Assembly (NCBI RefSeq): GCF_003946395.1
Contig: NZ_RHNZ01000016.1
Location: 1-64,000 of the forward strand
Origin: Levilactobacillus fuyuanensis
Lineage (GTDB): Bacteria > Bacillota > Bacilli > Lactobacillales > Lactobacillaceae
Direction of reading: 5' to 3'
DNA length: 64,000 nt
Under the pieces are notes generated by a model. It did no database searches and was not told the DNA's origin. It worked only from the letters and a program-made list of their open reading frames with translations. The first letter of the stretch is position 1. The number at the start of each line of letters is the position of its first letter. The position numbers were made by a program, and so were the translations under genes. Of the stretch, positions 1-64,000 are shown piece after piece.

Positions 1-2
1 AT

Positions 3-75
3 GGAGGATTAGCTCAGTTGGGAGAGCGTCTGCCTTACAAGCAGAGGGTCACAGGTTCGAGCCCTGTATCCTCCA
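3..75 (+). tRNA. tRNA-Val (TAC)
   Basis: A cloverleaf of 73 nt has a 7-bp acceptor stem (GGAGGAT with ATCCTCC) and discriminator A. The anticodon is TAC in loop CTTACAA. It is the first member of an 18-gene tRNA array, and the window opens directly on it. Arrays of this type usually follow an rRNA operon, but that would lie outside the window. Confidence 0.95.
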
Positions 76-78
76 TAT

Positions 79-151
79 GAGCCGTTAGCTCAGTTGGTAG
101 AGCATCTGACTTTTAATCAGAGGGTCGACAGTTCGAGCCTGTCACGGCTCA
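79..151 (+). tRNA. tRNA-Lys (TTT)
   Basis: A complete 73-nt cloverleaf has anticodon TTT, acceptor GAGCCGT paired with ACGGCTC, and discriminator A. It lies only 3 nt after tRNA-Val, so the two are processed from one transcript. Confidence 0.95.
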
Positions 152-197
152 TTCGTCTTCGGACGATGAGTAATTTGATACACATGATACTGACTAT

Positions 198-270
198 GCC
201 GACTTAGCTCAGTTGGTAGAGCACCTGTCTTGTAAACAGGGGGTCGGAAGTTCGAATCTTCTAGTCGGCA
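198..270 (+). tRNA. tRNA-Thr (TGT)
   Basis: A 73-nt cloverleaf has anticodon TGT in loop CTTGTAA and acceptor GCCGACT paired with AGTCGGC. Confidence 0.95.
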
Positions 271-279
271 TTTAATTTT

Positions 280-351
280 GCGGAAGTAGTTCAGTGGTAG
301 AACATCACCTTGCCATGGTGGGGGTCGCGAGTTCGAATCTCGTCTTCCGCT
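280..351 (+). tRNA. tRNA-Gly (GCC)
   Basis: A 72-nt cloverleaf has anticodon GCC in loop TTGCCAT, acceptor GCGGAAG paired with CTTCCGC, and discriminator T. Confidence 0.95.
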
Positions 352-395
352 TAGTACCGAAAGGTATTAAGCATCATTAGTAAGTAACGTTTTTT

Positions 396-469
396 GCACC
401 CATAGCGCAACTGGATAGAGTGTCTGACTACGAATCAGAAGGTTGTAGGTTCGACTCCTACTGGGTGCA
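396..469 (+). tRNA. tRNA-Arg (ACG)
   Basis: A 74-nt cloverleaf has anticodon ACG, whose first base is expected to be edited to inosine. The acceptor is GCACCCA paired with TGGGTGC. Confidence 0.95.
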
Positions 470-475
470 TTTTAA

Positions 476-549
476 CGGGAAGTAGCTCAGCTTGGTAGAG
501 CACCTGGTTTGGGACCAGGGGGTCGCAGGTTCGAATCCTGTCTTCCCGA
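476..549 (+). tRNA. tRNA-Pro (TGG)
   Basis: A 74-nt cloverleaf has anticodon TGG in loop TTTGGGA and acceptor CGGGAAG paired with CTTCCCG. Confidence 0.95.
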
Positions 550-577
550 TTAAATAAGAATATTTTATTTAACATTT

Positions 578-651
578 CGCGGTGTAGCTCAGCTGGCTAG
601 AGCGTTCGGTTCATACCCGAGAGGTCGAGGGTTCGATCCCCCCCGCCGCGA
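578..651 (+). tRNA. tRNA-Met (CAT), elongator type
   Basis: A 74-nt cloverleaf has anticodon CAT in loop TTCATAC. The first pair is a normal C-G, and the three consecutive G-C pairs of an initiator anticodon stem are absent, so this is not the initiator. Its sequence resembles the Bacillus elongator tRNA-Met, and its place in the array (after Pro, before a second CAT gene) matches. Confidence 0.85.
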
Positions 652-665
652 TTTGGACTTGGACT

Positions 666-739
666 GGACCTTTAGCTCAGTTGGTTAGAGCAAACGGCTC
701 ATAACCGTTCGGTCGTAGGTTCGAGTCCTACAAGGTCCA
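666..739 (+). tRNA. tRNA with CAT anticodon, probably tRNA-Ile2 (lysidine type)
   Basis: A 74-nt cloverleaf has CAT in loop CTCATAA and acceptor GGACCTT paired with AAGGTCC. Order and sequence match the Bacillus trnB gene now read as tRNA-Ile with lysidine-modified CAT, which decodes AUA. Automated tools would label it Met. The identity is an inference that depends on TilS modification. Confidence 0.65.
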
Positions 740-768
740 TTACCAGAAGGACTATTGTATTGTTTTAT

Positions 769-858
769 GGAGGATTACCCAAGTCTGGCTGAAGGGAACG
801 GTCTTGAAAACCGTCAGGTGAGTAAAATCACGCGAGAGTTCGAATCTCTCATCCTCCT
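769..858 (+). tRNA. tRNA-Ser (TGA)
   Basis: A 90-nt class II tRNA with a long variable arm has anticodon TGA in loop CTTGAAA and acceptor GGAGGAT paired with ATCCTCC. Confidence 0.95.
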
Positions 859-876
859 TTGTTTCTTTAATATTAT

Positions 877-950
<74 letters not shown>

Positions 951-952
951 TT

Positions 953-1026
953 GGTCTGTTGGTCTAGTTGGTTAGGACGCCTCCCTGTCACGGAGGAGAT
1001 CACGAGTTCGAGTCTCGTACAGACCG
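953..1026 (+). tRNA. tRNA-Asp (GTC), copy 1
   Basis: A 74-nt cloverleaf has anticodon GTC and acceptor GGTCTGT paired with ACAGACC. It differs from copy 2 only in the acceptor stem. Confidence 0.95.
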
Positions 1027-1079
1027 TTGTTATGCTCGTCAGCAGAGGATAGCAACCATAATTATCTAAATGGCAAAAT

Positions 1080-1152
1080 GGCTCGGTAGCTCAGTCGGTA
1101 GAGCAATGGATTGAAGCTCCATGTGTCGGCGGTTCGATTCCGTCCCGCGCCA
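1080..1152 (+). tRNA. tRNA-Phe (GAA) with a mismatched acceptor pair
   Basis: A 73-nt cloverleaf has anticodon GAA in loop TTGAAGC. The acceptor GGCTCGG faces CCGCGCC, leaving a U-C mismatch at positions 4-69 (1083 and 1148). All other arms pair normally, and it is the only Phe tRNA in the array. Confidence 0.93.
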
Positions 1153-1173
1153 TTAAATATATCTCATTATATT

Positions 1174-1244
1174 GCGGGTATAGTTTAGTGGTAAAACCAC
1201 AGCCTTCCAAGCTGTTGTCGCGAGTTCGATTCTCGTTACCCGCT
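1174..1244 (+). tRNA. tRNA-Gly (TCC)
   Basis: A 71-nt cloverleaf has anticodon TCC in loop CTTCCAA, acceptor GCGGGTA paired with TACCCGC, and discriminator T. Confidence 0.95.
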
Positions 1245-1250
1245 TTATAT

Positions 1251-1325
<75 letters not shown>

Positions 1326-1329
1326 TTAT

Positions 1330-1417
1330 GGAGAAGTACTCAAGTGGCTGAAGAGGTGCCCCTGCTAAGGGTATAGGTCGCGGAAGCGGCGCGAGAGTTC
1401 GAATCTCTCCTTCTCCG
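1330..1417 (+). tRNA. tRNA-Ser (GCT)
   Basis: An 88-nt class II tRNA with a long variable arm has anticodon GCT, acceptor GGAGAAG paired with CTTCTCC, and discriminator G. Confidence 0.95.
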
Positions 1418-1427
1418 TTTTAGTTAT

Positions 1428-1500
1428 GACCCGTTGGTCAAGTGGTTTAAGACACCGCCCTTTCACGGCGGTAACATGGGTTCGAATCCCGTACGGGTCA
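1428..1500 (+). tRNA. tRNA-Glu (TTC)
   Basis: A 73-nt cloverleaf has anticodon TTC in loop CTTTCAC and acceptor GACCCGT paired with ACGGGTC. Confidence 0.94.
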
Positions 1501-1520
1501 TTGTTACAATTTAATATTAT

Positions 1521-1594
<74 letters not shown>

Positions 1595-1599
1595 TATTT

Positions 1600-1673
1600 G
1601 GTTCGTTGGTCTAGTTGGTTAGGACGCCTCCCTGTCACGGAGGAGATCACGAGTTCGAGTCTCGTACGGACCG
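1600..1673 (+). tRNA. tRNA-Asp (GTC), copy 2
   Basis: It matches the gene at 953-1026 except in the acceptor stem, where GGTTCGT pairs with ACGGACC. It is the last gene of the array, and a terminator follows directly. Confidence 0.95.
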
Positions 1674-1681
1674 TGAGTGAA

Positions 1682-1708
1682 GTCTTCCTTGTTGGGGAAG
1701 GCTTTTTT
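1682..1708 (+). terminator. terminator of the tRNA array
   Basis: A 7-bp stem (GTCTTCC with GGAAGGC, two G-T pairs included) is followed by six T. It ends the tRNA transcript 8 nt after the last gene. Confidence 0.85.
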
Positions 1709-1730
1709 GCTACTTAAATAATGAAAATAA

Positions 1731-1768
1731 GAAGGCGTCGTCATCCCAATGGGGGTGGCGACGCCTTC
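1731..1768 (-). terminator. terminator of the DUF2075 gene
   Basis: A long inverted repeat has arms GAAGGCGTCG and CGACGCCTTC, plus inner pairing. Read on the minus strand it is followed by a T-rich run, so it closes the gene at 1777-2994. Confidence 0.75.
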
Positions 1769-1776
1769 TGCGATAG

Positions 1777-2994
1777 TTACGCTGTATGTGTACGGAGATA
1801 GTGACGTAGCCGCGCGTCATGTGCGAAGAGGTAGAGCCCCTTAACGCCACGTTTCATCAGTACATTGATAGAGTTTAAGATGAGTTGTTGTTTGATCTGA
1901 CTGATTTCAACTGGATCGGTTAGGTCGTCACGTTTCTTAAAGGCCTCGACATCCGTGTACCGATCAAGATTAATCTGTAAGTGATCGTCGCTGTCTAGAC
2001 TGACTGGTGGGCCGAGGATAATGCCCACGTAGTTCAAGTCAAAGCCCTGACAGGTGTAAATGGAGCCAACCTCGTTGATTGTTTGGGGTAGTTCCGCCCA
2101 CGGGGTACGCGTATAGTTGTACTGATCCCATGGTAAGTGGAAGTTGCCCTCCGTAATGTAGTGTTTACCACCATCCAGTGTCGAGGGATAGCCTGATGTG
2201 GCAACAATACGGGAGAGGCCAACTTCATCATTGCGCTGAACGACCGCTTGGCGCATCTGTTCGGCGTCATCGAAGACGCGCAGGTCATAGTTGGTCCCCG
2301 TATTGGCAGGTAATGGGCGCATACGCTGGTGCGTAAAGTCATTGATCCAGTGGACCAGGTCGTCACTGGCCTGCATCCGGAACTGATGGGTCAGTCGATA
2401 CGTCGCGTGTGGGAAGGGGGCAACGAGGTGCGCTAACCGCTGCTCAGTCCAGAAGCTCTTCATTCGTAGTACCTGGGTCTCGTCAAAGACCACAATGATC
2501 ACCTTCGCTGTTGCCAGAAGTGAGCTAAGCTGATTGTGACCATAAAAATTATTGTAATGGTCGGCCTGCGACAAGAGCAGGTGGGCTTCGTCGATGACTA
2601 ACACGTCTGGCTGTATCTGCCCCTTGGCAATCTGATTAATCAGGGAGGTTGGTCGTTGGAAGTCCTTTTTTAGCAAATGGGGGTGACTGCCCGCAATCTC
2701 ACGGTACACTTTGAGAATCTCTGGATGATTGACTAGAAAATAATTCTTGGTACCGGTGAGTGGAGAATCGGCCTGTGTGCGCGCTGCAACCTGAAGCCGA
2801 TTGAAGAGGTGGGATAACACGACGCTCTTACCAGTCCCGGCATCGCCGTAAATGGTAAATACGGCTGGTCCTGCCGTGTCCAGATGATTGGTCGTGAAAG
2901 TCAGAATCTGTTGAACGAGGTGTTCCTGTTCCGCCGTGAGCGGGAGGTCGGGTGAAATCTTCGCTGTTGCTGCATTGGTTGGCTGATTGCGCAA
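1777..2994 (-). CDS. DUF2075 family ATPase (Schlafen-group-3-like helicase domain)
   Basis: This 405-residue soluble P-loop ATPase has Walker A GDAGTGKS at residues 50-57 and a DEAH Walker B at about 135-138. The long C-terminal half is typical of DUF2075 proteins (COG3410), whose ATPase core resembles superfamily 1 helicases. Known members are poorly characterised; some are linked to nucleic acid handling or defence, others are housekeeping. The start is a TTG at 2992-2994; an ATG 5 nt upstream is out of frame. The upstream Shine-Dalgarno is weak, so the start is uncertain. It stands alone between the tRNA array and an unrelated gene. The substrate cannot be inferred. Confidence 0.75.
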   Translation of the reverse strand: MRNQPTNAATAKISPDLPLTAEQEHLVQQILTFTTNHLDTAGPAVFTIYGDAGTGKSVVLSHLFNRLQVAARTQADSPLTGTKNYFLVNHPEILKVYREIAGSHPHLLKKDFQRPTSLINQIAKGQIQPDVLVIDEAHLLLSQADHYNNFYGHNQLSSLLATAKVIIVVFDETQVLRMKSFWTEQRLAHLVAPFPHATYRLTHQFRMQASDDLVHWINDFTHQRMRPLPANTGTNYDLRVFDDAEQMRQAVVQRNDEVGLSRIVATSGYPSTLDGGKHYITEGNFHLPWDQYNYTRTPWAELPQTINEVGSIYTCQGFDLNYVGIILGPPVSLDSDDHLQINLDRYTDVEAFKKRDDLTDPVEISQIKQQLILNSINVLMKRGVKGLYLFAHDARLRHYLRTHTA

Positions 2995-3058
2995 ACCATC
3001 GCCTACTTTCTAAAAAGGATGAATATGACTATTGTACCGCGAAATTTGATCGAATGAA

Positions 3059-3083
3059 AAACCCTTCAGCAACTGAAGGGTTT
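3059..3083 (-). terminator. terminator of the ABM-domain gene
   Basis: A perfect 11-bp stem (AAACCCTTCAG with CTGAAGGGTTT, loop CAA) lies just after the stop of the minus-strand gene at 3087-3599 and is followed by T-rich sequence on that strand. Confidence 0.8.
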
Positions 3084-3086
3084 ACG

Positions 3087-3599
3087 TTAAGCGTGTGTTG
3101 ACTCGTGTTTTTCTGGCGGGGCCATCTGATAGGTGGCGGCGTGGAAGTTGTTCAATGTTGTGGCATACTTGGTAAACGGTGAGAACTTGGCGGACCTACG
3201 CCAGATCATGAAGGCATCACTGCTGTCCCAAATGGTTAACAGAACGTATTCACCGCTGTTCTTGAATTTCGACAGGACCAGCATGGCTGTCATCCCGTTG
3301 GGTAAAGGTTCAGCGGCGAGTTTGTTAACCTCGCCCTCGAAGACTTTGCCGCTTTCAACATCCAGGGTGAAGTAGTTGAAACTGAAGAAGCCGTGCCAAT
3401 CTGGCTGACCGTGTTCACTCTTGACTTCGTAGTCCAGATGGCTAGTGAAGACACTTGACTGGCCTGAGACGTCCAATAGTTGTAAATCCTTAGCCCCACC
3501 AGTGGCCGCTAACAGAACAAACTGGCGGTCTGGGTTGCGTTTCACAATTCTATCCAGTAAGTCTCTACTCCCAAACGTTAAAGATAATTGATGAAGCAT
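3087..3599 (-). CDS. antibiotic biosynthesis monooxygenase (ABM)-fold protein, HmoB-like
   Basis: This 170-residue protein has a C-terminal ABM ferredoxin-like domain containing GEYVLLTIWDSSDAF, which is close in style to the haem-degrading monooxygenases HmoB/IsdG. The N-terminal half resembles the extended HmoB architecture. A haem role is an inference from family, as no haem ligand is certain by eye. The reading frame begins at 3605, but AGGAGG at 3606-3611 lies only one base before that ATG. The second ATG at 3597-3599 has proper spacing and is preferred. It diverges from the MBL gene at 3726, with a cre-like site between them. Confidence 0.65.
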   Translation of the reverse strand: MLHQLSLTFGSRDLLDRIVKRNPDRQFVLLAATGGAKDLQLLDVSGQSSVFTSHLDYEVKSEHGQPDWHGFFSFNYFTLDVESGKVFEGEVNKLAAEPLPNGMTAMLVLSKFKNSGEYVLLTIWDSSDAFMIWRRSAKFSPFTKYATTLNNFHAATYQMAPPEKHESTHA

Positions 3600-3611
3600 G
3601 CTCATCCCTCC

Positions 3612-3675
3612 TGACTTGATTTGGTTTCACTTCTATTATAAGGGTCTCACTGACAAATGCGAAACGTTTACACTC
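3612..3675. promoter_or_regulatory. divergent promoter region with a cre-like site
   Basis: Between the ABM gene and the MBL gene there is a minus-strand TATAAT (near 3636-3641 read in reverse). A palindromic core AAACGTTT sits at about 3662-3669 in a context resembling a CcpA operator (10 of 14 positions by eye). Carbon-catabolite control is therefore only a possibility. Confidence 0.35.
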
Positions 3676-3725
3676 TGCGGCTGGCGCGCTACACTAGGAA
3701 CAGAACAAATTGAGAGGATGATTCG

Positions 3726-4466
3726 ATGCAATTGACTGTATTAGGCTGTTACGGGGGCTACCCGCACAACGGGATCGGCACGAGTAGCTACTTGATCACA
3801 AGTGGGGATTACCACCTGCTGTTGGACTGTGGGAGTGGGGCACTGTTGGCGCTGGAAAAGCAGCTGAGTCCGCTACAATTAAATGCCGTGCTACTGACGC
3901 ACTACCACCACGATCACACAGCTGATTTAGGTGTTCTGCAGTACGAATGGCAACTGGCTCAAGGGGATAAGGCAGAACCGCTCTTACCGATCTATGGACA
4001 CACGGCCGATCCCTTAAACTTTGGGAGCCTAACTTGGCCTGATTCTACGGTGGGTAAAGCGTATAACCCAGCACAGACCCTCAAATTAGGGCCGTTAACA
4101 GTCGACTTTATCCCAACCCATCATCCAGTCCCAGCGTATGCGCCACGCATCACTGAGACGTCGACAGGGGCAACACTGGCGTTTACGGCGGATACGGCGG
4201 CTTTTGCTGGTCTCACGGATTGGGCAAAATCGGCAGATGTTTTGTTAGCTGATACTAATTTCTATGCTGATCATCAGGGCACGGCCTGGCACCTGACATC
4301 TACGCAGGCCGGTGAGCTAGCCAAGAATGCCGGCGTCAAGCGGCTTCTACTGACCCATTTGCCACAAACCGGTGATCTTCAGCAGTTGGCTGCGGAGGCA
4401 CAGGCAGCGGCTGGCGAAGGGATTCCCGTTGAAGTGGTTAAGCCTCAGTCTATTTATAAAATCTAA
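3726..4466 (+). CDS. MBL-fold metallo-hydrolase (YhfI / RNase Z-like)
   Basis: This 246-residue metallo-beta-lactamase-fold hydrolase has the metal motif HYHHDH at residues 59-64, a later metal-binding His in PTHHPVPAY, an Asp in ADTAAF, and a C-terminal LLTHL. The length and order resemble Bacillus YhfI and cyclic-phosphodiesterase-like MBL proteins rather than true RNase Z, which is longer. It is soluble and probably binds two zinc ions. Shine-Dalgarno GAGAGGATG precedes the ATG. The substrate is unknown. Confidence 0.8.
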   Translation: MQLTVLGCYGGYPHNGIGTSSYLITSGDYHLLLDCGSGALLALEKQLSPLQLNAVLLTHYHHDHTADLGVLQYEWQLAQGDKAEPLLPIYGHTADPLNFGSLTWPDSTVGKAYNPAQTLKLGPLTVDFIPTHHPVPAYAPRITETSTGATLAFTADTAAFAGLTDWAKSADVLLADTNFYADHQGTAWHLTSTQAGELAKNAGVKRLLLTHLPQTGDLQQLAAEAQAAAGEGIPVEVVKPQSIYKI

Positions 4467-4616
4467 TGTTAATCATTCGTTAAGAATTAATTGCACATTA
4501 ACTAATTATCGACATACACGTTGCATACCGTCACGATTTCTATCGTTAATATACAAATGGATAGATATTGTTAATTAAATTATTGCTGAAAAAGTCTTTA
4601 AATCCTTTTGGAATGC

Positions 4617-4624
4617 TGTATAAT
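4617..4624 (+). promoter_or_regulatory. probable -10 element of spx
   Basis: A consensus TATAAT at 4619-4624 lies 43 nt before the spx start in very AT-rich DNA. No convincing -35 is seen. The stretch 4467-4616 holds nothing else recognisable. Confidence 0.45.
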
Positions 4625-4666
4625 AGGTTTATTAAATCATTTATACAAGGCAAGGAGGAAAAGATT

Positions 4667-5074
4667 ATGACAGTCACGCTCTACACATCACCCAGTTGTA
4701 CATCTTGCCGTAAGGCTCGGATTTGGTTTGAAGAACATGGTATCGCGTATCGTGAACAGAATATCTTCTCTGAGCCCTTAACCGTGGATCAGATTAAATC
4801 AATTCTGCGGCTGACCGAGGACGGCACTGAAGAGATTGTCTCTAAGCGTTCGCGGGTGTACCAGAATTTAACGGTCGACTTAGACGACCTGCCATTGCGG
4901 CAACTCTACGATTTAATTCGCAAAAATCCAGGAATTCTCCGTCGACCAATCATGGTGGACGACAAGCGACTCCAAGTCGGCTTCAACGAAGAGGAGATTC
5001 GTCGTTTTCTCCCCCGCGAAGTTCGGGAATTAGAGCTAGCTCGGGCCCAACGATTAGTTAATGGTAACGAATAA
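4667..5074 (+). CDS. spx: redox-sensing transcription regulator Spx
   Basis: This 135-residue ArsC-family protein binds the alpha C-terminal domain of RNA polymerase and controls the thiol-stress response. The redox switch CTSC at residues 11-14 (SPSCTSCRK) is intact, and the C-terminal helix is rich in charged residues. The frame is open upstream to 4568, but AAGGAGGAAA directly before ATG 4667 fixes the start and gives the normal Spx length. The next gene is mecA; in Bacillus, Spx is controlled by Clp proteolysis and MecA acts with ClpC, so the pairing is functionally plausible. Confidence 0.93.
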
Positions 5075-5090
5075 GCTTAATTAGTTGCAT

Positions 5091-5136
5091 CTAACTGGAT
5101 TTGTGAGAGAATATTACTTGCAGTCCAGTTTTTTTG
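5091..5136 (+). terminator. terminator after spx
   Basis: AACTGGA at 5093-5099 pairs with TCCAGTT at 5124-5130 across a long loop, followed by a run of T. Confidence 0.65.
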
Positions 5137-5146
5137 TTATCATTAC

Positions 5147-5174
5147 TTTACAAGTAAAATAAAATGGCTAGAAT
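5147..5174 (+). promoter_or_regulatory. promoter of mecA
   Basis: TTTACA at 5147-5152 and TAGAAT at 5169-5174 are separated by 16 nt, 47 nt before the mecA start. Confidence 0.55.
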
Positions 5175-5221
5175 GAGAAACAAGGACAATACCCAAACCC
5201 ACGAGAAAGGGGTGTTATTCA

Positions 5222-5950
5222 ATGGAAATGGAACGAATCAATGAAAATACGATTCGGGTGGTCATTGGCAACGATGATCTGAGCGAACGCGGTATTACCG
5301 TCTTGGATCTATTGGGCAACCACAAACAAATCGAAGGCTTCTTCTATAGTATTTTGGAAGAGGTCGATGTTGACCACCAATTTCAAGACAACGACGCGGT
5401 CACCTTCCAGGTGCTACCAAATCGCAATGGTCTTGAATTGTTTATCAGTAAAAATGCGGATGAGGATGATGCTACGGATGTGAACGTCACAGACGCTAGT
5501 GTCGACAGCAATCACCCCGATCAAGTGTCGGACCAGATCAAGGCCCACTTGTTGGAAAAGGATGGGCAAAAGGATTTCTTCTCAAATTATAAGGCAACGA
5601 CGACCAGTAGTGACTCGAATGACATCGAAGATTATTTGAACGATGACGGGCAACCCACGACAACGCGGGTAGTCCGGTTACACACGTTTGAGGACATGAT
5701 TAGTCTGGCACGGGTACTGCATTTAGAAAATGCGGCGTCTAACCTGTACCAGTACAAGGGCGTCTACTATTTGGAATTGATTTTCTTCGTCAATGAATCA
5801 TCCCGCGAATCCATTAAGGATGAACTCTCGGTCGCGTACGAGTATGGTGACAGCACCAAGGTTGCCCCGGACGTCTTGGCCGAACACGGTAAAATGATTA
5901 TGGAACACAGTGCGCTCGAGCTCACGCGGTTCCACTTTTTAAGTGATTAG
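5222..5950 (+). CDS. mecA: adaptor protein MecA
   Basis: This 242-residue ClpC adaptor delivers substrates such as ComK to ClpCP. The N-terminal domain starts MEMERINENTIRVVIGNDDL, the family signature. An acidic linker at about 80-130 follows, then the ClpC-binding C-terminal domain. Shine-Dalgarno AAAGGGGTG lies upstream of ATG 5222. It has its own promoter and terminator, so it is monocistronic downstream of spx. Confidence 0.93.
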   Translation: MEMERINENTIRVVIGNDDLSERGITVLDLLGNHKQIEGFFYSILEEVDVDHQFQDNDAVTFQVLPNRNGLELFISKNADEDDATDVNVTDASVDSNHPDQVSDQIKAHLLEKDGQKDFFSNYKATTTSSDSNDIEDYLNDDGQPTTTRVVRLHTFEDMISLARVLHLENAASNLYQYKGVYYLELIFFVNESSRESIKDELSVAYEYGDSTKVAPDVLAEHGKMIMEHSALELTRFHFLSD

Positions 5951-5961
5951 TCTGTATTAGG

Positions 5962-6003
5962 AACGCTGGACCTTCCGCAAGTCGGGAGGTTTAGCGTTTT
6001 TTT
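5962..6003 (+). terminator. terminator after mecA
   Basis: AACGCTGGACCTTCC pairs with GGGAGGTTTAGCGTT, followed by seven T. Confidence 0.85.
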
Positions 6004-6190
6004 GTTTGTGGTAAGTTATTTAAGGAATTAGAGTTACAATTAACCCAAAGTGGCTGATAAATGATTGGCAATGTCAAAAGTTTAAAATTCAAAAATATTT
6101 ATAATAGCTCTAAACACTGATACGACAGCGACTATTGACTTATCACTATATAATTATATTTATATTAGTCCTTTAACTTTTTCGTTCTGA

Positions 6191-6431
6191 TGGTATACTA
6201 TATTTAGTGATATGAAGTGATACTTTGTGGGTTGATGATTACCGATAGCCTAGTAAGTTAACCGGTAATACTAGCCGTAATCGTTTGGGAACTGCGGTAG
6301 ACTAGCAAATCCATCACCTATCAAAATAATTTAAAATAAAAATGTTGAATGAGTTACAAGTGGCGCATAGGTTGACTAGGGGTGCGCCAAGAGTTTTACC
6401 TGATGAGGGTCGGGTGAAGGGAGTCTTGGTA
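6191..6431 (+). promoter_or_regulatory. extended -10 promoter and long structured leader of the lectin gene
   Basis: TGGTATACT at 6191-6199 is an extended -10. About 225 nt of leader follow before the ATG at 6432. The leader has nested inverted repeats (ATTACCG with CGGTAAT near 6238-6269, CTAGCCG with CGG...CTAGC near 6270-6306, and GCGCA with TGCGC near 6363-6386). No poly-T terminator is present. The upstream 6004-6190 is very AT-rich and holds no gene. Confidence 0.45.
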
Positions 6432-8801
6432 ATGAAGTTGAGAAGCAAAATGTTAACGGTTGCAGGAGCCGTGCTGGCTGGAATTGGATTTGGTGTTTTG
6501 GAGAATACTGTTGTGGGGGAAGCTTATACGACAAGCATCAGTTCCATAATGTCTTCGGAACCAAAGGGACTACACGTTGACGATCAGAATTATTTTACAA
6601 TCCAACCGAATATAGGTAATCCGGAGAGTACGACAACTATTCCAAATGCTGCGCAAATTCAAGACGGACCGAATGGGGATGCTGTTCAGGTTTCTTCATT
6701 AGGACAACAGAACTCCGGGGGAGCAATTTGGTCAAAAGGTAAGACTTTCAATATGTATCAGAACCAACGGGCTTCGATGTGGGTTTATGTAAATGGTGGA
6801 GATATCAACGATAAACCTGGGGAAGGGATGGCTTTTGCCATACAAAATAGTAGTAACTCGGCCTTTTCTGGAACTGGAGAATCTTTAGGTGTTTGGGGAG
6901 TTGATCCTAAGTCAAGTGACAACACGATTGCACAAACAGCAATTCAGCATAGTTGGGCAATTGAATTTGATACGAGGTTAAATCAAACGATGCCGGCAAG
7001 TAATCTAATTATTGCCAATACGACAGCCAATGCTTTTGATATTGGGACAGTGGATGATGTAACTGGTAACAATACTTATAATGGGTTTGGTTACAATCCA
7101 ACGAATGGAAAGAATGATATCCCACAGACAATTTGGGGCGAACATATCGCTTCAGATTCTCCGTCGAGTACGGGGACTTATGTGCCAAGAACACAGACTG
7201 GGAGAGTCCAAAATGGCTATGACTTTCTTGTTGTGCCTCATTATGATACAAAAAATTATAATTATTATGGACTCAGGCATGATGGCCTGCTTGAGACTGT
7301 TAAAAATGATAAATTTATATCTGATGGGGCTTGGCATCATATCACTCTCAATTATGTGGCGCCATCTGAGGGTAGTGATATAGGCCAGATGACTTATACT
7401 TTTGATGATAAGAATGCGACGACTGGTGCTCCCAAGAGTACACAGTGGACTGCTACAGAGAATATTTCTTTGAAGGACCTTGACGTTACAGCGGAACAGC
7501 CAAATGTATATTGGGGGTTCACTGGAACGACTGGTGCGCCTGCTTCGGGGGAAACGACGAATTCAGGAACTGAGAATGCTTTGGTTGCGTTTGAACAAGT
7601 TCCAGGTCAGGCCAATGTCAATGCAACTACGGATTTAACAGATGAAAAAACGGGAGATTCTGCTGATTCAACGCATCCTGTTGGCGGAAACGATCGTGTA
7701 AAGCTGACGTATAAGTTAAATTATGAAAATGGTGAAAATTCTTGGAAGGGTATTAAGAGCTCTTTAAACCTTCCCGCAAATATTGATTGGGATCAAGGCC
7801 AAATCGCCTATTCCGATGGTTCTGATGGTTCAACGCTCAATATGAGTAGCATTAGCAATAATAAGTTGGACGTTAATGTAAACGAATTAAGTAATGCTCG
7901 AAAGCAAGCGGTGATTACACTTGAAGGAAAGGCTAAAAATGTATCGGCACAAGACACCGCTAATACGACCTACTTCAACGGAGATAACGCTATTGCAACT
8001 GCTACGAGTAAGACGTTTAAAATCAACGCAAGATCCTTTAGCATGAGTATCGATAAAGATTCTAAAGACATTAATGTTAATGCACAAACACCGGCTAAGA
8101 TTACCGGGACATTTTCTGCTAGTGACACCAATGTGACAGTCGGGAATACCAAAGTTGCGGCCAGGTTGACTTCTAAAGACGGAACTGAAACTGATATTGA
8201 CTCTGACAAAATACCTATTGTGAAGAATGATGATGGGAGCTATAGTTTTACTATTTCTATAGATAGCGTTCCAGCGGGTGATACAGCAGTTGATGTTGTC
8301 GCTACTAGCTCAGCGAATAGTGGGTATAGTGATGAAGATACAGCCAAGCTCCACGGCGGGACCGTGACCTTCGGTGCCACCAGTGGGACAATCACCTTCA
8401 AACAGACTGCGCTTACTGGAAAAGGAGCCATAATTCCTCGGGATGATTCCGATGGTCCTTGGAGTCTAAATGTTGACAGTTCCTTAGCGTCCGGGGCATG
8501 GACGCTTAACGCTAACATTAACATTAAGAATAATGATGAGATGCATAGCACCAACGTTCCTAGTCAGCCACTGGATGGTAACCTGATCTACAAAAATGGT
8601 GATAAGGTGACAACTCTGAACGCGGCTTCTTCACCAATCATGACGGGACCGCAGAGCACTGGTACGCCAACCGAAACCAATATTGCTAGTGATTGGACGG
8701 ATGATTCGGGTGTTCTTCTCGAGGTCAATGGGGGAGCCGTCAGCGGTAGTTATACCGGGGTGATTACATGGACGTTGGGAACGACGCCAAAAACAAATTA
8801 A
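6432..8801 (+). CDS. secreted L-type lectin / WxL-domain surface protein
   Basis: This protein of about 789 residues begins with a signal peptide (MKLRSKMLTVAGAVLAGIGF). A legume-type lectin domain follows, with GMAFAIQNSSNSAFSG and WAIEFDTRLN. Extended beta-rich segments lead to a C-terminal WxL domain: a first WSL near GPWSLNVDSS and a final YTGVITWTLGTTP. WxL domains bind cell-wall peptidoglycan non-covalently, so a role in surface sugar binding is likely. The frame is open back to 6342, but AAGGGAG at 6418-6424 and the signal peptide favour ATG 6432. Base use is clearly richer in A/T and in Asn and Thr codons than in the neighbours, suggesting acquisition. Confidence 0.85.
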   Translation: MKLRSKMLTVAGAVLAGIGFGVLENTVVGEAYTTSISSIMSSEPKGLHVDDQNYFTIQPNIGNPESTTTIPNAAQIQDGPNGDAVQVSSLGQQNSGGAIWSKGKTFNMYQNQRASMWVYVNGGDINDKPGEGMAFAIQNSSNSAFSGTGESLGVWGVDPKSSDNTIAQTAIQHSWAIEFDTRLNQTMPASNLIIANTTANAFDIGTVDDVTGNNTYNGFGYNPTNGKNDIPQTIWGEHIASDSPSSTGTYVPRTQTGRVQNGYDFLVVPHYDTKNYNYYGLRHDGLLETVKNDKFISDGAWHHITLNYVAPSEGSDIGQMTYTFDDKNATTGAPKSTQWTATENISLKDLDVTAEQPNVYWGFTGTTGAPASGETTNSGTENALVAFEQVPGQANVNATTDLTDEKTGDSADSTHPVGGNDRVKLTYKLNYENGENSWKGIKSSLNLPANIDWDQGQIAYSDGSDGSTLNMSSISNNKLDVNVNELSNARKQAVITLEGKAKNVSAQDTANTTYFNGDNAIATATSKTFKINARSFSMSIDKDSKDINVNAQTPAKITGTFSASDTNVTVGNTKVAARLTSKDGTETDIDSDKIPIVKNDDGSYSFTISIDSVPAGDTAVDVVATSSANSGYSDEDTAKLHGGTVTFGATSGTITFKQTALTGKGAIIPRDDSDGPWSLNVDSSLASGAWTLNANINIKNNDEMHSTNVPSQPLDGNLIYKNGDKVTTLNAASSPIMTGPQSTGTPTETNIASDWTDDSGVLLEVNGGAVSGSYTGVITWTLGTTPKTN

Positions 8802-8814
8802 TAGATCGTGTCGT

Positions 8815-8846
8815 AAATCCAACTTCAGCTGAAGTTGGATTTTTTG
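8815..8846 (+). terminator. terminator of the lectin gene
   Basis: A perfect 11-bp stem (AATCCAACTTC with GAAGTTGGATT, loop AGCT) is followed by T. Confidence 0.9.
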
Positions 8847-8913
8847 TGCAATTGTCGTTGCTGAGCTTAAAGAAAAGTTAACGTGGGAAACCACTGGTAT
8901 TTTAATTTCTGAC

Positions 8914-8922
8914 TGCTATAAT
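8914..8922 (+). promoter_or_regulatory. extended -10 promoter of the EAL-glycosyltransferase operon
   Basis: TGCTATAAT at 8914-8922 is a perfect extended -10 about 100 nt before the first gene. The -35 is weak. Confidence 0.5.
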
Positions 8923-9020
8923 TGTTTAGCAGACTAATTAAGTAGTAAGTAAATTATGCCTTCGCAAATCATTTTAAGAATAATGGCTGGCTTGTTAGAA
9001 TAGGAGTTGGAGGTGAGCAC

Positions 9021-9824
9021 GTGAGCTTAGAACAATTGGAAAGTTATTTGTTGTGGGCAACTGCTGTCATGGCGGTGATTGTCGTGCTCACTATTATTTT
9101 TTACTATTGGTATTCGCGTAAAAATTCAAACAATTATCTGGAAAACGATGAGATTGAATTACGTTACTTTATTCAAAAGCAGGTCGACTTTCGGGGACAG
9201 ACCACCGGATATGAGTGCCTGCTTCGCCAACATGAGTGGGACGATTCATGGTCATTACCACAGAATCTAGATTCGTTGCCGTTACAACGGGTAATTTTTT
9301 TGCTTACGGATACCTTCAAAGCCTTGCCAGAGGAGCCGATTACGCTGTCCATCAACCTGGAGTATGACCAGATTATCAGTCCAGACTTTCGCTACTTTGT
9401 TCGTTGGGCGCTGTCTCGAATCGCACCAATGAAGTTGGCTGTGGAGTTTACCGCTACGGCTGATCAGCCAAAGTATAAGCGCTGGTTGTTTCGGCAACGG
9501 ATTCGTGAGGCTCGGGAGTACGGCATGCACTTTGGGATCGATAACGTGGGGGCATCTTTGAATAACTTGAAGAGTATCGAGTGGATTTTGCCCGAAGTGG
9601 ATTCGTTGAAGTGCTCCATGCGTAGCTTCCGTAAGACTGACCCCAATGAATGGTTGGATCTCAACCTGCAGTTCTGGAATCAACTCTCTCAAAAGAACCA
9701 CATTGAGCTAATCCTAATGGGAGTTGAAGACGAGCAGGACCAAAAACTCGCAGATCAATTAAAGATTAAGACGCGGCAGGGCTATCTTTTTGCCCGACCC
9801 AGCAATCCTGGAATGAGGCGTTAA
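9021..9824 (+). CDS. membrane-anchored degenerate EAL-domain protein
   Basis: This 267-residue protein has one N-terminal transmembrane helix (about residues 9-29) and a cytoplasmic EAL-like domain. The EAL motif reads ECL (in TGYECLLR). The Asn of the SINLE motif, a Glu in AVEFTAT, a Lys in VDSLKCS, Glu in GVED and Gln in QGYLFARP are kept, but the DDFG motif is DNVG, losing one metal-binding Asp. Enzyme activity against c-di-GMP is therefore doubtful and a c-di-GMP receptor role is more likely (inference). GTG 9021 is preceded by GGAGGTG. It is the first gene of an exopolysaccharide-type operon. Confidence 0.75.
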   Translation: MSLEQLESYLLWATAVMAVIVVLTIIFYYWYSRKNSNNYLENDEIELRYFIQKQVDFRGQTTGYECLLRQHEWDDSWSLPQNLDSLPLQRVIFLLTDTFKALPEEPITLSINLEYDQIISPDFRYFVRWALSRIAPMKLAVEFTATADQPKYKRWLFRQRIREAREYGMHFGIDNVGASLNNLKSIEWILPEVDSLKCSMRSFRKTDPNEWLDLNLQFWNQLSQKNHIELILMGVEDEQDQKLADQLKIKTRQGYLFARPSNPGMRR

Positions 9825-9825
9825 C

Positions 9826-10335
9826 GTGCGTGATAAAAAACAAAATCGACAACAGCTCTATTCAGACGAATACTTTGAGAAGGGACACTGGGGATTAAAG
9901 ATTCGGCAAACACTGGTTGGTCTCTTCGGCTGGGTCTGCGTGTTTGTCCCCGTGATCATCACCGTGCTATCCTTCTGGGCATCTTACAATCCAAAAATTA
10001 TTCACCTCTGGTCATATAGCGAGGGAATCTTTGAAATTAAGTTCATTGGGATTCTCCTTTTATTTGCTTTCGTCCTCGTCTCTTTGTTTGCGGTGGGGAT
10101 GACCATCATCCAAAACCGTAAGCGTGATCGGGTCGTCGAGCAGTGGCCAACATTTAATCCCATCAATCAACGGAAGCGTGAAGATCAGCTCGGGAAATTC
10201 ATGGACGACCGGTTCGGCGATCAGGAGTTTCGAGAGCATGTTCGACACTACCAGGTTAAACCAGAGCAGAATCTAGATACGGATCAGATTCATCAATTGT
10301 ATGAGCAACATGATTTAAATGACTTAGACGAGTAG
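9826..10335 (+). CDS. small two-helix membrane protein, PgaD-like by position
   Basis: This 169-residue protein has two transmembrane helices (about 28-50 and 68-92) and a charged, acidic C-terminal tail. No family is recognised with certainty. Its place directly before a PgaC-like synthase and its two-helix topology resemble PgaD, the accessory subunit of poly-N-acetylglucosamine synthase. The GTG start at 9826 lies 1 nt after the previous stop, so it is translationally coupled. Confidence 0.6.
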   Translation: MRDKKQNRQQLYSDEYFEKGHWGLKIRQTLVGLFGWVCVFVPVIITVLSFWASYNPKIIHLWSYSEGIFEIKFIGILLLFAFVLVSLFAVGMTIIQNRKRDRVVEQWPTFNPINQRKREDQLGKFMDDRFGDQEFREHVRHYQVKPEQNLDTDQIHQLYEQHDLNDLDE

Positions 10336-10349
10336 GAGGTGTGACTGGC

Positions 10350-11678
10350 GTGTCCAATATCTTTATTGACAGTATTCTGCGGGCAACTGTGGGTAAGACC
10401 ATTTTTAATATCTTCCTGCTAATCTTGTGCCTATATCCCGTGGTTGGGTCCTTTTTTTGGTTCGCCGGTGCATTGTCCTATCGTTTTTTGAAGACCAATA
10501 AGCGGGATACGGCGGCTGCCGCCCGGTACATTCCCGTGGAGTACCAGCCAATGGTCACAATCATGATTCCTGCACATAACGAAGAAGTCATGATTGAGGA
10601 GACAATTACCTACTTATTTGAAGAATTGAATTATGAGAATTTCGAAGTCTTGGTGATGAACGATGGGTCGACCGATAAGACCGGCGCCATTATCACCCGC
10701 CTGCAGGAGAAATACCCGCGGTTACGAACGGTAGAAATTCTGAAGAATAAGGGAAAGGCCCACGCCTTCAATATCGGCATGTATTTCGCCAAGGGAGAGT
10801 ACATCCTCAGTAACGATGCCGATACGATTCCAGAACCGGACGCACTGATGAAGTATATGAATTTCTTCATGCGAGACCGCGATATGAATACATCTGCTGT
10901 GACAGCCAATATGGATGTTCAGAACCGGACGACACTGTTAGGCAAATCTCAAACCGTGGAGTTCACCAGTATCGTGGGGGTTATCAAACGCAGTCAGACT
11001 GCCGTTAACGACTCGATGTATGCCTACAGCGGGGCCAACACGTTGTACAAGAAAGAGTTCTTGATCGACGTTGGTGGCTTCCGGCAGAACCGGGCTACCG
11101 AGGACATTAGTATCGCCTGGGACCATCAGATGCTGGGGGCTGTCCCTCGTTTTGCGCCGAACATCATTTTTCACATGAATGTGCCGGAAACAGTTCGGGA
11201 CCTCTATCATCAGCGCAAACGGTGGGCACAGGGTGGGACCGAAGTGTGGCTGACCAATATTAAAAAGTTCCTGCGGCATCCGGTTGAGCACCGCTACCAG
11301 TGGTCCATGTTCGTGGACTCCACGTTGTCGATCATCTGGTCGTTCTTCTTCACGATTACGTCATTCGCCTTCATTGCGTTGATGCTGTACTTCCTGTTCA
11401 CGGGCAATTACGAGCGTTTGATGCATGGAATCGTGATTTCGTTTATTTTCGTGACGTTTGAAATGTTTGCCGGTTTTATGCAGCTACTGGCGGCACTGTT
11501 GCTGGACCACCACGGTGCTAAGATGAAATATCTCTTCTTTGCGCCACTGTACATGCTTTTCTATTGGATGGTCAATCCCATCACTGTGGTCATGACCTTT
11601 ATTCCAGCATTGAAGACTATTCTCGGATTTGGTTCTGGAACCTGGGTCAGTCCTAAGCGTCAGTCGATGAAGAAATGA
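10350..11678 (+). CDS. processive family-2 glycosyltransferase (PgaC/BcsA-like)
   Basis: This membrane glycosyltransferase of about 442 residues has two N-terminal helices, then the GT-A core with MIPAHNEE, NDGSTDKTG, the metal motif NDADT, TEDISIAW and QRKRW (the processivity signature), and three or more C-terminal helices. It would polymerise and export a polysaccharide such as poly-N-acetylglucosamine; the sugar is not known. The frame allows GTG 10341, but AGGAGGT ends at 10340, so GTG 10350 with 9-nt spacing is preferred. It is the last gene of the operon with the degenerate EAL protein. Confidence 0.85.
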   Translation: MSNIFIDSILRATVGKTIFNIFLLILCLYPVVGSFFWFAGALSYRFLKTNKRDTAAAARYIPVEYQPMVTIMIPAHNEEVMIEETITYLFEELNYENFEVLVMNDGSTDKTGAIITRLQEKYPRLRTVEILKNKGKAHAFNIGMYFAKGEYILSNDADTIPEPDALMKYMNFFMRDRDMNTSAVTANMDVQNRTTLLGKSQTVEFTSIVGVIKRSQTAVNDSMYAYSGANTLYKKEFLIDVGGFRQNRATEDISIAWDHQMLGAVPRFAPNIIFHMNVPETVRDLYHQRKRWAQGGTEVWLTNIKKFLRHPVEHRYQWSMFVDSTLSIIWSFFFTITSFAFIALMLYFLFTGNYERLMHGIVISFIFVTFEMFAGFMQLLAALLLDHHGAKMKYLFFAPLYMLFYWMVNPITVVMTFIPALKTILGFGSGTWVSPKRQSMKK

Positions 11679-11869
11679 GACTAGACGTGTGGTAAGTGGC
11701 CGCAATTAGAAGATTTTTAGTCGTGGCTATTTGGTATATACCAAATAGTGTACCATGTTTGCTGATGTCCGTGTGTAAAGTGTTTGTAAAGGTATTGGGA
11801 CAGGATACAAACGTATTTTGGTCGTCAATAGACAATTGATTAACAGTTATTACCTGATTAAAAATATTA

Positions 11870-11910
11870 AAAAATGGTGTATCCCCAAACAAGCGGGATG
11901 CACCATTTTT
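11870..11910. terminator. bidirectional terminator between the glycosyltransferase operon and mnmM
   Basis: AAAAATGGTGTATCCC pairs with GGGATGCACCATTTTT with one mismatch. There are A/T tracts on both sides, so it can serve both convergent operons. The rest of 11679-11869 contains no gene. Confidence 0.8.
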
Positions 11911-11916
11911 AAATAT

Positions 11917-12483
11917 TTATCGCCGTTCAATCGCGAGTAAGAACGGGGGATTATGCACCTGATTAATGAAGCCGTATTGCAACACCTGATAGACCTTCTG
12001 TGGCAACTGCTGGCAGAAGTCCACCACGGCATTTCGTTCTGTCTGACCACCCGGATGGCCGTAGTAGACGACCAGGATGACGCGACCGCCACGTGGCAGG
12101 TGCTTCAGTAGTTCCGTCACGGCGGCTAGGGTCGTCGTCGGTTGGGTGATCAGTGACTTGTCGCCACCCGGTAGGTAACCCAAGTTGAAGATGGCCCCGC
12201 TCACCGGCGTGGTAGCTGTGAGGTAATCCCCGACGTGTTCGTGCCCCGTCGCATGGAGCTCGACCTGAGGCGCCAGGCCCGTCAGCGTCAACTGGGTCTG
12301 GGTTTCCTTGAGTGCTGCCTCCTGAATATCAAAGCCAATCACGTGGCCCGTTTTGCCGACCAGACTCGCTAGAAAAATCGTGTCGTGGCCGTTTCCCACA
12401 GTGGCATCGACGACGGTATCACCGGGGCCGACACATTCACTGAGCAGGGTGTGACTGTACGTTAAAGCATTGGGTAAATTCAT
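11917..12483 (-). CDS. mnmM: tRNA mnm5U-forming methyltransferase MnmM (YtqB family)
   Basis: This 188-residue class I SAM methyltransferase has SAM motif DATVGNGHDT, then FNLGYLPGGDK, YYGHPGG and the C-terminal NQVHNPPFLLAIERR, all signatures of the YtqB/rRNA_methylase family (PF06962). The Bacillus member was shown to complete the mnm5 modification of tRNA wobble uridine. The ATG overlaps the stop of the upstream PAP2 gene by one base (TAATG), so the two are translationally coupled. Confidence 0.88.
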   Translation of the reverse strand: MNLPNALTYSHTLLSECVGPGDTVVDATVGNGHDTIFLASLVGKTGHVIGFDIQEAALKETQTQLTLTGLAPQVELHATGHEHVGDYLTATTPVSGAIFNLGYLPGGDKSLITQPTTTLAAVTELLKHLPRGGRVILVVYYGHPGGQTERNAVVDFCQQLPQKVYQVLQYGFINQVHNPPFLLAIERR

Positions 12484-13121
12484 TATAAATCATCTCCGTA
12501 ACGCGTTAGATACCATTGGGTGACCGTCAACAGGACGAAGCCCAGTGACCAGCCAGCGACGACATCACTAGGGTAGTGGACGCCCACATAGACCCGTGAG
12601 AGGCCAATGATCATGATCCATAGACTCAGCACGCCAATGAGCAACCACCGCCAACCGGTGTACTGCCGCAGTGACCAGCCAATCAGGACGATCACTGTGC
12701 CCCACAGTAGCATGGCGGTAATGGAATGACCACTGGGAAAACTGTAGGAGCTGGCCGCTACAAGCCGGTCAACGGTGGGACGGTCACGCCGAACCACGTG
12801 CTTAATGATACTGTTGCCGATTCCCGCCCAGAACAGGACGTTCCAGCCAAGGAAGAGAGCACCGCGGTATCGCCGAGCAATCACCAGACCAGCAATGATC
12901 AGCAGAGTTATCCAGGTCACCGGTCGAGGATTCCCGGATTTGGTAATGGTAATAATCGTTTGCGTCAGCCCGTGTGGCAATGGCTGCCGAACCCAGCTGA
13001 TGATGGTATGGTCAAACGCGGCCAGCCAGCTTTGCTGATAGACGACACCGATCAGATCGAGTAAAAAAATAATCCCCGCGGCCATGGTGAACCGCCAGCG
13101 AAGCTTTGAAATAGGTGGCAT
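12483..13121 (-). CDS. PAP2-family membrane phosphatase
   Basis: This 212-residue protein with about six transmembrane helices carries all three phosphatidic-acid phosphatase motifs: KHVVRRDRP, SFPSGHS and SRVYVGVHYPSD. It probably dephosphorylates a lipid phosphate such as undecaprenyl pyrophosphate at the outer membrane face (inference from family). GGAGG precedes ATG 13121. It is the first gene of a two-gene operon with mnmM. Confidence 0.88.
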   Translation of the reverse strand: MPPISKLRWRFTMAAGIIFLLDLIGVVYQQSWLAAFDHTIISWVRQPLPHGLTQTIITITKSGNPRPVTWITLLIIAGLVIARRYRGALFLGWNVLFWAGIGNSIIKHVVRRDRPTVDRLVAASSYSFPSGHSITAMLLWGTVIVLIGWSLRQYTGWRWLLIGVLSLWIMIIGLSRVYVGVHYPSDVVAGWSLGFVLLTVTQWYLTRYGDDL

Positions 13122-13354
13122 GAAGAGCCGCCTCCTTTATAGTCGTAAAATTAGTGCGTGTCATGAATGATTCATGACCACCGCTTTTGGATAAGTGAAA
13201 CGCAATATTATTTTTTCGATAATCAATCCTATTCAGTATAGCACATTGGCCAGGTAGAACGGCCGGCAGATAACGCCCGACAGCTCGAGTCTTTCTGTCG
13301 GTGAGAGGGTCGCCCAGTTCCAATCAGAAAACTGATAAGAATCCCGTGAAGCCC

Positions 13355-13383
13355 TTGCTTTTCCGGAGGTGGTTTGCTAAGAT
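13355..13383 (+). promoter_or_regulatory. promoter of leuS
   Basis: TTGCTT at 13355-13360, a 17-nt spacer and TAAGAT at 13378-13383 with an extended TGC form a good sigma-A promoter directly before the T-box leader. The stretch 13122-13354 has no gene. Confidence 0.7.
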
Positions 13384-13389
13384 GAAAAC

Positions 13390-13632
13390 AATTTGATTAT
13401 TCAAAGACGTTGACGAGAAGTAGTAGTTCTGGTGGGTATTTAGAAAGCGGATGGTTGCTGCAAATCCGTTACTCCAGGGACGAACTTATCTCCGAGTCAC
13501 TTCTGCCGAAAGGTGGGCGTTTGGCGACGTTATCAGCCGGAATGAGCCTCGAAGTTGTTTCGAGGAAATGTAGGTGGTACCGCGCTTAGACGCCCTGCAG
13601 GAGCCCATTTTGGGCTGCTGGGGGCTTTTTTT
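13390..13632 (+). promoter_or_regulatory. T-box riboswitch of leuS
   Basis: The leader has the T-box core AGGTGGTACCGCG at 13572-13584, which pairs with the NCCA end of uncharged tRNA-Leu. It is followed by a terminator (GAGCCCA with TGGGCT and a longer GC stem, then seven T ending near 13631). In Stem I the 3' side reads GAACTTATC near 13483-13491; TTA or CTT there are both Leu codons, so the specifier fits leuS. Uncharged tRNA-Leu would favour antitermination. Confidence 0.92.
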
Positions 13633-13668
13633 GTGGCACGACGTTAATTGAGAAAGGGAGCGAAATTT

Positions 13669-16098
13669 TTGGCTTACAAACACCAAATTATTGAGCACAA
13701 GTGGCAACATTACTGGCGGGTCAACGAAACTTTCAAGACCGCTGACACCCAAACGAAACCAAAGTATTACGTCTTAGACATGTTCCCTTATCCTTCTGGG
13801 CAAGGGTTGCACGTTGGACATCCTGAAGGATACACGGCAACCGATATCATGGCTCGTTTGAAGCGGATGCAAGGCTTCAACGTTTTGCACCCAATGGGGT
13901 GGGACGCTTTCGGTTTACCAGCCGAACAGTACGCTTTGAAGACAGGGCATAATCCTAAGGACTTTACCGCGCACAATATCAAGAACTTCAAGCGGCAGAT
14001 TCGTTCCTTGGGCTTCTCTTATGACTGGAGTCGCGAGGTCAATACGACCGACGAATCCTTCTACAAGTGGACCCAATGGATCTTCGAACAGCTCTACAAG
14101 AAGGGCTTAGCCTACGAAGACAAGATCATGGTCAACTGGGCTCCCGACTTCATGGGTGGGACCGTTGTGGCCAACGAAGAAGTCATTGATGGCAAGACGG
14201 AACGTGGGGGTTACCCCGTTTACCGCGTGCCAATGCGCCAATGGGTGCTGAAGATTACGGCCTATGCAGACCGTTTGATCGACGACCTGGATGACCTGGA
14301 CTGGCCTGACAGCATCAAGGAAATGCAACGGAACTGGATCGGTCGTTCTGAAGGTGCCAGCGTCTTCTTCCCAGTCGATGGGCAAGAAGACACCAAGGTT
14401 GAGGTCTACACGACCCGTCCTGACACGTTATTTGGGGCAACCTACATGGTCTTAGCCCCAGAGCACGCCTTGGTCGACCAGATCACGACGTCGGAACAAG
14501 CCGACGCCGTAAAGGCCTACAAGGCAGCCATTGAAAGCAAGTCCGATCTCGAACGGACCGACTTGAACAAGGACAAAACCGGGGTATTTACCGGGGCTTA
14601 CGGTATCAACCCACTGAGTGGTAAGAAGTTGCCAATCTGGATTGGCGATTACGTACTGGCATCTTACGGGACTGGGGCCATCATGGCCGTACCTGCTCAC
14701 GATGACCGGGACAACGAATTTGCTCAGAAATTCAATCTGCCAATTACCCAAGTTATCGCGGGGGATGACGATACCGACGTTCAAAAGGCTGCATACACCG
14801 GCGATGGCGAACACATCAACTCCGACTTCCTGAATGGGATGGACAAGAAGACCGCCATCAAGGCCGCTATTGACTGGCTCGAAAAACACGACGCTGGCCA
14901 CAAGCAAGTTAACTTCCGCCTGCGTGACTGGATCTTCTCCCGTCAACGCTACTGGGGTGAACCAATTCCCGTTATTCACTGGGAAGATGGCGAAACCACG
15001 TTGGTTCCTGAAGATGAATTGCCTTTGAAGCTGCCAGCAGCCAAGCAACTCGAACCTTCTGGTACCGGTGAAAGCCCACTGGCTAACCTGGATGACTGGG
15101 TTAACGTTGTGGACGAGAACGGTCGTAAAGGGAAGCGCGAAACCAACACCATGCCACAGTGGGCTGGGAGCTCATGGTACTTCCTGCGTTACATTGATCC
15201 ACACAACGACCAAGCGATTGCAGATCCCGACAAGCTGAAGTACTGGATGCCAGTTGACCTTTACATTGGTGGGGCCGAACATGCCGTCTTGCATTTGCTC
15301 TACGCACGGTTCTGGCACAAGTTCCTCTACGACCTCGGTGTCGTTCCTACCAAAGAACCTTTCCAGAAGTTAGTTAACCAGGGGATGATCCTGGGGACTA
15401 ACCACGAAAAGATGTCCAAGTCCAAGGGGAACGTCATCAATCCCGACGAAATCGTCGAGAAGGATGGGGCCGATACCTTACGGCTGTACGAAATGTTCAT
15501 GGGGCCATTGGAAGCTTCCAAGCCTTGGAGCACGGAAGGCATCAACGGTTCTCGTCGTTGGCTAGACCGAGTATGGCGGTTATTGATTGATGATAACAAC
15601 CGTCTGCGTGATCGGGTCACGATGATCAACGATGGTAAGCTGGACAAGATCTACAACCAGACCGTTAAGACGGTGAGTGAAGACCTTGAAGCCATGCGCT
15701 TCAACGTGGCGATCTCACAATTGATGGTCTTCGTTAACGAAGCTTACAAGGCTGACAGTCTCCCATTGATCTACATGGAAGGTTTCGTCAAGATGATCGC
15801 GCCAATCGTGCCACATATTGCTGAAGAACTCTGGTCATTGATGGGTCACGACGAGACGATTTCTTACGAAAAGTGGCCAACCTACGACCCTAAGCAATTG
15901 GTTGAAGATGTGGTTGAAATGGTTGTCCAAGTCAACGGTAAGGTCCGCGCCCACTTGAAGGTCGCCAAGGATGCTGCCAAGGATGACATTGAAGCCGCAG
16001 CATTGGCTGATGACACGGTCAAGATGCACACGGATGGCAAGACCATTCGTAAGGTGATCGTGGTGCCAGGCAAATTGGTTAACATCGTTGCCAACTAG
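13669..16098 (+). CDS. leuS: leucyl-tRNA synthetase
   Basis: This class I synthetase of about 809 residues carries [15 protein letters not shown] (HIGH-type) near residue 43 and MSKSKGN (KMSKS) in the second half. An editing domain with TTRPDTLFG lies between. AAAGGGAG at 13652-13659 is 9 nt before TTG 13669 and fixes a TTG start (product beginning with Ala-Tyr-Lys-His). The longer frame from 13648 is unlikely. Expression is controlled by the upstream T-box. Confidence 0.96.
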
Positions 16099-16128
16099 TC
16101 GTTATTGAATCTTAAATGAATGATATAA

Positions 16129-16169
16129 AGTGCCAGCCACTTTCCTAACGGAAGGGGGCTGGCACTGTT
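16129..16169 (+). terminator. terminator of leuS
   Basis: AGTGCCAGCC pairs with GGCTGGCACT across a 9-nt-plus loop with further pairs, then TTT. Confidence 0.75.
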
Positions 16170-16315
16170 TGATTGGCAGAATCTACAGCAAACGGTACGA
16201 TTAAGTCACTTAGAACAAATATTGCAATATGATTATAAAACGATTAAAACTAATTAATCAGAGAAACCGTAGTCGCTGTATGAGTGCGTTTCAACTATAC
16301 GTGGGGGGCTTCGTC

Positions 16316-17074
16316 ATGTGGCGTAAGTTACGAATACTTAGTCAATTTGAACTGCGACAAACTTGGGATGACAAGGGTATTTTATTTTACACGTTAATCT
16401 GTCCAGCAATTTACTTTGTCATAGCTGACTTGAGTTCTAAGGGGCAACCGTTTGGTGTCCACAACATTGCGTCTCAACTACTGGGGTATTGGGTTTATAT
16501 TATTCTCGTCGGCGTACTCAACGGTTTTCAATTTGGATTGGTCGGTATGCGAGAGAGCAATTTCTTAAAGATGTTTACCATTATCGCTGGCGATAAGCGG
16601 CTGATCTTCTACAGCAATCTAATCGTTCAAACACTCTTTGTCCAAACTGAAATCGTTTTGTTCGATATTTTTGTGTTAATTCTAAATCCGTCCGCACTGT
16701 TTCTGATTCCGATGATGGTTGGTGGCTTCTTTTTGAATTTTCTGTTGATTCCAATCGTCGCTGGATTCACGAATTTTGTCTTGCTCCTGCCACTTAAAGT
16801 TAACCTGATGTCGCTACTGATGATGGGATATATTTTTCTTGCAATGCTAATTATCAATCTGCCCTATCAGCTGGATTCGTTATTGGGAGTTGTCCTAACG
16901 ATAATCATGCCAAGTTCCTATATGATTCAGTTTTACAGTGCGGGTCTGAATATGCTGGGGCAAGCAACGCTGGTCAATGTGGGACTTTTAACGATTGTCG
17001 CCTTATTTTATTTATTGGTTGGCTTCTATCCGGTTCGCCACATGAAGCTGCAGTCGCATACCAGTCGCTATTAG
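16316..17074 (+). CDS. ABC transporter membrane subunit (ABC-2 type)
   Basis: This hydrophobic protein of about 252 residues has six predicted transmembrane helices and is followed 10 nt later by its ATPase gene. The fold is typical of ABC-2 permeases, used for export or drug resistance. No specific family is recognised. The frame is open to 16229, but the ATG at 16316 (MWRKLRILSQF) gives a normal cytoplasmic N-terminus. The Shine-Dalgarno (GGGGGG) is imperfect, so the start is uncertain. Confidence 0.7.
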   Translation: MWRKLRILSQFELRQTWDDKGILFYTLICPAIYFVIADLSSKGQPFGVHNIASQLLGYWVYIILVGVLNGFQFGLVGMRESNFLKMFTIIAGDKRLIFYSNLIVQTLFVQTEIVLFDIFVLILNPSALFLIPMMVGGFFLNFLLIPIVAGFTNFVLLLPLKVNLMSLLMMGYIFLAMLIINLPYQLDSLLGVVLTIIMPSSYMIQFYSAGLNMLGQATLVNVGLLTIVALFYLLVGFYPVRHMKLQSHTSRY

Positions 17075-17084
17075 GAGGCCCTCT

Positions 17085-17756
17085 ATGGAAATACAAGATT
17101 TTTCATATCAGTTGCCGGATGGCCGGCAATTATTTCAGCACCTATCGGCCGTCTTTGACACTGGTAAAATTAATATCTTATTGGGCGTAAATGGCGTGGG
17201 AAAGACGACGTTATTGGATTTTATTGCCGGTGTCAGCGAGCGTCGTGATTTGCCGTTTGTGGGATTTCCGACAATGCATCAGGTCGCCTATCAGATGCAG
17301 GATGCGCCATTCACGGGTTCCGCCACGGTCGCGGATACCTTGAAGATGATGGTAGGTCTCGACCGGCCAGACGAGCACTTTTCAGAGAATCAGCTGCCGG
17401 CAAGCCTCCAAGAAATTGCGCATAGTCATTTCCGCGATTTATCCGGTGGACAGCGTCAATTGGTTATTCTGGAAGGGGTCTGTCAATTACAACGAGAGCT
17501 GTATCTGTTCGATGAACCTGAGAGTGGATTGGATGTCAAAGTTGCGGTCAGCGTGCTTGATCGGATCCAGCAGCTAACGGCCGATGGGAAGACCGTAATT
17601 ATGACAACGCATCATTTTCGTAATTTGCCCACCGAAAATGTCAAAGTTTTGGTGCTCGCCGGAAAGCGGATTGCGTTCAGTGGAACGCCAAATGAATTGA
17701 TGGTACAGACGGGAACGAGTAGTTTTGAAGAGGCTTATTTGAAGACAGACGCTTAG
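17085..17756 (+). CDS. ABC transporter ATP-binding subunit
   Basis: This 223-residue ATPase has Walker A GVNGVGKTT near residue 35, signature LSGGQRQ near 118, Walker B LYLFDEPESGLD and a switch His in TTHHF. It is shorter than most importer ATPases and pairs with the permease just upstream. TAGGAGGCCC precedes ATG 17085. The cargo is unknown. Confidence 0.88.
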   Translation: MEIQDFSYQLPDGRQLFQHLSAVFDTGKINILLGVNGVGKTTLLDFIAGVSERRDLPFVGFPTMHQVAYQMQDAPFTGSATVADTLKMMVGLDRPDEHFSENQLPASLQEIAHSHFRDLSGGQRQLVILEGVCQLQRELYLFDEPESGLDVKVAVSVLDRIQQLTADGKTVIMTTHHFRNLPTENVKVLVLAGKRIAFSGTPNELMVQTGTSSFEEAYLKTDA

Positions 17757-17770
17757 GAAAAATAGTCATG

Positions 17771-17808
17771 AAAAAAATCAACTGCCACATTTGGGAGTTG
17801 ATTTTTTA
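17771..17808 (+). terminator. terminator of the ABC operon
   Basis: AAAATCAACTGCC pairs with GGGAGTTGATTTT, with T runs on the sense strand. Confidence 0.8.
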
Positions 17809-17853
17809 ATAGCATTATTTGATTGAGAATAAGTGGTCAACAATTTCTCCTGA

Positions 17854-18618
17854 CTATCGACGACGGTGCCGCACGAACGTAAAGAAATGTAGGATGCTGG
17901 CCAGTAGGACGTAAAAGATAATAACAAAGCTGGCATACGTCAGCCAGAATTTACCGGCCGCAAAGACGCCAAACCACCAAGCCTGCAGGCCCATGGTGAT
18001 CAACGCCATGATAGCGATCATGAAGAAGAGCAGTATGTAACGTTTCAAGGTATTATCATCCTTTCGTGGCCGGTCGGCAATCTTTTGGGAGAGACGGTGA
18101 CATTCCGCGAGCTTATTTTCCCGCGGAGCGTGGGTCCCCCAGGTACCGGTACCGACAAATTCGCCGACTTTGATCAGGCCAGCGCCGGTCAAAACGCGAT
18201 CGATTGTGACAAAGGTTTGGTCGGTGATGCCGGTAAAGAAGTTATCGGCTGAGCTGATGAAGCAGGTCGTCATACTCAGGTAATGTTTATCCTTATATTT
18301 ACCGGGTAGGGTGTCGGCCTTCGAGGTCATCCGAACCAGCCGGAATCGCATGCAGTCAAAGAACTGTTTCATGACACCGGGCATTCCACCCCAGTAGGTT
18401 GGGGCACAGATAATCCAGAAGTCGCTGGCAGCCATCTTAGCCTCAATTTCGTCGAGAGCCGGGCAAGCCTTCTCCTTGGTATCGGGATAAATATCGTAAT
18501 CACGCAGGAAAACCGATTCAACCTCGGCTGAATCCGGTAAGCCATCCAAGACTGCTTGGAGGTAGCCGGCCGTGATGCCGTGGCGTTCGTGACTTCCTAA
18601 TAGTGCTAAGTAACGCAA
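17854..18618 (-). CDS. flavodoxin-like NAD(P)H-dependent reductase with C-terminal membrane helices
   Basis: This 254-residue protein has an N-terminal NADPH-FMN-reductase/flavodoxin domain (LLGSHERHG at the phosphate-binding position, and APTYWGGMPGVMKQFFDC, the family hallmark, near 72-90). Two transmembrane helices at about 195-215 and 222-243 anchor it, and the tail is basic (FVRHRRR). It probably reduces quinones or flavins at the membrane (inference). The start is TTG 18616-18618 with GAGGCG upstream. Confidence 0.7.
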   Translation of the reverse strand: MRYLALLGSHERHGITAGYLQAVLDGLPDSAEVESVFLRDYDIYPDTKEKACPALDEIEAKMAASDFWIICAPTYWGGMPGVMKQFFDCMRFRLVRMTSKADTLPGKYKDKHYLSMTTCFISSADNFFTGITDQTFVTIDRVLTGAGLIKVGEFVGTGTWGTHAPRENKLAECHRLSQKIADRPRKDDNTLKRYILLFFMIAIMALITMGLQAWWFGVFAAGKFWLTYASFVIIFYVLLASILHFFTFVRHRRR

Positions 18619-18839
18619 AGCAATCGCCTCACTTTTAGAATCTATGATGTCGGAGTGATGGCGCTACTTAACTGGTTGGTAGCGCTATCAGTGACTATGT
18701 AACTAGTATACCGCATTGGTGGGGAAAGCTTTAGGATTTGAGCTTTTTGGTGGGGGATGGTTGGTTCGGAGCACAGGTCGTTAAACATATGTTGGGAATT
18801 TTTAGCCGTTAGGTCTTTGTTGGTTTAGGGCGTTGTTTT

Positions 18840-19049
18840 GATTTTATGTTGGTTTGGGGCTCTCTCTAATTTTATGTAGCCGAAACGTGCTCCAGCAGGC
18901 AGTCAGTTCCGCTTAACCTCAATAAGGAAAAATCTAGATTTTCTGATTTTATGTTGATTTGGATCTCTCTCTAATTTTATATAGCCGAAACGTGCTCCGC
19001 AAGGCAGGTCCCTGCGCTTAACCCCAATAAGGAAAAATCCAGGCCCGGG
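18840..19049. repeat. two-copy direct repeat, period about 105 nt
   Basis: Copy 1 starts at 18840 and copy 2 at 18945, both with GATTTTATGTTGRTTTGG. They share TCTCTCTAATTTTAT, TAGCCGAAACGTGCTCC, CGCTTAACC and AATAAGGAAAAATC. Copy 2 continues into a long hairpin. The segment 18619-18839 upstream holds no gene. Confidence 0.8.
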
Positions 19050-19101
19050 ATTTTTCCCTTATTGACGTTAATGCTCAGGACCTAAGCGCCTTGCTCCGCA
19101 C
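18992..19101 (-). repeat. long-hairpin dispersed repeat, copy at 19.0 kb
   Basis: A 110-nt imperfect hairpin has outer arms GTGCTCCGCAAGGC and GCCTTGCTCCGCAC, inner AGGTCC with GGACCT, and a top stem AATAAGGAAAAATCC with GGATTTTTCCCTTATT. On the minus strand it carries AGGTCCTGAGCATTAACG and GGTTAAGCGCAGGGACCTGC, the same words as the copy at 52088-52177. The family is unknown to me. Confidence 0.8.
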
Positions 19102-19119
19102 TCTTTTCTACAACAAAAA

Positions 19120-19149
19120 GCCCTCGCGGACCAACCGGTCGGCGGGGGT
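19120..19149 (-). terminator. terminator of the small gene at 19160-19483
   Basis: GCCCTCGCGGACC pairs with CGGTCGGCGGGGG (minus strand followed by TTTTTGTTG). Confidence 0.8.
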
Positions 19150-19159
19150 ACTTGATTAA

Positions 19160-19483
19160 TTATTGCAGTAATTCTGTTAAGATAGCGAAGAAGCGGTGCT
19201 TAACAACTTCATCTTCGCCAGCCTTTGAGAATTGGTAATTGAGTAAGTGACGGTCAAATTCGTGGAAGAAGACGTCAGCCATCGTTTGATAATCACTATC
19301 GTTGGTCTGGTCGATCCGCTTAAAGCTACGCCATGTAGAATAAATCAATTGCGCGTCTTGAACCTGTGCTAACTCTGGAAAATGTTGGCGGATACTTTTG
19401 GTCATCCGCACAACTTGCTTGGCTCTTTCCGGCGACATTTGCATTTCTGGAGCTGCAGTAGCTCCAGCTGCTACTTGTGTCAT
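19160..19483 (-). CDS. hypothetical protein, 107 residues
   Basis: No family is recognised. The protein is soluble and mostly helical, with a Gln/Ala/Met-rich N-terminus and a C-terminal half containing DYQTMADVFFHEFDRHL. GGAGG precedes ATG 19483, and a good terminator follows, so it is a real gene. It diverges from murJ. Confidence 0.6.
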   Translation of the reverse strand: MTQVAAGATAAPEMQMSPERAKQVVRMTKSIRQHFPELAQVQDAQLIYSTWRSFKRIDQTNDSDYQTMADVFFHEFDRHLLNYQFSKAGEDEVVKHRFFAILTELLQ

Positions 19484-19626
19484 AATGGCATTCCTCCTTG
19501 AATAATCTGTTTCTTGACTGCCTCCAGCATACCACTGTTCTCTGAATCCGGTAAAGCAAACTGCAATTGTGACGGCCTATATTCCCAAATCTTTACCGAA
19601 AACTGATATTTGCGACCAGAAAGCTA

Positions 19627-19635
19627 TGGTATAAT
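19627..19635 (+). promoter_or_regulatory. extended -10 promoter of murJ
   Basis: TGGTATAAT at 19627-19635 is a perfect extended -10, 74 nt before ATG 19709. Confidence 0.6.
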
Positions 19636-19708
19636 GTTTGTTTGATTAGCTTGGCAGTTAGCCAAGATTGGAGTACGTTGAATTTTTATATTGAAAGTAG
19701 GGTGTCAA

Positions 19709-21352
19709 ATGTCGGCAAGGTCTGATCAAACAGGAAATCAAACCGCGAGCGCGCAAGACCAAATGGTTGCTGGCTCGGCGTGGATGACCGCGGGAAGTAT
19801 CTTTTCCCGGATTCTCGGCGCAATCTATATTATTCCGTGGAACATCTGGTTTGGGACATTCTTCCTGCAAGCCAACGCGTTGTACGGGAAGGGTTATAAC
19901 ATCTATAGCTTCTTCCTGATTGCGGCCATTGCCGGGGTGCCTTCCGCCATTGCCAAACAGGTTGCGCACTATAACGCGCTGAACGAGTATGGTATCAGTG
20001 TGCGGTTGTATAAGCGGGGGCTAGTGATCGCCATCCTAACTGGGGTGATCATTGCCTTACTGCTGTTCTTGGGTGCACCGCTATTTACCGGTGGCGATAA
20101 GAACCTGATTCCCGTGCTGCACTCGCTGGCTTGGGCTATCCTGATTATCCCCACAATGAGTCTGACGCGGGGCTACTTCCAAGGCTTCCAGCAAATGGCA
20201 CCGTCCGCGATTTCCCAGTTTGTCGAACAACTGGCGCGAGTCGCCTACATGTTAATCACGGCCTTTGTCATCATGTACATCTTAAAGGGTGACTGGGTCT
20301 CCGCCGTGTCACAATCCACGTTGGCCGCTGCCATCGGGGCGCTGTGTGGGCTGATTGTCTTGGGCGTCTACTATTGGAAACGTCGCGACTACTTCCGCGG
20401 TTTGGTTGCCGGCAGTAACGAGGAATTAGTCGTTCCCGCCAAGCAACTCTATAAGGAAATCATTGCCCAGGCCGTCCCATTCATCATCTTGGGGGCCGGC
20501 ATCACGATTTTCCAATTGATTGACCAATACACGTTCGCGCCAATCATGCATTTAGCGGGCAATTACTCGGATGCCTACCTGAACGACCTCTTCGCGCTGT
20601 TCGGGGTAAATGCCAATAAATTAATTATGATTACCATTTCGTTGTCCTCGGCTCTGGCTGTGACGGTTGTCCCATTACTGTCCGAAGCCTACACACGGGG
20701 CAATAAACATGAAATTTCTGGCCAACTGACCAACGCCTTCTTGATGTTTGAATTCGTCATGATCCCCGCAGCATTGGGGATGTCAGCCGTTGCGCGGCCA
20801 TTAAACATCGTGTTCTATGGGCAAACGCAGGAAGCCTTGGGTTCGTCAATCCTGGCGTTCTCATCCTATCTATCGATTCTCCTCGGTCTCTACACGGTGG
20901 TTTCCGCGCTGATGCAGGGGATTTCGCAGAACCGCCGTGCCGTACATTACTTTGCGGTCGGTACCGTGGTGAAATTCATCGTCCAATGGCCACTGGTCTA
21001 TTTCTTAGGAGCCTTTGGGCCACTGGTTGCGACCGGGATTGGCTTGTTCGTGACGTGTTACCTAATTATTCACTCATTAGACGTCCAATTCGGCATCAAC
21101 TATGCCACGATTGCCAAGAAGACTAACGGTATTCTGTTGGCCTCCATTGGGACCTTTGCGATTGCGCGGGTCGTCGTGATGTTGGGGAGTCTACTGGGAA
21201 GCAATGGTCGGATCATCAGCTTCACGGTGACGGCAATTGCGGCTGTCCTCGGTGGGTATTTCTACGTCTACATGATGTTGAAGAGTCGGTTAGCCGATGC
21301 CATCATCGGTAATCGCGTAGCCGGTCTGCGCCGGCGGTTGCACATTCGTTAG
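19709..21352 (+). CDS. murJ: lipid II flippase MurJ (YtgP/SpoVB-type MOP transporter)
   Basis: This protein of about 547 residues has 14 predicted transmembrane helices of the MOP flippase superfamily. It follows the Firmicute YtgP line, with SAWMTAGSIFSRILGAIYIIPW at the start of the membrane part. Lipid II flipping was shown for the Bacillus relative. The following RsuA-type gene mirrors the Bacillus ytgP-ytzG pair. AGGG at 19699-19702 favours ATG 19709 over TTG 19691. Confidence 0.82.
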   Translation: MSARSDQTGNQTASAQDQMVAGSAWMTAGSIFSRILGAIYIIPWNIWFGTFFLQANALYGKGYNIYSFFLIAAIAGVPSAIAKQVAHYNALNEYGISVRLYKRGLVIAILTGVIIALLLFLGAPLFTGGDKNLIPVLHSLAWAILIIPTMSLTRGYFQGFQQMAPSAISQFVEQLARVAYMLITAFVIMYILKGDWVSAVSQSTLAAAIGALCGLIVLGVYYWKRRDYFRGLVAGSNEELVVPAKQLYKEIIAQAVPFIILGAGITIFQLIDQYTFAPIMHLAGNYSDAYLNDLFALFGVNANKLIMITISLSSALAVTVVPLLSEAYTRGNKHEISGQLTNAFLMFEFVMIPAALGMSAVARPLNIVFYGQTQEALGSSILAFSSYLSILLGLYTVVSALMQGISQNRRAVHYFAVGTVVKFIVQWPLVYFLGAFGPLVATGIGLFVTCYLIIHSLDVQFGINYATIAKKTNGILLASIGTFAIARVVVMLGSLLGSNGRIISFTVTAIAAVLGGYFYVYMMLKSRLADAIIGNRVAGLRRRLHIR

Positions 21353-21363
21353 GAGGGTGCGAG

Positions 21364-22068
21364 ATGAATATTGAACGTTATTTAACGGAGCATCGGCAGG
21401 GCACGCCGCGGCAGATTTTACGTCTGCTGCACCAACAGCGTGTGACGGTCAATGATGACGTGGTCGATTCACCACTGTTAACGGTGGCCAAGTCCGATCA
21501 GGTTCGCGTGGATGGTATGGCCGTCACCGGTCGCCAGCCGCAATACATGGTCTTCAACAAGCCGATTGGGTTTCAGCTCAGCATGGACCCGACCAGTGCG
21601 CATAGCCTGGGCAGCCTGTTAAATACCTTAGATCAAGTGCGGCCACTCAAAGCGTTGGCAGACCTGCCTAAGGAGGCCAGTGGCTTGGTATTGGCTAGCG
21701 ATGACGACCACTTTCTAGCCGACGTTGATCTGCAGGAGTGGGTCAGCACCTTGCGTGTTCAGCTCACGGGTGAAGTGGCGCAGTTGCCGATTCTGGAAGG
21801 TGATATCACTTTTGAAGATATTAAGATTGTGCCGGACACGATTCGCCAATTAACGACGGTTACTGTCCGGACACGAGACCTGACCGTAGCGGTGCCCACG
21901 TTGATGGCGCTGAAGGGCGTCAATGGCCCTGTGAGCCGTGTGGCGTACGGTCCGCTACCATTACCGGTCGATTTATCCAGCGCGTCATACCGTGGCTTAT
22001 TTCCGGCAGAAATCGATGCGTTGAACGGGCCGCTAGACGCCGATCTTTCGGCTTCGCACGAGTCGTAA
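21364..22068 (+). CDS. RsuA-family pseudouridine synthase homologue, active site altered
   Basis: This 234-residue protein has an N-terminal S4 RNA-binding domain (ERYLTEHRQGTPRQILRLL) and an RsuA/RluB catalytic fold. RsuA enzymes need the Asp of GRLDxDTxGLL; here the matching stretch is ALADLPKEASGLVLAS, with Pro where the Asp should be. The other Asp is two positions off. The enzyme is therefore probably inactive or altered, though the reading frame is intact. It is coupled to murJ 11 nt upstream (AGGAGG before ATG 21364). Confidence 0.75.
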   Translation: MNIERYLTEHRQGTPRQILRLLHQQRVTVNDDVVDSPLLTVAKSDQVRVDGMAVTGRQPQYMVFNKPIGFQLSMDPTSAHSLGSLLNTLDQVRPLKALADLPKEASGLVLASDDDHFLADVDLQEWVSTLRVQLTGEVAQLPILEGDITFEDIKIVPDTIRQLTTVTVRTRDLTVAVPTLMALKGVNGPVSRVAYGPLPLPVDLSSASYRGLFPAEIDALNGPLDADLSASHES

Positions 22069-22097
22069 AATGATGTAGCTGGGTTTTCAAAACCCGT

Positions 22098-22286
22098 CGC
22101 CTGCGGCTGTCAGGGATTCCGCCTGCTGTGGGGACCGGTCCAAGCCTGTGAGGCGGTCTTGGACCTCGACTTGAAGCCGTCAAAATTCAGACGTCTCCAA
22201 GCTCGTCCTATGACCTAACCTGACAAAAAACGTCAGCTAAGGTCATCGTCACGGCTGGCTACGTCCCTGACCTCCTCTGGCTAAGC
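22098..22286 (-). repeat. structured repeat element E1 (complete)
   Basis: On the minus strand the element opens GCTTAGCCAGAGGAGG and closes GCCGCAGGCG. It has a closing stem (GTCAGGGA with TCCCTGAC), a TTA hairpin (ATGACC with GGTCAT), a T-loop-like GGCTTCAAGTCGAG, a third helix (GGTCCAAG with CTTGGACC) and the constant GGTCCCCACAGCAGGCGGAAT. It lies just after the 15-nt palindrome GGGTTTTCAAAACCC (22081-22095), which may end the rsuA-like gene. Confidence 0.85.
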
Positions 22287-22568
22287 ATGGTTTCTCGACT
22301 ATCAAATTGTTTTATCACGTTGGTGTTAAGCAGAGATCAGTGCCGCTTCTAACGTGTAATTGAATTCCTTTCTTTTATTTAAATCTTACTTAAACCAGTC
22401 GGCGGCAAGCTCCTAATCGAGTTTGTCGCCGATTTTTTGAATCTTGTTAGAGAAGTCAAATTTGTAATTGTTTCGTTGTAACAGAATTTCAGATTTAACA
22501 TCGCTAGCTCAAGACTGATATCTGATCGTGAAGACTTGTTAGAACTATCTGGACTAAAAGTTAGTGCA

Positions 22569-22753
22569 GCCGGAGGCAGGTAGGATGTAGTCAGCTGTGA
22601 CAGTCATCTTAGCTGGTGATTTTTACCAGGTTAGATGACGGGACGTGTTTGGAAACTCGCATGAACCTCGCGAGGTTTCAAACCGAGGGTAAAGACCGCT
22701 TCTCAGGCTTTACCCGTTCCCCATAGCAGACGGAATCCTGCTAGCCGCAGGCG
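22569..22753 (+). repeat. structured repeat element E2 (complete)
   Basis: It has the same architecture as E1. The closing stem is GGCAGGTAGGAT with ATCCTGCTAGCC (one mismatch), the hairpin GTCATCTTAGCTGGT with ACCAGGTTAGATGAC, the T-loop-like segment GAGGTTTCAAACCGAGG, the third helix GGGTAAAG with CTTTACCC, and the constant motif reads CCCCATAGCAGACGGAAT. The gap 22287-22568 holds no gene; a TTT-rich hairpin with GTCGGCGGCAAGC lies near 22400. Confidence 0.85.
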
Positions 22754-22762
22754 AAATGAAGG

Positions 22763-23095
22763 TTAGTCCGGTAAGATTTCCACGCGAGCCAGCAAGTCGT
22801 CCTTGATCGTCATTCGGAAGGGGCTGGTGCCGTTGAAGCCGTTGCCCGTCACACTAAGTTGAACCGTCCAGGTCGTGGCGTTGTCCTGCGTGAAGTCTTC
22901 CAGTTCGAAGTGGGATTGCTTGCCAATGTTGTCGGTTTGATTCCATTTGGCAATTTCGGTCGGGCCGTTGTAAGTGGTGCCCCAATCATCGAGGACAGCA
23001 TCGAACGTGAACTGGGCGACGAATTGGTCGCTGTCGGCATTGTTGGTTGCAGTGATAAAAGCGGTAATTGCAGCAGGCAAGGTTAATTCATCCAT
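22763..23095 (-). CDS. SnoaL/NTF2-fold protein
   Basis: This 110-residue single-domain protein of the nuclear-transport-factor-2 fold has TNNADSDQFVAQFTFDAVLDDWG and EIAKWNQTDNIG, typical of the SnoaL-like group. Such proteins often are small stress-related or isomerase-like proteins; the substrate is unknown. Shine-Dalgarno AAAAAGGAGC precedes ATG 23095. The stop is 10 nt from element E2. Confidence 0.7.
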   Translation of the reverse strand: MDELTLPAAITAFITATNNADSDQFVAQFTFDAVLDDWGTTYNGPTEIAKWNQTDNIGKQSHFELEDFTQDNATTWTVQLSVTGNGFNGTSPFRMTIKDDLLARVEILPD

Positions 23096-23259
23096 AGTAA
23101 GTGCTCCTTTTTGTTAGAGGACAGCAATAACGTTGCCCCGAAATTGTCTTAATTATGCGTGACTAGGCGGTACCTGGCAAGCAAAAACAACTGTTAATTA
23201 TTTGCCATATTGGGTGTTTCAATTTTTGAAAATCGGACTGATTTGGCAACTGTGAGAGC

Positions 23260-24090
23260 TTAGACCAGTGCCTCATGAGCCTTCATAAACTGTGGCAGGA
23301 CGTCGATAATCTGGTGGGGTAAGACCACGTACTGCTTCTCCGCTAATTCTTCGGCGATGGCGCTGTGACTGTAGACTGCGGCCAAGACCGCATCGGTGTG
23401 ATCGGCAAACTGGGCAACGAAGCCACCGACCATGCCGGCTAGCGTATCGCCCATACCACCGGTCGCCTGAGCGGGGGTACCGAGTGGGCTTTCGTAGACC
23501 GCAGTCGGCGTGTAGATCTGGGTGCGATGAGACTTAACGATGACCGTTGCGTTAAGCTTGGCCACGGCCGGCTGATTGTTTGCGACGGTTTGATCGGCAA
23601 TTGGAATGCCGCTGAGCCGTTGCCACTCCATCTGGTGCGGCGTAAAGATCAGGTGGGCGTTCGGTAAGGCCAGATTGTGTTGGGCAATCAACGTAATGGC
23701 TGAACCATCGATGACCACCGTCTGGGTTGGCTTGAGTGCGCCAAAGGTCGTGTTCAAGGCCATTAACCCGGCTTCATCGGTGCCTAATCCGGGGCCAATC
23801 ACGACAACATCGGCCGAGCTGACCAAACTTTTCATTTGCTCATGATTGGTCATGTCGGCAAACATGGCTTCTGGCAGCCGCGCGTGCAGACTGGTCTGGT
23901 TACTGGCATCGGTAATGGTCGTGACCAACCCGGCGCCGGCATATACAGCCGCTGCACTGGCCATCAAAATAGCACCGCCGAAATTACGGTTGCCCCCGAC
24001 CAGGGTGACCCGTCCGTAAGTGCCCTTATAGCTGTCAGCTGGGCGTTGCCGAATTGTTTTGGTTAAGATGGATTGCGAGAGCGTTTCCAT
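23260..24090 (-). CDS. nnrD: ADP-dependent NAD(P)H-hydrate dehydratase
   Basis: This 276-residue ribokinase-fold enzyme of the NnrD/YxkO family repairs hydrated NADH and NADPH at the expense of ADP. It has YGRVTLVGGNRNFGGAILMA near the N-terminus and GGMGDTLAGMVGGF near 213. The Asp in GGMGD is the catalytic base. GAGGAG precedes ATG 24090. It is monocistronic. Confidence 0.9.
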   Translation of the reverse strand: METLSQSILTKTIRQRPADSYKGTYGRVTLVGGNRNFGGAILMASAAAVYAGAGLVTTITDASNQTSLHARLPEAMFADMTNHEQMKSLVSSADVVVIGPGLGTDEAGLMALNTTFGALKPTQTVVIDGSAITLIAQHNLALPNAHLIFTPHQMEWQRLSGIPIADQTVANNQPAVAKLNATVIVKSHRTQIYTPTAVYESPLGTPAQATGGMGDTLAGMVGGFVAQFADHTDAVLAAVYSHSAIAEELAEKQYVVLPHQIIDVLPQFMKAHEALV

Positions 24091-24151
24091 GTGAATTCCT
24101 CCTCAAAATTGTTTTCGCTTTCAGTATAGCATTTTAGTACCGGAAAACGGC

Positions 24152-24179
24152 TTACAATTCGGCGCGGTTATGCTAGAAT
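24152..24179 (+). promoter_or_regulatory. promoter of pepV
   Basis: TTACAA at 24152-24157, 16-nt spacer, and extended TGCTAGAAT ending 24179 lie 60 nt before the start. Confidence 0.55.
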
Positions 24180-24238
24180 TAAGATTAAGTATACTTTGGA
24201 CATTGTTGTGGTCCGAAAAAATTAAAGGAGGTCCAATC

Positions 24239-25639
24239 ATGGCAATTGATTGGCAACAGTTATCTGAACAGTATCGCGAGGATTACGTCGCTGACCTGAC
24301 GACTTTAGTCGGCATCGACAGTGCACGAGATGATTCTAAAGCTACCGCAGACTACCCACTCGGGCCCGGTCCAGCGAAAGCTCTGATCGCATTTTTAGGA
24401 TTAGCTGAACGTGACGGCTTTACCGTCAAGAACCTCGATAATTTAGTTGGTTACGTTGAATTTGGTGAAGGTGACGAGACGTTGGCCATTCTGGGTCACG
24501 CCGACACCATGCCCGGTGGTAAGGGCTGGCACACCGACCCTTTCACGCTGACCAAGAAGGACGGCAACTTGTACGGCCGGGGGACCTCTGATGACAAGGG
24601 ACCTGCATTGGCTGCGTACTACGGTTTAAAGATGATGAAGGACCAAGGCATCAAGCCAACCAAGAAGATTCGGTTCATCATTGGGACCGACGAAGAGAGT
24701 GACTGGACAGGAATGCACCACTACCTCGACCTGGAACCCGCACCAACGTTAGGCTTCTCACCCGATGCTGAATTCCCACTGATCAACGGTGAAAAGGGGA
24801 ACGTGACGTTCGAAAGCCACTTTGCTGGGGCTAACGGCGGTAGCGTGACCTTACACGACTTCCAAGCCGGACTGCGGGAAAACATGGTCCCACGGGACGC
24901 CGAAGCTACGGTTGAAACGCCCGATGCCGACCAAATGATGGCCGACTTCAAGACGTTCTTGGCCGATGCTCCGGTTACTGGGACGGTTGAACAGGCTGCC
25001 GCTGGCTTGCATTTCGAAGTCATTGGGAAGGCCGCTCACGGAATGGAACCCAAGAACGGGATCAATGCTGGGACTTACCTGGCTAGCTTCCTGACGAGCT
25101 ACGACTTCGGTGGTGACGCCGATGACTTCCTGAGTCTGTTGGCCCACGAGTTGCATGACGATTCTCGGGCCCACAAGTTGGGGTTAGCCTTCACCGACGA
25201 AGTGATGGGTGACCTGACCATGAACGTCGGCATCATGACGTTTACGGCCGATAAGGGTGGCCTCATCAATACCAACTTCCGTTACCCAACCGGAATTGGC
25301 GCTGCAGAAATCTTAGTTGGGCTACAAAAGGCAACGGCCATGATGAATGTTGAAATTAAGCAAGGCCGCGAAATGGTACCACATTACGTCGATCCAAGTG
25401 ACCCAATCGTCACCACGTTGATGGATGTTTACCGGCAACAGACCGGCGACACTGACGCACAGCCAGAAGTCGTCGGTGGTGGGACTTACGGTCGTTTGAT
25501 GAAACGTGGCGTGGCCTTTGGGGCATTATTCCCCGGCACGCAAGACACGATGCACCAAGCCGACGAGTTCCAACCAGAAGATGATTTAATCAAGGCGATG
25601 TCCATTTATGGGCAGGCGACCTATGAGTTGACGAAATAG
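24239..25639 (+). CDS. pepV: dipeptidase PepV
   Basis: This 466-residue M20-family zinc dipeptidase is common in lactobacilli. Metal-site motifs are GHADTMP, GRGTSDDKGP and GTDEESDW, and the C-terminal PGTQDTMHQADE completes the site. It releases amino acids from dipeptides in the cytoplasm. AAAGGAGG lies before ATG 24239; the frame open to 24170 is an extension across the promoter. Confidence 0.93.
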   Translation: MAIDWQQLSEQYREDYVADLTTLVGIDSARDDSKATADYPLGPGPAKALIAFLGLAERDGFTVKNLDNLVGYVEFGEGDETLAILGHADTMPGGKGWHTDPFTLTKKDGNLYGRGTSDDKGPALAAYYGLKMMKDQGIKPTKKIRFIIGTDEESDWTGMHHYLDLEPAPTLGFSPDAEFPLINGEKGNVTFESHFAGANGGSVTLHDFQAGLRENMVPRDAEATVETPDADQMMADFKTFLADAPVTGTVEQAAAGLHFEVIGKAAHGMEPKNGINAGTYLASFLTSYDFGGDADDFLSLLAHELHDDSRAHKLGLAFTDEVMGDLTMNVGIMTFTADKGGLINTNFRYPTGIGAAEILVGLQKATAMMNVEIKQGREMVPHYVDPSDPIVTTLMDVYRQQTGDTDAQPEVVGGGTYGRLMKRGVAFGALFPGTQDTMHQADEFQPEDDLIKAMSIYGQATYELTK

Positions 25640-25672
25640 GGTGTGAGGAGCACCCACAAGGGAGTGGTAAAG

Positions 25673-26170
25673 ATGTCCGAACGCTACGAGCGAATTCTAG
25701 TTGGGGTGGACGGTTCCCGGCAAGCCAAACGCGCGGTTGAAAAAGCCATCGCGGTTGCTGTCAGAAACGAAGCTGATTTAATTATCGTTACTATCATGAC
25801 GGGTGGCGATTACGTTGGAATCGGCAACAATACCAAAGTCGGTTTCGGCTTTGTGGATCAAGAAGTCATGGATGAGGCCCGCCAGCGTTCGGAACAGACC
25901 GTCGACGCGTACCGCAAGCAAGCTGAGGAGGCCGGGGTCAAACATGTTGAAACGTCCGTGTTCTACGGACACCCCAACATTGACCTGGCCAAGACCTTGC
26001 CGCAGGAATACAATGCCGATCTGATCATGATTGGGGCCATTGGCTCTAACGTGGTCGAACGGATGTTGATGGGCTCCACTGCCAGTGCCGTCGTGACGAA
26101 CGCCGTTACCGACGTGCTGATTGTCCGCACCGATATGCAGAACCATTCTACCAAGTTCAAGCGTATCTAG
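25673..26170 (+). CDS. universal stress protein, UspA family
   Basis: This protein of about 165 residues has the alpha/beta UspA fold. The ATP-binding pattern GAIGSNVVERMLMGSTAS is intact, so it likely binds ATP. It follows pepV by 33 nt and may be co-transcribed. ATG 25673 is preferred over the upstream start at 25643 because GGGAGTGG precedes it. Confidence 0.88.
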   Translation: MSERYERILVGVDGSRQAKRAVEKAIAVAVRNEADLIIVTIMTGGDYVGIGNNTKVGFGFVDQEVMDEARQRSEQTVDAYRKQAEEAGVKHVETSVFYGHPNIDLAKTLPQEYNADLIMIGAIGSNVVERMLMGSTASAVVTNAVTDVLIVRTDMQNHSTKFKRI

Positions 26171-26278
26171 GATTCACAGCTGTCAACTGCGCCGGCTAAG
26201 ATAGTTGTAAGTCAAAGACGTGAGCTTGCTAGCAGGTGTTCTTAATTGTTCGAATTTTAAAATGATTAATTTTTACTG

Positions 26279-26312
26279 GAAGGCTGACTCAATTGAGTTG
26301 GCCTTCTTTTTT
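26279..26312 (+). terminator. terminator after the UspA gene
   Basis: GAAGGC with GCCTTC encloses the near-perfect palindrome TGACTCAATTGAGTTG, followed by T6. Confidence 0.85.
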
Positions 26313-26324
26313 GCCGTCTACTTA

Positions 26325-26357
26325 TTACTAATGTAATTTTCGCCGATTTTGTCGCAT
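26325..26357 (+). repeat. 33-nt short repeat, copy 1
   Basis: The segment reads TTACTAATGTAATTTTCGCC then GATTTTGTCGCAT. A near-copy lies at 33998-34030. It contains the small palindrome GCGACAAAATCGGCG-like pairing with its own 3' half. Confidence 0.55.
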
Positions 26358-26501
26358 AATTTTACTGGGCTTATGTATTTCTTAACTCTTTCTTGATTAT
26401 CGGTCTCTATAACCTATGCCGGATGATTTGCAGTGGCCACCGCCGATTAGGGTGAGTTGGTACACGGATACATAGGTCAGTTAAAATAATGCTTACTCAA
26501 A

Positions 26502-26533
26502 AAGCGGCACGTTGAAATTTCAACGTGCCGCTT
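26502..26533 (-). terminator. terminator of the PepSY-like gene
   Basis: A perfect 16-bp palindrome (AAGCGGCACGTTGAAA with its complement) is followed by TTT on the minus strand. Confidence 0.85.
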
Positions 26534-26553
26534 GTGTTTAAGCTCGTAGTCAA

Positions 26554-26880
26554 TTACAGACGGTGGATATCCAGGACACTACCAGTGTTGGCATCTGCGA
26601 CGAATTGGTATTGCACTAATTTGTCGTCTTCGTAACGCGTGATGCCGCCATAATAAACGCGTGATTTAACCGCGAATTTCTGGAAAGGTACCGCATGTTT
26701 CTCAATCCAGGCCCCTTCAATGGGGGACTCTTGGCGGAACTGGTGCTTGACCTGCTCCAAAATATTATCGGGGTTCAAGCGCGAGCCGCCACCAAAGAAG
26801 CGCGTGATGAATATGCCCATTAAGCCTCCGACTACCCCGGTAAGGCTGAGTTGATACAATTGTCCGTTTCTAGCAGTCAT
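26554..26880 (-). CDS. small membrane-anchored PepSY-like protein
   Basis: This 108-residue protein has one N-terminal hydrophobic segment (about 10-28, LSLTGVVGGLMGIFITRFF). A soluble domain ends YQFVADANTGSVLDIHRL, close to the end of PepSY domains. The family call is tentative. AGGAGG precedes ATG 26880. It stands alone with its own terminator. Confidence 0.6.
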   Translation of the reverse strand: MTARNGQLYQLSLTGVVGGLMGIFITRFFGGGSRLNPDNILEQVKHQFRQESPIEGAWIEKHAVPFQKFAVKSRVYYGGITRYEDDKLVQYQFVADANTGSVLDIHRL

Positions 26881-27161
26881 CCTACCGCCTCCTTAGCAGT
26901 TTATTTGTGGGACGTGTAAACGTTCTATCTGCCCTTAGTATAGCAATGTTTAAGAGGAAGTTCCCGTAAAAAGGTAGAAAATTTTAGAAAATAATGTTAT
27001 CGCCAGTATACGCAGAGTTTGGCGAGGTGTAAAGCTTGAAATTTTTGAAAAATAGTTGTTTAAATTGAATTGGTGATTTTAATCTGGAAGCCAAGAAACA
27101 TGGCGTTACAGGCAAAAATTCTTAATTAAATGACAAAAAGTAAGCAGATTAAGCTAAAATT

Positions 27162-27190
27162 TTGTAATCCCCCGGCCACATTGCTATAAT
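27162..27190 (+). promoter_or_regulatory. promoter of ytpP
   Basis: TTGTAA at 27162-27167, a 17-nt spacer and TGCTATAAT ending 27190 form a strong sigma-A promoter. The AT-rich gap 26881-27161 holds no gene. Confidence 0.75.
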
Positions 27191-27235
27191 GATGTTTGTG
27201 TATTTTTTAAAACTTAAATAAAGGAGTGCTTACTC

Positions 27236-27568
27236 ATGGAACAATTACCCAAAATGTCAGCCGCTGATCTGAAAGACGTCGTCAAAGACGGTAAGACCAT
27301 GTTATTCTTTTCCGCTACTTGGTGCCCGGATTGCGCCTTCATTAAGCCAGCAATGCCCGACATTGAAGCAGAATATCCCGATTTTAAGTTTATCGCGGTT
27401 GACCGCGACGAAAACATCGACTTGGCTGCCGAATTAAACGTCTTCGGTATTCCTAGTTTTATCGCCTTCTCAAATGGCGATGAAATTGGTCGATTAGTCA
27501 ACAAGGACCGCAAGACCAAGGCTGAGGTTGAAGAATTTATTAATTCATTAGCAGCCAACGCCGATTAA
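27236..27568 (+). CDS. ytpP: thioredoxin-fold protein YtpP
   Basis: This 110-residue thioredoxin-like protein has the active site WCPDC near residue 29, in FFSATWCPDC, and the cis-Pro in IPSF. It is first in a ytpP-ytpR-sftA block conserved in Firmicutes. AAAGGAGTG precedes ATG 27236. It may reduce thiols, but no partner is evident. Confidence 0.88.
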   Translation: MEQLPKMSAADLKDVVKDGKTMLFFSATWCPDCAFIKPAMPDIEAEYPDFKFIAVDRDENIDLAAELNVFGIPSFIAFSNGDEIGRLVNKDRKTKAEVEEFINSLAANAD

Positions 27569-27588
27569 ACCGTTGGAAAGGATCCCAC

Positions 27589-28239
27589 ATGTTAATTGCT
27601 AGTTATAATCCCCAAGAATTAGGGGACACTTTGATTGTTATCGTTGCTCAAGACACGCCTGAACAGGCCCACACCGTTCGTGACGGTATCGCACGGATTT
27701 ACGACGCCGCAACGGAAAAGACCTTAGGCTACAACTTCTTGGAAATTTCCAAGATTTTGCCTAATATCGGTGGCAACGGTCAAGTCATGTTGACCGTTGA
27801 CGATGTTGCCGCTTTGAATGCCGCATTGGAAGATGCTGGCTTCAACGGCGAATTGGTTGCTGACACGGAATCGAAGTTCATCGTCGGTTACGTGAAGACG
27901 GCAACGCCCCACCCAGATTCCGACCACTTGTTGGTTACGGAAACGGTCGTGGACAATGACCAATCCGTTCAAATCGTCAGTGGGTCGCCCAACATGCAAG
28001 CCGACATCAAAGTTGTCGTCGCAAAGGTTGGCGCGATGATGCCCAATGGCTTGATCATCTGGCCAGGCGCTTTACGTGGCGTTGAAAGTGACGGAATGAT
28101 CTGTTCCGGTCGTGAGTTGCGCTTAGCCAATGCGCCACAACGTCCAGGTGCCCTGATTCTTCCCGATGACTATGAAGTTGGGGAACCGTTCGACTTTGAA
28201 CGGGGTCAAACAATCTTCATGGCCCAAGAAAATGCTTAA
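27589..28239 (+). CDS. ytpR: tRNA-binding domain protein YtpR
   Basis: This 216-residue protein has an N-terminal DUF4479-like domain and a C-terminal OB-fold tRNA-binding domain, with HPDSDHLLVTETVV and GMICSGREL. The OB fold is of the kind found in PheT, MetG and Trbp111. The exact RNA partner is not known. It starts 20 nt after ytpP. Confidence 0.88.
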   Translation: MLIASYNPQELGDTLIVIVAQDTPEQAHTVRDGIARIYDAATEKTLGYNFLEISKILPNIGGNGQVMLTVDDVAALNAALEDAGFNGELVADTESKFIVGYVKTATPHPDSDHLLVTETVVDNDQSVQIVSGSPNMQADIKVVVAKVGAMMPNGLIIWPGALRGVESDGMICSGRELRLANAPQRPGALILPDDYEVGEPFDFERGQTIFMAQENA

Positions 28240-28247
28240 GAAACATT

Positions 28248-28287
28248 ACGAAAGCGGGTTTGCCCTTGTCGGCAACCTGCTTTTTTG
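28248..28287 (+). terminator. terminator after ytpR
   Basis: AAAGCGGGTTTGCC pairs with GGCAACCTGCTTT, then T. The 28288-28550 region has further small hairpins (AGTGCGCA with TGCGCT near 28347-28366, GCCGCC-type near 28486-28500) but no gene. Confidence 0.8.
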
Positions 28288-28561
28288 TGTACAATAGGGG
28301 AGATTGCCTTTAGCCAATTTGGGGAGGGTGGTCAGAAAAGGGTTTAGTGCGCAGTCAAAATGCGCTCACCGCTTCACGTTTTTTAGCGAGGCGGCTAAAA
28401 TGAGTTTTAGTGACACATACCATCAAATAAATTATAAAACTAGCTTTTAGCTAGACAAAAAATCAGGGAATGAGTTAAGCAACCGCCGACTCAGGCGGCG
28501 TCTCCTCCCAAAGTCTTGAAATTCGGCAGGTGCGGTGTGTACCCGTCAAGGAGGAAGAAAC

Positions 28562-31500
28562 ATGGAGCACTATGATGGACCAGCTTTTTACCGAAAATTT
28601 GCGGTAAAGCCAAATCCCGAACAACTAGAAGATACGACGAACGAACGCGCCCAGCGCTCCGTTAAGCAACGACAGGAACGTAACGATCGGTTGCGTCTTC
28701 GTGAGGAACGGGCGGCTAAGCGTGAGCAAGCGTCGAAACAGGATGCACCCGCTAAAACAAGAGAAACATCAGTTGCCAAGTCGATGCCTGCTTCACGACC
28801 GACGACACCATCACCGAAATCCAGTGATGATGAGAATTATCGGCCATTTCAGATGACTCCGATTCCTAAGCAGTTGCATTGGTCGCACCCGACTTCCGAG
28901 TCACGGCGGCGTTACCGGCGGTTAGTAGCGGAGTTGCATAAGGACGATAGCAGTTTTCTATTGTTTGGAACGGCTGCGGATATGGCCGAATTTGAAAGTG
29001 CGTCCGCAACTGATTCACTTGCCACGGCTGACCAAACAACCGTGTCAGTGGAACCAGACGTGTCGACTGTTGAAGCCCCGGCGTCTGAGTCGGTTACGGC
29101 GGCCGATGCTGAACCTAGCACCTTTGAAACGCCAACGGACACGGGGGATGATTCGGCAACTGTTGCTGAGGCGTCAACCGCGTCGACTGACGGTGCGGAT
29201 GACCCAACGAACAGCGATAATGAAGCCGTTGACGATGAGTCAGACGATATGACTTCTGACAGCGAAGTGATTGATGAAGTAACTTCTGAAAACACAACTT
29301 CTGAATCAATGACCATTGATAGCGAAACAACTAATCAGCAGGTTACTGACGCTGAAGAAACGGCGGATATTGTCAGCGATGATGCTGACGACACGCCGGA
29401 AGACTCGCTTGGCTCTGATAACGTCACTGATTCCGAAGCTGAGACGCTCACGAGTGAAGCGGCACCAACCGAAATCTTCTACCCAACGGCCCCAATTGCC
29501 GATGTTGAAGCGACTGCGGCGACTGAGCCTACCAGCCAGGCAACCAGTACCGCCGTCAATGGGGTAGGGGACTACCTGCCCGTGGGAACAGTCAAGACGA
29601 CGGCTACTTCGGCAACGTCCACGACGGCTTCTGACGCGCCATCGGCCAATGAGTCGTCGGCTAGTGAGGCACCAGCTGATGAAACGGCCTCAACTGACGC
29701 AAATTCAACTGAGGCAGCTCCTAACAATTCTGAAACCAACCAACCGGAAAGCGCCGCCAGCCACGCCGCAATTGTACGGTCCACGGCTCATTTAGTCGTG
29801 AGTTCAGCGGCGGGGGTTCCGGCAAGTGCTGCATCTAATAGCGCTCATCCGGCCGTGATTCCTGATGCTACGGTGGCCACGACGCCAGACAAAGCGACGA
29901 TTAAGCCCGTTGTTCAGTCAGCGACCAACGTTGCGCCTACGGATACCCAGGTGTCGACTGATTTAGGGGCACCGACCTCACAGACGACTAGTGATACTGA
30001 CAGCCGTCCTGCCGAGGTCAATCAACTCCTCGACCGGGCAACGGCAGACGATACCGCACCAACCAGTTCAGCACCACGACAAGCTAAACCCAAGGTCAAG
30101 CCATCGCGTGGTCTTGGCCACTCACTCGGCGACATCATGCAAGAAGAGGGTAACGACCAACGCAATTTAGCCTTATTTGATCGGCCTGAGACACCGGATA
30201 CGGCTCCAGATACCGAAGAGGCTGACCAAAATGAGCGTGGGTATCATTTTCCTGGGGTAGATCTGCTACCAAAGCCGGTCGTTCCCGACGAGGAAGCCCT
30301 CGACGAGTGGATCGAACACCAGGCTGAAGTTCTCGACGAAACGTTGAGTGCCTTTCATGTCGACGCGCATGTCACCGACTGGACGGTTGGGCCGACCGTC
30401 ACCCAGTTCCAGATCAGTCTGGCACTCGGGGTCAAGGTCAATAAGATTACGAACTTAAACGATGACTTGAAGCTGGCCTTGGCCGCCAAGGATATTCGAA
30501 TCGAAGCGCCAATTCCTGGGAAGAGTACGGTGGGCATTGAAATTCCCAACCTGAAGTCCCGACCAGTCATGTTGTCTGAAATCCTGAATTCACCGGCCTT
30601 CCAGAAGAGCGAGTCGCCATTAACGGTGGCCCTCGGGGTCGATTTATTTGGGCAACCACAGGTCACCGATCTGCGGAAGATGCCCCATGGTCTGATTGCT
30701 GGGGCCACCGGGTCCGGGAAGAGTGTGTTCATCAACTCCTTACTGCTCTCAATTCTCTACAAGGCCACACCGGCTCAAGTCAAGCTCCTGTTGATCGATC
30801 CGAAGGCCGTGGAAATGGCACCGTACGATGCTTTGCCACACCTGTTGTCACCCGTTATTTCCGATCCCAAGGCCGCTGCGGCAGCTCTCAAGTGGGTCGT
30901 TACCGAAATGGACCAGCGTTACGAGAAGCTGGCTGCTGCGGGCGTCCGGAACATCGAGCAGTTTAACGACCGTGCCGATGCCAACGACGAGCCATCCCTG
31001 AAGATGCCATACATTGTGATTATTATCGATGAATTGGCTGACTTGATGATGATGGCGGCTAGCGAGGTTCAGGACTACATCGTCCGCATTACACAAAAGG
31101 CCCGGGCTGCCGGGATTCATCTTCTGGTCGCCACCCAACGGCCGAGTGTCGACATTGTCACTGGGACCATCAAGAACAACATTCCAACGCGGATTGCCTT
31201 CATGGTTTCCAGTCAGATCGATTCACGGACCATTTTGGATACCGCTGGAGCCGAGAATCTGTTGGGTCGCGGGGACATGCTGTACCTGGGCAACGGGGCC
31301 AGTCAACCCATGCGGTTGCAGGGGGCCTTCGTTGAGTCCGAGGTCGATGCCATCACCGATTTTGTTCGGACGCAGGGTAAGCCACATTATGCCTTTGAGC
31401 CGAAGGGCTTACTGCAACGCGAGACGGCCGAAGAGAATCAGGACGACTTATTGCCAAAGGTCTTAGAGTACATTGCTCAGGAGAAGACCGTGTCGACGTC

Positions 31501-31663
31501 GAAGTTGCAGCGGGTCTTTTCGATTGGCTATAATCGCGCCGCCAACCTGATTGACGATTTGGAACAACATCACTATGTCTCACCACAGCACGGGTCTAAG
31601 CCGCGTGAGGTCTACCTCACACCGGATGACTTGGGGAAAGATTTACCTGAGCCACACGAGTAA
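28562..31663 (+). CDS. sftA: soluble FtsK-family DNA translocase SftA
   Basis: This protein of about 1033 residues has no N-terminal membrane helices. A basic start is followed by a low-complexity, Ala/Thr/Ser/Asp/Glu-rich linker of about 380 residues (about 140-520). The FtsK motor comes next (Walker A GATGSGKS, Walker B IIIDELADLM), and then a C-terminal gamma winged-helix domain (SKLQRVFSIGYNRAANLIDDLE). Soluble motors of this kind (SftA in Bacillus) clear DNA from the septum. Its position before murC matches Bacillus. AAGGAGGAAG precedes ATG 28562. Confidence 0.92.
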   Translation: MEHYDGPAFYRKFAVKPNPEQLEDTTNERAQRSVKQRQERNDRLRLREERAAKREQASKQDAPAKTRETSVAKSMPASRPTTPSPKSSDDENYRPFQMTPIPKQLHWSHPTSESRRRYRRLVAELHKDDSSFLLFGTAADMAEFESASATDSLATADQTTVSVEPDVSTVEAPASESVTAADAEPSTFETPTDTGDDSATVAEASTASTDGADDPTNSDNEAVDDESDDMTSDSEVIDEVTSENTTSESMTIDSETTNQQVTDAEETADIVSDDADDTPEDSLGSDNVTDSEAETLTSEAAPTEIFYPTAPIADVEATAATEPTSQATSTAVNGVGDYLPVGTVKTTATSATSTTASDAPSANESSASEAPADETASTDANSTEAAPNNSETNQPESAASHAAIVRSTAHLVVSSAAGVPASAASNSAHPAVIPDATVATTPDKATIKPVVQSATNVAPTDTQVSTDLGAPTSQTTSDTDSRPAEVNQLLDRATADDTAPTSSAPRQAKPKVKPSRGLGHSLGDIMQEEGNDQRNLALFDRPETPDTAPDTEEADQNERGYHFPGVDLLPKPVVPDEEALDEWIEHQAEVLDETLSAFHVDAHVTDWTVGPTVTQFQISLALGVKVNKITNLNDDLKLALAAKDIRIEAPIPGKSTVGIEIPNLKSRPVMLSEILNSPAFQKSESPLTVALGVDLFGQPQVTDLRKMPHGLIAGATGSGKSVFINSLLLSILYKATPAQVKLLLIDPKAVEMAPYDALPHLLSPVISDPKAAAAALKWVVTEMDQRYEKLAAAGVRNIEQFNDRADANDEPSLKMPYIVIIIDELADLMMMAASEVQDYIVRITQKARAAGIHLLVATQRPSVDIVTGTIKNNIPTRIAFMVSSQIDSRTILDTAGAENLLGRGDMLYLGNGASQPMRLQGAFVESEVDAITDFVRTQGKPHYAFEPKGLLQRETAEENQDDLLPKVLEYIAQEKTVSTSKLQRVFSIGYNRAANLIDDLEQHHYVSPQHGSKPREVYLTPDDLGKDLPEPHE

Positions 31664-31742
31664 GGTGCCGCGTCTTCATTGTAAGGTGAATAGTCCTCAC
31701 TGCCCTTTAATCAGTCTCCGTCTTTTAAGGGGTGGGGGGATA

Positions 31743-31751
31743 TGCTAGAAT
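31743..31751 (+). promoter_or_regulatory. extended -10 promoter of murC
   Basis: TGCTAGAAT at 31743-31751 is an extended -10, with TTTTAA at a suitable -35 distance, 76 nt before ATG 31827. Confidence 0.5.
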
Positions 31752-31826
31752 GGAAAGAGGGTCACTCGCACGGGTTTATCAAGTCAAGTGGCTTTTACCG
31801 CACAGAGTAGAAAAGAGGATCATTTA

Positions 31827-33158
31827 ATGGATAACGCAACGGTTTATCATTTTGTCGGAATTAAAGGATCAGGGATGAGTGCCCTTGCCCTGATTTTACA
31901 TGATAAGGGATTCAAGGTTCAGGGGTCAGATATCACCCAGTACACGTTCACGCAACGTGGCTTGGAAAAGGCTGGTATCGATGTCATGGGCTTTGACGAA
32001 GCCAACATTCACGAAGGATTAACGGTGATTGCCGGGAACTCCTTCACGGATGACCATCCAGAAATCAAGAAGGCCCGCGCCATGGGCTTACCCGTTTACC
32101 GTTACCATGAATTCTTGGGTCACTTGATCGAAGGTTACACCAGCATCGGGGTTGCTGGTGCCCACGGTAAGACCAGCACGACTGGCCTGCTGTCACACGT
32201 CCTTAGTGGCGTGGCACCTACTTCATACCTGATCGGTGATGGGACTGGGAAAGGAACGCCTAACGCGCGCTTCTTCGTTTTCGAAGCCGACGAATACCGG
32301 CGTCACTTCTTGGCCACTAAGCCAGACTACGCGATCATGACCAACATCGATTTCGATCACCCCGACTATTACACGGGCATCGACGATGTATACAGTGCCT
32401 TCGAAACCTGGGCTAACCAAGTTAAGAAGGGGATCTTCGCCTGGGGTGACGATCCTGAATTGCGTAAATTAAAGACGGATGTCCCCGTTTACTACTACGG
32501 AACCAGCGACCGTGACGACTTCCAAGCCAAGAACATCAAGCGTTCAACGACTGGGTCAACCTTTGACGTTTACCATGATGGCAAGAACCTAGGGAACTTT
32601 GAAATCCACCTGTATGGTGAACATAACGTGCTGAACAGTCTGGCCGTTATCGCCGTTTCCTACTTCGAAAAGGTCGACATGGAAGAAATCAAGCACGAAT
32701 TGGCCGATTTCAAGGGTGTTAAGCGTCGGTTCACGGAACGTAAGCTTGCCGACATGACCATCATTGATGACTATGCGCACCATCCATCTGAAATTAAGGC
32801 TACGTTGGACGCTGCTCGGCAAAAGTATCCGGACAAGGAGATCATTGCAGTCTTCCAGCCCCACACCTTTAGCCGGACGATTGCTCTGATGGATGATTTC
32901 GCCAAGAGCTTGAACTTAGCCGACAAGGTCTTCTTGACCAACATCTTCAGTTCTGCTCGTGAAACGCAAGGCGCCGTCTCCAGTAAGGACTTGGCCGCTA
33001 AGATCGTTAAGGGTGGCGAAATCCTGACGGTGGACAACATGTCGCCATTATTGGACTTCCACGATGCCGTTGTCGTCTTCATGGGTGCCGGTGACGTGCA
33101 AAAGTACGAACGCTCTTACGAAGAATTGCTGAGCCACCTATCTTTAAAGAACAACTAA
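31827..33158 (+). CDS. murC: UDP-N-acetylmuramate--L-alanine ligase
   Basis: This 443-residue Mur ligase has [14 protein letters not shown] (UDP-MurNAc site) and [12 protein letters not shown] (ATP loop), with catalytic-domain motifs later ([10 protein letters not shown]). It adds L-Ala in peptidoglycan synthesis. AAAGAGG before ATG 31827 sets the start. Confidence 0.95.
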
Positions 33159-33175
33159 ATTAAATTATTTATCGT

Positions 33176-33210
33176 TGAGGTATCCGCCGGTCTGGTGGGT
33201 GCCTCTTTTC
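33176..33210 (+). terminator. terminator of murC
   Basis: GAGG...CCGCC pairs with GGTGGG...CCTC in a stem interrupted near the loop, with a short T run at 33205-33208. Confidence 0.6.
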
Positions 33211-33249
33211 GTCCAGTGGTGATGGTAGTTATGATGGCGCTGGCGTATC

Positions 33250-33359
33250 GCCTGCGGTTGCCAGAGGGGGACCGGCCCCAAAGCCGAAGTGCAGTCTTTG
33301 ACCTCGTCTTGAAGCCACGAAGCCCATAGCTGGAGCCATCCTGGCCTCCTCCGACTTAC
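33250..33359 (-). repeat. structured repeat element E3 (internal arm missing)
   Basis: On the minus strand this copy opens CGTAAGTCGGAGGAGGCC and closes AACCGCAGGCG. It keeps the T-loop-like GGCTTCAAGACGAG and GGTCCCC but lacks the whole TTA hairpin and the segment just after it. It is about 110 nt instead of 185, and lies inverted to E4. Confidence 0.75.
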
Positions 33360-33583
33360 GTGTGATTGTTGGCTATCATGTGGGTGGTCCAAAAGATAGA
33401 CCGATACGACTGAAATCAACGAGAAATTGGTTGGCTTGGTTCTAATTTCCTGAGAATTGAATGCTCCAAAATATCTGTTAAGTCTGATATAACAACGATA
33501 TTAGCCAAAAATGTTTATCAATCTGTCAGAAAATTTTAGATTGTGCAAGGTTTTAGAACAGTACCGTGGTAGAACATAATCAG

Positions 33584-33734
33584 AGTCGGAGGAGGGCAGA
33601 AATGTAGCCTGTTTACAGCACGGGCGATTTTGGAGACTCGTGGTCTTCGAGGCTTCAAATCGAGCGAGAAGACTGGTGGTTTTCCAGCCTGAAGCGTCCC
33701 CACAGCAGGCGGAATCTCTGACAGCCGGAGCGCG
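33584..33734 (+). repeat. structured repeat element E4 (TTA hairpin missing)
   Basis: It opens AGTCGGAGGAGGGCAG and closes GACAGCCGGAGCGCG. It has the T-loop-like GAGGCTTCAAATCGAGC and the constant CGTCCCCACAGCAGGCGGAAT but lacks the TTA hairpin. The full stretch 33159-34411 contains no protein gene. Confidence 0.75.
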
Positions 33735-33770
33735 ATCTGCGATCAATTTGTACTAATGTCTATGATTATC

Positions 33771-33903
33771 TTTCAAATTGTAGCCGTTCATGGTACTATT
33801 AGGAACGTAGATGTGTACCCATGGTCGGGTACATTCGAAAATCCTGGCAATTCGCGTTGTTGGGTAATGGCTCTCGGATTGCAAAATCCGGGAGTTTTTT
33901 TTC
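33771..33903 (+). ncRNA. candidate small RNA with its own promoter and terminator
   Basis: TTTCAA, a 17-nt spacer and TGGTACTAT (extended -10 ending 33799) precede about 95 nt with no reading frame. A strong terminator follows: CTCGGATT with AATCCGGGAG, loop GCAA, then eight T ending near 33902. An inner hairpin GTACCC with GGGTAC lies near 33815-33830. It resembles no class I know. It could also be an attenuated leader of a lost gene. Confidence 0.5.
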
Positions 33904-33997
33904 GCTCAAAATTTTGGGTGCCAATTGACTGTATGATAGGCGGGAAGGGGTATGGTGGTGTGTAGGTACGAGCTCGACCATAATTAGCCCTATACTA

Positions 33998-34030
33998 GTA
34001 CTAATGTAATTTTTGGCGATTTAGTCGCAT
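33998..34030 (+). repeat. 33-nt short repeat, copy 2
   Basis: It reads GTACTAATGTAATTTTTGGC then GATTTAGTCGCAT, matching 26325-26357 in 28 or more of 33 positions. The following 34031-34394 shows no convincing gene. Confidence 0.55.
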
Positions 34031-34411
34031 CTTTTGGCAAAATAACACGAGAAATCGTTTTAACTTAGAAAACGTTGTGGCACTTAAACAGATTAATTTG
34101 TCGTCGGAGATACAACTTCACAGGGCTGGTAGTAATTTATATCGCGATATGCTATTAATATTATTGTGGCGTTTAGATCTAAATTGGGTGCGAGTAGCCA
34201 ATGGAATTTACCAACTGCTATGCGATTATCCGGTAAAATGGTAATTGTTGAATACGGTTTCAGAACGGTTATGTTTTGTCGAGGACATCCGTCCCGGAAA
34301 AACCACAAAAATACATAATTTTCACGTGAAAGCGGATACATTTGGAGAACCGCGTCATTGGGATTTCTGAATTATTTTGCTAATCTTATCTTGTAAGGAG
34401 CTGTTTGAGAG

Positions 34412-35074
34412 ATGATGAATGATTTGGCTGCGCTGGTGGCCCAGGATCCCGTGCTACAGTAGTTGTTGCGGACTTGCCCGTTACATATTATCAACGCTTT
34501 TCAAATCGAGCATTACCCGGTGGATGAGTTTCAGTTTGATCAGGGAACCCAGTATGACAACACTTATATTTTAGCTGCTGGTAAGGTTAAAATTTATCTG
34601 ATGTCGGCTGGTGGGAAGGCCGTCGCGTTGGATATTTACGAAAAGGGAGCGTTTATCGGTGAACAGGAAGCCTTGCTGGATAAGCCGTACAGCGCCTCCG
34701 TCGTGAATCTGACGCCGGTGACGGTTCTCAGAATTCCCAATGAGGTGTTCAAAATCTGGTTGAAGGAAGATCAACAGTTTTCGCAGAAATTGATTGCCAA
34801 TTTGGCTGCGCAGATCTATACCTTAACTAACCGGACGGAACGTTACAGTCTGCATTCAGCGTTGGACCAAACCATCTCGTACCTCATTTGGGCGACACGG
34901 CGTAATCAGGTCGTGACCCGGACCAACCTGCTCAATGAGATCGATACCTCCAGCCGGAATCTCAATCGCATTATCAAACAGCTTCGGGACTTGGACGTCA
35001 TCACAGTCGATAAGTCTCAAATCGTCGTCACGGATTTACCACAGTTGATCACAATTCTAAGAAATGAGGGATAG
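34412..35074 (+). pseudogene. Crp/Fnr-family regulator gene with an in-frame TAG at codon 17
   Basis: AAGGAG (34395-34400) and ATG ATG at 34412/34415 open a frame coding for MMNDLAALVAQDPVLQ, then TAG at 34460-34462, then continue for 203 more codons. The remainder shows a cyclic-nucleotide-binding-like beta barrel and a C-terminal helix-turn-helix (NLLNEIDTSSRNLNRIIKQL), the Crp/Fnr plan. TTG TTG follows the stop at once (34463), so reinitiation could still give a nearly full protein. The next gene starts 2 nt after the stop, so the two form an operon with the nucleoside phosphorylase and pnuC. Confidence 0.75.
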
Positions 35075-35076
35075 AC

Positions 35077-35802
35077 ATGACTGAACCAGAACCACACACG
35101 CAATTATTACCAACCATCAACACGGATAGCGCCATCATTATGGGGGACCCCGCCAGAGTCGAACGAACCAAGAAGTTCCTGGACGATGTCGAAGAGTGGG
35201 CCTTCAACCGTGAGTACAAGTCGATTCTCGGGACTTATCAGGGCAAACGGATTCTGGTGATGTCCACTGGGATCGGTGCGCCATCGACTGGGATCGCCAT
35301 TGAGGAGCTCAACAACGTTGGTGTGAAGAAGGTCATCCGTGTGGGTTCCGCTGGGGCCATGCAATCCGGGATTGACCTCGGGAAGTTGATCATTGGCGAA
35401 GGGGTCGTCCGTGATGACGGGCTGACTGGCAAATACGTGCCCAACATTTATCCCGCCGTCCCATCATTTCGGCTGATGGCCCTGGCACACTACTACGCGC
35501 CCGAAGCCTTCTACGGGATTATTCGGTCTCACGATGGCTTCTACATGGATGATAATGCACAAAACGAGGCATTTTGGTCATCTAAGGGCATATTAGGGGC
35601 AGATATGGAATCCGGTGCTATGATGGTAATCGGGCGGCAACGGGGATTGGAAACGTTGTCGATCCTAAATAACGTGGTTCTGTATGAGGGTGATTTAGCC
35701 GCGGGAGTCAGTGATTTAACGAATGGGGACGACCTGATGGCCCAAGGCGAGACGGATTCAATCAAGTTGGCGTTAAATATCTTAAGTGACGATTCATTAT
35801 AA
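35077..35802 (+). CDS. nucleoside phosphorylase (Udp/PNP family)
   Basis: This 241-residue NP-I family phosphorylase has GDPARVERT (phosphate site), VGSAGAM and GADMESGAMM (sugar/base site). It cleaves nucleosides by phosphorolysis. Between a Crp-family regulator and pnuC, it may act on nicotinamide riboside, an inference from context. Uridine or purine nucleosides are possible by family. It is coupled to the upstream regulator. Confidence 0.85.
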   Translation: MTEPEPHTQLLPTINTDSAIIMGDPARVERTKKFLDDVEEWAFNREYKSILGTYQGKRILVMSTGIGAPSTGIAIEELNNVGVKKVIRVGSAGAMQSGIDLGKLIIGEGVVRDDGLTGKYVPNIYPAVPSFRLMALAHYYAPEAFYGIIRSHDGFYMDDNAQNEAFWSSKGILGADMESGAMMVIGRQRGLETLSILNNVVLYEGDLAAGVSDLTNGDDLMAQGETDSIKLALNILSDDSL

Positions 35803-35846
35803 GTAACACGTGTCAAACCACATAGAACAAGTGAAAAGGGGAATGT

Positions 35847-36575
35847 ATGATGGATAATGCCAAACAACATGGCTGGTGGTTCAACCAGCTCTTCACGAAT
35901 TGGAAAAAGTTCGAAGTCATCTACGTCACAATTTTAATTCTGCTCCAAATGGTCGTCTACGCGATCGTTCCAGATAGCTTTATCGGGATGATCTCCGGGG
36001 TCGGCGGGGTGCTGTGCCTGGTCTACGGGATGAAGGGTCGGAAGATTTCATTTATCTTCGGTCTAATCCAGTGTCTGGCCATGACCTACGTTGCCTGGAT
36101 CAGCCACGCCTATGGGTCCTTTGCTATGGATATTATTTATGTTATTTCTCAACCCATCGGCTGGTACATGTGGGGTCACGATGAAGCCACACACTCTTTC
36201 AAGAAGAATACGCGGCGTTGGATCTTCATCGGTGCCTTCGTGGCATGGGCCATTGGCTGGGTCGTTCTAGCCGCTTTGAATGGTCAGCTGCCATACTTTG
36301 ACTCCGTTAACTTCGTGGTCAGCATCATTGCCCAATTGCTCTACATTCTGAAATACAAGGAAAACTGGTCACTGTGGATCGTTGTCAACATCGCCAACGT
36401 TTTATACTGGGGGATTCTGACGGTTCAAATTCTGATTGGGGCCACGAGCATTGGGACACTGGGGGCGAACCTGTCGCAAGTTGCCCTCCAAGCAGCTCTA
36501 TTGTTCAACTCGATTTACGCGAACCGAGTTTGGGCGAGAGGTGAAGCCGATAACGAAGGTGGCGCCGGTAAATAA
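35847..36575 (+). CDS. pnuC: PnuC-family nicotinamide riboside transporter
   Basis: This 242-residue membrane protein has seven to eight predicted helices, with SQPIGWYMW and WSLWIVVNIANVLYW, which match the ligand-binding motifs of PnuC (nicotinamide riboside uptake). Together with the phosphorylase upstream it suggests import and phosphorolysis of the vitamin B3 riboside. AAAAGGGG lies before ATG 35847. Confidence 0.87.
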   Translation: MMDNAKQHGWWFNQLFTNWKKFEVIYVTILILLQMVVYAIVPDSFIGMISGVGGVLCLVYGMKGRKISFIFGLIQCLAMTYVAWISHAYGSFAMDIIYVISQPIGWYMWGHDEATHSFKKNTRRWIFIGAFVAWAIGWVVLAALNGQLPYFDSVNFVVSIIAQLLYILKYKENWSLWIVVNIANVLYWGILTVQILIGATSIGTLGANLSQVALQAALLFNSIYANRVWARGEADNEGGAGK

Positions 36576-36609
36576 TTGTCCGCAATATAAATTTAATAAT
36601 TAAGAGGCT

Positions 36610-36642
36610 AAGGGGGAACGGCGCGGGTCGTCCCCTTTTTTA
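36610..36642 (+). terminator. terminator of the pnuC operon
   Basis: AAGGGGGAAC with a GC-rich loop and GTCGTCCCCTT form a stem followed by T6. Confidence 0.75.
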
Positions 36643-36774
36643 TTGGGTTTGTCCGCGACAGATTACTTGTATTTAGGGGTGGATTTGATAAAATGTATTC
36701 TAATAAACCCAGAAGTTGTGCCGCAATTGGGTGGCACTCAGCTGGGAAAGTTTTGATAAAAAAGGAGCGTTTCA

Positions 36775-37479
36775 ATGAACAACTATGAACAGCAACCCCG
36801 TCAAACGATTAATACCGAGGTCGGACTCAATGGTTTCATGACTAAGATGTTCGGGTGGATGGGCTTGTCTGTGCTGGTATCTGCTGTGACGGCTTTTCTC
36901 ATGGCAACCCAGTTCAGCGGTGCCTTACAAAACCTCAACGGTGGAATGGTGATCCTGCCAATCGTCGTGTGGTTCATCTTACCATTCGTGATTAGCGGAC
37001 AATCTATGAAACGCCCAACGGTGGCCTTTGTGGGCCTCATGGTCTACGCGGTCGTCACCGGTGCGGTCTTCTCTATCTACACGTTGATGTACAACAATTC
37101 ATCGATTGCTGGCGCGTTCGTTTCCAGTGCCGCCGTCTTCCTGACGATGGCAGCGATTGGGGTAACGACCAAGCGTGACTTGACTAAGATTGGGACGCAA
37201 GCCTCAGCAGCCTTGATTGGGTTGATTGTGGCTATGCTGATCAACATCTTCTTACAGAGTTCACTGATTGCCTTGATCTTCTCCTTCGTCGCTGTGATCA
37301 TCTTCGCGGCTTTGACCGCCTGGGACACCCAACGGATGAAGAAGATGTATCTCAAGTACGGCGACCAAGTCTCAACGACGGGTCTTGCTGTCAACGGGGC
37401 ACTGCAACTCTACTTGGACTTCGTCAACTTATTCTTACAATTATTACAAATCTTCGGCTTGTTCGGCGGCAGAGACTAA
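36775..37479 (+). CDS. Bax inhibitor-1 / YccA-family membrane protein
   Basis: This 234-residue protein has seven transmembrane helices and the BI-1 end FAALTAWDTQRMKKMY followed by DFVNLFLQLLQIFGLFGGRD. Bacterial members leak calcium or protons and influence FtsH in Enterobacteria; the role here is unknown. AAAAAGGAGCG lies before ATG 36775. Confidence 0.88.
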   Translation: MNNYEQQPRQTINTEVGLNGFMTKMFGWMGLSVLVSAVTAFLMATQFSGALQNLNGGMVILPIVVWFILPFVISGQSMKRPTVAFVGLMVYAVVTGAVFSIYTLMYNNSSIAGAFVSSAAVFLTMAAIGVTTKRDLTKIGTQASAALIGLIVAMLINIFLQSSLIALIFSFVAVIIFAALTAWDTQRMKKMYLKYGDQVSTTGLAVNGALQLYLDFVNLFLQLLQIFGLFGGRD

Positions 37480-37500
37480 TCGCTGATCGGTCAAAAATGG

Positions 37501-37540
37501 AAAGCGAAGCACTGGGTATTGTTGGTGCTTCGCTTTTTGT
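37501..37540 (+). terminator. terminator of the BI-1 gene
   Basis: AAAGCGAAGCAC pairs with GTGCTTCGCTTT, then T. The 37541-37890 stretch has no gene. Confidence 0.85.
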
Positions 37541-37905
37541 ATTCCACAATTGATGGTTGAGATATGGTAAATGGTTTTGGTGATTCTTGGAATAGTGCAG
37601 TGAAAGCCTTAATTGATGGCATTTAGGCAGATGGGGTTAGTCTTGTTGCCTGGTTGGTGGCCAATATTCAGCCAAGGCTATCATCAAACCAAATGTTGAT
37701 ATGAATACTTAATGTAGTATACAAGCATTAACCCTCCCACCATTACTAAATCAAATGTAAGTGAAAATGATCTAAGCAGTTTAATTTACAGCTGATTGCT
37801 GATGATAGCTTAGATTGAGTATGAAATTTTATTATGAAAAATTGCGGACAGACGGGCTAACTATTTTTGAATGACAACAGAATCTTTGGCGAGAGGTCAG
37901 CGTAA

Positions 37906-38089
37906 GCCGGAGGAGGCCAGAGATGGAGCCAGCTGTGGCGGTGATGGTAGCTGGTGGACTTGCCAGTTACCATCACGGGACGAGTTTGGAGACTCGTGGG
38001 CCATAGCGAGGCTTCAAATCGAGCCGGAAGCCCGTTCTGTGGCTGGAGGCGATCCCCACAGCAGGCGGAATCTCTGGCAGCCGCAGGCG
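37906..38089 (+). repeat. structured repeat element E5 (complete, best preserved)
   Basis: It opens GCCGGAGGAGGCC. The closing stem GCCAGAGAT pairs perfectly with ATCTCTGGC, and the hairpin GTGATGGTAGCTGG with CCAGTTACCATCAC. CGAGTTTGGAGACTCG, the T-loop-like GAGGCTTCAAATCGAGCC, AGCC with GGCT and the constant GATCCCCACAGCAGGCGGAAT follow. Outer GAGAGGT (37891-37897) pairs with ACCTCTC (38096-38102). It sits 130 nt before polA. Confidence 0.88.
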
Positions 38090-38229
38090 GGCATACACCT
38101 CTCACCCAATCTTTTAGCATTATTAGGTGATAAAGCAGTTTTTCATTTCGGATTTTAAGCTATCTTTGGTAAAATATAAGCAGAATACGCGAGTGGCCAA
38201 CAACAGGCGCCACTCGGGAGGAGCGAATT

Positions 38230-40893
38230 ATGGCGGACAAACGATTATTATTGATCGACGGCAACAGTGTGACCTTCAAGGCCTTTTACGCGTTATACAC
38301 GTCGTTGGGGCGTTTCACCAACAGTGAAGGGCTGCACACCAACGCCATTTACGGTTTCAACACGATGCTCGAAACCATGTTAAAGAATGTGGATCCGACA
38401 CACGTCTTGGTGGCGTTTGATGCCGGTAAGGTCACGTTCCGGACGAAGATGTACGACAACTACAAGGGCGGTCGGGCCAAGACCGCATCCGAACTTTCCG
38501 AACAATTTCCTTACGTCAAGGAACTCCTGGCGGCCCGGGGCATTCAGACTTACGAGCTCCCGAACTACGAGGCCGATGACATCATCGGCACGTTGGCTAA
38601 ACAGGCGGAAGCCAATGGGTTTACGACGACCATTGTGACCGGTGACCGGGACCTTACACAGCTGGCCAACGACCATACGACGGTTGCCATTTCCAAGAAA
38701 GGGGTCAGCGAGATTGAACGCTACACCCCAGCTTATGTCAAGGAAAAGATGGGTGTGACCCCTGAACAGATCATTGATATCAAGGGGCTCCAAGGCGATA
38801 ACTCTGATAATTATCCTGGTGTGACTGGCGTGGGTCCTAAGCGGGCGGTCGACTTAGTCGGCAAGTACGGCAGCGTCGAGGGTATTTATGAAAACATCGA
38901 TGACATCACCGCTAAGAAGCTCAAGGAGCATCTGGTGGCTGATCACGACCAAGCGCTGTTGGCAAAGAAGCTGGCCACAATTAATCGCGATGCGCCAGTC
39001 GAAAAGAAAGTTGACGACTTGGTTTACGAAGGACCAAACCGCGAAGACTTGATTGCCTTTTACCAACGGATGGATTTCCGGACATTTCTTAACAAGATGG
39101 ACTTTGAAGGCGAGACGCCAACTGCGACACCGGGCCTCAAGGACATCGACTACACGGTATTGACTGCGGAAAACGTGGCGGCTCTGCCAGACTTCTCCGC
39201 TGACGGTTGTGAATTTTACCTGGAAATGCCAGATGAAAATTACCACACGTCTGAATTTGTCGGATTTGCCATCGGTGACGATGACCAGTGGTGGGTCAGT
39301 CGCGATGTCGGCCTCTTACAACAGGCACCGCTGAAAGACATTCTGACGTCCGCTGACGTGGCCAAACAAGTCTTTGACGCCAAGCGGACCTACGTGGGCT
39401 TGAATCGCTTAGGCCTTACGTTAGCTGGTGTCGACTGTGACCTGTTGTTGTGCTCGTACTTACTGAACACTTACGATAACAGTAACGATCTGGGCCGCGT
39501 GGCCATGGAACACGGGTACGATCAGGTCGCGACCGATGAGGACATCTACGGCAAGGGTGCCAAGCGCGCCATTCCTGACGATGATGAGGTCTTCTTTAAG
39601 CATTTAGCACGGAAGGCGCGCGCCATTGAACAGTTACGGCCAAAGCTCTTTGAAGGCTTGGATGAAAACGAACAAACACAGCTCTACCGTGAGATTGAAC
39701 TCCCAATGAGCTTTGTCCTCGCCCGGATGGAAATTGCCGGAATTACCGTGGATGCAAGTGAGCTGGAAGCCATGGGCAGTAAGTTTACTGAACAATTGGC
39801 TGAAATTGAACAGACGATTTACCAGGAAGCTGGCGAAGAATTTAACATTGGTTCTCCCAAGCAACTGGGACACATCCTCTTTGAAAAGATGGGCTTGCCC
39901 GTTATCAAAAAGACCAAGACCGGCTATTCCACGGCGGTCGGCGTGCTGGAAAAGCTGGCGGCCGATGCGCCAATTGCAGAGAATATTTTGCGCTACCGGA
40001 AGATTGCCAAGATTCAGTCGACCTATGTGGAAGGCCTCTTGAAGGTCATCCATCCCGAGGATCAGAAGGTGCACACTCGCTACCTGCAGACGTTGACACA
40101 GACCGGTCGACTGTCTTCGGTCGATCCTAACTTGCAAAATATCCCCGTTCGAAGCGAAGAGGGGCGTGCAATTCGTAAAGCCTTTGTTCCGCGGCACGAG
40201 GGTTGGCAGATCTTCTCGTCTGACTACTCACAGATTGAACTGCGGGTGCTTGCCCACATGAGCCACGATTCCAACATGCAGGAGGCCTTCAAGGAAGGCC
40301 AAGACATTCACGCGGCCACAGCTCGGCGGATCTTCAAGATGGCACCGGATGCCGAAGTTACGCCGAACATTCGCCGGCAGGCCAAGGCCGTTAACTTTGG
40401 GATCGTCTATGGCATTAGTGACTTTGGCTTGTCTCAAAACATTGGTATTTCTCGTAAGCAGGCGAAGAACTTTATCGATACCTACTTTGAAGAATATCCG
40501 GGCGTCAAGGCCTACACGGAGCGGATGGTGCAACAAGCTCATGAGTTGGGCTACGTTGAGACGATTGCCCACCGTCGCCGGTATTTGCCAGACATCAACT
40601 CACGCAACTTCAACCAGCGGTCCTTTGCCGAACGGACGGCGATGAACACGCCGATCCAAGGGAGTGCCGCCGATATTATTAAGATTGCAATGATTCGCAT
40701 GGAAGATGCCATCAAGGATATGCAAGCTACAATGCTACTGCAGGTTCACGATGAGCTGATCTTCGAGGCACCCGCCGAGGAGATCGCCACGCTAGCTAAA
40801 TTAGTGCCAAGCGTCATGGACTCCGCCATCGACCTCGAGATTCCGTTGAAGGTTGAAAGCCACTACGGCCCAACTTGGTACAACGCCAAGTAG
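38230..40893 (+). CDS. polA: DNA polymerase I
   Basis: This 887-residue protein has a 5' nuclease domain (LLLIDGNSVTFKAFYAL, NYEADDIIGT, TGDRDLTQL), an exonuclease-like domain without the usual acidic exonuclease motifs, and a complete polymerase domain (SSDYSQIELRVLAH, RRQAKAVNFGIVYG and QVHDELIFE). It fills gaps and removes RNA primers. GGAGGAGCG before ATG 38230. It begins the polA-mutM-coaE-nrdR-dnaB-dnaI cluster. Confidence 0.95.
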   Translation: MADKRLLLIDGNSVTFKAFYALYTSLGRFTNSEGLHTNAIYGFNTMLETMLKNVDPTHVLVAFDAGKVTFRTKMYDNYKGGRAKTASELSEQFPYVKELLAARGIQTYELPNYEADDIIGTLAKQAEANGFTTTIVTGDRDLTQLANDHTTVAISKKGVSEIERYTPAYVKEKMGVTPEQIIDIKGLQGDNSDNYPGVTGVGPKRAVDLVGKYGSVEGIYENIDDITAKKLKEHLVADHDQALLAKKLATINRDAPVEKKVDDLVYEGPNREDLIAFYQRMDFRTFLNKMDFEGETPTATPGLKDIDYTVLTAENVAALPDFSADGCEFYLEMPDENYHTSEFVGFAIGDDDQWWVSRDVGLLQQAPLKDILTSADVAKQVFDAKRTYVGLNRLGLTLAGVDCDLLLCSYLLNTYDNSNDLGRVAMEHGYDQVATDEDIYGKGAKRAIPDDDEVFFKHLARKARAIEQLRPKLFEGLDENEQTQLYREIELPMSFVLARMEIAGITVDASELEAMGSKFTEQLAEIEQTIYQEAGEEFNIGSPKQLGHILFEKMGLPVIKKTKTGYSTAVGVLEKLAADAPIAENILRYRKIAKIQSTYVEGLLKVIHPEDQKVHTRYLQTLTQTGRLSSVDPNLQNIPVRSEEGRAIRKAFVPRHEGWQIFSSDYSQIELRVLAHMSHDSNMQEAFKEGQDIHAATARRIFKMAPDAEVTPNIRRQAKAVNFGIVYGISDFGLSQNIGISRKQAKNFIDTYFEEYPGVKAYTERMVQQAHELGYVETIAHRRRYLPDINSRNFNQRSFAERTAMNTPIQGSAADIIKIAMIRMEDAIKDMQATMLLQVHDELIFEAPAEEIATLAKLVPSVMDSAIDLEIPLKVESHYGPTWYNAK

Positions 40894-40914
40894 CCGCAAA
40901 GGAGAGAAATCAGT

Positions 40915-41775
40915 ATGCCTGAATTACCAGAAGTTGAAACGGTCCGGCGTGGGCTGACCCGCTTAGTCCAGGGGGCCACCATCGACCATGTGGACGTGTA
41001 CTACGCGAAGATGGTGCGGCCCGACGCCGAGATTTTTACGGCTGATCTGATTGGACGCAAGATTGAAAAGATCGATCGGCGGGGGAAATACCTGCTCTTT
41101 CGGTTCAGCGGCAACCTCACGATGGTGTCGCACCTGCGGATGGAGGGCAAGTATGATGTGCAGCCGGAGGAAAGTCCGATTCCCAAGCACACGCACGTTA
41201 TTTTCCACCTGACTGATAACCGCGAGCTGCGGTACAACGATACCCGTAAGTTTGGCCGGATGCGACTGGTCGAGACGGGAACGGAGGATGTCGAACTGCC
41301 GTCGCTAGGCAAGCTAGGACCGGAACCCACGGCAGAGACGTTGACTTTGGCGTATATGCAGCAGACCTTTGGTAAGTCACACAAGGTGGTCAAGCCCTTC
41401 TTGCTGGACCAATCGCGGATTGCGGGGCTCGGCAACATCTACGTGGATGAGGTTCTCTGGCTATCCAAGATTAATCCGCTGACGCCGGCCGATACGCTGA
41501 CTAAAGACCAATTGGGAACGCTCCGTCAAAACATTATCGCCGAGATTGCCATGGCCATTAAGGGGCACGGGACGACGGTGCATACGTTCTCGACGGCTTT
41601 TGGCGAAGCAGGGAACTTTCAAAATCACCTGCACGTTTACGGCCACGAGGGGGAACCCTGCGAACGCTGTGGTACCGAGATTGTGAAAATCAAGGTCGCA
41701 CAGCGTGGTACGCACTTCTGCCCACACTGTCAGCCTTATCCACCCGAGGCGTTGGAGGAGATGCAAGATGACTGA
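40915..41775 (+). CDS. mutM: formamidopyrimidine-DNA glycosylase
   Basis: This 286-residue base-excision enzyme removes 8-oxoguanine. The N-terminal PELPEVETVRRGL contains the catalytic Pro and Glu. The C-terminal zinc finger is CERCGTEIVKIKVAQRGTHFCPHCQ-like, with four Cys. It starts 21 nt after polA and overlaps coaE by 8 nt. Confidence 0.95.
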   Translation: MPELPEVETVRRGLTRLVQGATIDHVDVYYAKMVRPDAEIFTADLIGRKIEKIDRRGKYLLFRFSGNLTMVSHLRMEGKYDVQPEESPIPKHTHVIFHLTDNRELRYNDTRKFGRMRLVETGTEDVELPSLGKLGPEPTAETLTLAYMQQTFGKSHKVVKPFLLDQSRIAGLGNIYVDEVLWLSKINPLTPADTLTKDQLGTLRQNIIAEIAMAIKGHGTTVHTFSTAFGEAGNFQNHLHVYGHEGEPCERCGTEIVKIKVAQRGTHFCPHCQPYPPEALEEMQDD

Positions 41776-42403
41776 GGTGTGGGGCCTAACTGGCGGTATC
41801 GCCACTGGTAAGTCGACCGTCAGTCACTGGCTAAGTCTAGCAGGATTGAAGATTATCGATGCTGACGTGATTGCCCGTCAGGTGGTGGCGCCCGGAACCC
41901 CGGGACTCCGGCAAATCTGCACGACTTTTGGCGACCATTTTCGTCAACCTGACGGCAGTCTTGACCGTAAAAAATTAGGCCGGCTCGTCTTTAGTCAGCC
42001 GGAAGAATTACATCGGTTGGAGGCCATTACGACCCCATTGATTCAGACGGAAATTCGGCGCCAATTGGCACTGTACCGGGAACAGAACGTGACCGGTATC
42101 GTCATTGATGCGCCAACCTTTTATGAAGTGGGCTATCTGGTGAATCTGGTGGATCACGTGATGGTGGTCGCAACTTCGGCAACGACCCAGCGTCAGCGAT
42201 TGATGGCCCGCAATGGTCTAGATGAAGCTGCGGCCCAGGCCAGAATGGACCAGCAGTGGTCCATCGCCAAGAAGGTCGCGTTGGCCGATGTGGTCATTGA
42301 TAACGCGGGAACGATTGCCCAAACGCGCCAACAAGTGGTAAAATGGCTTGACACCACTAATTTGGGCTCATCGGCAGCGGTTTTGGCTGAAGAGTTGGAT
42401 TAA
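41768..42403 (+). CDS. coaE: dephospho-CoA kinase
   Basis: This 211-residue kinase for the last step of coenzyme A synthesis has P-loop GGIATGKST near residue 8. The frame reads from 41705, but the ATG overlapping the mutM stop (ATGACTGA) is the natural coupled start. Confidence 0.92.
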   Translation: MTEVWGLTGGIATGKSTVSHWLSLAGLKIIDADVIARQVVAPGTPGLRQICTTFGDHFRQPDGSLDRKKLGRLVFSQPEELHRLEAITTPLIQTEIRRQLALYREQNVTGIVIDAPTFYEVGYLVNLVDHVMVVATSATTQRQRLMARNGLDEAAAQARMDQQWSIAKKVALADVVIDNAGTIAQTRQQVVKWLDTTNLGSSAAVLAEELD

Positions 42404-42551
42404 GTGGTGGAATGGCTCATGAAGCAATTATTTAAATCGTATTGTTTCTGTGGGAATCATGACGATGGCTGTTCGAGTGAGCAGTTGTCGCATGGCACAG
42501 GCCTAGCCAGTTGAAAATTGTGAATAATCGTTTGGTTTAAACACGGTGTTA

Positions 42552-42734
42552 GCCGCAGGGATGGTGAAAATGAACCAAGCCGTGGGAATTCTCTTATCGG
42601 CGGGTTTTGCCGGTTAGAGAATTGGTGCCTTTAAGACGCGTTTTTAGCGGCTTGAAGGCAAGTCTAAAGACGGCTCTTTGGCTTTAGGCGTCCGCCCACA
42701 GCGTCACGGTTTATTTTCACCGTCCCGGAGGCGG
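42552..42734 (+). repeat. structured repeat element E6 (complete)
   Basis: It opens GCCGCAGGGATGGTGAAAAT and closes TTTATTTTCACCGTCCCGG. The hairpin is AATTCTCTTATCGGC with GCCGGTTAGAGAATT, the third helix GTCTAAAG with CTTTAGGC, and the constant motif CGTCCGCCCACAGCG. It lies inside the coaE-nrdR gap, in the direction of the operon. Confidence 0.87.
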
Positions 42735-42808
42735 CCGAAGGCGACAATTTTAAACCAACGTAAAACATTAGATAATCAAGTAACCAATGAAAAAATGAGG
42801 TGACCAAA

Positions 42809-43309
42809 ATGCAGTGTCCGCACTGTCATCATAATGGATCGCGGGTCGTCGACAGTCGACCGACCGACGATGGACGTGTCATCCGCCGGCGTCGTGAGTG
42901 TGAGAGCTGTGGCTTTCGGTTCACGACGTTTGAGCGGGTTGAAGCGACACCGCTGTTGGTAATTAAAAAGAACGGCACGCGTGAGGAATTCAATCGCGAA
43001 AAGATCTTACGAGGTATCATTCGCTCGGCTGAAAAACGGCCGGTGGGGATGGACGTCATGACGAAGATCGTCGATGAAGTTGAAAATAAGATCCGAGCAC
43101 TCGGTGTCAACGAAATTTCCAGTCAACTGATTGGGGAGTACGTGATGAACCGGTTGGTCGACGTTGATGAGATCGCTTATATCCGTTTTGCCAGTGTTTA
43201 CCGGCAATTCAAGGATACCGGGGTCTTCTTCAACGAATTAAAAGACATGATGGATAAAGATAAAGCAAAAGCTAAGGACCGGACAGACCGGCAAAGCGAG
43301 GCGAAATAA
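42809..43309 (+). CDS. nrdR: transcription repressor NrdR
   Basis: This protein of about 166 residues has an N-terminal zinc ribbon (CPHC...CESC) and an ATP-cone domain, typical of the repressor of ribonucleotide reductase genes. GAGG at 42797-42800 fits ATG 42809; GTG 42800 is less likely. Co-directional with dnaB downstream. Confidence 0.93.
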
Positions 43310-43312
43310 GGC

Positions 43313-44692
43313 ATGGAGGATTCCTGGCACCAATTGCAGCCAAAGACGGGCTTTTTGGTTCGGTTGGCGGATCGGTTGACCGACCAAAGTTGGCAAACCT
43401 TAACGCAGCTCTACCAACCGATCATTGGACCGAGTGCCACGGGGCTCTTCTCGGCCCTTTTTTGGCTCCCACAGCGCGAGACCTACAAGCGCCACGCCAT
43501 TTTACTGGCGGAACTGGGTTTAGATTTGGCTCATTTGTACGCGGCCCGGCTGCGGTTGGAGGCGACCGGCCTTCTGACGACACAGTTAAAGACGGAGGGC
43601 GATCTCTCCAGCTTCGTTTACGAGCTCCATGCACCACTCACGCCACAGGACTTCTTCAAGGATGACCTGTTGAGTGTGCAGTTGCTGGGCGTCGTGGGTG
43701 AGGACCTGTATCAAGCGTTGGTCACGGAAAATACAGTGACACCACTATTGCATGATGATGAGCAAAACATTACCAAGAACTTTCTGGATGTCTTCCACGT
43801 GGACGGCGATGAATTGCGGGATATTCCCGAAGTGGTCACGAATAGTCGGCAGAATTTAACGGCGACCAGTAGTGCACCAGACCTGTCCGCGGACAAGGTT
43901 CAATTTGATTTTAAGCTATTGGGTGAGTTGTTGGAGCGCTCTTTCGTGGATACGCGAGCCGTCAGCAAGTATCGTCCACTATTGCTGACGGAGCACGCCA
44001 CCTATGGGCTGGATGAACCGACCATGGCCCGCTACATTGGCGAGGCCACGGACTTGGCAACTAACATTTTTAATCCGGAGCAGTTCAAACGCATTGTAGC
44101 GCAGGCCTTCGGGTATCAGCACCGCGGTGAGACGGTAAGCGTACCGGCTGATTCATCCGCAAGTACGCCAGCATCCGCCACATCGACGGCCAAGGGTGCT
44201 TCCAGCGCTGAACAAGCCTTGATCAAGGTCGCCAGTTCAGCGGCACCGGTGAAGTTTCTGCAGGGTATCAAGCAGAGCACCGGTGGCTTCGTGACGGATG
44301 GCGAGCAACGCATTGTCCGGGATCTAGTGAGCCGGCAGTTGTTCCCTGAGTCCGTCCTGAACCTGATGATCTATCACGTTTTGGTGGACGAGGACAAGCC
44401 AACGTTGAATAAGAACCTATTAGACACGATTGCTAACGATTGGAGCAAGTCCAAGGTCACGACGCCTGAGCTGGCGATTCAAAAAATCAGAGAACGTCAG
44501 CAGGCGATGAGCAAGCCTCGTCGCTCGCGGCGGCAACAGTCGACGGTTAAAGAGACGCTACCAGATTGGGCAAAGAAGCCGAGTGGATCGGCTAAGGCAC
44601 CAACGACCGCTAAGCTCTCTGAAGCACAGCAGAAGCAATTACAGCAACGTATCGCGCGATTAGAAGCGCGGAGCAAGGGAAAGGAGGATTAG
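43313..44692 (+). CDS. dnaB: replication initiation and membrane attachment protein DnaB
   Basis: This 459-residue DnaB of Gram-positive type (DnaB/DnaD family, not the helicase) is needed for helicase loading at oriC and restart. It starts 3 nt after nrdR. There is a low-complexity Ser/Ala-rich linker at about 277-300, then the DDBH2-like domain with LVSRQLFPESVLNLMIYHVL. Confidence 0.9.
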   Translation: MEDSWHQLQPKTGFLVRLADRLTDQSWQTLTQLYQPIIGPSATGLFSALFWLPQRETYKRHAILLAELGLDLAHLYAARLRLEATGLLTTQLKTEGDLSSFVYELHAPLTPQDFFKDDLLSVQLLGVVGEDLYQALVTENTVTPLLHDDEQNITKNFLDVFHVDGDELRDIPEVVTNSRQNLTATSSAPDLSADKVQFDFKLLGELLERSFVDTRAVSKYRPLLLTEHATYGLDEPTMARYIGEATDLATNIFNPEQFKRIVAQAFGYQHRGETVSVPADSSASTPASATSTAKGASSAEQALIKVASSAAPVKFLQGIKQSTGGFVTDGEQRIVRDLVSRQLFPESVLNLMIYHVLVDEDKPTLNKNLLDTIANDWSKSKVTTPELAIQKIRERQQAMSKPRRSRRQQSTVKETLPDWAKKPSGSAKAPTTAKLSEAQQKQLQQRIARLEARSKGKED

Positions 44693-44695
44693 CAG

Positions 44696-45622
44696 ATGGA
44701 AGATTTAAGCAAGACCATGCAAAAGCTCATGAGTCAACAACATTTGAACGACAACTACCGTCAATTGATGGCCAAGGTCTACGATGATCCCGAGGTCAAT
44801 AAGTTCTATCAGGAAAATAAGACCGAACTGGCCGAGGACGTCATGACGCGTTCGGCGGCGAAACTCTATGAATTCGTCTCAGAACGGGAAAAGTTAGCCA
44901 AAGGTGGCGAGACCTTCGCCACCGGCTATGCGCCACAGTTGATCGTATCCAATCACCTGATTGACGTGGCCTACGTGCCAACGGCGGACACGCTGGAAAA
45001 ACAGGCGCAACAACAGCTTCGTCAACGGGTGAAGTCAATCGCTATGCCAAAGAGTATTCGGGAGGCAACGCTGGCCAACTTTGACCAGGACACTGATCGA
45101 GCAGAGGCATTGATGGCCGCTTTGGACTTCGTGGATGCCTACGAAGCCAATCCGAAACGACGCCACCAAGCCCTATACTTGGCAGGGAGCTTTGGCGTTG
45201 GCAAGACCTATTTACTGGCAGCAGTGGCCAACCAACTGGCAACGGATGGTTTCTCCACCACGCTGGTTCATTTCCCAAGCTTCGCAGTGGAAATGAAGAA
45301 CGCGATTGCCCAGAATGGGGTGGCCGAAAAGCTCGACGCCTTGAAGAAGTCACCGGTCTTGATGATCGATGACATCGGGGCGGACGCCATGTCGGCCTGG
45401 GTCAGAGACGACGTACTGGGTGTTATCCTGGAATACCGGATGCAAGAGGAACTACCAACGTTCTTCAGCTCCAATTTCTCCATGGCCCAACTGGAAAAGG
45501 AACACCTGCGCATCTCAACGCGGGGGGATGACGAACCGCTAAAGGCCCAACGGCTGATGCAACGGATTCGCTTCCTCGCCAGAGAGATAACGATGGTCGG
45601 CGTCAACCGACGGCCACAGTAG
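44696..45622 (+). CDS. dnaI: helicase loader DnaI
   Basis: This 308-residue AAA+ ATPase loads the replicative helicase with DnaB and DnaD. It has Walker A GSFGVGKT near residue 163 and Walker B VLMIDDIGAD near 220. The N-terminal third is the helicase-interaction domain, shown by KFYQENK. It follows dnaB by 3 nt. Confidence 0.92.
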   Translation: MEDLSKTMQKLMSQQHLNDNYRQLMAKVYDDPEVNKFYQENKTELAEDVMTRSAAKLYEFVSEREKLAKGGETFATGYAPQLIVSNHLIDVAYVPTADTLEKQAQQQLRQRVKSIAMPKSIREATLANFDQDTDRAEALMAALDFVDAYEANPKRRHQALYLAGSFGVGKTYLLAAVANQLATDGFSTTLVHFPSFAVEMKNAIAQNGVAEKLDALKKSPVLMIDDIGADAMSAWVRDDVLGVILEYRMQEELPTFFSSNFSMAQLEKEHLRISTRGDDEPLKAQRLMQRIRFLAREITMVGVNRRPQ

Positions 45623-45677
45623 GGTGACGGAATGGTTTTAAACTCTAGAAAGCCTAAATAATTTTGAAGATGAAACG

Positions 45678-45716
45678 AACCGTCTACGTGGGATTAGCCC
45701 GGGTGGACGGTTTTAT
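45678..45716 (+). terminator. terminator after dnaI
   Basis: AACCGTC pairs with GACGGTT around a loop with CACG/CGGGTG pairing, then TTTTATTT. Confidence 0.7.
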
Positions 45717-45845
45717 TTCTAACTGTTTTGCTAAGGTATTACTTAAATTTATTGGTGAGTTACCAGAATTACGTATGACTTATCATGATGACTAATTTGT
45801 CAGGCGGAGGGATTAAAACAATGGTTAGCGACTTGGCAAGTATGA

Positions 45846-46028
45846 GCCGCAGGGATGGTGAAAATGGACTCAGCCGTGGGAATTCTCTTACCGGTGAGGT
45901 TGGCCGGTTAGAGAATTGGTGCCTTTAAGACGTGTTCTTAGTGGCTTAAAAGCACGGCTAAAGACCGCTCTATGGCTTTAGCCGTCCGCCCACAGCGTCA
46001 CAGTCCATTTTCACCATCCCGGAGGCGG
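45846..46028 (+). repeat. structured repeat element E7 (complete)
   Basis: It closely resembles E6 (GATGGTGAAAATGGA with TCCATTTTCACCATC; AATTCTCTTACCGG with CCGGTTAGAGAATT; GGCTAAAG with CTTTAGCC). Sites that differ from E6 preserve pairing. It lies between dnaI and thrS. Confidence 0.87.
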
Positions 46029-46076
46029 AGTCAACCTCGGACAGATTGCTAACTGATAATTTTTTCCCAACACTGC

Positions 46077-46106
46077 TTGACAATATTTGGTCGCAAGTGT
46101 TTAATA
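46077..46106 (+). promoter_or_regulatory. promoter of thrS
   Basis: TTGACA at 46077-46082 with a 17-18-nt spacer and TTTAAT/TTAATA at 46100-46106, just before the T-box leader. Confidence 0.65.
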
Positions 46107-46124
46107 GTCAATGAAACCACACGA

Positions 46125-46361
46125 GCTATGACGAAAGACATGGTGCTCGCGGCGACGTTCACAGGAAGAGTTGGCCTAGCTTGGAAGCCGACTTAGCGCC
46201 CGCCAGCATTACCGCTTTCCTAAGCTGTCGGAAGGAAATTTCTGGCCGGTCCGTTCCGTTATCGACGATTAGAGTTCACGGGATCAGTCTCGTGAAAAAT
46301 ATCGGGTGGAACCACGTTAATGACGTCCCCAGTGCCTTCTTTGGCACTGGGGATTTTTTTC
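46125..46361 (+). promoter_or_regulatory. T-box riboswitch of thrS
   Basis: The T-box core reads GGGTGGAACCACG at 46304-46316 (a common variant) and the terminator TCCCCAGTGCC with GGCACTGGGGA ends in T7 near 46360. ACC in CATTACCGC at about 46208-46216 is a Thr codon in a plausible specifier loop. Uncharged tRNA-Thr would permit thrS expression. Confidence 0.92.
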
Positions 46362-46399
46362 GTAGTCCGACCCAAAATCAATAAGGGAGATTGAAAATT

Positions 46400-48343
46400 A
46401 TGGCAAGTATTTCACTTAAATTTCCAGATGGCAACGTTAAAGAATTCGCTGCTGGCACTACGCCAGAAGACGTTGCAAAGTCAATTTCAATTAGTTTAGG
46501 CAAAAAGGCTGTTGCAGCCAAGTTGGACGGCGAATTGATCGACAACTTGACCCCAATCGCACATGACGGTAGCATCGAAATCGTCACGAAGAGCGACGAA
46601 GATGGCTTGACTGTTCTCCGGAACACGACGGCTGCCTTGGTACGGATCGCTTTGAAGAAAGAATTCCCAGCTATTCGTTTGGGCGAAGTTAGTGCCGACG
46701 AAGATGGCTTCTACGTGGATACCGACAAGGATGACCAACAAGTTAGTGTTGACGAATTAGACGCCATTGCCGTAATCGTTGAAAAGCTGATTGCTGACAA
46801 GGCTGCTATCGAACGCATCGCTGTCAGCGAGGATGACGCTTTGGCTAAGGCCAAGGACGATCCTTACACGACTGACCTGATCAAGGCCGTTGACGGCGAC
46901 CAAGTTAACTTCTTGAAGATTGGCGACCACGAAATCTTAAGTGACGGCGCCCAATTAGCTAACACGGGTGACGTGAAGAAGTTCAAGTTACTTTCCGTTG
47001 CTGGTGCTTACTGGCAAGGCAAGTCCTCAAATCCAATGCTCCAACGGATCTACGGGACGGCCTTCTACAAGCAAGCTGACTTAGACGCTGACTTAGCTAA
47101 GCGCCAAGAAGCCCGCGAACGTGACCACCGAGTTATCGGGAACCAACTGGACTTGTTCTTCGTTGATCCTAAAGTCGGTGCCGGCTTACCATACTGGATG
47201 CCAAATGGGGCTACCATCCGTCGTACGATTGAACGTTACATCATCGACAAGGAAGTTGCTAACGGTTACCAACACGTTTACACGCCAGTCTTAGCTAACC
47301 TGGATCTCTACAAGCAATCCGGTCACTGGGCACACTACCGTGAAGACATGTTCCCACCAATGGACATGGGTGATGGCGAACAACTTGAATTACGGCCAAT
47401 GAACTGCCCTAGCCATATTCAAATTTACAACCACCACATCCGTTCTTACCGTGAACTCCCATTACGGATCGCTGAATTAGGGATGATGCACCGTTACGAA
47501 AAGTCCGGTGCCCTGAGTGGTCTGCAACGGGTTCGTGAAATGACCTTGAACGATGGTCACACGTTCGTTGCCCCAGAACAAATCCAAGACGAATTCAAGA
47601 GTATCCTGGACTTAATGGTCAAGGTTTACAAAGACTTCGATATCAAGGACTACACGTTCCGGTTAAGCTACCGTGACCCTAAGAACACTGAAAAGTACTT
47701 TGATGACGATGAAATGTGGAACAACGCACAAAAGATGTTAAAGGGTGCCATGGATGACCTTGGCTTGCCTTACGTTGAAGCCGAAGGGGAAGCTGCCTTC
47801 TACGGTCCTAAGTTGGACGTCCAAACCAAGACGGCCCTTGGGAACGAAGAAACGCTCTCAACCATCCAATTGGACTTCATGTTGCCAGAACGTTTCGACT
47901 TACACTACGTCGGTGCCGATGGTGAAGAACATCGTCCAGTGATGATTCACCGTGGTTTGGTTTCAACGATGGAACGGTTCACCGCTTACCTGACTGAAAT
48001 CTACAAGGGTGCCTTCCCAACTTGGTTGGCTCCTAAGCAAGTGACCATCATTCCTGTTTCCGAAGAAAAGCATGGTGCTTACGCCGACAAGCTAGCTGCT
48101 GAATTAAAGGCCGCTGATGTGCGGGTCAACGTCGACAAGCGTGGTGAAAAGATGGGTTACCTGATTCGGGATGCCCAAACCCACAAGATTCCATACACGT
48201 TGGTTGTTGGTGAAGACGAAATGGCTAATGGCACTGTCTCTGTCCGGAAGTACGGGGAAGACGACAGCAATTCCATGAGCAGTGACGCCTTCGTCAAGGA
48301 AATTCTGAGTGACATCGCTTCATACAGTCGCGAAGAAAACTAG
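46400..48343 (+). CDS. thrS: threonyl-tRNA synthetase
   Basis: This class II synthetase of about 647 residues has an N-terminal TGS domain ([14 protein letters not shown]), editing domain, catalytic core ([23 protein letters not shown]) and an anticodon-binding domain ([13 protein letters not shown]). AAGGGAGA lies before ATG 46400. A terminator follows. Regulated by the upstream T-box. Confidence 0.96.
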
Positions 48344-48391
48344 CTTTAACTTTTAAATTAAGTTTCTGGCGCATAACCAGAGAATAGAAGG

Positions 48392-48425
48392 AACGGGGTC
48401 GCCAGAAATGGTGGCCCCGTTTTTT
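48392..48425 (+). terminator. terminator of thrS
   Basis: AACGGGGTCGCC pairs with GGTGGCCCCGTT, followed by T6. Confidence 0.85.
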
Positions 48426-48558
48426 AGTCTAGCGATACCGAGGGAAAAGTGGTAGCGTGTTAAGTAGGCTGGCCTGATACACGGGGCATTAGGCCACATA
48501 AATAATTACCTAATATAGAAGAAGTTGAATCGGTTTTCGGATTCGAGAGGGAGATGTT

Positions 48559-50037
48559 TTGGATATGTCACAACCCAAAACCAATGTGCTTGCCGTGACG
48601 ATTGCCATTTATGTGGCAACGTTTGTGAGCGCGATTGAGGGGACTATTGTGTCGACAGCGCTACCGACGATTGTGGGGAACCTGCATGGTGTGGCGTTAA
48701 TGAACTGGGTGTTTTCAATCTATCTGCTGGCAACGGCGATGGTCACCCCGATTTATGGCAAGTTAGCTGATGTGATTGGACGGAAGCCGGTCATGCAGTT
48801 TGGCCTAGGCGTCTTTATCGTCGGTTCTGCCATGAGTGGGCTGGCGAATAGTATGCCAGTGCTGATCTTTTGGCGAGCGATTCAAGGAATTGGTGCGGGC
48901 GCGCTGTTACCAGTTTCGATGACAATCATTGCCGATATCTATTCGATGGAAAAGCGGGCGAAGATTCTCGGCATCACGAACTCTGCCTGGGGGATTGCCG
49001 CAGTACTGGCACCCTTACTGGGTGGCATCATTATCGATAAGCTAAGCTGGCATTGGATCTTCTTCATCAACGTGCCGATTGGGTTAATTACCATGGTATT
49101 ATTCCAATTATATTTACACGAACCCAAGCGGTTACGTACGGAGAGTATCGACTATCTCGGGAGCTTTTGGCTGATGCTGTGCCTGTTGAGCTTAATGTTG
49201 AGCTTTCAGGTGCTCAGTAGCCAACCTATCAGGTGGTGGGGCTTTGTCGGCGGACTGGTCATTAGTGGCCTGAGCCTATGGCTGTTTATCCGGCGTGAGC
49301 AACGTGCGGTGGATCCGATCATTTCACTGGAGCTCTTCAAGAATCGGCCATTTATCGTACAAAATGCGATTGCAGCGCTGATTAACGGGTACCTGATGGC
49401 CTTGACCGTTTACGTGCCGACCTGGGGTCAGGGGATCCACGGCGTATCGGCCTCGGTGGCCGGACTGGCGCTGACGCCCAACTCCTTGCTGTGGGTCATT
49501 GGGGCGTTTACCACGGGGTACTTTCTCGCAAGGTGGACGCCGCGGCGAATTCTCTATTTCAGTCTCTCGTTTATTCTGGTAGCGGGTCTTGCGTTGGCAC
49601 TGTTGCCAATGGAGGCACCGTTTGGCTGGTTCTTCGTGATCACGGCAATCAACGGGTTTGGCTTTGGGATTGCACTGACGGCCACCACGTTGACCTCACA
49701 ACGTTTAGTCTCGGCAGAAAACGTCGGGGTGGCGACGTCATTTAACACGTTGGGCCGGACGATTGGCCAGACGCTGATGGTCTCCATCTTCGGAATTATC
49801 CTCAACACGGGGATGCAACAGAGCCTGCAGCATCATCCTGGTACCAGCATGGCGATGATGAACCGATTGATCAATCCGCAGACGGCCAGTGGCCTGCCAA
49901 CGCGGCTATTGCCAGCGCTACGTCAGGTACTGTACAATGGTCTACATTGGGTCTATATGATTGGCTTCCTGATTGTGATTCTGACGTTTATTATCAATCG
50001 TTTGGATCATAGTGATGAGATACTGGGGGCAGATTAG
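48559..50037 (+). CDS. DHA2-family MFS exporter (14 helices)
   Basis: This protein of about 492 residues has 14 predicted helices and the drug:H+ antiporter-2 motifs (GKLADVIGRKPV for motif A; the long central loop). It probably exports a drug or toxic compound. A second start at ATG 48565 has 11-nt spacing from GAGGGAG, while the TTG at 48559 has 5; either is possible. The next gene is an infC leader. It has its own promoter region. Confidence 0.8.
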   Translation: MDMSQPKTNVLAVTIAIYVATFVSAIEGTIVSTALPTIVGNLHGVALMNWVFSIYLLATAMVTPIYGKLADVIGRKPVMQFGLGVFIVGSAMSGLANSMPVLIFWRAIQGIGAGALLPVSMTIIADIYSMEKRAKILGITNSAWGIAAVLAPLLGGIIIDKLSWHWIFFINVPIGLITMVLFQLYLHEPKRLRTESIDYLGSFWLMLCLLSLMLSFQVLSSQPIRWWGFVGGLVISGLSLWLFIRREQRAVDPIISLELFKNRPFIVQNAIAALINGYLMALTVYVPTWGQGIHGVSASVAGLALTPNSLLWVIGAFTTGYFLARWTPRRILYFSLSFILVAGLALALLPMEAPFGWFFVITAINGFGFGIALTATTLTSQRLVSAENVGVATSFNTLGRTIGQTLMVSIFGIILNTGMQQSLQHHPGTSMAMMNRLINPQTASGLPTRLLPALRQVLYNGLHWVYMIGFLIVILTFIINRLDHSDEILGAD

Positions 50038-50104
50038 GATAATCGACGTTTAATGGCGTTGGCTTGTGTGGTAAATGATCTTTGCTGCTCGCTATATTAG
50101 CGTA

Positions 50105-50281
50105 GCCGGAGGAGGGCAGGCGTGGAGCACCCTGTGTCGGTGTCCTTAGTCGGGGATACTTCCCGGCTTAGGACACGGGACGACCTTTGAGACGAGGGCT
50201 TTCGGCTCAAAGGCGAGCTGGAAGACTGACAAGTCTGCAAGCGGTCCCCACAGGGAGCGGAATGCTTGCCAGCCGCAGGCG
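50105..50281 (+). repeat. structured repeat element E8 (complete)
   Basis: It opens GCCGGAGGAGGGCAGG. The closing stem is GGCAGGCGT with ATGCTTGCC, the hairpin GTGTCCTTAGTCGGG with CCCGGCTTAGGACAC. The T-loop-like region reads GGCTCAAAGGCGAG, the third helix AGACT with AGTCT, and the constant motif is GGTCCCCACAGGGAGCGGAAT. Located 56 nt before the infC promoter. Confidence 0.86.
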
Positions 50282-50336
50282 AAGCGCCAGATACAGCGCA
50301 TGTAAAGGGAAACGATTGTTTTTTACCAAACAACCG

Positions 50337-50365
50337 TTGACATGAAACCGGGTAGCTGGTATGAT
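50337..50365 (+). promoter_or_regulatory. promoter of the infC-rpmI-rplT operon
   Basis: TTGACA at 50337-50342, a 17-nt spacer and TATGAT at 50360-50365 with extended TGG form a strong sigma-A promoter. Confidence 0.85.
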
Positions 50366-50371
50366 GGTTAA

Positions 50372-50544
50372 GTTGAGAAATTAAGCAGAGGCTTCCGCTT
50401 CTCGCCCTGTGGCTTACGCTGCTGGGCTGGATATGCACGTTAATCCGATTATTTTAGTTGGATTTCTTGCGGGAGCCGTTTGATTATCATCAAAGGTTCC
50501 CGCATTTTTTGTGAGTGAGATTCTGCAGTTCTCGAGATTATTTT
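50372..50544 (+). promoter_or_regulatory. infC leader with attenuator, L20-leader type
   Basis: The leader of about 170 nt contains several hairpins and a terminator (TGCGGGAGCC...GGTTCCCGCA then T6 ending near 50510) before infC. In related Firmicutes this leader is bound by ribosomal protein L20 to control infC-rpmI-rplT. That control here is inferred from position and structure. Confidence 0.7.
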
Positions 50545-50558
50545 GGAGGTGGATTACC

Positions 50559-51074
50559 ATAGCAAACGACACGATTGTCAACGAGGGAATTCGAACACGT
50601 GAAGTACGGCTTATCGCTGGAGACGGCGAGCAATTGGGCATTAAGACCAAGAGCGAAGCCTTACAGATCGCCGAAGACGCTAACCTCGATTTAGTTCTGG
50701 TTGCACCGAAAGCTAAGCCACCAGTAGCCCGGATCATGGACTATGGGAAGTACCGTTTTGAGTTGCAAAAGAAGCAACGCGAAGCACGTAAGAATCAAAA
50801 AGTGGTCAGTGTCAAGGAAGTTCGCTTGAGTCCTACCATTGATACCAACGACTTCAACACCAAGCTGAAGAATGCTAAAAAGTTCTTGGCTAAGGGTGAA
50901 AAAGTTCGGGTTTCAATCCGGTTTAAGGGTCGGGCAATTACCCATAAAGACATTGGTCGCGAAGTGCTTAATCGCATGGCAGCTGAAACGGCAGACGTCG
51001 CAACAGTTGTACAACGGCCAAAGATGGACGGTCGGAGCATGTTTCTAATGCTTTCGCCCATCGCAGAGAAATAG
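50559..51074 (+). CDS. infC: translation initiation factor IF-3 with non-canonical start
   Basis: This protein of about 171 residues has the IF-3 fold: N-terminal domain ([12 protein letters not shown]), linker and C-terminal domain ([19 protein letters not shown]). GGAGG at 50545-50549 is followed by ATT (50553) and ATA (50559) in frame, and by no ATG, GTG or TTG in frame nearby. ATA has 9-nt spacing and gives [10 protein letters not shown]...; ATT has 3-nt spacing. IF-3 itself rejects such starts, the known basis of infC autoregulation in E. coli. Confidence 0.9.
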
Positions 51075-51128
51075 TGTGAATTGATTGGGTAGCATCAAGC
51101 TGCCGATTTAAGGAGGAAATTTCGTATT

Positions 51129-51323
51129 ATGCCAAAGATGAAGACTAACCGCGCCGCAGCTAAGCGTTTCAAAGTAACTGCTAAGGGCGGTATCAAGAGT
51201 GCCAATGCTTACACGTCTCACCGTTTCCACGGTAAGACCAAGAAGCAACGCCGGAACCTTCGTGGTACCCGGATGATGAACGAAACGACGATCAACACTT
51301 ACCGTCAATTACTTCAAAAGTAA
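51129..51323 (+). CDS. rpmI: 50S ribosomal protein L35
   Basis: This 64-residue basic protein ([20 protein letters not shown]) is a standard L35. GGAGGAAATTTCG precedes ATG 51129. It lies between infC and rplT, the conserved order. Confidence 0.96.
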
Positions 51324-51401
51324 TCAAGTAAGCTGGTCACATATTTTTCGGGTCGACGAAATGTCGACATAATGTTTGAATTGATTTAGGAGGAAAAGAT
51401 T

Positions 51402-51761
51402 ATGCCACGAGTTAAAGGCGGTACTGTTACACGCGCACGTCGCAAGAAGGTTTTAAAGTTAGCTAAGGGTTACCGTGGTTCAAAGCACCGTTTATTTAAG
51501 GTTGCTAAGGACCAAGTCATGAAGGGTCGTCAATACGCCTTCCGTGACCGGAAAGCTACTAAGCGTAACTTCCGTAAGATCTGGATCGCCCGGATCAACG
51601 CCGCAGCACGGATGAACGGTCTGAGCTACAGCAAGTTGATGCACGGTTTGAAGTTAGCCAACATCGATGTTAACCGTAAAATGTTAGCTGATTTGGCAGT
51701 TAACGATGCTGCTGCATTCACTGCCTTGGCTGAACAAGCTAAGACTGCATTGGCTGCTTAA
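51402..51761 (+). CDS. rplT: 50S ribosomal protein L20
   Basis: This 119-residue basic L20 begins [34 protein letters not shown] precedes ATG 51402. It binds 23S rRNA and, in relatives, its own leader. A hairpin with GTCGAC arms lies in the rpmI-rplT gap near 51350-51368. Confidence 0.96.
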
Positions 51762-51774
51762 TTCAGTTAATGAG

Positions 51775-51810
51775 AGAAAGGGACTTCGCATTTTGCGGGG
51801 TTCTTTTTTA
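51775..51810 (+). terminator. terminator of the infC operon
   Basis: AAAGGGACTTCGCA pairs (with G-T pairs) with TGCGGGGTTCTTT, then T. Confidence 0.75.
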
Positions 51811-51823
51811 TTAAGAGAGTGAA

Positions 51824-51924
51824 GCAAGCCGCTTAGATTCTGAGCATTAGGGAAATAAGGGGCTTCTGTTCGGCCTCGCCGGACAGGAGTCGCTTATTTT
51901 GCTAAGCGGAAGAATCTGGCTTGC
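51824..51924 (+). repeat. long-hairpin dispersed repeat, copy at 51.8 kb
   Basis: Outer arms GCAAGCC and GGCTTGC, then AGATTCT with AGAATCT, AATAAG with CTTATT, and an inner TCGGC with GCCGA-like arm. It has CTGAGCATTA and GCTAAGCG, as in the other copies. It is followed by a tail CTCGTTTCAGAGGC. Confidence 0.8.
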
Positions 51925-52004
51925 GTAGCTCGTTTCAGAGGCCGCATATTTCCGAGCATCTTGGCGAGAGTGAGTTTAGTTCTCTAAACCAGAGTAATCA
52001 GTAA

Positions 52005-52070
52005 CAGCCTTGCCGGACAGGAGGACTTAGCTTTCTAAGCGGAAGAACCTGCCTTGCGGAACTCGTTTCA
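52005..52070 (+). repeat. long-hairpin repeat, partial copy
   Basis: This truncated copy keeps the 3' half only: GCCTTGCCGGACAGGAG, CTAAGCGGAAGAACCTGCC and ACTCGTTTCAG. Confidence 0.65.
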
Positions 52071-52087
52071 GATCAGAGTGTGAAGAA

Positions 52088-52177
52088 GGGCGGTAGGTCC
52101 TGAGCATTAACGTAGATAAGTGCCAGCTTGGCGGAGCCGAGTCGGTGCTTATCTGGGTTAAGCGCAGGGACCTGCCC
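52088..52177 (+). repeat. long-hairpin dispersed repeat, copy at 52.1 kb
   Basis: GGGCGGTAGGTCC pairs with GGACCTGCCC, AGATAAGTGCC with GGTGCTTATCT, and AGCTTGGC with GCCGAGT. It shares AGGTCCTGAGCATTAACG and GGTTAAGCGCAGGGACCTGC with the copy at 18992-19101. The 51811-52560 stretch holds no convincing gene. Confidence 0.82.
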
Positions 52178-52564
52178 GACTGAACACGTTTCCGAGGCTG
52201 CAAGTTTCCGGATATAAAGGCGAGAGAAAGTCCAATGGTCTAAACTTGTCTGGACATCATAGACAGGCACTGGATAGGAATCACTCGGCTTTCCAAGCAA
52301 GACTGGCCACTAAAGGCCAGTCTTGCTCTCTCAGCATACTTGCCAACCAACCGCACCAAAAACTACCAACGACCGTAACTAATCCTACTGACGACAACCC
52401 CGTACCACGGAATGTCGTCAGCAACGACCAGTACTCGAAATAATCAATCAGTCGTTGTGTCATTTTCACGGCGCCACACGGGCGTTCGTAAAATTAGCAA
52501 AATTTCCGTTAAAAACGTTTCGCATTCTCAGTCGTTACGAGTAGCAAATTTTGCGAAAATTGCG

Positions 52565-52570
52565 TATAAT
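52565..52570 (+). promoter_or_regulatory. -10 of the yqe operon
   Basis: A consensus TATAAT at 52565-52570 lies about 55 nt before yqeG. The -35 is unclear. Confidence 0.45.
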
Positions 52571-52623
52571 GAAATGCTAGACAGCCGATATCGGCAAACG
52601 GACGAAGGGGGGCAGTCACCCGC

Positions 52624-53166
52624 ATGGTTTCCGCATTCAAGCCAACGTGGATGGTTACAAATATATACGATTTGACACCGGATCAGTTAAGAGCTCACGG
52701 GATTAAAGCCGTGATGACCGATCTGGATAACACCTTAATTGCTTGGAACAACCCTGATGGGACACCTGAATTACGGCATTGGCTAACGATGTTAGAAATG
52801 GCCGGCATTCAGGTCATTGTGGTGTCCAACAATAGCCGCGCGCGGGTTGACCGAGCCGTTGCACCTTTTAACTTACCTTATGTACACCGGGCGTTAAAAC
52901 CTCTGACTTGGGGGATTCGTCGGGCACTTCATCGTTGGCATTTACGACGAGAGGAAGCAATTATGGTGGGCGACCAACTCTTAACGGATGTTTGGTCTGC
53001 ACATCGTAGTGGGGTCCGGAGTGTCCTGGTGAAGCCGATTTTAACGTCGGACGCCTGGGTCACGAAGGGAAACCGCTTATTGGAAAAGGTTGTCATGTGG
53101 CGTTTGCGACATGACTATCCAGAATTAACTTGGCAGGAGGATCTTAATGAACGAAAAACACACTGA
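52624..53166 (+). CDS. yqeG: YqeG family HAD phosphatase
   Basis: This 180-residue HAD-superfamily phosphatase has DLDNTLIAW (nucleophile Asp), VVSNNSRAR and MVGDQLLTDVW. YqeG belongs to the IIIA phosphatase group; it resembles mitochondrial phosphatidylglycerophosphate phosphatase. It overlaps yqeH by 20 nt, so translation is coupled. Confidence 0.9.
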   Translation: MVSAFKPTWMVTNIYDLTPDQLRAHGIKAVMTDLDNTLIAWNNPDGTPELRHWLTMLEMAGIQVIVVSNNSRARVDRAVAPFNLPYVHRALKPLTWGIRRALHRWHLRREEAIMVGDQLLTDVWSAHRSGVRSVLVKPILTSDAWVTKGNRLLEKVVMWRLRHDYPELTWQEDLNERKTH

Positions 53167-54289
53167 ACCCGTTTTAGTTGACGGTGAAGCTTTGCACTGT
53201 ATTGGGTGTGGGGCAGAGATTCAAACAACAGACAAGACGGCACCGGGTTACACGCCCCAGTCGGCTTTAGAAAAGGGTATGGAAAAAGAGGAAGTCTACT
53301 GTCAACGGTGCTTCCGGCTGCGGCACTACAATGAAATTGTGCCCGTTGGCTTGACCGATGACGACTTCCTGAATTTGTTGACCCAAATTCAAGACGCCAA
53401 CGCGCTGATTGTCTACGTTGTGGACATCTTTGATTTCAACGGCAGTGTGATTCCTGGGCTGCACCGGTTCGTGGGTGAGAACCCAATCTTACTGGTGGGT
53501 AACAAGGAAGACCTTTTGCCTAGCTCTTTGAAACGTAGCAAGCTCAAAGACTGGATTCGGCAACGGGCTAATGAACAAGGTTTGCGGCCAATTGACGTGA
53601 CTTTGTTGAGTGCTAAGACGAACCAGTCCGTGGACCAATTGTTGGAATTGATCAACAAGTACCGCGGCGATCGGGACGTTTACGTTGTTGGGGTGACCAA
53701 CGTTGGGAAGTCCACGTTGATCAACCAAATTATTCGGCAGAATACCGGGGTCAAGGACCTGATCACCACGTCCCGTTTCCCTGGTACAACGCTGGATAAG
53801 ATTGAATTGCCTTTGGATGATGACCACGTCTTGGTCGACACCCCTGGGATCATTCAAAACGAACAGATGGCCCACTTCTTGGACGGCAAGGACCTCAAGC
53901 TTGTGGCACCCCAAAAGCAGATCAAGCCGAAGACTTACCAATTGAACGACCAACAAACGTTGTTCTTTGGCGGGATTGCGCGGTTTGACTACAATAACGG
54001 GCCGAAGAGTGGTTTCATTGCTTACTTTGAAAACAACTTATATATTCATCGGACTAAGCTGGAAAATGCGGATGACTTCTACACGCGCCAATTAGGACAA
54101 CTGTTGACGCCACCACAACCTGAAAATAAAGACGATTTTCCAGCACTGGTTCCACATGAATTTAAAACAACTGTGAAGAGCGACCTGGTCTTTGAAGGCC
54201 TAGGTTGGATCACCGTTCCGGCCGGCGTCAATGTTACCGGTTGGGCACCTGCAGGCGTCGGCGTATTGGTCCGGCGCGCAATGATTTAA
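53147..54289 (+). CDS. yqeH: ribosome assembly GTPase YqeH
   Basis: This 380-residue circularly permuted GTPase has an N-terminal zinc finger (CIGCG...CQRCF), then G-motifs in the order G4 (GNKEDL), G5, G1 (GVTNVGKST) and G3 (DTPGI). It matures the 30S subunit. GGCAGGAGG at the yqeG end overlaps. Confidence 0.93.
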   Translation: MNEKHTEPVLVDGEALHCIGCGAEIQTTDKTAPGYTPQSALEKGMEKEEVYCQRCFRLRHYNEIVPVGLTDDDFLNLLTQIQDANALIVYVVDIFDFNGSVIPGLHRFVGENPILLVGNKEDLLPSSLKRSKLKDWIRQRANEQGLRPIDVTLLSAKTNQSVDQLLELINKYRGDRDVYVVGVTNVGKSTLINQIIRQNTGVKDLITTSRFPGTTLDKIELPLDDDHVLVDTPGIIQNEQMAHFLDGKDLKLVAPQKQIKPKTYQLNDQQTLFFGGIARFDYNNGPKSGFIAYFENNLYIHRTKLENADDFYTRQLGQLLTPPQPENKDDFPALVPHEFKTTVKSDLVFEGLGWITVPAGVNVTGWAPAGVGVLVRRAMI

Positions 54290-54308
54290 AAAGATGGAGG
54301 AAAACAAC

Positions 54309-54617
54309 GTGTTACGAGGGAAACAAAAGAGATATTTACGTGCTCACGCACACGCCATGCACCCCTTATTTTCTGTGGGTAAGAATGGCTTAACGCAGGC
54401 CTGGTTGGAACAATTGACCGGCGCCTTAGAGAATCGCGAATTAATTAAGATTAATCTCCAACAGAGTGCGGAAGCCACGGTTGAAGAGACCAAGACCTTT
54501 ATCGAACAGGGAACGGACATTCAAGTCGTTCAAACGATCGGTCGGGTACTGGTTCTTTACCGTCCCGCTACGAATGAAGAAAACCAAAGAATTTCGTCAG
54601 TCGTTGAAAATATGTAG
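54309..54617 (+). CDS. yhbY: RNA-binding CRS1-YhbY domain protein
   Basis: This protein of about 102 residues is a single CRM domain associated with ribosome assembly. Motif GKNGLTQAW matches the family GxxG. GGAGGAAAACAAC precedes GTG 54309, better than ATG 54294. Confidence 0.88.
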   Translation: MLRGKQKRYLRAHAHAMHPLFSVGKNGLTQAWLEQLTGALENRELIKINLQQSAEATVEETKTFIEQGTDIQVVQTIGRVLVLYRPATNEENQRISSVVENM

Positions 54618-54631
54618 GAGGTCTGGCAGTC

Positions 54632-55264
54632 GTGGTAAAAATCTCAGAACAAACGAGTACGCAGGTGGCTACCCAGATGGCGGCGACCGCTAAGAAACGC
54701 CGAATTGGCATTCTTGGGGGAACGTTTAATCCGCCACACTTGGGTCACCTGGTAATTGCCGATCAAGTCGCCACCCAATTGGGACTTGATAAGGTTTTAT
54801 TTATGCCCGATGCTGAACCGCCTCACGTTGATAAGAAACTGGCGATTCCGGCTGCCGACCGCGTCGCAATGGTCAAGGCAGCTATCAAGGATAACCCCCG
54901 GTTCGATTTGGAACTCACTGAGGTTCAACGTGGCGGGAAGAGTTATTCCTACGATACGATGTTACAGCTGATACAACAACATCCGGAGAATCAGTATTAT
55001 TTCATCATTGGTGGTGACATGGTGGCCTATTTGCCGAAATGGTACCGCATCAATGACCTGATTAAGATGGTGCAGTTCGTGGGTGTCTGCCGCCAAGGCT
55101 TCACCCGTGAATCACCGTATCCCGTACTGTGGGTGGACGTGCCCAACATTGGCATCAGTTCGACCATGATTCGTGATCAAATCCGCCGGGGACAGTCGGT
55201 TCGTTACCTGGTACCGACCATGGTGGACCTCTATATAAAGGAGCATCTGTTATACCGTGACTGA
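54632..55264 (+). CDS. nadD: nicotinate-nucleotide adenylyltransferase
   Basis: This 210-residue enzyme makes NaAD from nicotinate mononucleotide and ATP in NAD synthesis. It has GGTFNPPHLGHL (HxGH nucleotidyltransferase motif) after an unusually long N-terminal stretch of about 24 residues, and ISSTMIRDQI near the end. GTG 54632 with AGGAGG upstream. It overlaps yqeK by 8 nt. Confidence 0.92.
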   Translation: MVKISEQTSTQVATQMAATAKKRRIGILGGTFNPPHLGHLVIADQVATQLGLDKVLFMPDAEPPHVDKKLAIPAADRVAMVKAAIKDNPRFDLELTEVQRGGKSYSYDTMLQLIQQHPENQYYFIIGGDMVAYLPKWYRINDLIKMVQFVGVCRQGFTRESPYPVLWVDVPNIGISSTMIRDQIRRGQSVRYLVPTMVDLYIKEHLLYRD

Positions 55265-55859
55265 GCTAACTTATAAAGAAAACATTTTTCCCGGCACGCG
55301 GCAGGAATTAATTGACCGGATTTCAGACCAATTGCGGCCAAAGCGATTCCAACACGTCTTACGGGTTGAACAAACCGCTCTAGAATTGGCTGCTAAGAAT
55401 GGCGTGGACGCGGAGAAGGCCAGCATTGCTGGTTTGATTCACGATTACGCTAAGCAGCGACCCGATGTCGACTTCATTGCCGCCATCAAGGCCTATCAAT
55501 TGGATACAGAGTTGCTCAACTATGGCAATGCCATCTGGCATGGCCTTGTGGGCGCGGAGTTGATCAAGCGGGAGCTACACATTTACGACGAAGATATCTT
55601 AAATGCCGTGCGTCATCACACGACCGGGGACGTCTACATGACGCCGCTGGAGCAAGTGGTCTACATGGCCGACTACCTGGAACCCGCACGGGACTTTCCA
55701 GGCGTCGATGAAGCCAGAAAGATTACGGCTAAAGACCTCGGGACGGGTGTTGCCTATCAGGCACAACACACTCTGCAGTATTTGGTCGAAAATGGCTTGC
55801 CTGTGTACCCTAAATCGTTAGAAACTTATAATGCTTGGGTACCACGGTATCAAAAATAG
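55257..55859 (+). CDS. yqeK: HD-domain nucleotide hydrolase YqeK
   Basis: This 200-residue HD-domain phosphohydrolase has HVLRVEQTA, then HDYAKQRP and HHTTGD, giving the metal-binding His/Asp set. In relatives it is an asymmetric Ap4A hydrolase. It overlaps nadD. Normally rsfS follows directly, but element E9 is inserted here. Confidence 0.9.
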   Translation: MTELTYKENIFPGTRQELIDRISDQLRPKRFQHVLRVEQTALELAAKNGVDAEKASIAGLIHDYAKQRPDVDFIAAIKAYQLDTELLNYGNAIWHGLVGAELIKRELHIYDEDILNAVRHHTTGDVYMTPLEQVVYMADYLEPARDFPGVDEARKITAKDLGTGVAYQAQHTLQYLVENGLPVYPKSLETYNAWVPRYQK

Positions 55860-55937
55860 GCATGTTGGAAATGATTGTTTGTATTTTGGACGATTGTTTA
55901 CGTTTAGATAGTGGTTTGAGAATACACGCTCACGTAA

Positions 55938-56116
55938 GCCGTGAGGGTGGTGAAAATAAACTCAGCCGCAGGAATTCTCTTAGCGGTGTTAGCCGCTTAG
56001 AGAATTGGTAGCTTTGAAACTTGGTTTTGAGGTTCAAAGCCAAGTCCGGAGACCGCACTTTGGCTCGGGACGTCCGCCTGCCGCGTTCCGGTTTATTTTC
56101 ACCACCTGGTAAGGCG
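55938..56116 (+). repeat. structured repeat element E9 (complete)
   Basis: It opens GCCGTGAGGGTGGTGAAAAT and closes TTTATTTTCACCACC. The hairpin is AATTCTCTTAGCGG with CCGCTTAGAGAATT, the third helix GTCCGGAG with CTCGGGAC (one mismatch), and CGTCCGCCTGCCGCG replaces the usual CCCACAG. It splits the yqeK-rsfS junction, which in Bacillus is contiguous. Confidence 0.85.
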
Positions 56117-56202
56117 CTGCTAACAACAACGTTGCCTGATTAAAAATTAGATTTAAAATACGAAATAGAATCGATGCACCAAAATTCGAGAGGAGCACTT
56201 GC

Positions 56203-56565
56203 ATGGATAGCAAACAAGTCTTAGAAATTGCAGTCAAGGCTGCAGAAAGCAAGCGGGCAGAAGACATGACCGCTTTAGATATGCGGAAGGTCAGCTTAAT
56301 GGCTGACTACTTCCTGATTGTGGACGCCAACTCAAGTCGGCAAGTCCAAGCCATCGTTGATGAGGTTGAAGACCAAGTTAGTGCCAACGGCGTTACCATC
56401 AAGGACGTTGAAGGTAAGAACAGTGCCAACTGGATCTTAATCGACTTAGGCGACGTGATCGTTCACGTCTTCCAGAAGGAACAACGTAGTCACTACAACT
56501 TGGAAAAGCTGTGGTCCGATGCCCCTGAAGTTGATTTGACCGAATGGGTAGAGGCTGAAGCATGA
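56203..56565 (+). CDS. rsfS: ribosome silencing factor RsfS
   Basis: This 120-residue protein blocks 50S-30S joining when nutrients are scarce. It has DYFLIVDANSSRQVQAI and VHVFQKEQR(S)HYNLEKLW. GAGAGGAGC precedes ATG 56203. It is followed with overlap by the methyltransferase YqeM. Confidence 0.93.
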   Translation: MDSKQVLEIAVKAAESKRAEDMTALDMRKVSLMADYFLIVDANSSRQVQAIVDEVEDQVSANGVTIKDVEGKNSANWILIDLGDVIVHVFQKEQRSHYNLEKLWSDAPEVDLTEWVEAEA

Positions 56566-57305
56566 TTTATCAGTCCTTTGCTGAGCTTTACGACGAATTG
56601 TTCGATCCAGCCATGTACGACCAGTGGCTGGATTTTGTCGCACAGCGTGTCAGTCCCGCAGACGGCGAGTTACTCGACCTGGCCTGTGGGAGTGGCCGCT
56701 TAGGGGTCTTATTGGCCCAGCGCGGCTACCAAGTTAGTGGATTGGATCTCTCTGAGGAAATGTTGGCGCTGGCCGCTAAGCATGCTCAGGAGGCCGATGT
56801 GACGATGCCACTCATGGCGGGTGACATGCTCGACCTGACGATGATTGGGGAATACCAGACGGTGACCTGCTTTGCAGATTCCTTCTGTTATCTTCCCGAC
56901 CTGGACGCTGTTACGGCGGCCTTTCGGCAGGTCCACGACCACTTGACGGTGGGCGGTAAGTTCTTATTTGATGTGATTACGCCACACCAAACGGATGACG
57001 TTTATCCGGGCTACATGTATAATTACGTCGATGACACGCGGGCCTTTATCTGGACCAGCTATGGTATCGAGGACGAAGAACACGCGGCTGAACACGATTT
57101 GACCTTCTTTACGCAAAATGAAACGACCGGTGACTACCATAAAGTTACGGAACTCCATCATGAGCGGACGTATGCGTTAGCGGACTATCAAGCAGCGTTG
57201 AAGGCCGCTGGGTTAACGTTGCAACGGGTCAGCGCCGACTTTGGCGAGGCCGAAGTTGCGGCGGACACCACGCGTTGGTTCTTTGAGGTAACACGGGAGG
57301 CATAG
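56562..57305 (+). CDS. class I SAM methyltransferase YqeM
   Basis: This 247-residue class I methyltransferase has motif DLACGSGRLG (SAM-binding) near residue 38. It overlaps rsfS by 4 nt and precedes tmcAL by 2 nt. The Bacillus yqeM counterpart has this place; the substrate is unknown. Confidence 0.85.
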   Translation: MIYQSFAELYDELFDPAMYDQWLDFVAQRVSPADGELLDLACGSGRLGVLLAQRGYQVSGLDLSEEMLALAAKHAQEADVTMPLMAGDMLDLTMIGEYQTVTCFADSFCYLPDLDAVTAAFRQVHDHLTVGGKFLFDVITPHQTDDVYPGYMYNYVDDTRAFIWTSYGIEDEEHAAEHDLTFFTQNETTGDYHKVTELHHERTYALADYQAALKAAGLTLQRVSADFGEAEVAADTTRWFFEVTREA

Positions 57306-57307
57306 GC

Positions 57308-58456
57308 ATGGCGCTACAAGCTGTGGGCATCATTGCGGAATATAATCCATTTCATAACGGCCATGCCTACCAGGTGGTCCAAGCCAGAGAAATGACTGGG
57401 GCCGATGTCGTTGTTGCGGCTATGAGCGGTAACTGGGTTCAACGCGGAGAACCCGCGCTCATGGACAAGTGGCAACGTGCACAGGCCGCCATTGCGGGTG
57501 GCGTGGATCTCGTGGTTGAGCTGCCCACGGCAAGTGCCGTCCAGCCGGCGCATCTGTTTGCGAGCGGTGGAGTCAGTCTTTTGGCGGCCATGGGCTGCCG
57601 CTGGCTGGTCTTTGGCAGTGAACATCCTGAGATGGATTATGATCAATTGATGGCGCATTTGCCCAGTGATCCGGCCACGTTTAAACGTTTTGACCAGACC
57701 TACGCGTCCTTATTTCAGGGATATCTGCGTGAGCAAACGGGCATCACCCTGAATGCCGCCAATGATATTCTGGGATTCTTCTATGCGTTGGCAAATCGCC
57801 GGCAGGGGAATCCACTGGAACTGTTAGCATTAGGGCGCAAGGGGAGTCAACACAATGATGAAACAATTGCGGCGGCCAGTGCCTTTGCCAGCGCAACGTC
57901 GATTCGTTCAGCGGCGCTCTCAGGCGACTGGGACGCGGTTGCGGCCGTGGTGCCGGCAACGACTCTCGCGATACTGAAAGATGCGCAGCTGACCAGTTGG
58001 AACGACTTCTGGCCCAATCTGCGTTATCAGTTGGTGAGCGGAAACGTGGCCGATTTGCGGCAGATGTACCAGATCACCGAGGGTGTCGAGTATCGACTGA
58101 AACGCGCGGCGCTACCGAGTGCTACGTTTGCGGATTTCATGCATGCAGTGAAGACCAAACGCTACACCTATACGCGGCTACAGAGGCAGTCGGCCTACTT
58201 GCTGGGACAGATGAAACCCGCCGAGATGGACCCGCAACCGCAGTATCTGCGAGTGCTCGGCTATTCAGCAGTGGGTCAGCAGTATCTGCATCAGATCAAG
58301 AAGCAGGTGAGTCTGCCATTGATCAGTCGGGCCGACCGTGACTGGCAACAGGGCCCCGGTGAACTGGATGATCGGCTGGGTGCCTTGCGCACTCTGATTA
58401 CGGGAATTCCCCAGGATTATGGCCGAATTCCGGTAAAAATAACGTTTTCAGAGTGA
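57308..58456 (+). CDS. tmcAL: tRNA(Met) cytidine acetate ligase TmcAL
   Basis: This 382-residue enzyme of the YlbM family forms ac4C34 in elongator tRNA-Met using acetate and ATP. It has GIIAEYNPFHNGHAYQV (nucleotidyltransferase HxGH motif), then SGNWVQRGEPALMDKW. It starts 2 nt after yqeM. The array contains the tRNA-Met target at 578. Confidence 0.9.
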   Translation: MALQAVGIIAEYNPFHNGHAYQVVQAREMTGADVVVAAMSGNWVQRGEPALMDKWQRAQAAIAGGVDLVVELPTASAVQPAHLFASGGVSLLAAMGCRWLVFGSEHPEMDYDQLMAHLPSDPATFKRFDQTYASLFQGYLREQTGITLNAANDILGFFYALANRRQGNPLELLALGRKGSQHNDETIAAASAFASATSIRSAALSGDWDAVAAVVPATTLAILKDAQLTSWNDFWPNLRYQLVSGNVADLRQMYQITEGVEYRLKRAALPSATFADFMHAVKTKRYTYTRLQRQSAYLLGQMKPAEMDPQPQYLRVLGYSAVGQQYLHQIKKQVSLPLISRADRDWQQGPGELDDRLGALRTLITGIPQDYGRIPVKITFSE

Positions 58457-58473
58457 CTATCAAGGAAATTACC

Positions 58474-58502
58474 TTGACATCACATTTTTTGACAGGTATA
58501 AT
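58474..58502 (+). promoter_or_regulatory. consensus promoter of ylbN-rpmF
   Basis: TTGACA at 58474-58479, exactly 17 nt, and TATAAT at 58497-58502 form a perfect sigma-A promoter 28 nt before the ATG. Confidence 0.92.
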
Positions 58503-58529
58503 TTATCACGTTGCATTGGAGGAATTGCG

Positions 58530-59084
58530 ATGAAATGGTCGTTGACCGAACTGCGAAAGAATCACCGAAACGATCCGTTAATGTTCGATGAAACCTTAGA
58601 TTTAAAGGCGGATTTACTTGAACGTTACGGTAACGATGTACTCGATGTTGCACCTGTTCACGTAAAGGGCATTGCGTCCGTTGTGTCGGGTGGCGACGTT
58701 GTGATTGTCGCACAGGTAACGGCGGACTTAACGGTTCCGTCTAGCCGGTCATTAGCACCGGTTGATTTTCCCGTTAGTTTCAAGATGACGGAATTTTATG
58801 TATCCGATCCGACCGCAACGCAACGGTTTGAGAAGACCGACGTTGTGATGGTGGTTACCGATGACCAGATTGATTTAAACAAGGCCGTTGGGGATAACAT
58901 TATTTTACGAATTCCGATGCACATTCTTTCGGATGCTGAACAACAAGGCGAAGCGATGCCCACTGGTAAAGATTGGGAAGTCGTTTCCGAAGAGAACCTT
59001 GAAGCAGTCGAGAAAGAAAATCAATCAGTTGATCCACGTCTTGCAAAGCTAAAGGATTTCTTCCCTGATCAGGATGATCAATAA
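58530..59084 (+). CDS. ylbN: YceD/DUF177 family protein (YlbN)
   Basis: This 184-residue protein of the YceD family is next to rpmF in most Bacteria. It has VTADLTVPSSRSLAPVDF and an acidic end (FFPDQDDQ). The function is probably 23S rRNA-related, as for plant homologues; not proven here. GGAGGAATTGCG precedes ATG 58530. Confidence 0.88.
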   Translation: MKWSLTELRKNHRNDPLMFDETLDLKADLLERYGNDVLDVAPVHVKGIASVVSGGDVVIVAQVTADLTVPSSRSLAPVDFPVSFKMTEFYVSDPTATQRFEKTDVVMVVTDDQIDLNKAVGDNIILRIPMHILSDAEQQGEAMPTGKDWEVVSEENLEAVEKENQSVDPRLAKLKDFFPDQDDQ

Positions 59085-59150
59085 TCCTCTTTGTAAGCCT
59101 TAAAATTTTTTCACTAGTGGATATAATTTTATTTGAAGGAGGTGTTTTCT

Positions 59151-59342
59151 ATGGCTGTACCAAAACGGAAAACGTCTAAGACGAAGAAGGCTATGCGTCG
59201 TGGTCACATCAAATTAACGATGCCTAACTTAACTGCTTGCCCTAACTGTGGTGAATTACGTAAGTCACACATGGTTTGCCCAAGTTGCGGTTTCTACGAT
59301 GGCCGTCAGGTCGTTGCAACGAAGACTGCAAGTAACAACTAA
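59151..59342 (+). CDS. rpmF: 50S ribosomal protein L32
   Basis: This 63-residue zinc-binding L32 begins [19 protein letters not shown] and has CPNC and CPSC. The zinc-ligand form is intact. GAAGGAGGTGTTTTCT sets ATG 59151 rather than 59133. Confidence 0.96.
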
Positions 59343-59357
59343 TTAAATTTAGGAAGA

Positions 59358-59394
59358 AACTCCCATGAAGTCCGCGGCTTCTGGGAGTTTTTTT
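59358..59394 (+). terminator. terminator of rpmF
   Basis: AACTCCCATGAAG pairs with CTTCTGGGAGTT across loop TCCGCGG, then T7. Confidence 0.88.
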
Positions 59395-59479
59395 GTGCAG
59401 TCTGCGATGGTTTGCTTTGCGCACCGAGCGTGAAAAAAGGTATAATAACGACATTAACGAAAATTTGAGGAGTGAAATT

Positions 59480-60295
59480 TTGGCAATTAAATTAATCGCG
59501 ACCGACTTAAACGGGACGCTGCTGCACAATGACCAGACTTTCAACCAGTCCCTATTCAAGGAGACCCTGCAGGCTTTGGGGCAACGGGGAATTCGGCTGG
59601 TGCTGTCCTCTGGCAATCAGTTTACCCATTTGGAAAAGTTGTTCCATGACGTGATGGCTGATAACTTGGCAATTGTGGCCGAGAACGGGGCCTCCATCTA
59701 CCTCCAAGGCAAGCAGGGCTTCGATGGCAGCTTAAGTGCTGAGGACTTACACCACTTTGTGACGGTTGATCGGCATCAGGACTTTCTGAAGTCCGCATAC
59801 GTCATTCTGGTGGGCCAACAGGGCTCTTACACGGAAACGGGAGCACCACAGGTATTGATCGATGCTGCCGAGAAATTCTACGACAATCTTCAGCAGGTCG
59901 CTGACTTGAGTACCGTGGAAGATCGGATCAAGAAGATTAGTATTTCCACGGTGCCTGGAGAAGCTACCAAGCTGGTGGCTGACCTGAACGCTTACTTTGA
60001 TGGTAAGCTGCAGGCCCATGACAGTGGTTACGGCGTGGTTGACGTGGTTGCCGCTAATGTCGGCAAGCTCCCAGCTGTTCAGTGGTTAGCGGACCGGTGG
60101 CACGTGGCTGCCGATGAGATCATGGCCTTTGGTGATGGCGCGAACGATGTGCCGTTGTTGCAATTCGCCAAGCAGAGCTGGGCGATGAGCAATGCCCCGG
60201 CTAGCGTTCGAGACGCAGCCACCCACGTGACCAGCGTGGATAATGAACATGACGGGGTGTTGACGACGATTCAGTCGGCATTGATGGTAATTTAA
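59480..60295 (+). CDS. Cof-type HAD phosphatase
   Basis: This 271-residue HAD-IIB phosphatase has DLNGTLLHND (DxDGT-type nucleophile; here with N for D at the fourth place), VLSSGNQF, VAENGA and FGDGANDVPLL. It likely dephosphorylates sugar phosphates or flavin nucleotides. GAGGAG at 59467-59472 fits TTG 59480, rather than the longer frame from 59393. Confidence 0.85.
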   Translation: MAIKLIATDLNGTLLHNDQTFNQSLFKETLQALGQRGIRLVLSSGNQFTHLEKLFHDVMADNLAIVAENGASIYLQGKQGFDGSLSAEDLHHFVTVDRHQDFLKSAYVILVGQQGSYTETGAPQVLIDAAEKFYDNLQQVADLSTVEDRIKKISISTVPGEATKLVADLNAYFDGKLQAHDSGYGVVDVVAANVGKLPAVQWLADRWHVAADEIMAFGDGANDVPLLQFAKQSWAMSNAPASVRDAATHVTSVDNEHDGVLTTIQSALMVI

Positions 60296-60325
60296 CAAAG
60301 ACGATAGAACCAGCGAGGTGCAGCG

Positions 60326-60964
60326 ATGGACAACTTTTTCTTTGATTTTGACAACACGTTAGCCGATTCTAGCAATGTTGCCGTGCTGGCGACCCAACGA
60401 GCGTACACCGCGAAGGGGTTAGTAGCACCCACACGCGAAGCTATCATCAGCTACATGGGGGTGCCGATTGAGGTCTCCTTTGCGAAGATGGCGACGGTTA
60501 GTTTGGATGATGCTGCGTTAGAGGATTTGTTTACCGAATTTCGCGAGCAGTATCAACGAGCTGAGACAACGGGAATTACCTTGTTCGATGGGATGGCGGC
60601 CACCATTGCCGAACTCAATCGGCGAGGGAACCGTCTGTACGTGGTGTCCAGTAAAAACTCGGTACCCCTACAGCGAAACCTCGACCAGGTTGGCCTGGGC
60701 CAGTCGTTTGCAGCCATCAGTGGGTCCGATATGGTGGCCCACTACAAACCGGCACCGGATGGCGTGGTCAACCTGTTACAGCAGTTTGATTTGGATGCTA
60801 CTCGTAGCGTGATGATCGGGGATGCCAAGTATGATATCCGGATGGGTCACAACGCGGGTGTCGCGACGGCCGGTGCGATGTGGGGCGCAGCTGACCCAGC
60901 AGCTGTTAAAGCTGAAAAACCGACGTATCTCTTGGACACGCCGGCGGAATTACTTAATTTGTAA
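60326..60964 (+). CDS. HAD-IA hydrolase (phosphoglycolate-phosphatase-like)
   Basis: This 212-residue HAD hydrolase has DFDNTLADSS (nucleophile Asp), VVSSKNS and MIGDAKYDIRMG. A helical cap follows the first motif. GAGGTGCAGCG precedes ATG 60326. It is likely co-transcribed with the Cof gene. Confidence 0.85.
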   Translation: MDNFFFDFDNTLADSSNVAVLATQRAYTAKGLVAPTREAIISYMGVPIEVSFAKMATVSLDDAALEDLFTEFREQYQRAETTGITLFDGMAATIAELNRRGNRLYVVSSKNSVPLQRNLDQVGLGQSFAAISGSDMVAHYKPAPDGVVNLLQQFDLDATRSVMIGDAKYDIRMGHNAGVATAGAMWGAADPAAVKAEKPTYLLDTPAELLNL

Positions 60965-60971
60965 GAGTGTA

Positions 60972-61004
60972 GCGTTCGAGCTGTAGTAGCTTGAACGTTT
61001 TTTT
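60972..61004 (+). terminator. terminator of the HAD pair
   Basis: CGTTCGAGCT pairs with AGCTTGAACG, then T6. The 61005-61280 stretch has a 16-nt palindrome AACCGGCTAGCCGGTT near 61171 but no gene. Confidence 0.8.
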
Positions 61005-61280
61005 ATTACCACGGTTTTTGCGGGTTGTGTAGCAGTCGATGACCTTGGCCAGTGCCATTTGGGACTTTGTAATTAAATTCTAATAGGCGAGGCGTTAGTT
61101 AATCAAACCGCAGTCTAATAGCATCAAAGATTAAAATATAATGATGCTTATAATTGCGACTGTCAATTTTAACCGGCTAGCCGGTTATTTCTGACCGGTC
61201 GTGCAAGTTTTCCTAGGTTTTTACGTATAAGACGGCTAAACTGGTACTAATTGAATCACAAACAAAGGAGAAATTAAGGC

Positions 61281-61928
61281 ATGGGGAAACGACGGTTGCT
61301 GCTGGTGGTCATGTTGGTCGGACTGATTGGACTCGTGCGGTGGGGGATGCCGCAGAACTTTGGCTTTTCAATGATGCGTGTGAATCGCGTGGTCCATCAG
61401 TTGGAGACACGGCTACCAGATGGCCAGGACCAGGCGGGAACCCCAGTCGAGAAGATTGCTGCGGAGCACCCGCTGCACAGGACGTATTACTATCATTTCG
61501 CCGGTAGCGTGCCGGTCAACGTGCGGCCGATATTTGAAGAGGCGGTGGCGGTCTATAACAAGACAGGACTGGTCAAGCTGGTTGCCGGCAAGCCGCAGCA
61601 GAAACAAAATGGGATTACGTTCTTCACGTATCATAAGGAAACCTCGACGGCGCCCAACTTCCTGGAGCTGGGCGAGGGTGGCCCCGAGATTCGACGTTAC
61701 GTGGGATTGGGGAGCTATACAATCAACCGGGCACGAGCCGGTTTGAATTTGGCGCATCCTGAGGCCGGTATTCGTGCCTCAGTGGCAATCCATGAGCTGG
61801 GACATGCAATCGGCTTGGAACACAGCAAGAGTCGGCGTTCCATCATGTATCCGCTGGATCAGGACCACGAACGATTGTCGGCGGCTGACCAGAAGACGTT
61901 GCGGGTGCTGTATGCGCAGAATGGATGA
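61281..61928 (+). CDS. matrixin-family (M10) zinc metalloprotease
   Basis: This 215-residue protein has an N-terminal hydrophobic signal or anchor (about 4-22) and a catalytic domain with HELGHAIGLEH (HExxHxxGxxH zinc site) followed by the Met-turn SIMYP. Such small secreted matrixins are frequent in lactobacilli; substrates are unknown. AAAGGAG precedes ATG 61281. The stop overlaps the next frame. Confidence 0.87.
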   Translation: MGKRRLLLVVMLVGLIGLVRWGMPQNFGFSMMRVNRVVHQLETRLPDGQDQAGTPVEKIAAEHPLHRTYYYHFAGSVPVNVRPIFEEAVAVYNKTGLVKLVAGKPQQKQNGITFFTYHKETSTAPNFLELGEGGPEIRRYVGLGSYTINRARAGLNLAHPEAGIRASVAIHELGHAIGLEHSKSRRSIMYPLDQDHERLSAADQKTLRVLYAQNG

Positions 61929-61987
61929 GTCTGTGCTTATCAGTTGTCAAAATGTGTTATCGTTTCCAGACGATAAGGGGTGATCTT

Positions 61988-62362
61988 TTGGATACTTATA
62001 CTGTAGCCGGAGCTCGAAAGAACTTTTACAAACTTATCGAACAAGTTAACCGGCAAAAGAAGCCAATCGTTATTAAACTCGCTGATGAGAAGACGGAAGC
62101 TGTTTTATTGAGCAAGGCAGAATGGGATTCTATTCAAGAAACGATTTATCTTGGAAATATGGGCGTTATGAGGGAAGTTCGAGCTCGCGACAAAGGGTTT
62201 AGTTATCCAGTAACGGCCAAGGAAAGTATTGAGACCAGAAAATTACCTGAAGAAGTCGAGAAAGCAATAGTGGTTGCTAAGGCTGAGGAGCTAGGACTTT
62301 TAGAAGATACAAGCGAAAAGGTCACTACCATTCAGAATTTACGTAATTGTTGGGTTCAGTGA
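61988..62362 (+). CDS. Phd/YefM-type antitoxin with a long C-terminal tail
   Basis: This protein of about 124 residues has the YefM N-terminal DNA-binding part (DTYTVAGARKNFYKLIEQV, LSKAEWDSIQETIYL). The C-terminal 50 residues extend beyond the usual 80-90 and are helical, as for toxin binding. AAGGGGTGATC before TTG 61988. The stop overlaps an ATG of a decayed toxin (62362). Confidence 0.78.
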   Translation: MDTYTVAGARKNFYKLIEQVNRQKKPIVIKLADEKTEAVLLSKAEWDSIQETIYLGNMGVMREVRARDKGFSYPVTAKESIETRKLPEEVEKAIVVAKAEELGLLEDTSEKVTTIQNLRNCWVQ

Positions 62363-62478
62363 TGGTATATGAAATTCGGCTTGAAAAAAGCATTCGTTAA
62401 AAGAATTGACAAGAAGCAACGTATTAGAACGGTTACAATCACAAACCATGTAGAACTTGCATCTGGGAAATTACAAAA
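62362..62478 (+). pseudogene. remnant of a RelE/YoeB-type toxin gene
   Basis: An ATG overlapping the antitoxin stop (TGATGG) gives MVYEIRLEKSIR, close to the start of RelE toxins, then TAA at 62398-62400. Just downstream, in another frame, RIDKKQR continues as in such toxins (to about 62478), so at least one frameshift has occurred and the C-terminal catalytic part is missing. The 62479-62782 stretch is without a clear gene. Confidence 0.6.
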
Positions 62479-62782
62479 CTAATGAATGTGACTGAAATAA
62501 TAGTTACTAGTACTTTTTCGTGAACTGGAACATTGCCTTCACCAGTCGTGTATTGTACCGTTTGAATTTTTTAGTCTTACGCGATTAGTCCTAAAAGAAA
62601 GCTTCCGTATCTAAGGCAGCTCGAAGTTGACTAGCCAATCAGGGCAAGTCACTCATTACAATTCATTAGTATGCAAGCAGCGTATACTAGCATTCCAATC
62701 TGGTAATTTTCAAACGCTCAGACTCGTTTTATGATTGATGCCATGCGACTAAAGACGCAAAGGTCAAAATAAAACGTTGAAA

Positions 62783-62811
62783 ACGCTAAATGAACTTTGG
62801 CGTTTTCAAGT
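62783..62811 (+). promoter_or_regulatory. inverted repeat before the MFS gene
   Basis: GTTGAAAACGC and GCGTTTTCAAG form arms around a 12-13-nt spacer, 21 nt before ATG 62833. It may be an operator or attenuator; no T run follows the stem. Confidence 0.4.
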
Positions 62812-62832
62812 CAACGAGGATGAGGGTTTGTA

Positions 62833-64000
62833 ATGAGTCAAAATCAGAAAAAGTTTGGTATTGTCCTACCAATTATTTTACTAAGTTATTTCATGATACT
62901 TTTAGACAATTCCATTATTTTTACGAGTTTGGTGAGGATCGCCAGTGATCTTCACTTGGATGCCCAGACACTAGCCTGGGTCAGCAGTGCCTATACGCTG
63001 ACCTTTGGTGGCTTTCAATTATTTGGTGGACGGCTTGGTGATGTGTATGGCCGCAAGCGGGTTTTCTTAATAGGACTGCTGTTGTTTTCCTTTGGCTCCT
63101 TGATGGTTGGTCTGTCTACCAATGCGGCGATGATTATCGCGATGCGAGCCTTTCAAGGCATTGGTTCAGCCATTCTGGCACCTACCACGTTGGCACTCCT
63201 GTTGGACAACTATCAGGGAACTATACGCTCTCGGGCGATAGCGGCCTACGGAACAACAGCCGGAATTGGGGCCAGTTTCGGAATGGTATTTGGGGGCATC
63301 ATTACCAGTACCTTTTCCTGGCGCTATGGTTTTTTCTTAAACGTTCCGGTTGGCTTGTTGATGTTTGTCCTGACGATTAGATACGTGGCGGATAATCAGA
63401 ATAAGAGTGCCACTCGTCTCGATATCGTCGGGACAATATTGTCCGTGCTCGGGCTGTCCGCACTAGTGTATAGCATTGATGGGACTTCCCACCAATTGCT
63501 GGCGCTGGTCGTTGCAGTGATTGCGTTGGGCCTGTTTATCTATGCGGAGTACGTCATAAAAAATCCAATCATGCCATTGCGGCTATTTGCCGATCGACAG
63601 CGTAACAGTGCTTATATTGCCCGGTTCTTCTTCATTGGTGCAGCGTTCGCCTATTACTTTGTCACCACGCAGGCCCTACAGCATATTTATGGGTTTACGC
63701 CATTACTGACAGGCTTGGCCTTTTTACCGGTAACCATTCCCCAATTTGTAGGGGCGCTGCAAGTTTCGCGATTGTCGAGTAAGATAGGCACCGCCCGTTT
63801 GATCGTACTTGCTGATTTGCTCGTTACCTTGAGTTTCTTGGCGACTGTCGTTTTAGGGATAGATCGGGGCTACTGGATAGCCATTGTCATCCCGATGATT
63901 ATCTTTGGTTATGGCCAGGGCCTCGTGCTTAGCCCACTGACGATGGAAGGGGTGGCTAACACCGATCCCGAAATTGCTGGGGCGGCGTCCGGTGTGGTCA
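62833..64000 (+). CDS. MFS transporter, DHA2-like (partial, cut by window end)
   Basis: The frame is open from ATG 62833 to the window end (about 389 codons), with transmembrane helices and motif A GGRLGDVYGRKRV near 67. Further motifs are FQGIGSAILAPTTLALL and WRYGFFLNVPVG. Likely a 14-helix multidrug exporter of DHA2 type. GAGGATGAGGG lies before the start. Confidence 0.82.
   Translation, partial: MSQNQKKFGIVLPIILLSYFMILLDNSIIFTSLVRIASDLHLDAQTLAWVSSAYTLTFGGFQLFGGRLGDVYGRKRVFLIGLLLFSFGSLMVGLSTNAAMIIAMRAFQGIGSAILAPTTLALLLDNYQGTIRSRAIAAYGTTAGIGASFGMVFGGIITSTFSWRYGFFLNVPVGLLMFVLTIRYVADNQNKSATRLDIVGTILSVLGLSALVYSIDGTSHQLLALVVAVIALGLFIYAEYVIKNPIMPLRLFADRQRNSAYIARFFFIGAAFAYYFVTTQALQHIYGFTPLLTGLAFLPVTIPQFVGALQVSRLSSKIGTARLIVLADLLVTLSFLATVVLGIDRGYWIAIVIPMIIFGYGQGLVLSPLTMEGVANTDPEIAGAASGVV

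Follow-up and report, generated by a model that had tools for sequence, protein, structure and literature searches.

Paired, folded intergenic cores in Levilactobacillus fuyuanensis, probable copies from a family of non-autonomous mobile elements in Lactobacillaceae

Copies of the element in the window

The window considered here is a 64,000-nucleotide stretch of the Levilactobacillus fuyuanensis genome (contig NZ_RHNZ01000016.1, positions 1 to 64,000). Nine places in it, at the positions given in an earlier note made from the letters alone, carry members of one family with a common ancestry, as that note had claimed, and the full family extends well beyond these nine. The probable mobility of the elements, their number of about 200, the back-to-back pairing and the occurrence in further genera went unnoticed in that note. 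Seven of the copies are intact and two are decayed, and they divide into two homologous subtypes, A and B, which are represented by the models R1 and R2, respectively. The copy named in the earlier note is a type-A core at 37905..38089 on the plus strand (R1, 188.8 bits), followed on its 3' side, at 38230, by a gene that we take from the look of its sequence to be polA-like. The type-A cores at 22098..22282 (minus strand, 162.6 bits) and 22568..22753 (plus strand, 163.4 bits) are the left and right halves of a divergent pair with a 285-nt spacer. The decayed copies, also of type A, form a second divergent pair with a 227-nt spacer: 33249..33356 on the minus strand on the left (108 nt; 24.9 bits, and alignment) and 33584..33734 on the plus strand on the right (151 nt; 70.4 bits), the latter with most of hairpin 1 gone. 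With R1, the intact type-A copies of the window score 161-189 bits, against 24.9 and 70.4 for this pair. A length of about 180 nt with all helices, which had been ascribed to all nine copies, was found in seven of them but not in the decayed two, which are without all or most of hairpin 1.

The remaining cores are all on the plus strand. A type-A core at 50104..50281 (161.2 bits) lies 5' of a sub-threshold L20 leader, and the type-B core at 45845..46027 (R2, 192.3 bits) lies 5' of a sub-threshold T-box. The type-B core at 42551..42733 (190.8 bits) is followed by what appears by eye to be a leftover type-A tail, at about 42734-42760. Lastly, the type-B core at 55937..56115 (165.5 bits) sits within an insertion of about 316 nt (55860..56175, plus strand) that was delimited from blast blocks and the sequences of congeners. 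The T-box match (46119-46333) scores 51.3 bits against a cut-off of 93 and lies directly 3' of the 45845 element; the L20 leader match (50377-50517) scores 51.6 bits against a cut-off of 58.7 and is placed likewise with respect to the 50104 element. Both are possibly real, divergent leaders.

Other repeats are also found in the window. A second family, with units of about 100 nt and by eye no resemblance to the cores, occurs in tandem at 18836 and 18941 (region 18836-19084); 52036-52192 matches it in inverted orientation, and further direct copies stand at 51893 and 52026, 84-93% alike (region 51893-52192). A short intergenic repeat around TACTAATGTAATTTTTGGCGATTTAGTCGC is present at 26323-26362 and 33996-34035, with 85% agreement between the two, and recurs in spacers of the loci L235 (7166) and L236 (15965), which agree with each other at 91%.

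A folded core in two subtypes

The core is about 185 nt long, and its predicted fold is one of nested three-way junctions. RNAalifold gives the same architecture for an alignment of 33 type-A copies (A2) and one of 28 type-B copies (A3): a long closing stem leads to an inner stem (GCYGTG/CACAGC in type A), which carries hairpin 1 and a short stem (GGGAC/GTCCC in type A), and the short stem in turn opens into hairpins 2 and 3. Of the claim that one order of motifs runs through all nine copies, the family itself stands, but the letters GGCTTCAAATCGAG and CGGAAT belong to type A; type B has GGCTTGAAGGCAAG-like letters instead, together with a distinct closing stem (GGTGAAAAT/ATTTTCACC). A 'constant CTTA/GTTAG interruption' had also been described, and this feature is real, although it is better given as a symmetric UUA/UUA step inside hairpin 1. 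The subtypes can be cross-detected, since each model matches the other subtype at about 37-93 bits.

Several controls bear on the fold. Four copies were folded singly, with z-scores of -7.3, -8.0, -7.0 and -5.8, and for each of them none of 200 shuffles folded as well. In A2, 96.0% of 2,055 cells are paired, with two-sided changes in 42 of 63 pairs (176 cells), and in A3 the corresponding values are 96.6% of 1,889 cells and 40 of 68 pairs (215 cells). Structures slid along the alignments have 35-51% paired cells, against the 96-97% observed, and none of 500 shuffles was as high. The covarying helices that the earlier note had read by eye are borne out, with compensatory changes in nearly every helix and all 500 shuffles below the observed value in each of five measures. 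For a comparison of covariation with phylogenetic expectation, substitutions were simulated along a FastTree tree to give 20 alignments, a home-made procedure that approximates R-scape but is not R-scape itself; at E<0.05, 14 of 63 type-A pairs and 23 of 68 type-B pairs exceed this null. The significant type-A pairs are in the closing stem, the inner stem and hairpins 1 and 2; hairpin 3 and the short stem have none. In type B the significant pairs are spread over the closing stem and hairpins 1 to 3. One passing type-A pair, 42:79, is paired in just 18 of 33 copies. In each alignment one column pair outside the proposed structure (25:176 in A, 34:155 in B) rises above the null maximum, and both lie beside proposed pairs.

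Some copies hold open frames of 80-113 aa, and chance resemblance or a conserved coding sequence, with no selection on structure, might be suggested on that ground. We give this reading next to no credence, as it is contradicted by loop lengths that vary by single bases and by covariation beyond both the shuffles and the tree-simulated null.

The kinds of change within pairs can reveal which strand folds. Over all structure pairs, G-U and U-G pairs number 109 (A) and 95 (B), and A-C and C-A pairs 28 (A) and 25 (B), the raw G-U totals being inflated by a few columns in which G-U is the usual pair. Because of these columns a parsimony count is the better measure, and on the strand read by the earlier note it gives 105 changes from a Watson-Crick pair to G-U versus 28 to A-C. 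This excess identifies that strand as the folding strand, as RNA or as single-stranded DNA. Terminal branches show 154 double compensations, 91 changes to G-U, 24 to A-C and 30 that break the pair otherwise, so that, of 299 changes away from Watson-Crick pairs, 245 preserved pairing, which points to selection continuing close to the tips. The tips are copies, however, and part of the signal may therefore stem from selection that acted on source copies prior to their movement. Together, covariation and the excess of G-U over A-C make it well supported that the elements are under selection as a folded single strand, with RNA and single-stranded DNA alike compatible, as had been proposed. The fold recurs in 13 copies drawn from three other genera (ten genomes). 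There, 45 of 62 predicted pairs show a change on both sides that keeps the pairing, and the closing stem varies more than the inner core letters. The earlier note did not recognise the class; no Rfam family reaches its gathering score in the window, and none appears at E up to 5 over 18000-57000.

Abundance and host range

A whole-genome model search brings the family to about 200 places in the source genome (2.72 Mb). R1 has at least 148 matches at E<=0.01 among the best 150 of 866 candidates, in 147 places, since one is matched on either strand; the lowest score is near 30 bits. R2 has 136 matches at E<=1e-6, with 60 places at 109 bits or more. By eye the two sets do not overlap, which gives at least 207 places (147 for R1 and 60 for R2). 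With blast, the 37905 and 45845 copies find at least 40 and 42 matches in the same genome, queries included, all at 72-82% identity but for one pair at 88%. Over the window and a further 400 kb, taken as 20 stretches of 20 kb, 81 cores were counted, and none overlaps a gene by more than 20 nt, the genes being those predicted by a simple home-made codon-usage caller.

Beyond the source genome, R1 is positive in 102 of 397 Lactobacillaceae genomes (source included) from 10 of 40 genera at E<=0.001, and a sample of the order gives 18 positive genomes of 395 at E<=1e-5, 17 of them in Lactobacillaceae; both searches scored the best 6 candidates per genome. A pattern scan of named genomes has Levilactobacillus species and one uncultured Lactobacillus assembly among at least 115 stretches listed. 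Two weak matches (44.6 and 41.8 bits) occur in G656, a genome of another family of the order, at C9:52522 and C6:9210, where transfer or chance is possible. In another genus, three weak core matches stand in tandem at G038:C6:104402-105077, unlike the divergent pairs described below. Blastn against 72,556 plasmids gave no match for either subtype, and against 50,697 phages none for type A; these empty searches are odd for an active mobile element.

Back-to-back pairs and flanking arms

Cores are often found as divergent pairs with their 5' ends inward. In the source genome 22 of 24 core neighbours less than 1 kb apart have this layout, the other two being one tandem and one convergent case, and one of the 22 pairs spans a gene. 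On the chromosome of the congener G182 all 22 close neighbours are divergent, with spacers of 66-105 nt in 20 of the 22, and in 20 aligned loci of this genome the usual pair is an A core with a B core. The 29 loci taken from other genomes contain 13 core neighbours, of which 10 are divergent (gaps of 35-776 nt) and the remaining three tandem, one tandem case resting on a weak partial match. Many copies stand alone. No conserved spacer between paired cores was found in the source genome, just two short matches. Wide pairs were considered as possible carriers of a transposase, and none was found inside the two widest examined: the 776-nt gap in L200 has small frames only, and the 836-nt gap in L235 holds a gene that, from the look of its sequence, is presumably ruvA-like.

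The sequences just outside the cores also pair. In the source genome, predicted flank-flank pairing is at or above the 95th percentile of re-dealt flanks for 49 of 80 copies and at or above the 99th for 39 of 80, with an average of 21.0 predicted pairs versus 10.1 after re-dealing (a home-made control). By the same kind of home-made control, the effect is weak in the 29 loci of other genomes, where five reach the 95th percentile and three the 99th. Copy-specific inverted flanks can be seen, for instance, at L222:285-306/536-558 and L229:1417-1446/1647-1677. By eye, part of the arms is a common end motif of about GGTTAAAA...TTTTAACC, and much is unique to each copy. The 3' arm enters a predicted gene by at least 8 nt in 14 of the 49 strong cases, the 5' arm in none. 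The arms may have arisen through template switching that extended the palindrome, or through selection favouring a longer stem; insertion into pre-existing hairpins is possible for some copies and unlikely where the 3' arm is coding.

Gain, loss and swapping at orthologous sites

Cores have been gained and lost between species, as is seen from their presence and absence at orthologous sites. At the 55937 site the flanks meet within 2-3 nt in the congener G292, where the surrounding blocks are 90-95% identical, and in G015, G159, G182 and G405 the spacer is short and holds no core. The 45845 core is missing from the spacers of the same four genomes; G292 has it with a 5' half that differs. At the 50104 site the G015 spacer has no core. 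A type-A core occupies the 42551 site in G292, and the source genome has a type-B core there, followed by an A-type tail, which indicates that cores were swapped or nested there. At L229:15274-15465(-), a type-A core is apparently nested in the closing stem of a type-B element, judging by eye from the flank letters.

The 37905 core lies 5' of the polA-like gene and also 5' of a promoter-like TTGGTAAAATA that is conserved among congeners; by eye, its position is between a terminator and the polA promoter. Upstream of polA an R1 core is present in 6 of 30 congener loci, a count that rests on the type-A model and may miss type-B copies. In several of the other loci the terminator is close to the promoter-like TTGGTAAAATA, and other loci have different filler sequence. 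In the polA spacer of G292 (L242), a frame that presumably resembles the zinc-finger end of TnpB is found where the source genome has the element.

Promoters and gene context

Two window copies lie just 5' of T-box and L20-leader matches and a third lies 5' of polA, an arrangement that would suit ordinary leaders regulating the adjacent genes in cis, or 3'UTR elements of such genes. However, at polA the core lies 5' of the promoter-like site and an R1 core is found in just the six of 30 congener loci, and orientation to genes is even, with a sense to antisense ratio of 28:30 in tandem gene contexts and hence no bias. The riboswitch or leader reading was rejected on these grounds, and we regard a leader or 3'UTR role as very improbable. 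Copies also occur in convergent (14) and divergent (7) spacers, of which the sample has 43 and 50, respectively, of at least 60 nt.

A further possibility is that the cores are small RNAs used by the host, or pieces processed from read-through transcripts, which have a common partner and were spread by mobile carriers. Sequence constraint in loops and junctions and the retention of pairing in 245 of 299 terminal-branch changes can be cited for it. Against it stand the variable presence at orthologous sites, the lack of orientation bias and the promoter scores: a sigma-70-like promoter scoring at least 10 was found upstream of 1 of 80 cores, versus 23 of 126 gene upstream regions, and the region upstream of cores does no better than the antisense (3 of 80) and downstream (4 of 81) controls. 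Sigma-70 promoters of their own, as a mark of small RNA genes, were rejected. We judge this reading quite unlikely.

Transposon ends and a probable carrier insertion sequence

Several units in G182 have IS4-type ends. They share the termini CTRAAGGTTGAAAG ... CTTTCAACCTTYAG, 556-639 bp apart, and of the six units with both ends four have exact 7-8-bp duplications (L294 CTACATAA, L295 TTAGCAA, L302 TCTTCAA, L303 TTGATAA); the duplication is inexact in L293 and absent in L306. An exact 8-bp duplication, TCAAACAT, is also found at L304. The 22-base end pattern, a terminal inverted repeat (TIR), was searched with up to two mismatches and is present in 15 of 35 congeners, including 39 times in G182, with zero matches for the reversed control; the source genome, and with it the window copies, has 0 matches. 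A core lies within 400 nt of 22 of the 39 TIRs in G182, against a mean of 0.5 for random placement (a home-made control), and 19 of these 22 are faced by the 3' end of the core, most often at 55 nt. The other 17 have no detected core nearby.

A complete insertion sequence (IS) with the same ends is found in the congener G365 (L339, 1417-2975). It is 1,559 bp long, is bounded by an 8-bp duplication, CTGATTAA, and has a 489-codon frame with a Y-2-R-3-E-6-K motif, of which a 285-residue part matches NCBIfam transpos_IS4_4 at E 7.1e-87, above cut-off. The space left between its ends and the frame is too small for a core. The transposase is present in 10 of 35 congeners at E<=1e-30, in some as fragments, and has 0 matches at that threshold in the source genome and in G182. 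Table 1 of PMC2266710 gives the ISPepr1 subgroup of the IS4 family as 1500-1600 bp long, with ends YT-AA-YTT---A and 7-8-bp duplications. The G365 IS agrees in length, duplication, motif and ends, which fit 7 of the 8 listed letters (one is G for Y), and this agreement describes the carrier and not the cores, which are not part of the IS.

What the fold may do

The nine stretches are probably structured core copies from a family of non-autonomous mobile elements found in Lactobacillaceae, whose units would have moved in trans and whose fold would act in cis. Because cores are gained and lost, and because the ends and duplications in G182 match a complete IS4-family IS, the element is a non-autonomous, MITE-like one, with an unusually elaborate folded cargo. 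Its units would have been moved in trans by IS4-type transposases. Since the source genome has neither the G182-type repeat nor the G365-type transposase, the carriers would have changed over time, and we infer the mobilisation of the nine copies from orthologous sites and from relatives.

Action of the fold in cis is the weakest step and is offered tentatively, as a possibility that we find somewhat doubtful. In a two-core unit, transcription from either side would copy one core in its sense, folding orientation just before leaving the unit. The pair could thereby serve as a two-way RNA insulator that stops or trims read-through, which would make insertion between genes tolerable. Support for the insulator is circumstantial, namely the lack of a promoter signal, the lack of sense/antisense bias and the position, by eye, between terminator and polA promoter. 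No U-tract was noticed directly 3' of the cores, and the insulator does not explain the many lone copies.

Alternatively, the fold may be needed for movement: a transposase or a host factor would recognise it, in RNA or in single-stranded DNA, and the IS4-type ends would be no more than the latest carrier. The conservation of inner core letters, beyond pairing, in copies from three other genera would fit this, as would a back-to-back layout that persists across different spacers and genera, the core swap at the 42551 site and the nesting, seen by eye, at L229:15274. However, DDE transposases are held to require only the element ends, and a core would not fit between the ends and the frame of the complete IS4-type IS. 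We consider a role in movement unlikely. A related idea, which we hold to be rather unlikely, is that the paired structured module is itself a selfish unit of RNA or single-stranded DNA that swaps transposon ends, with the fold, not a protein, as its conserved functional part. Such a fold might recruit a transposase or replication factor, or shape the insertion site; in the source genome the flanks are predicted to pair uniquely around many cores, sometimes by way of the end of a neighbouring gene.

On the preferred reading of a MITE-like element with folded cargo, the question raised is why a mobile element without genes keeps opposed folded modules while the transposon ends differ between species. 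The family is a structured nucleic acid with about 200 copies in one genome that is found in ten genera by model search, yet it has no Rfam entry. It offers a dense natural set of covarying structures, and part of the turnover of spacers among Levilactobacillus species can be attributed to it.

Comparison with known systems

No description of this element family was found in the open-licence literature, where absence is not proof, and nothing was found there on EFAR repeats. BIMEs consist of two inverted structured units with a spacer, located between genes, and the paired cores resemble them in this; REP hairpins are about 20-40 nt long, in contrast to cores of about 185 nt, a comparison made by description. 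Like MITEs, the elements are short, carry no transposase gene or other gene, have many intergenic copies and leave empty sites, and in G182 they have target-site duplications and TIRs in common with the complete IS of G365. Unlike MITEs in general, their cargo is usually a pair of cores of about 185 nt with a covarying fold, one model matches ten genera, and the source genome is without those TIRs. Bcr1 of the Bacillus cereus group is also an intergenic, multi-copy repeat of similar length (167 nt, 31 copies) with a conserved predicted stem-loop (PMC2267715), and L. johnsonii is the sole lactobacillus named in the passages of that paper drawn on here. The present family can be set apart from Bcr1, by description, through its back-to-back paired cores and nested three-way junctions.
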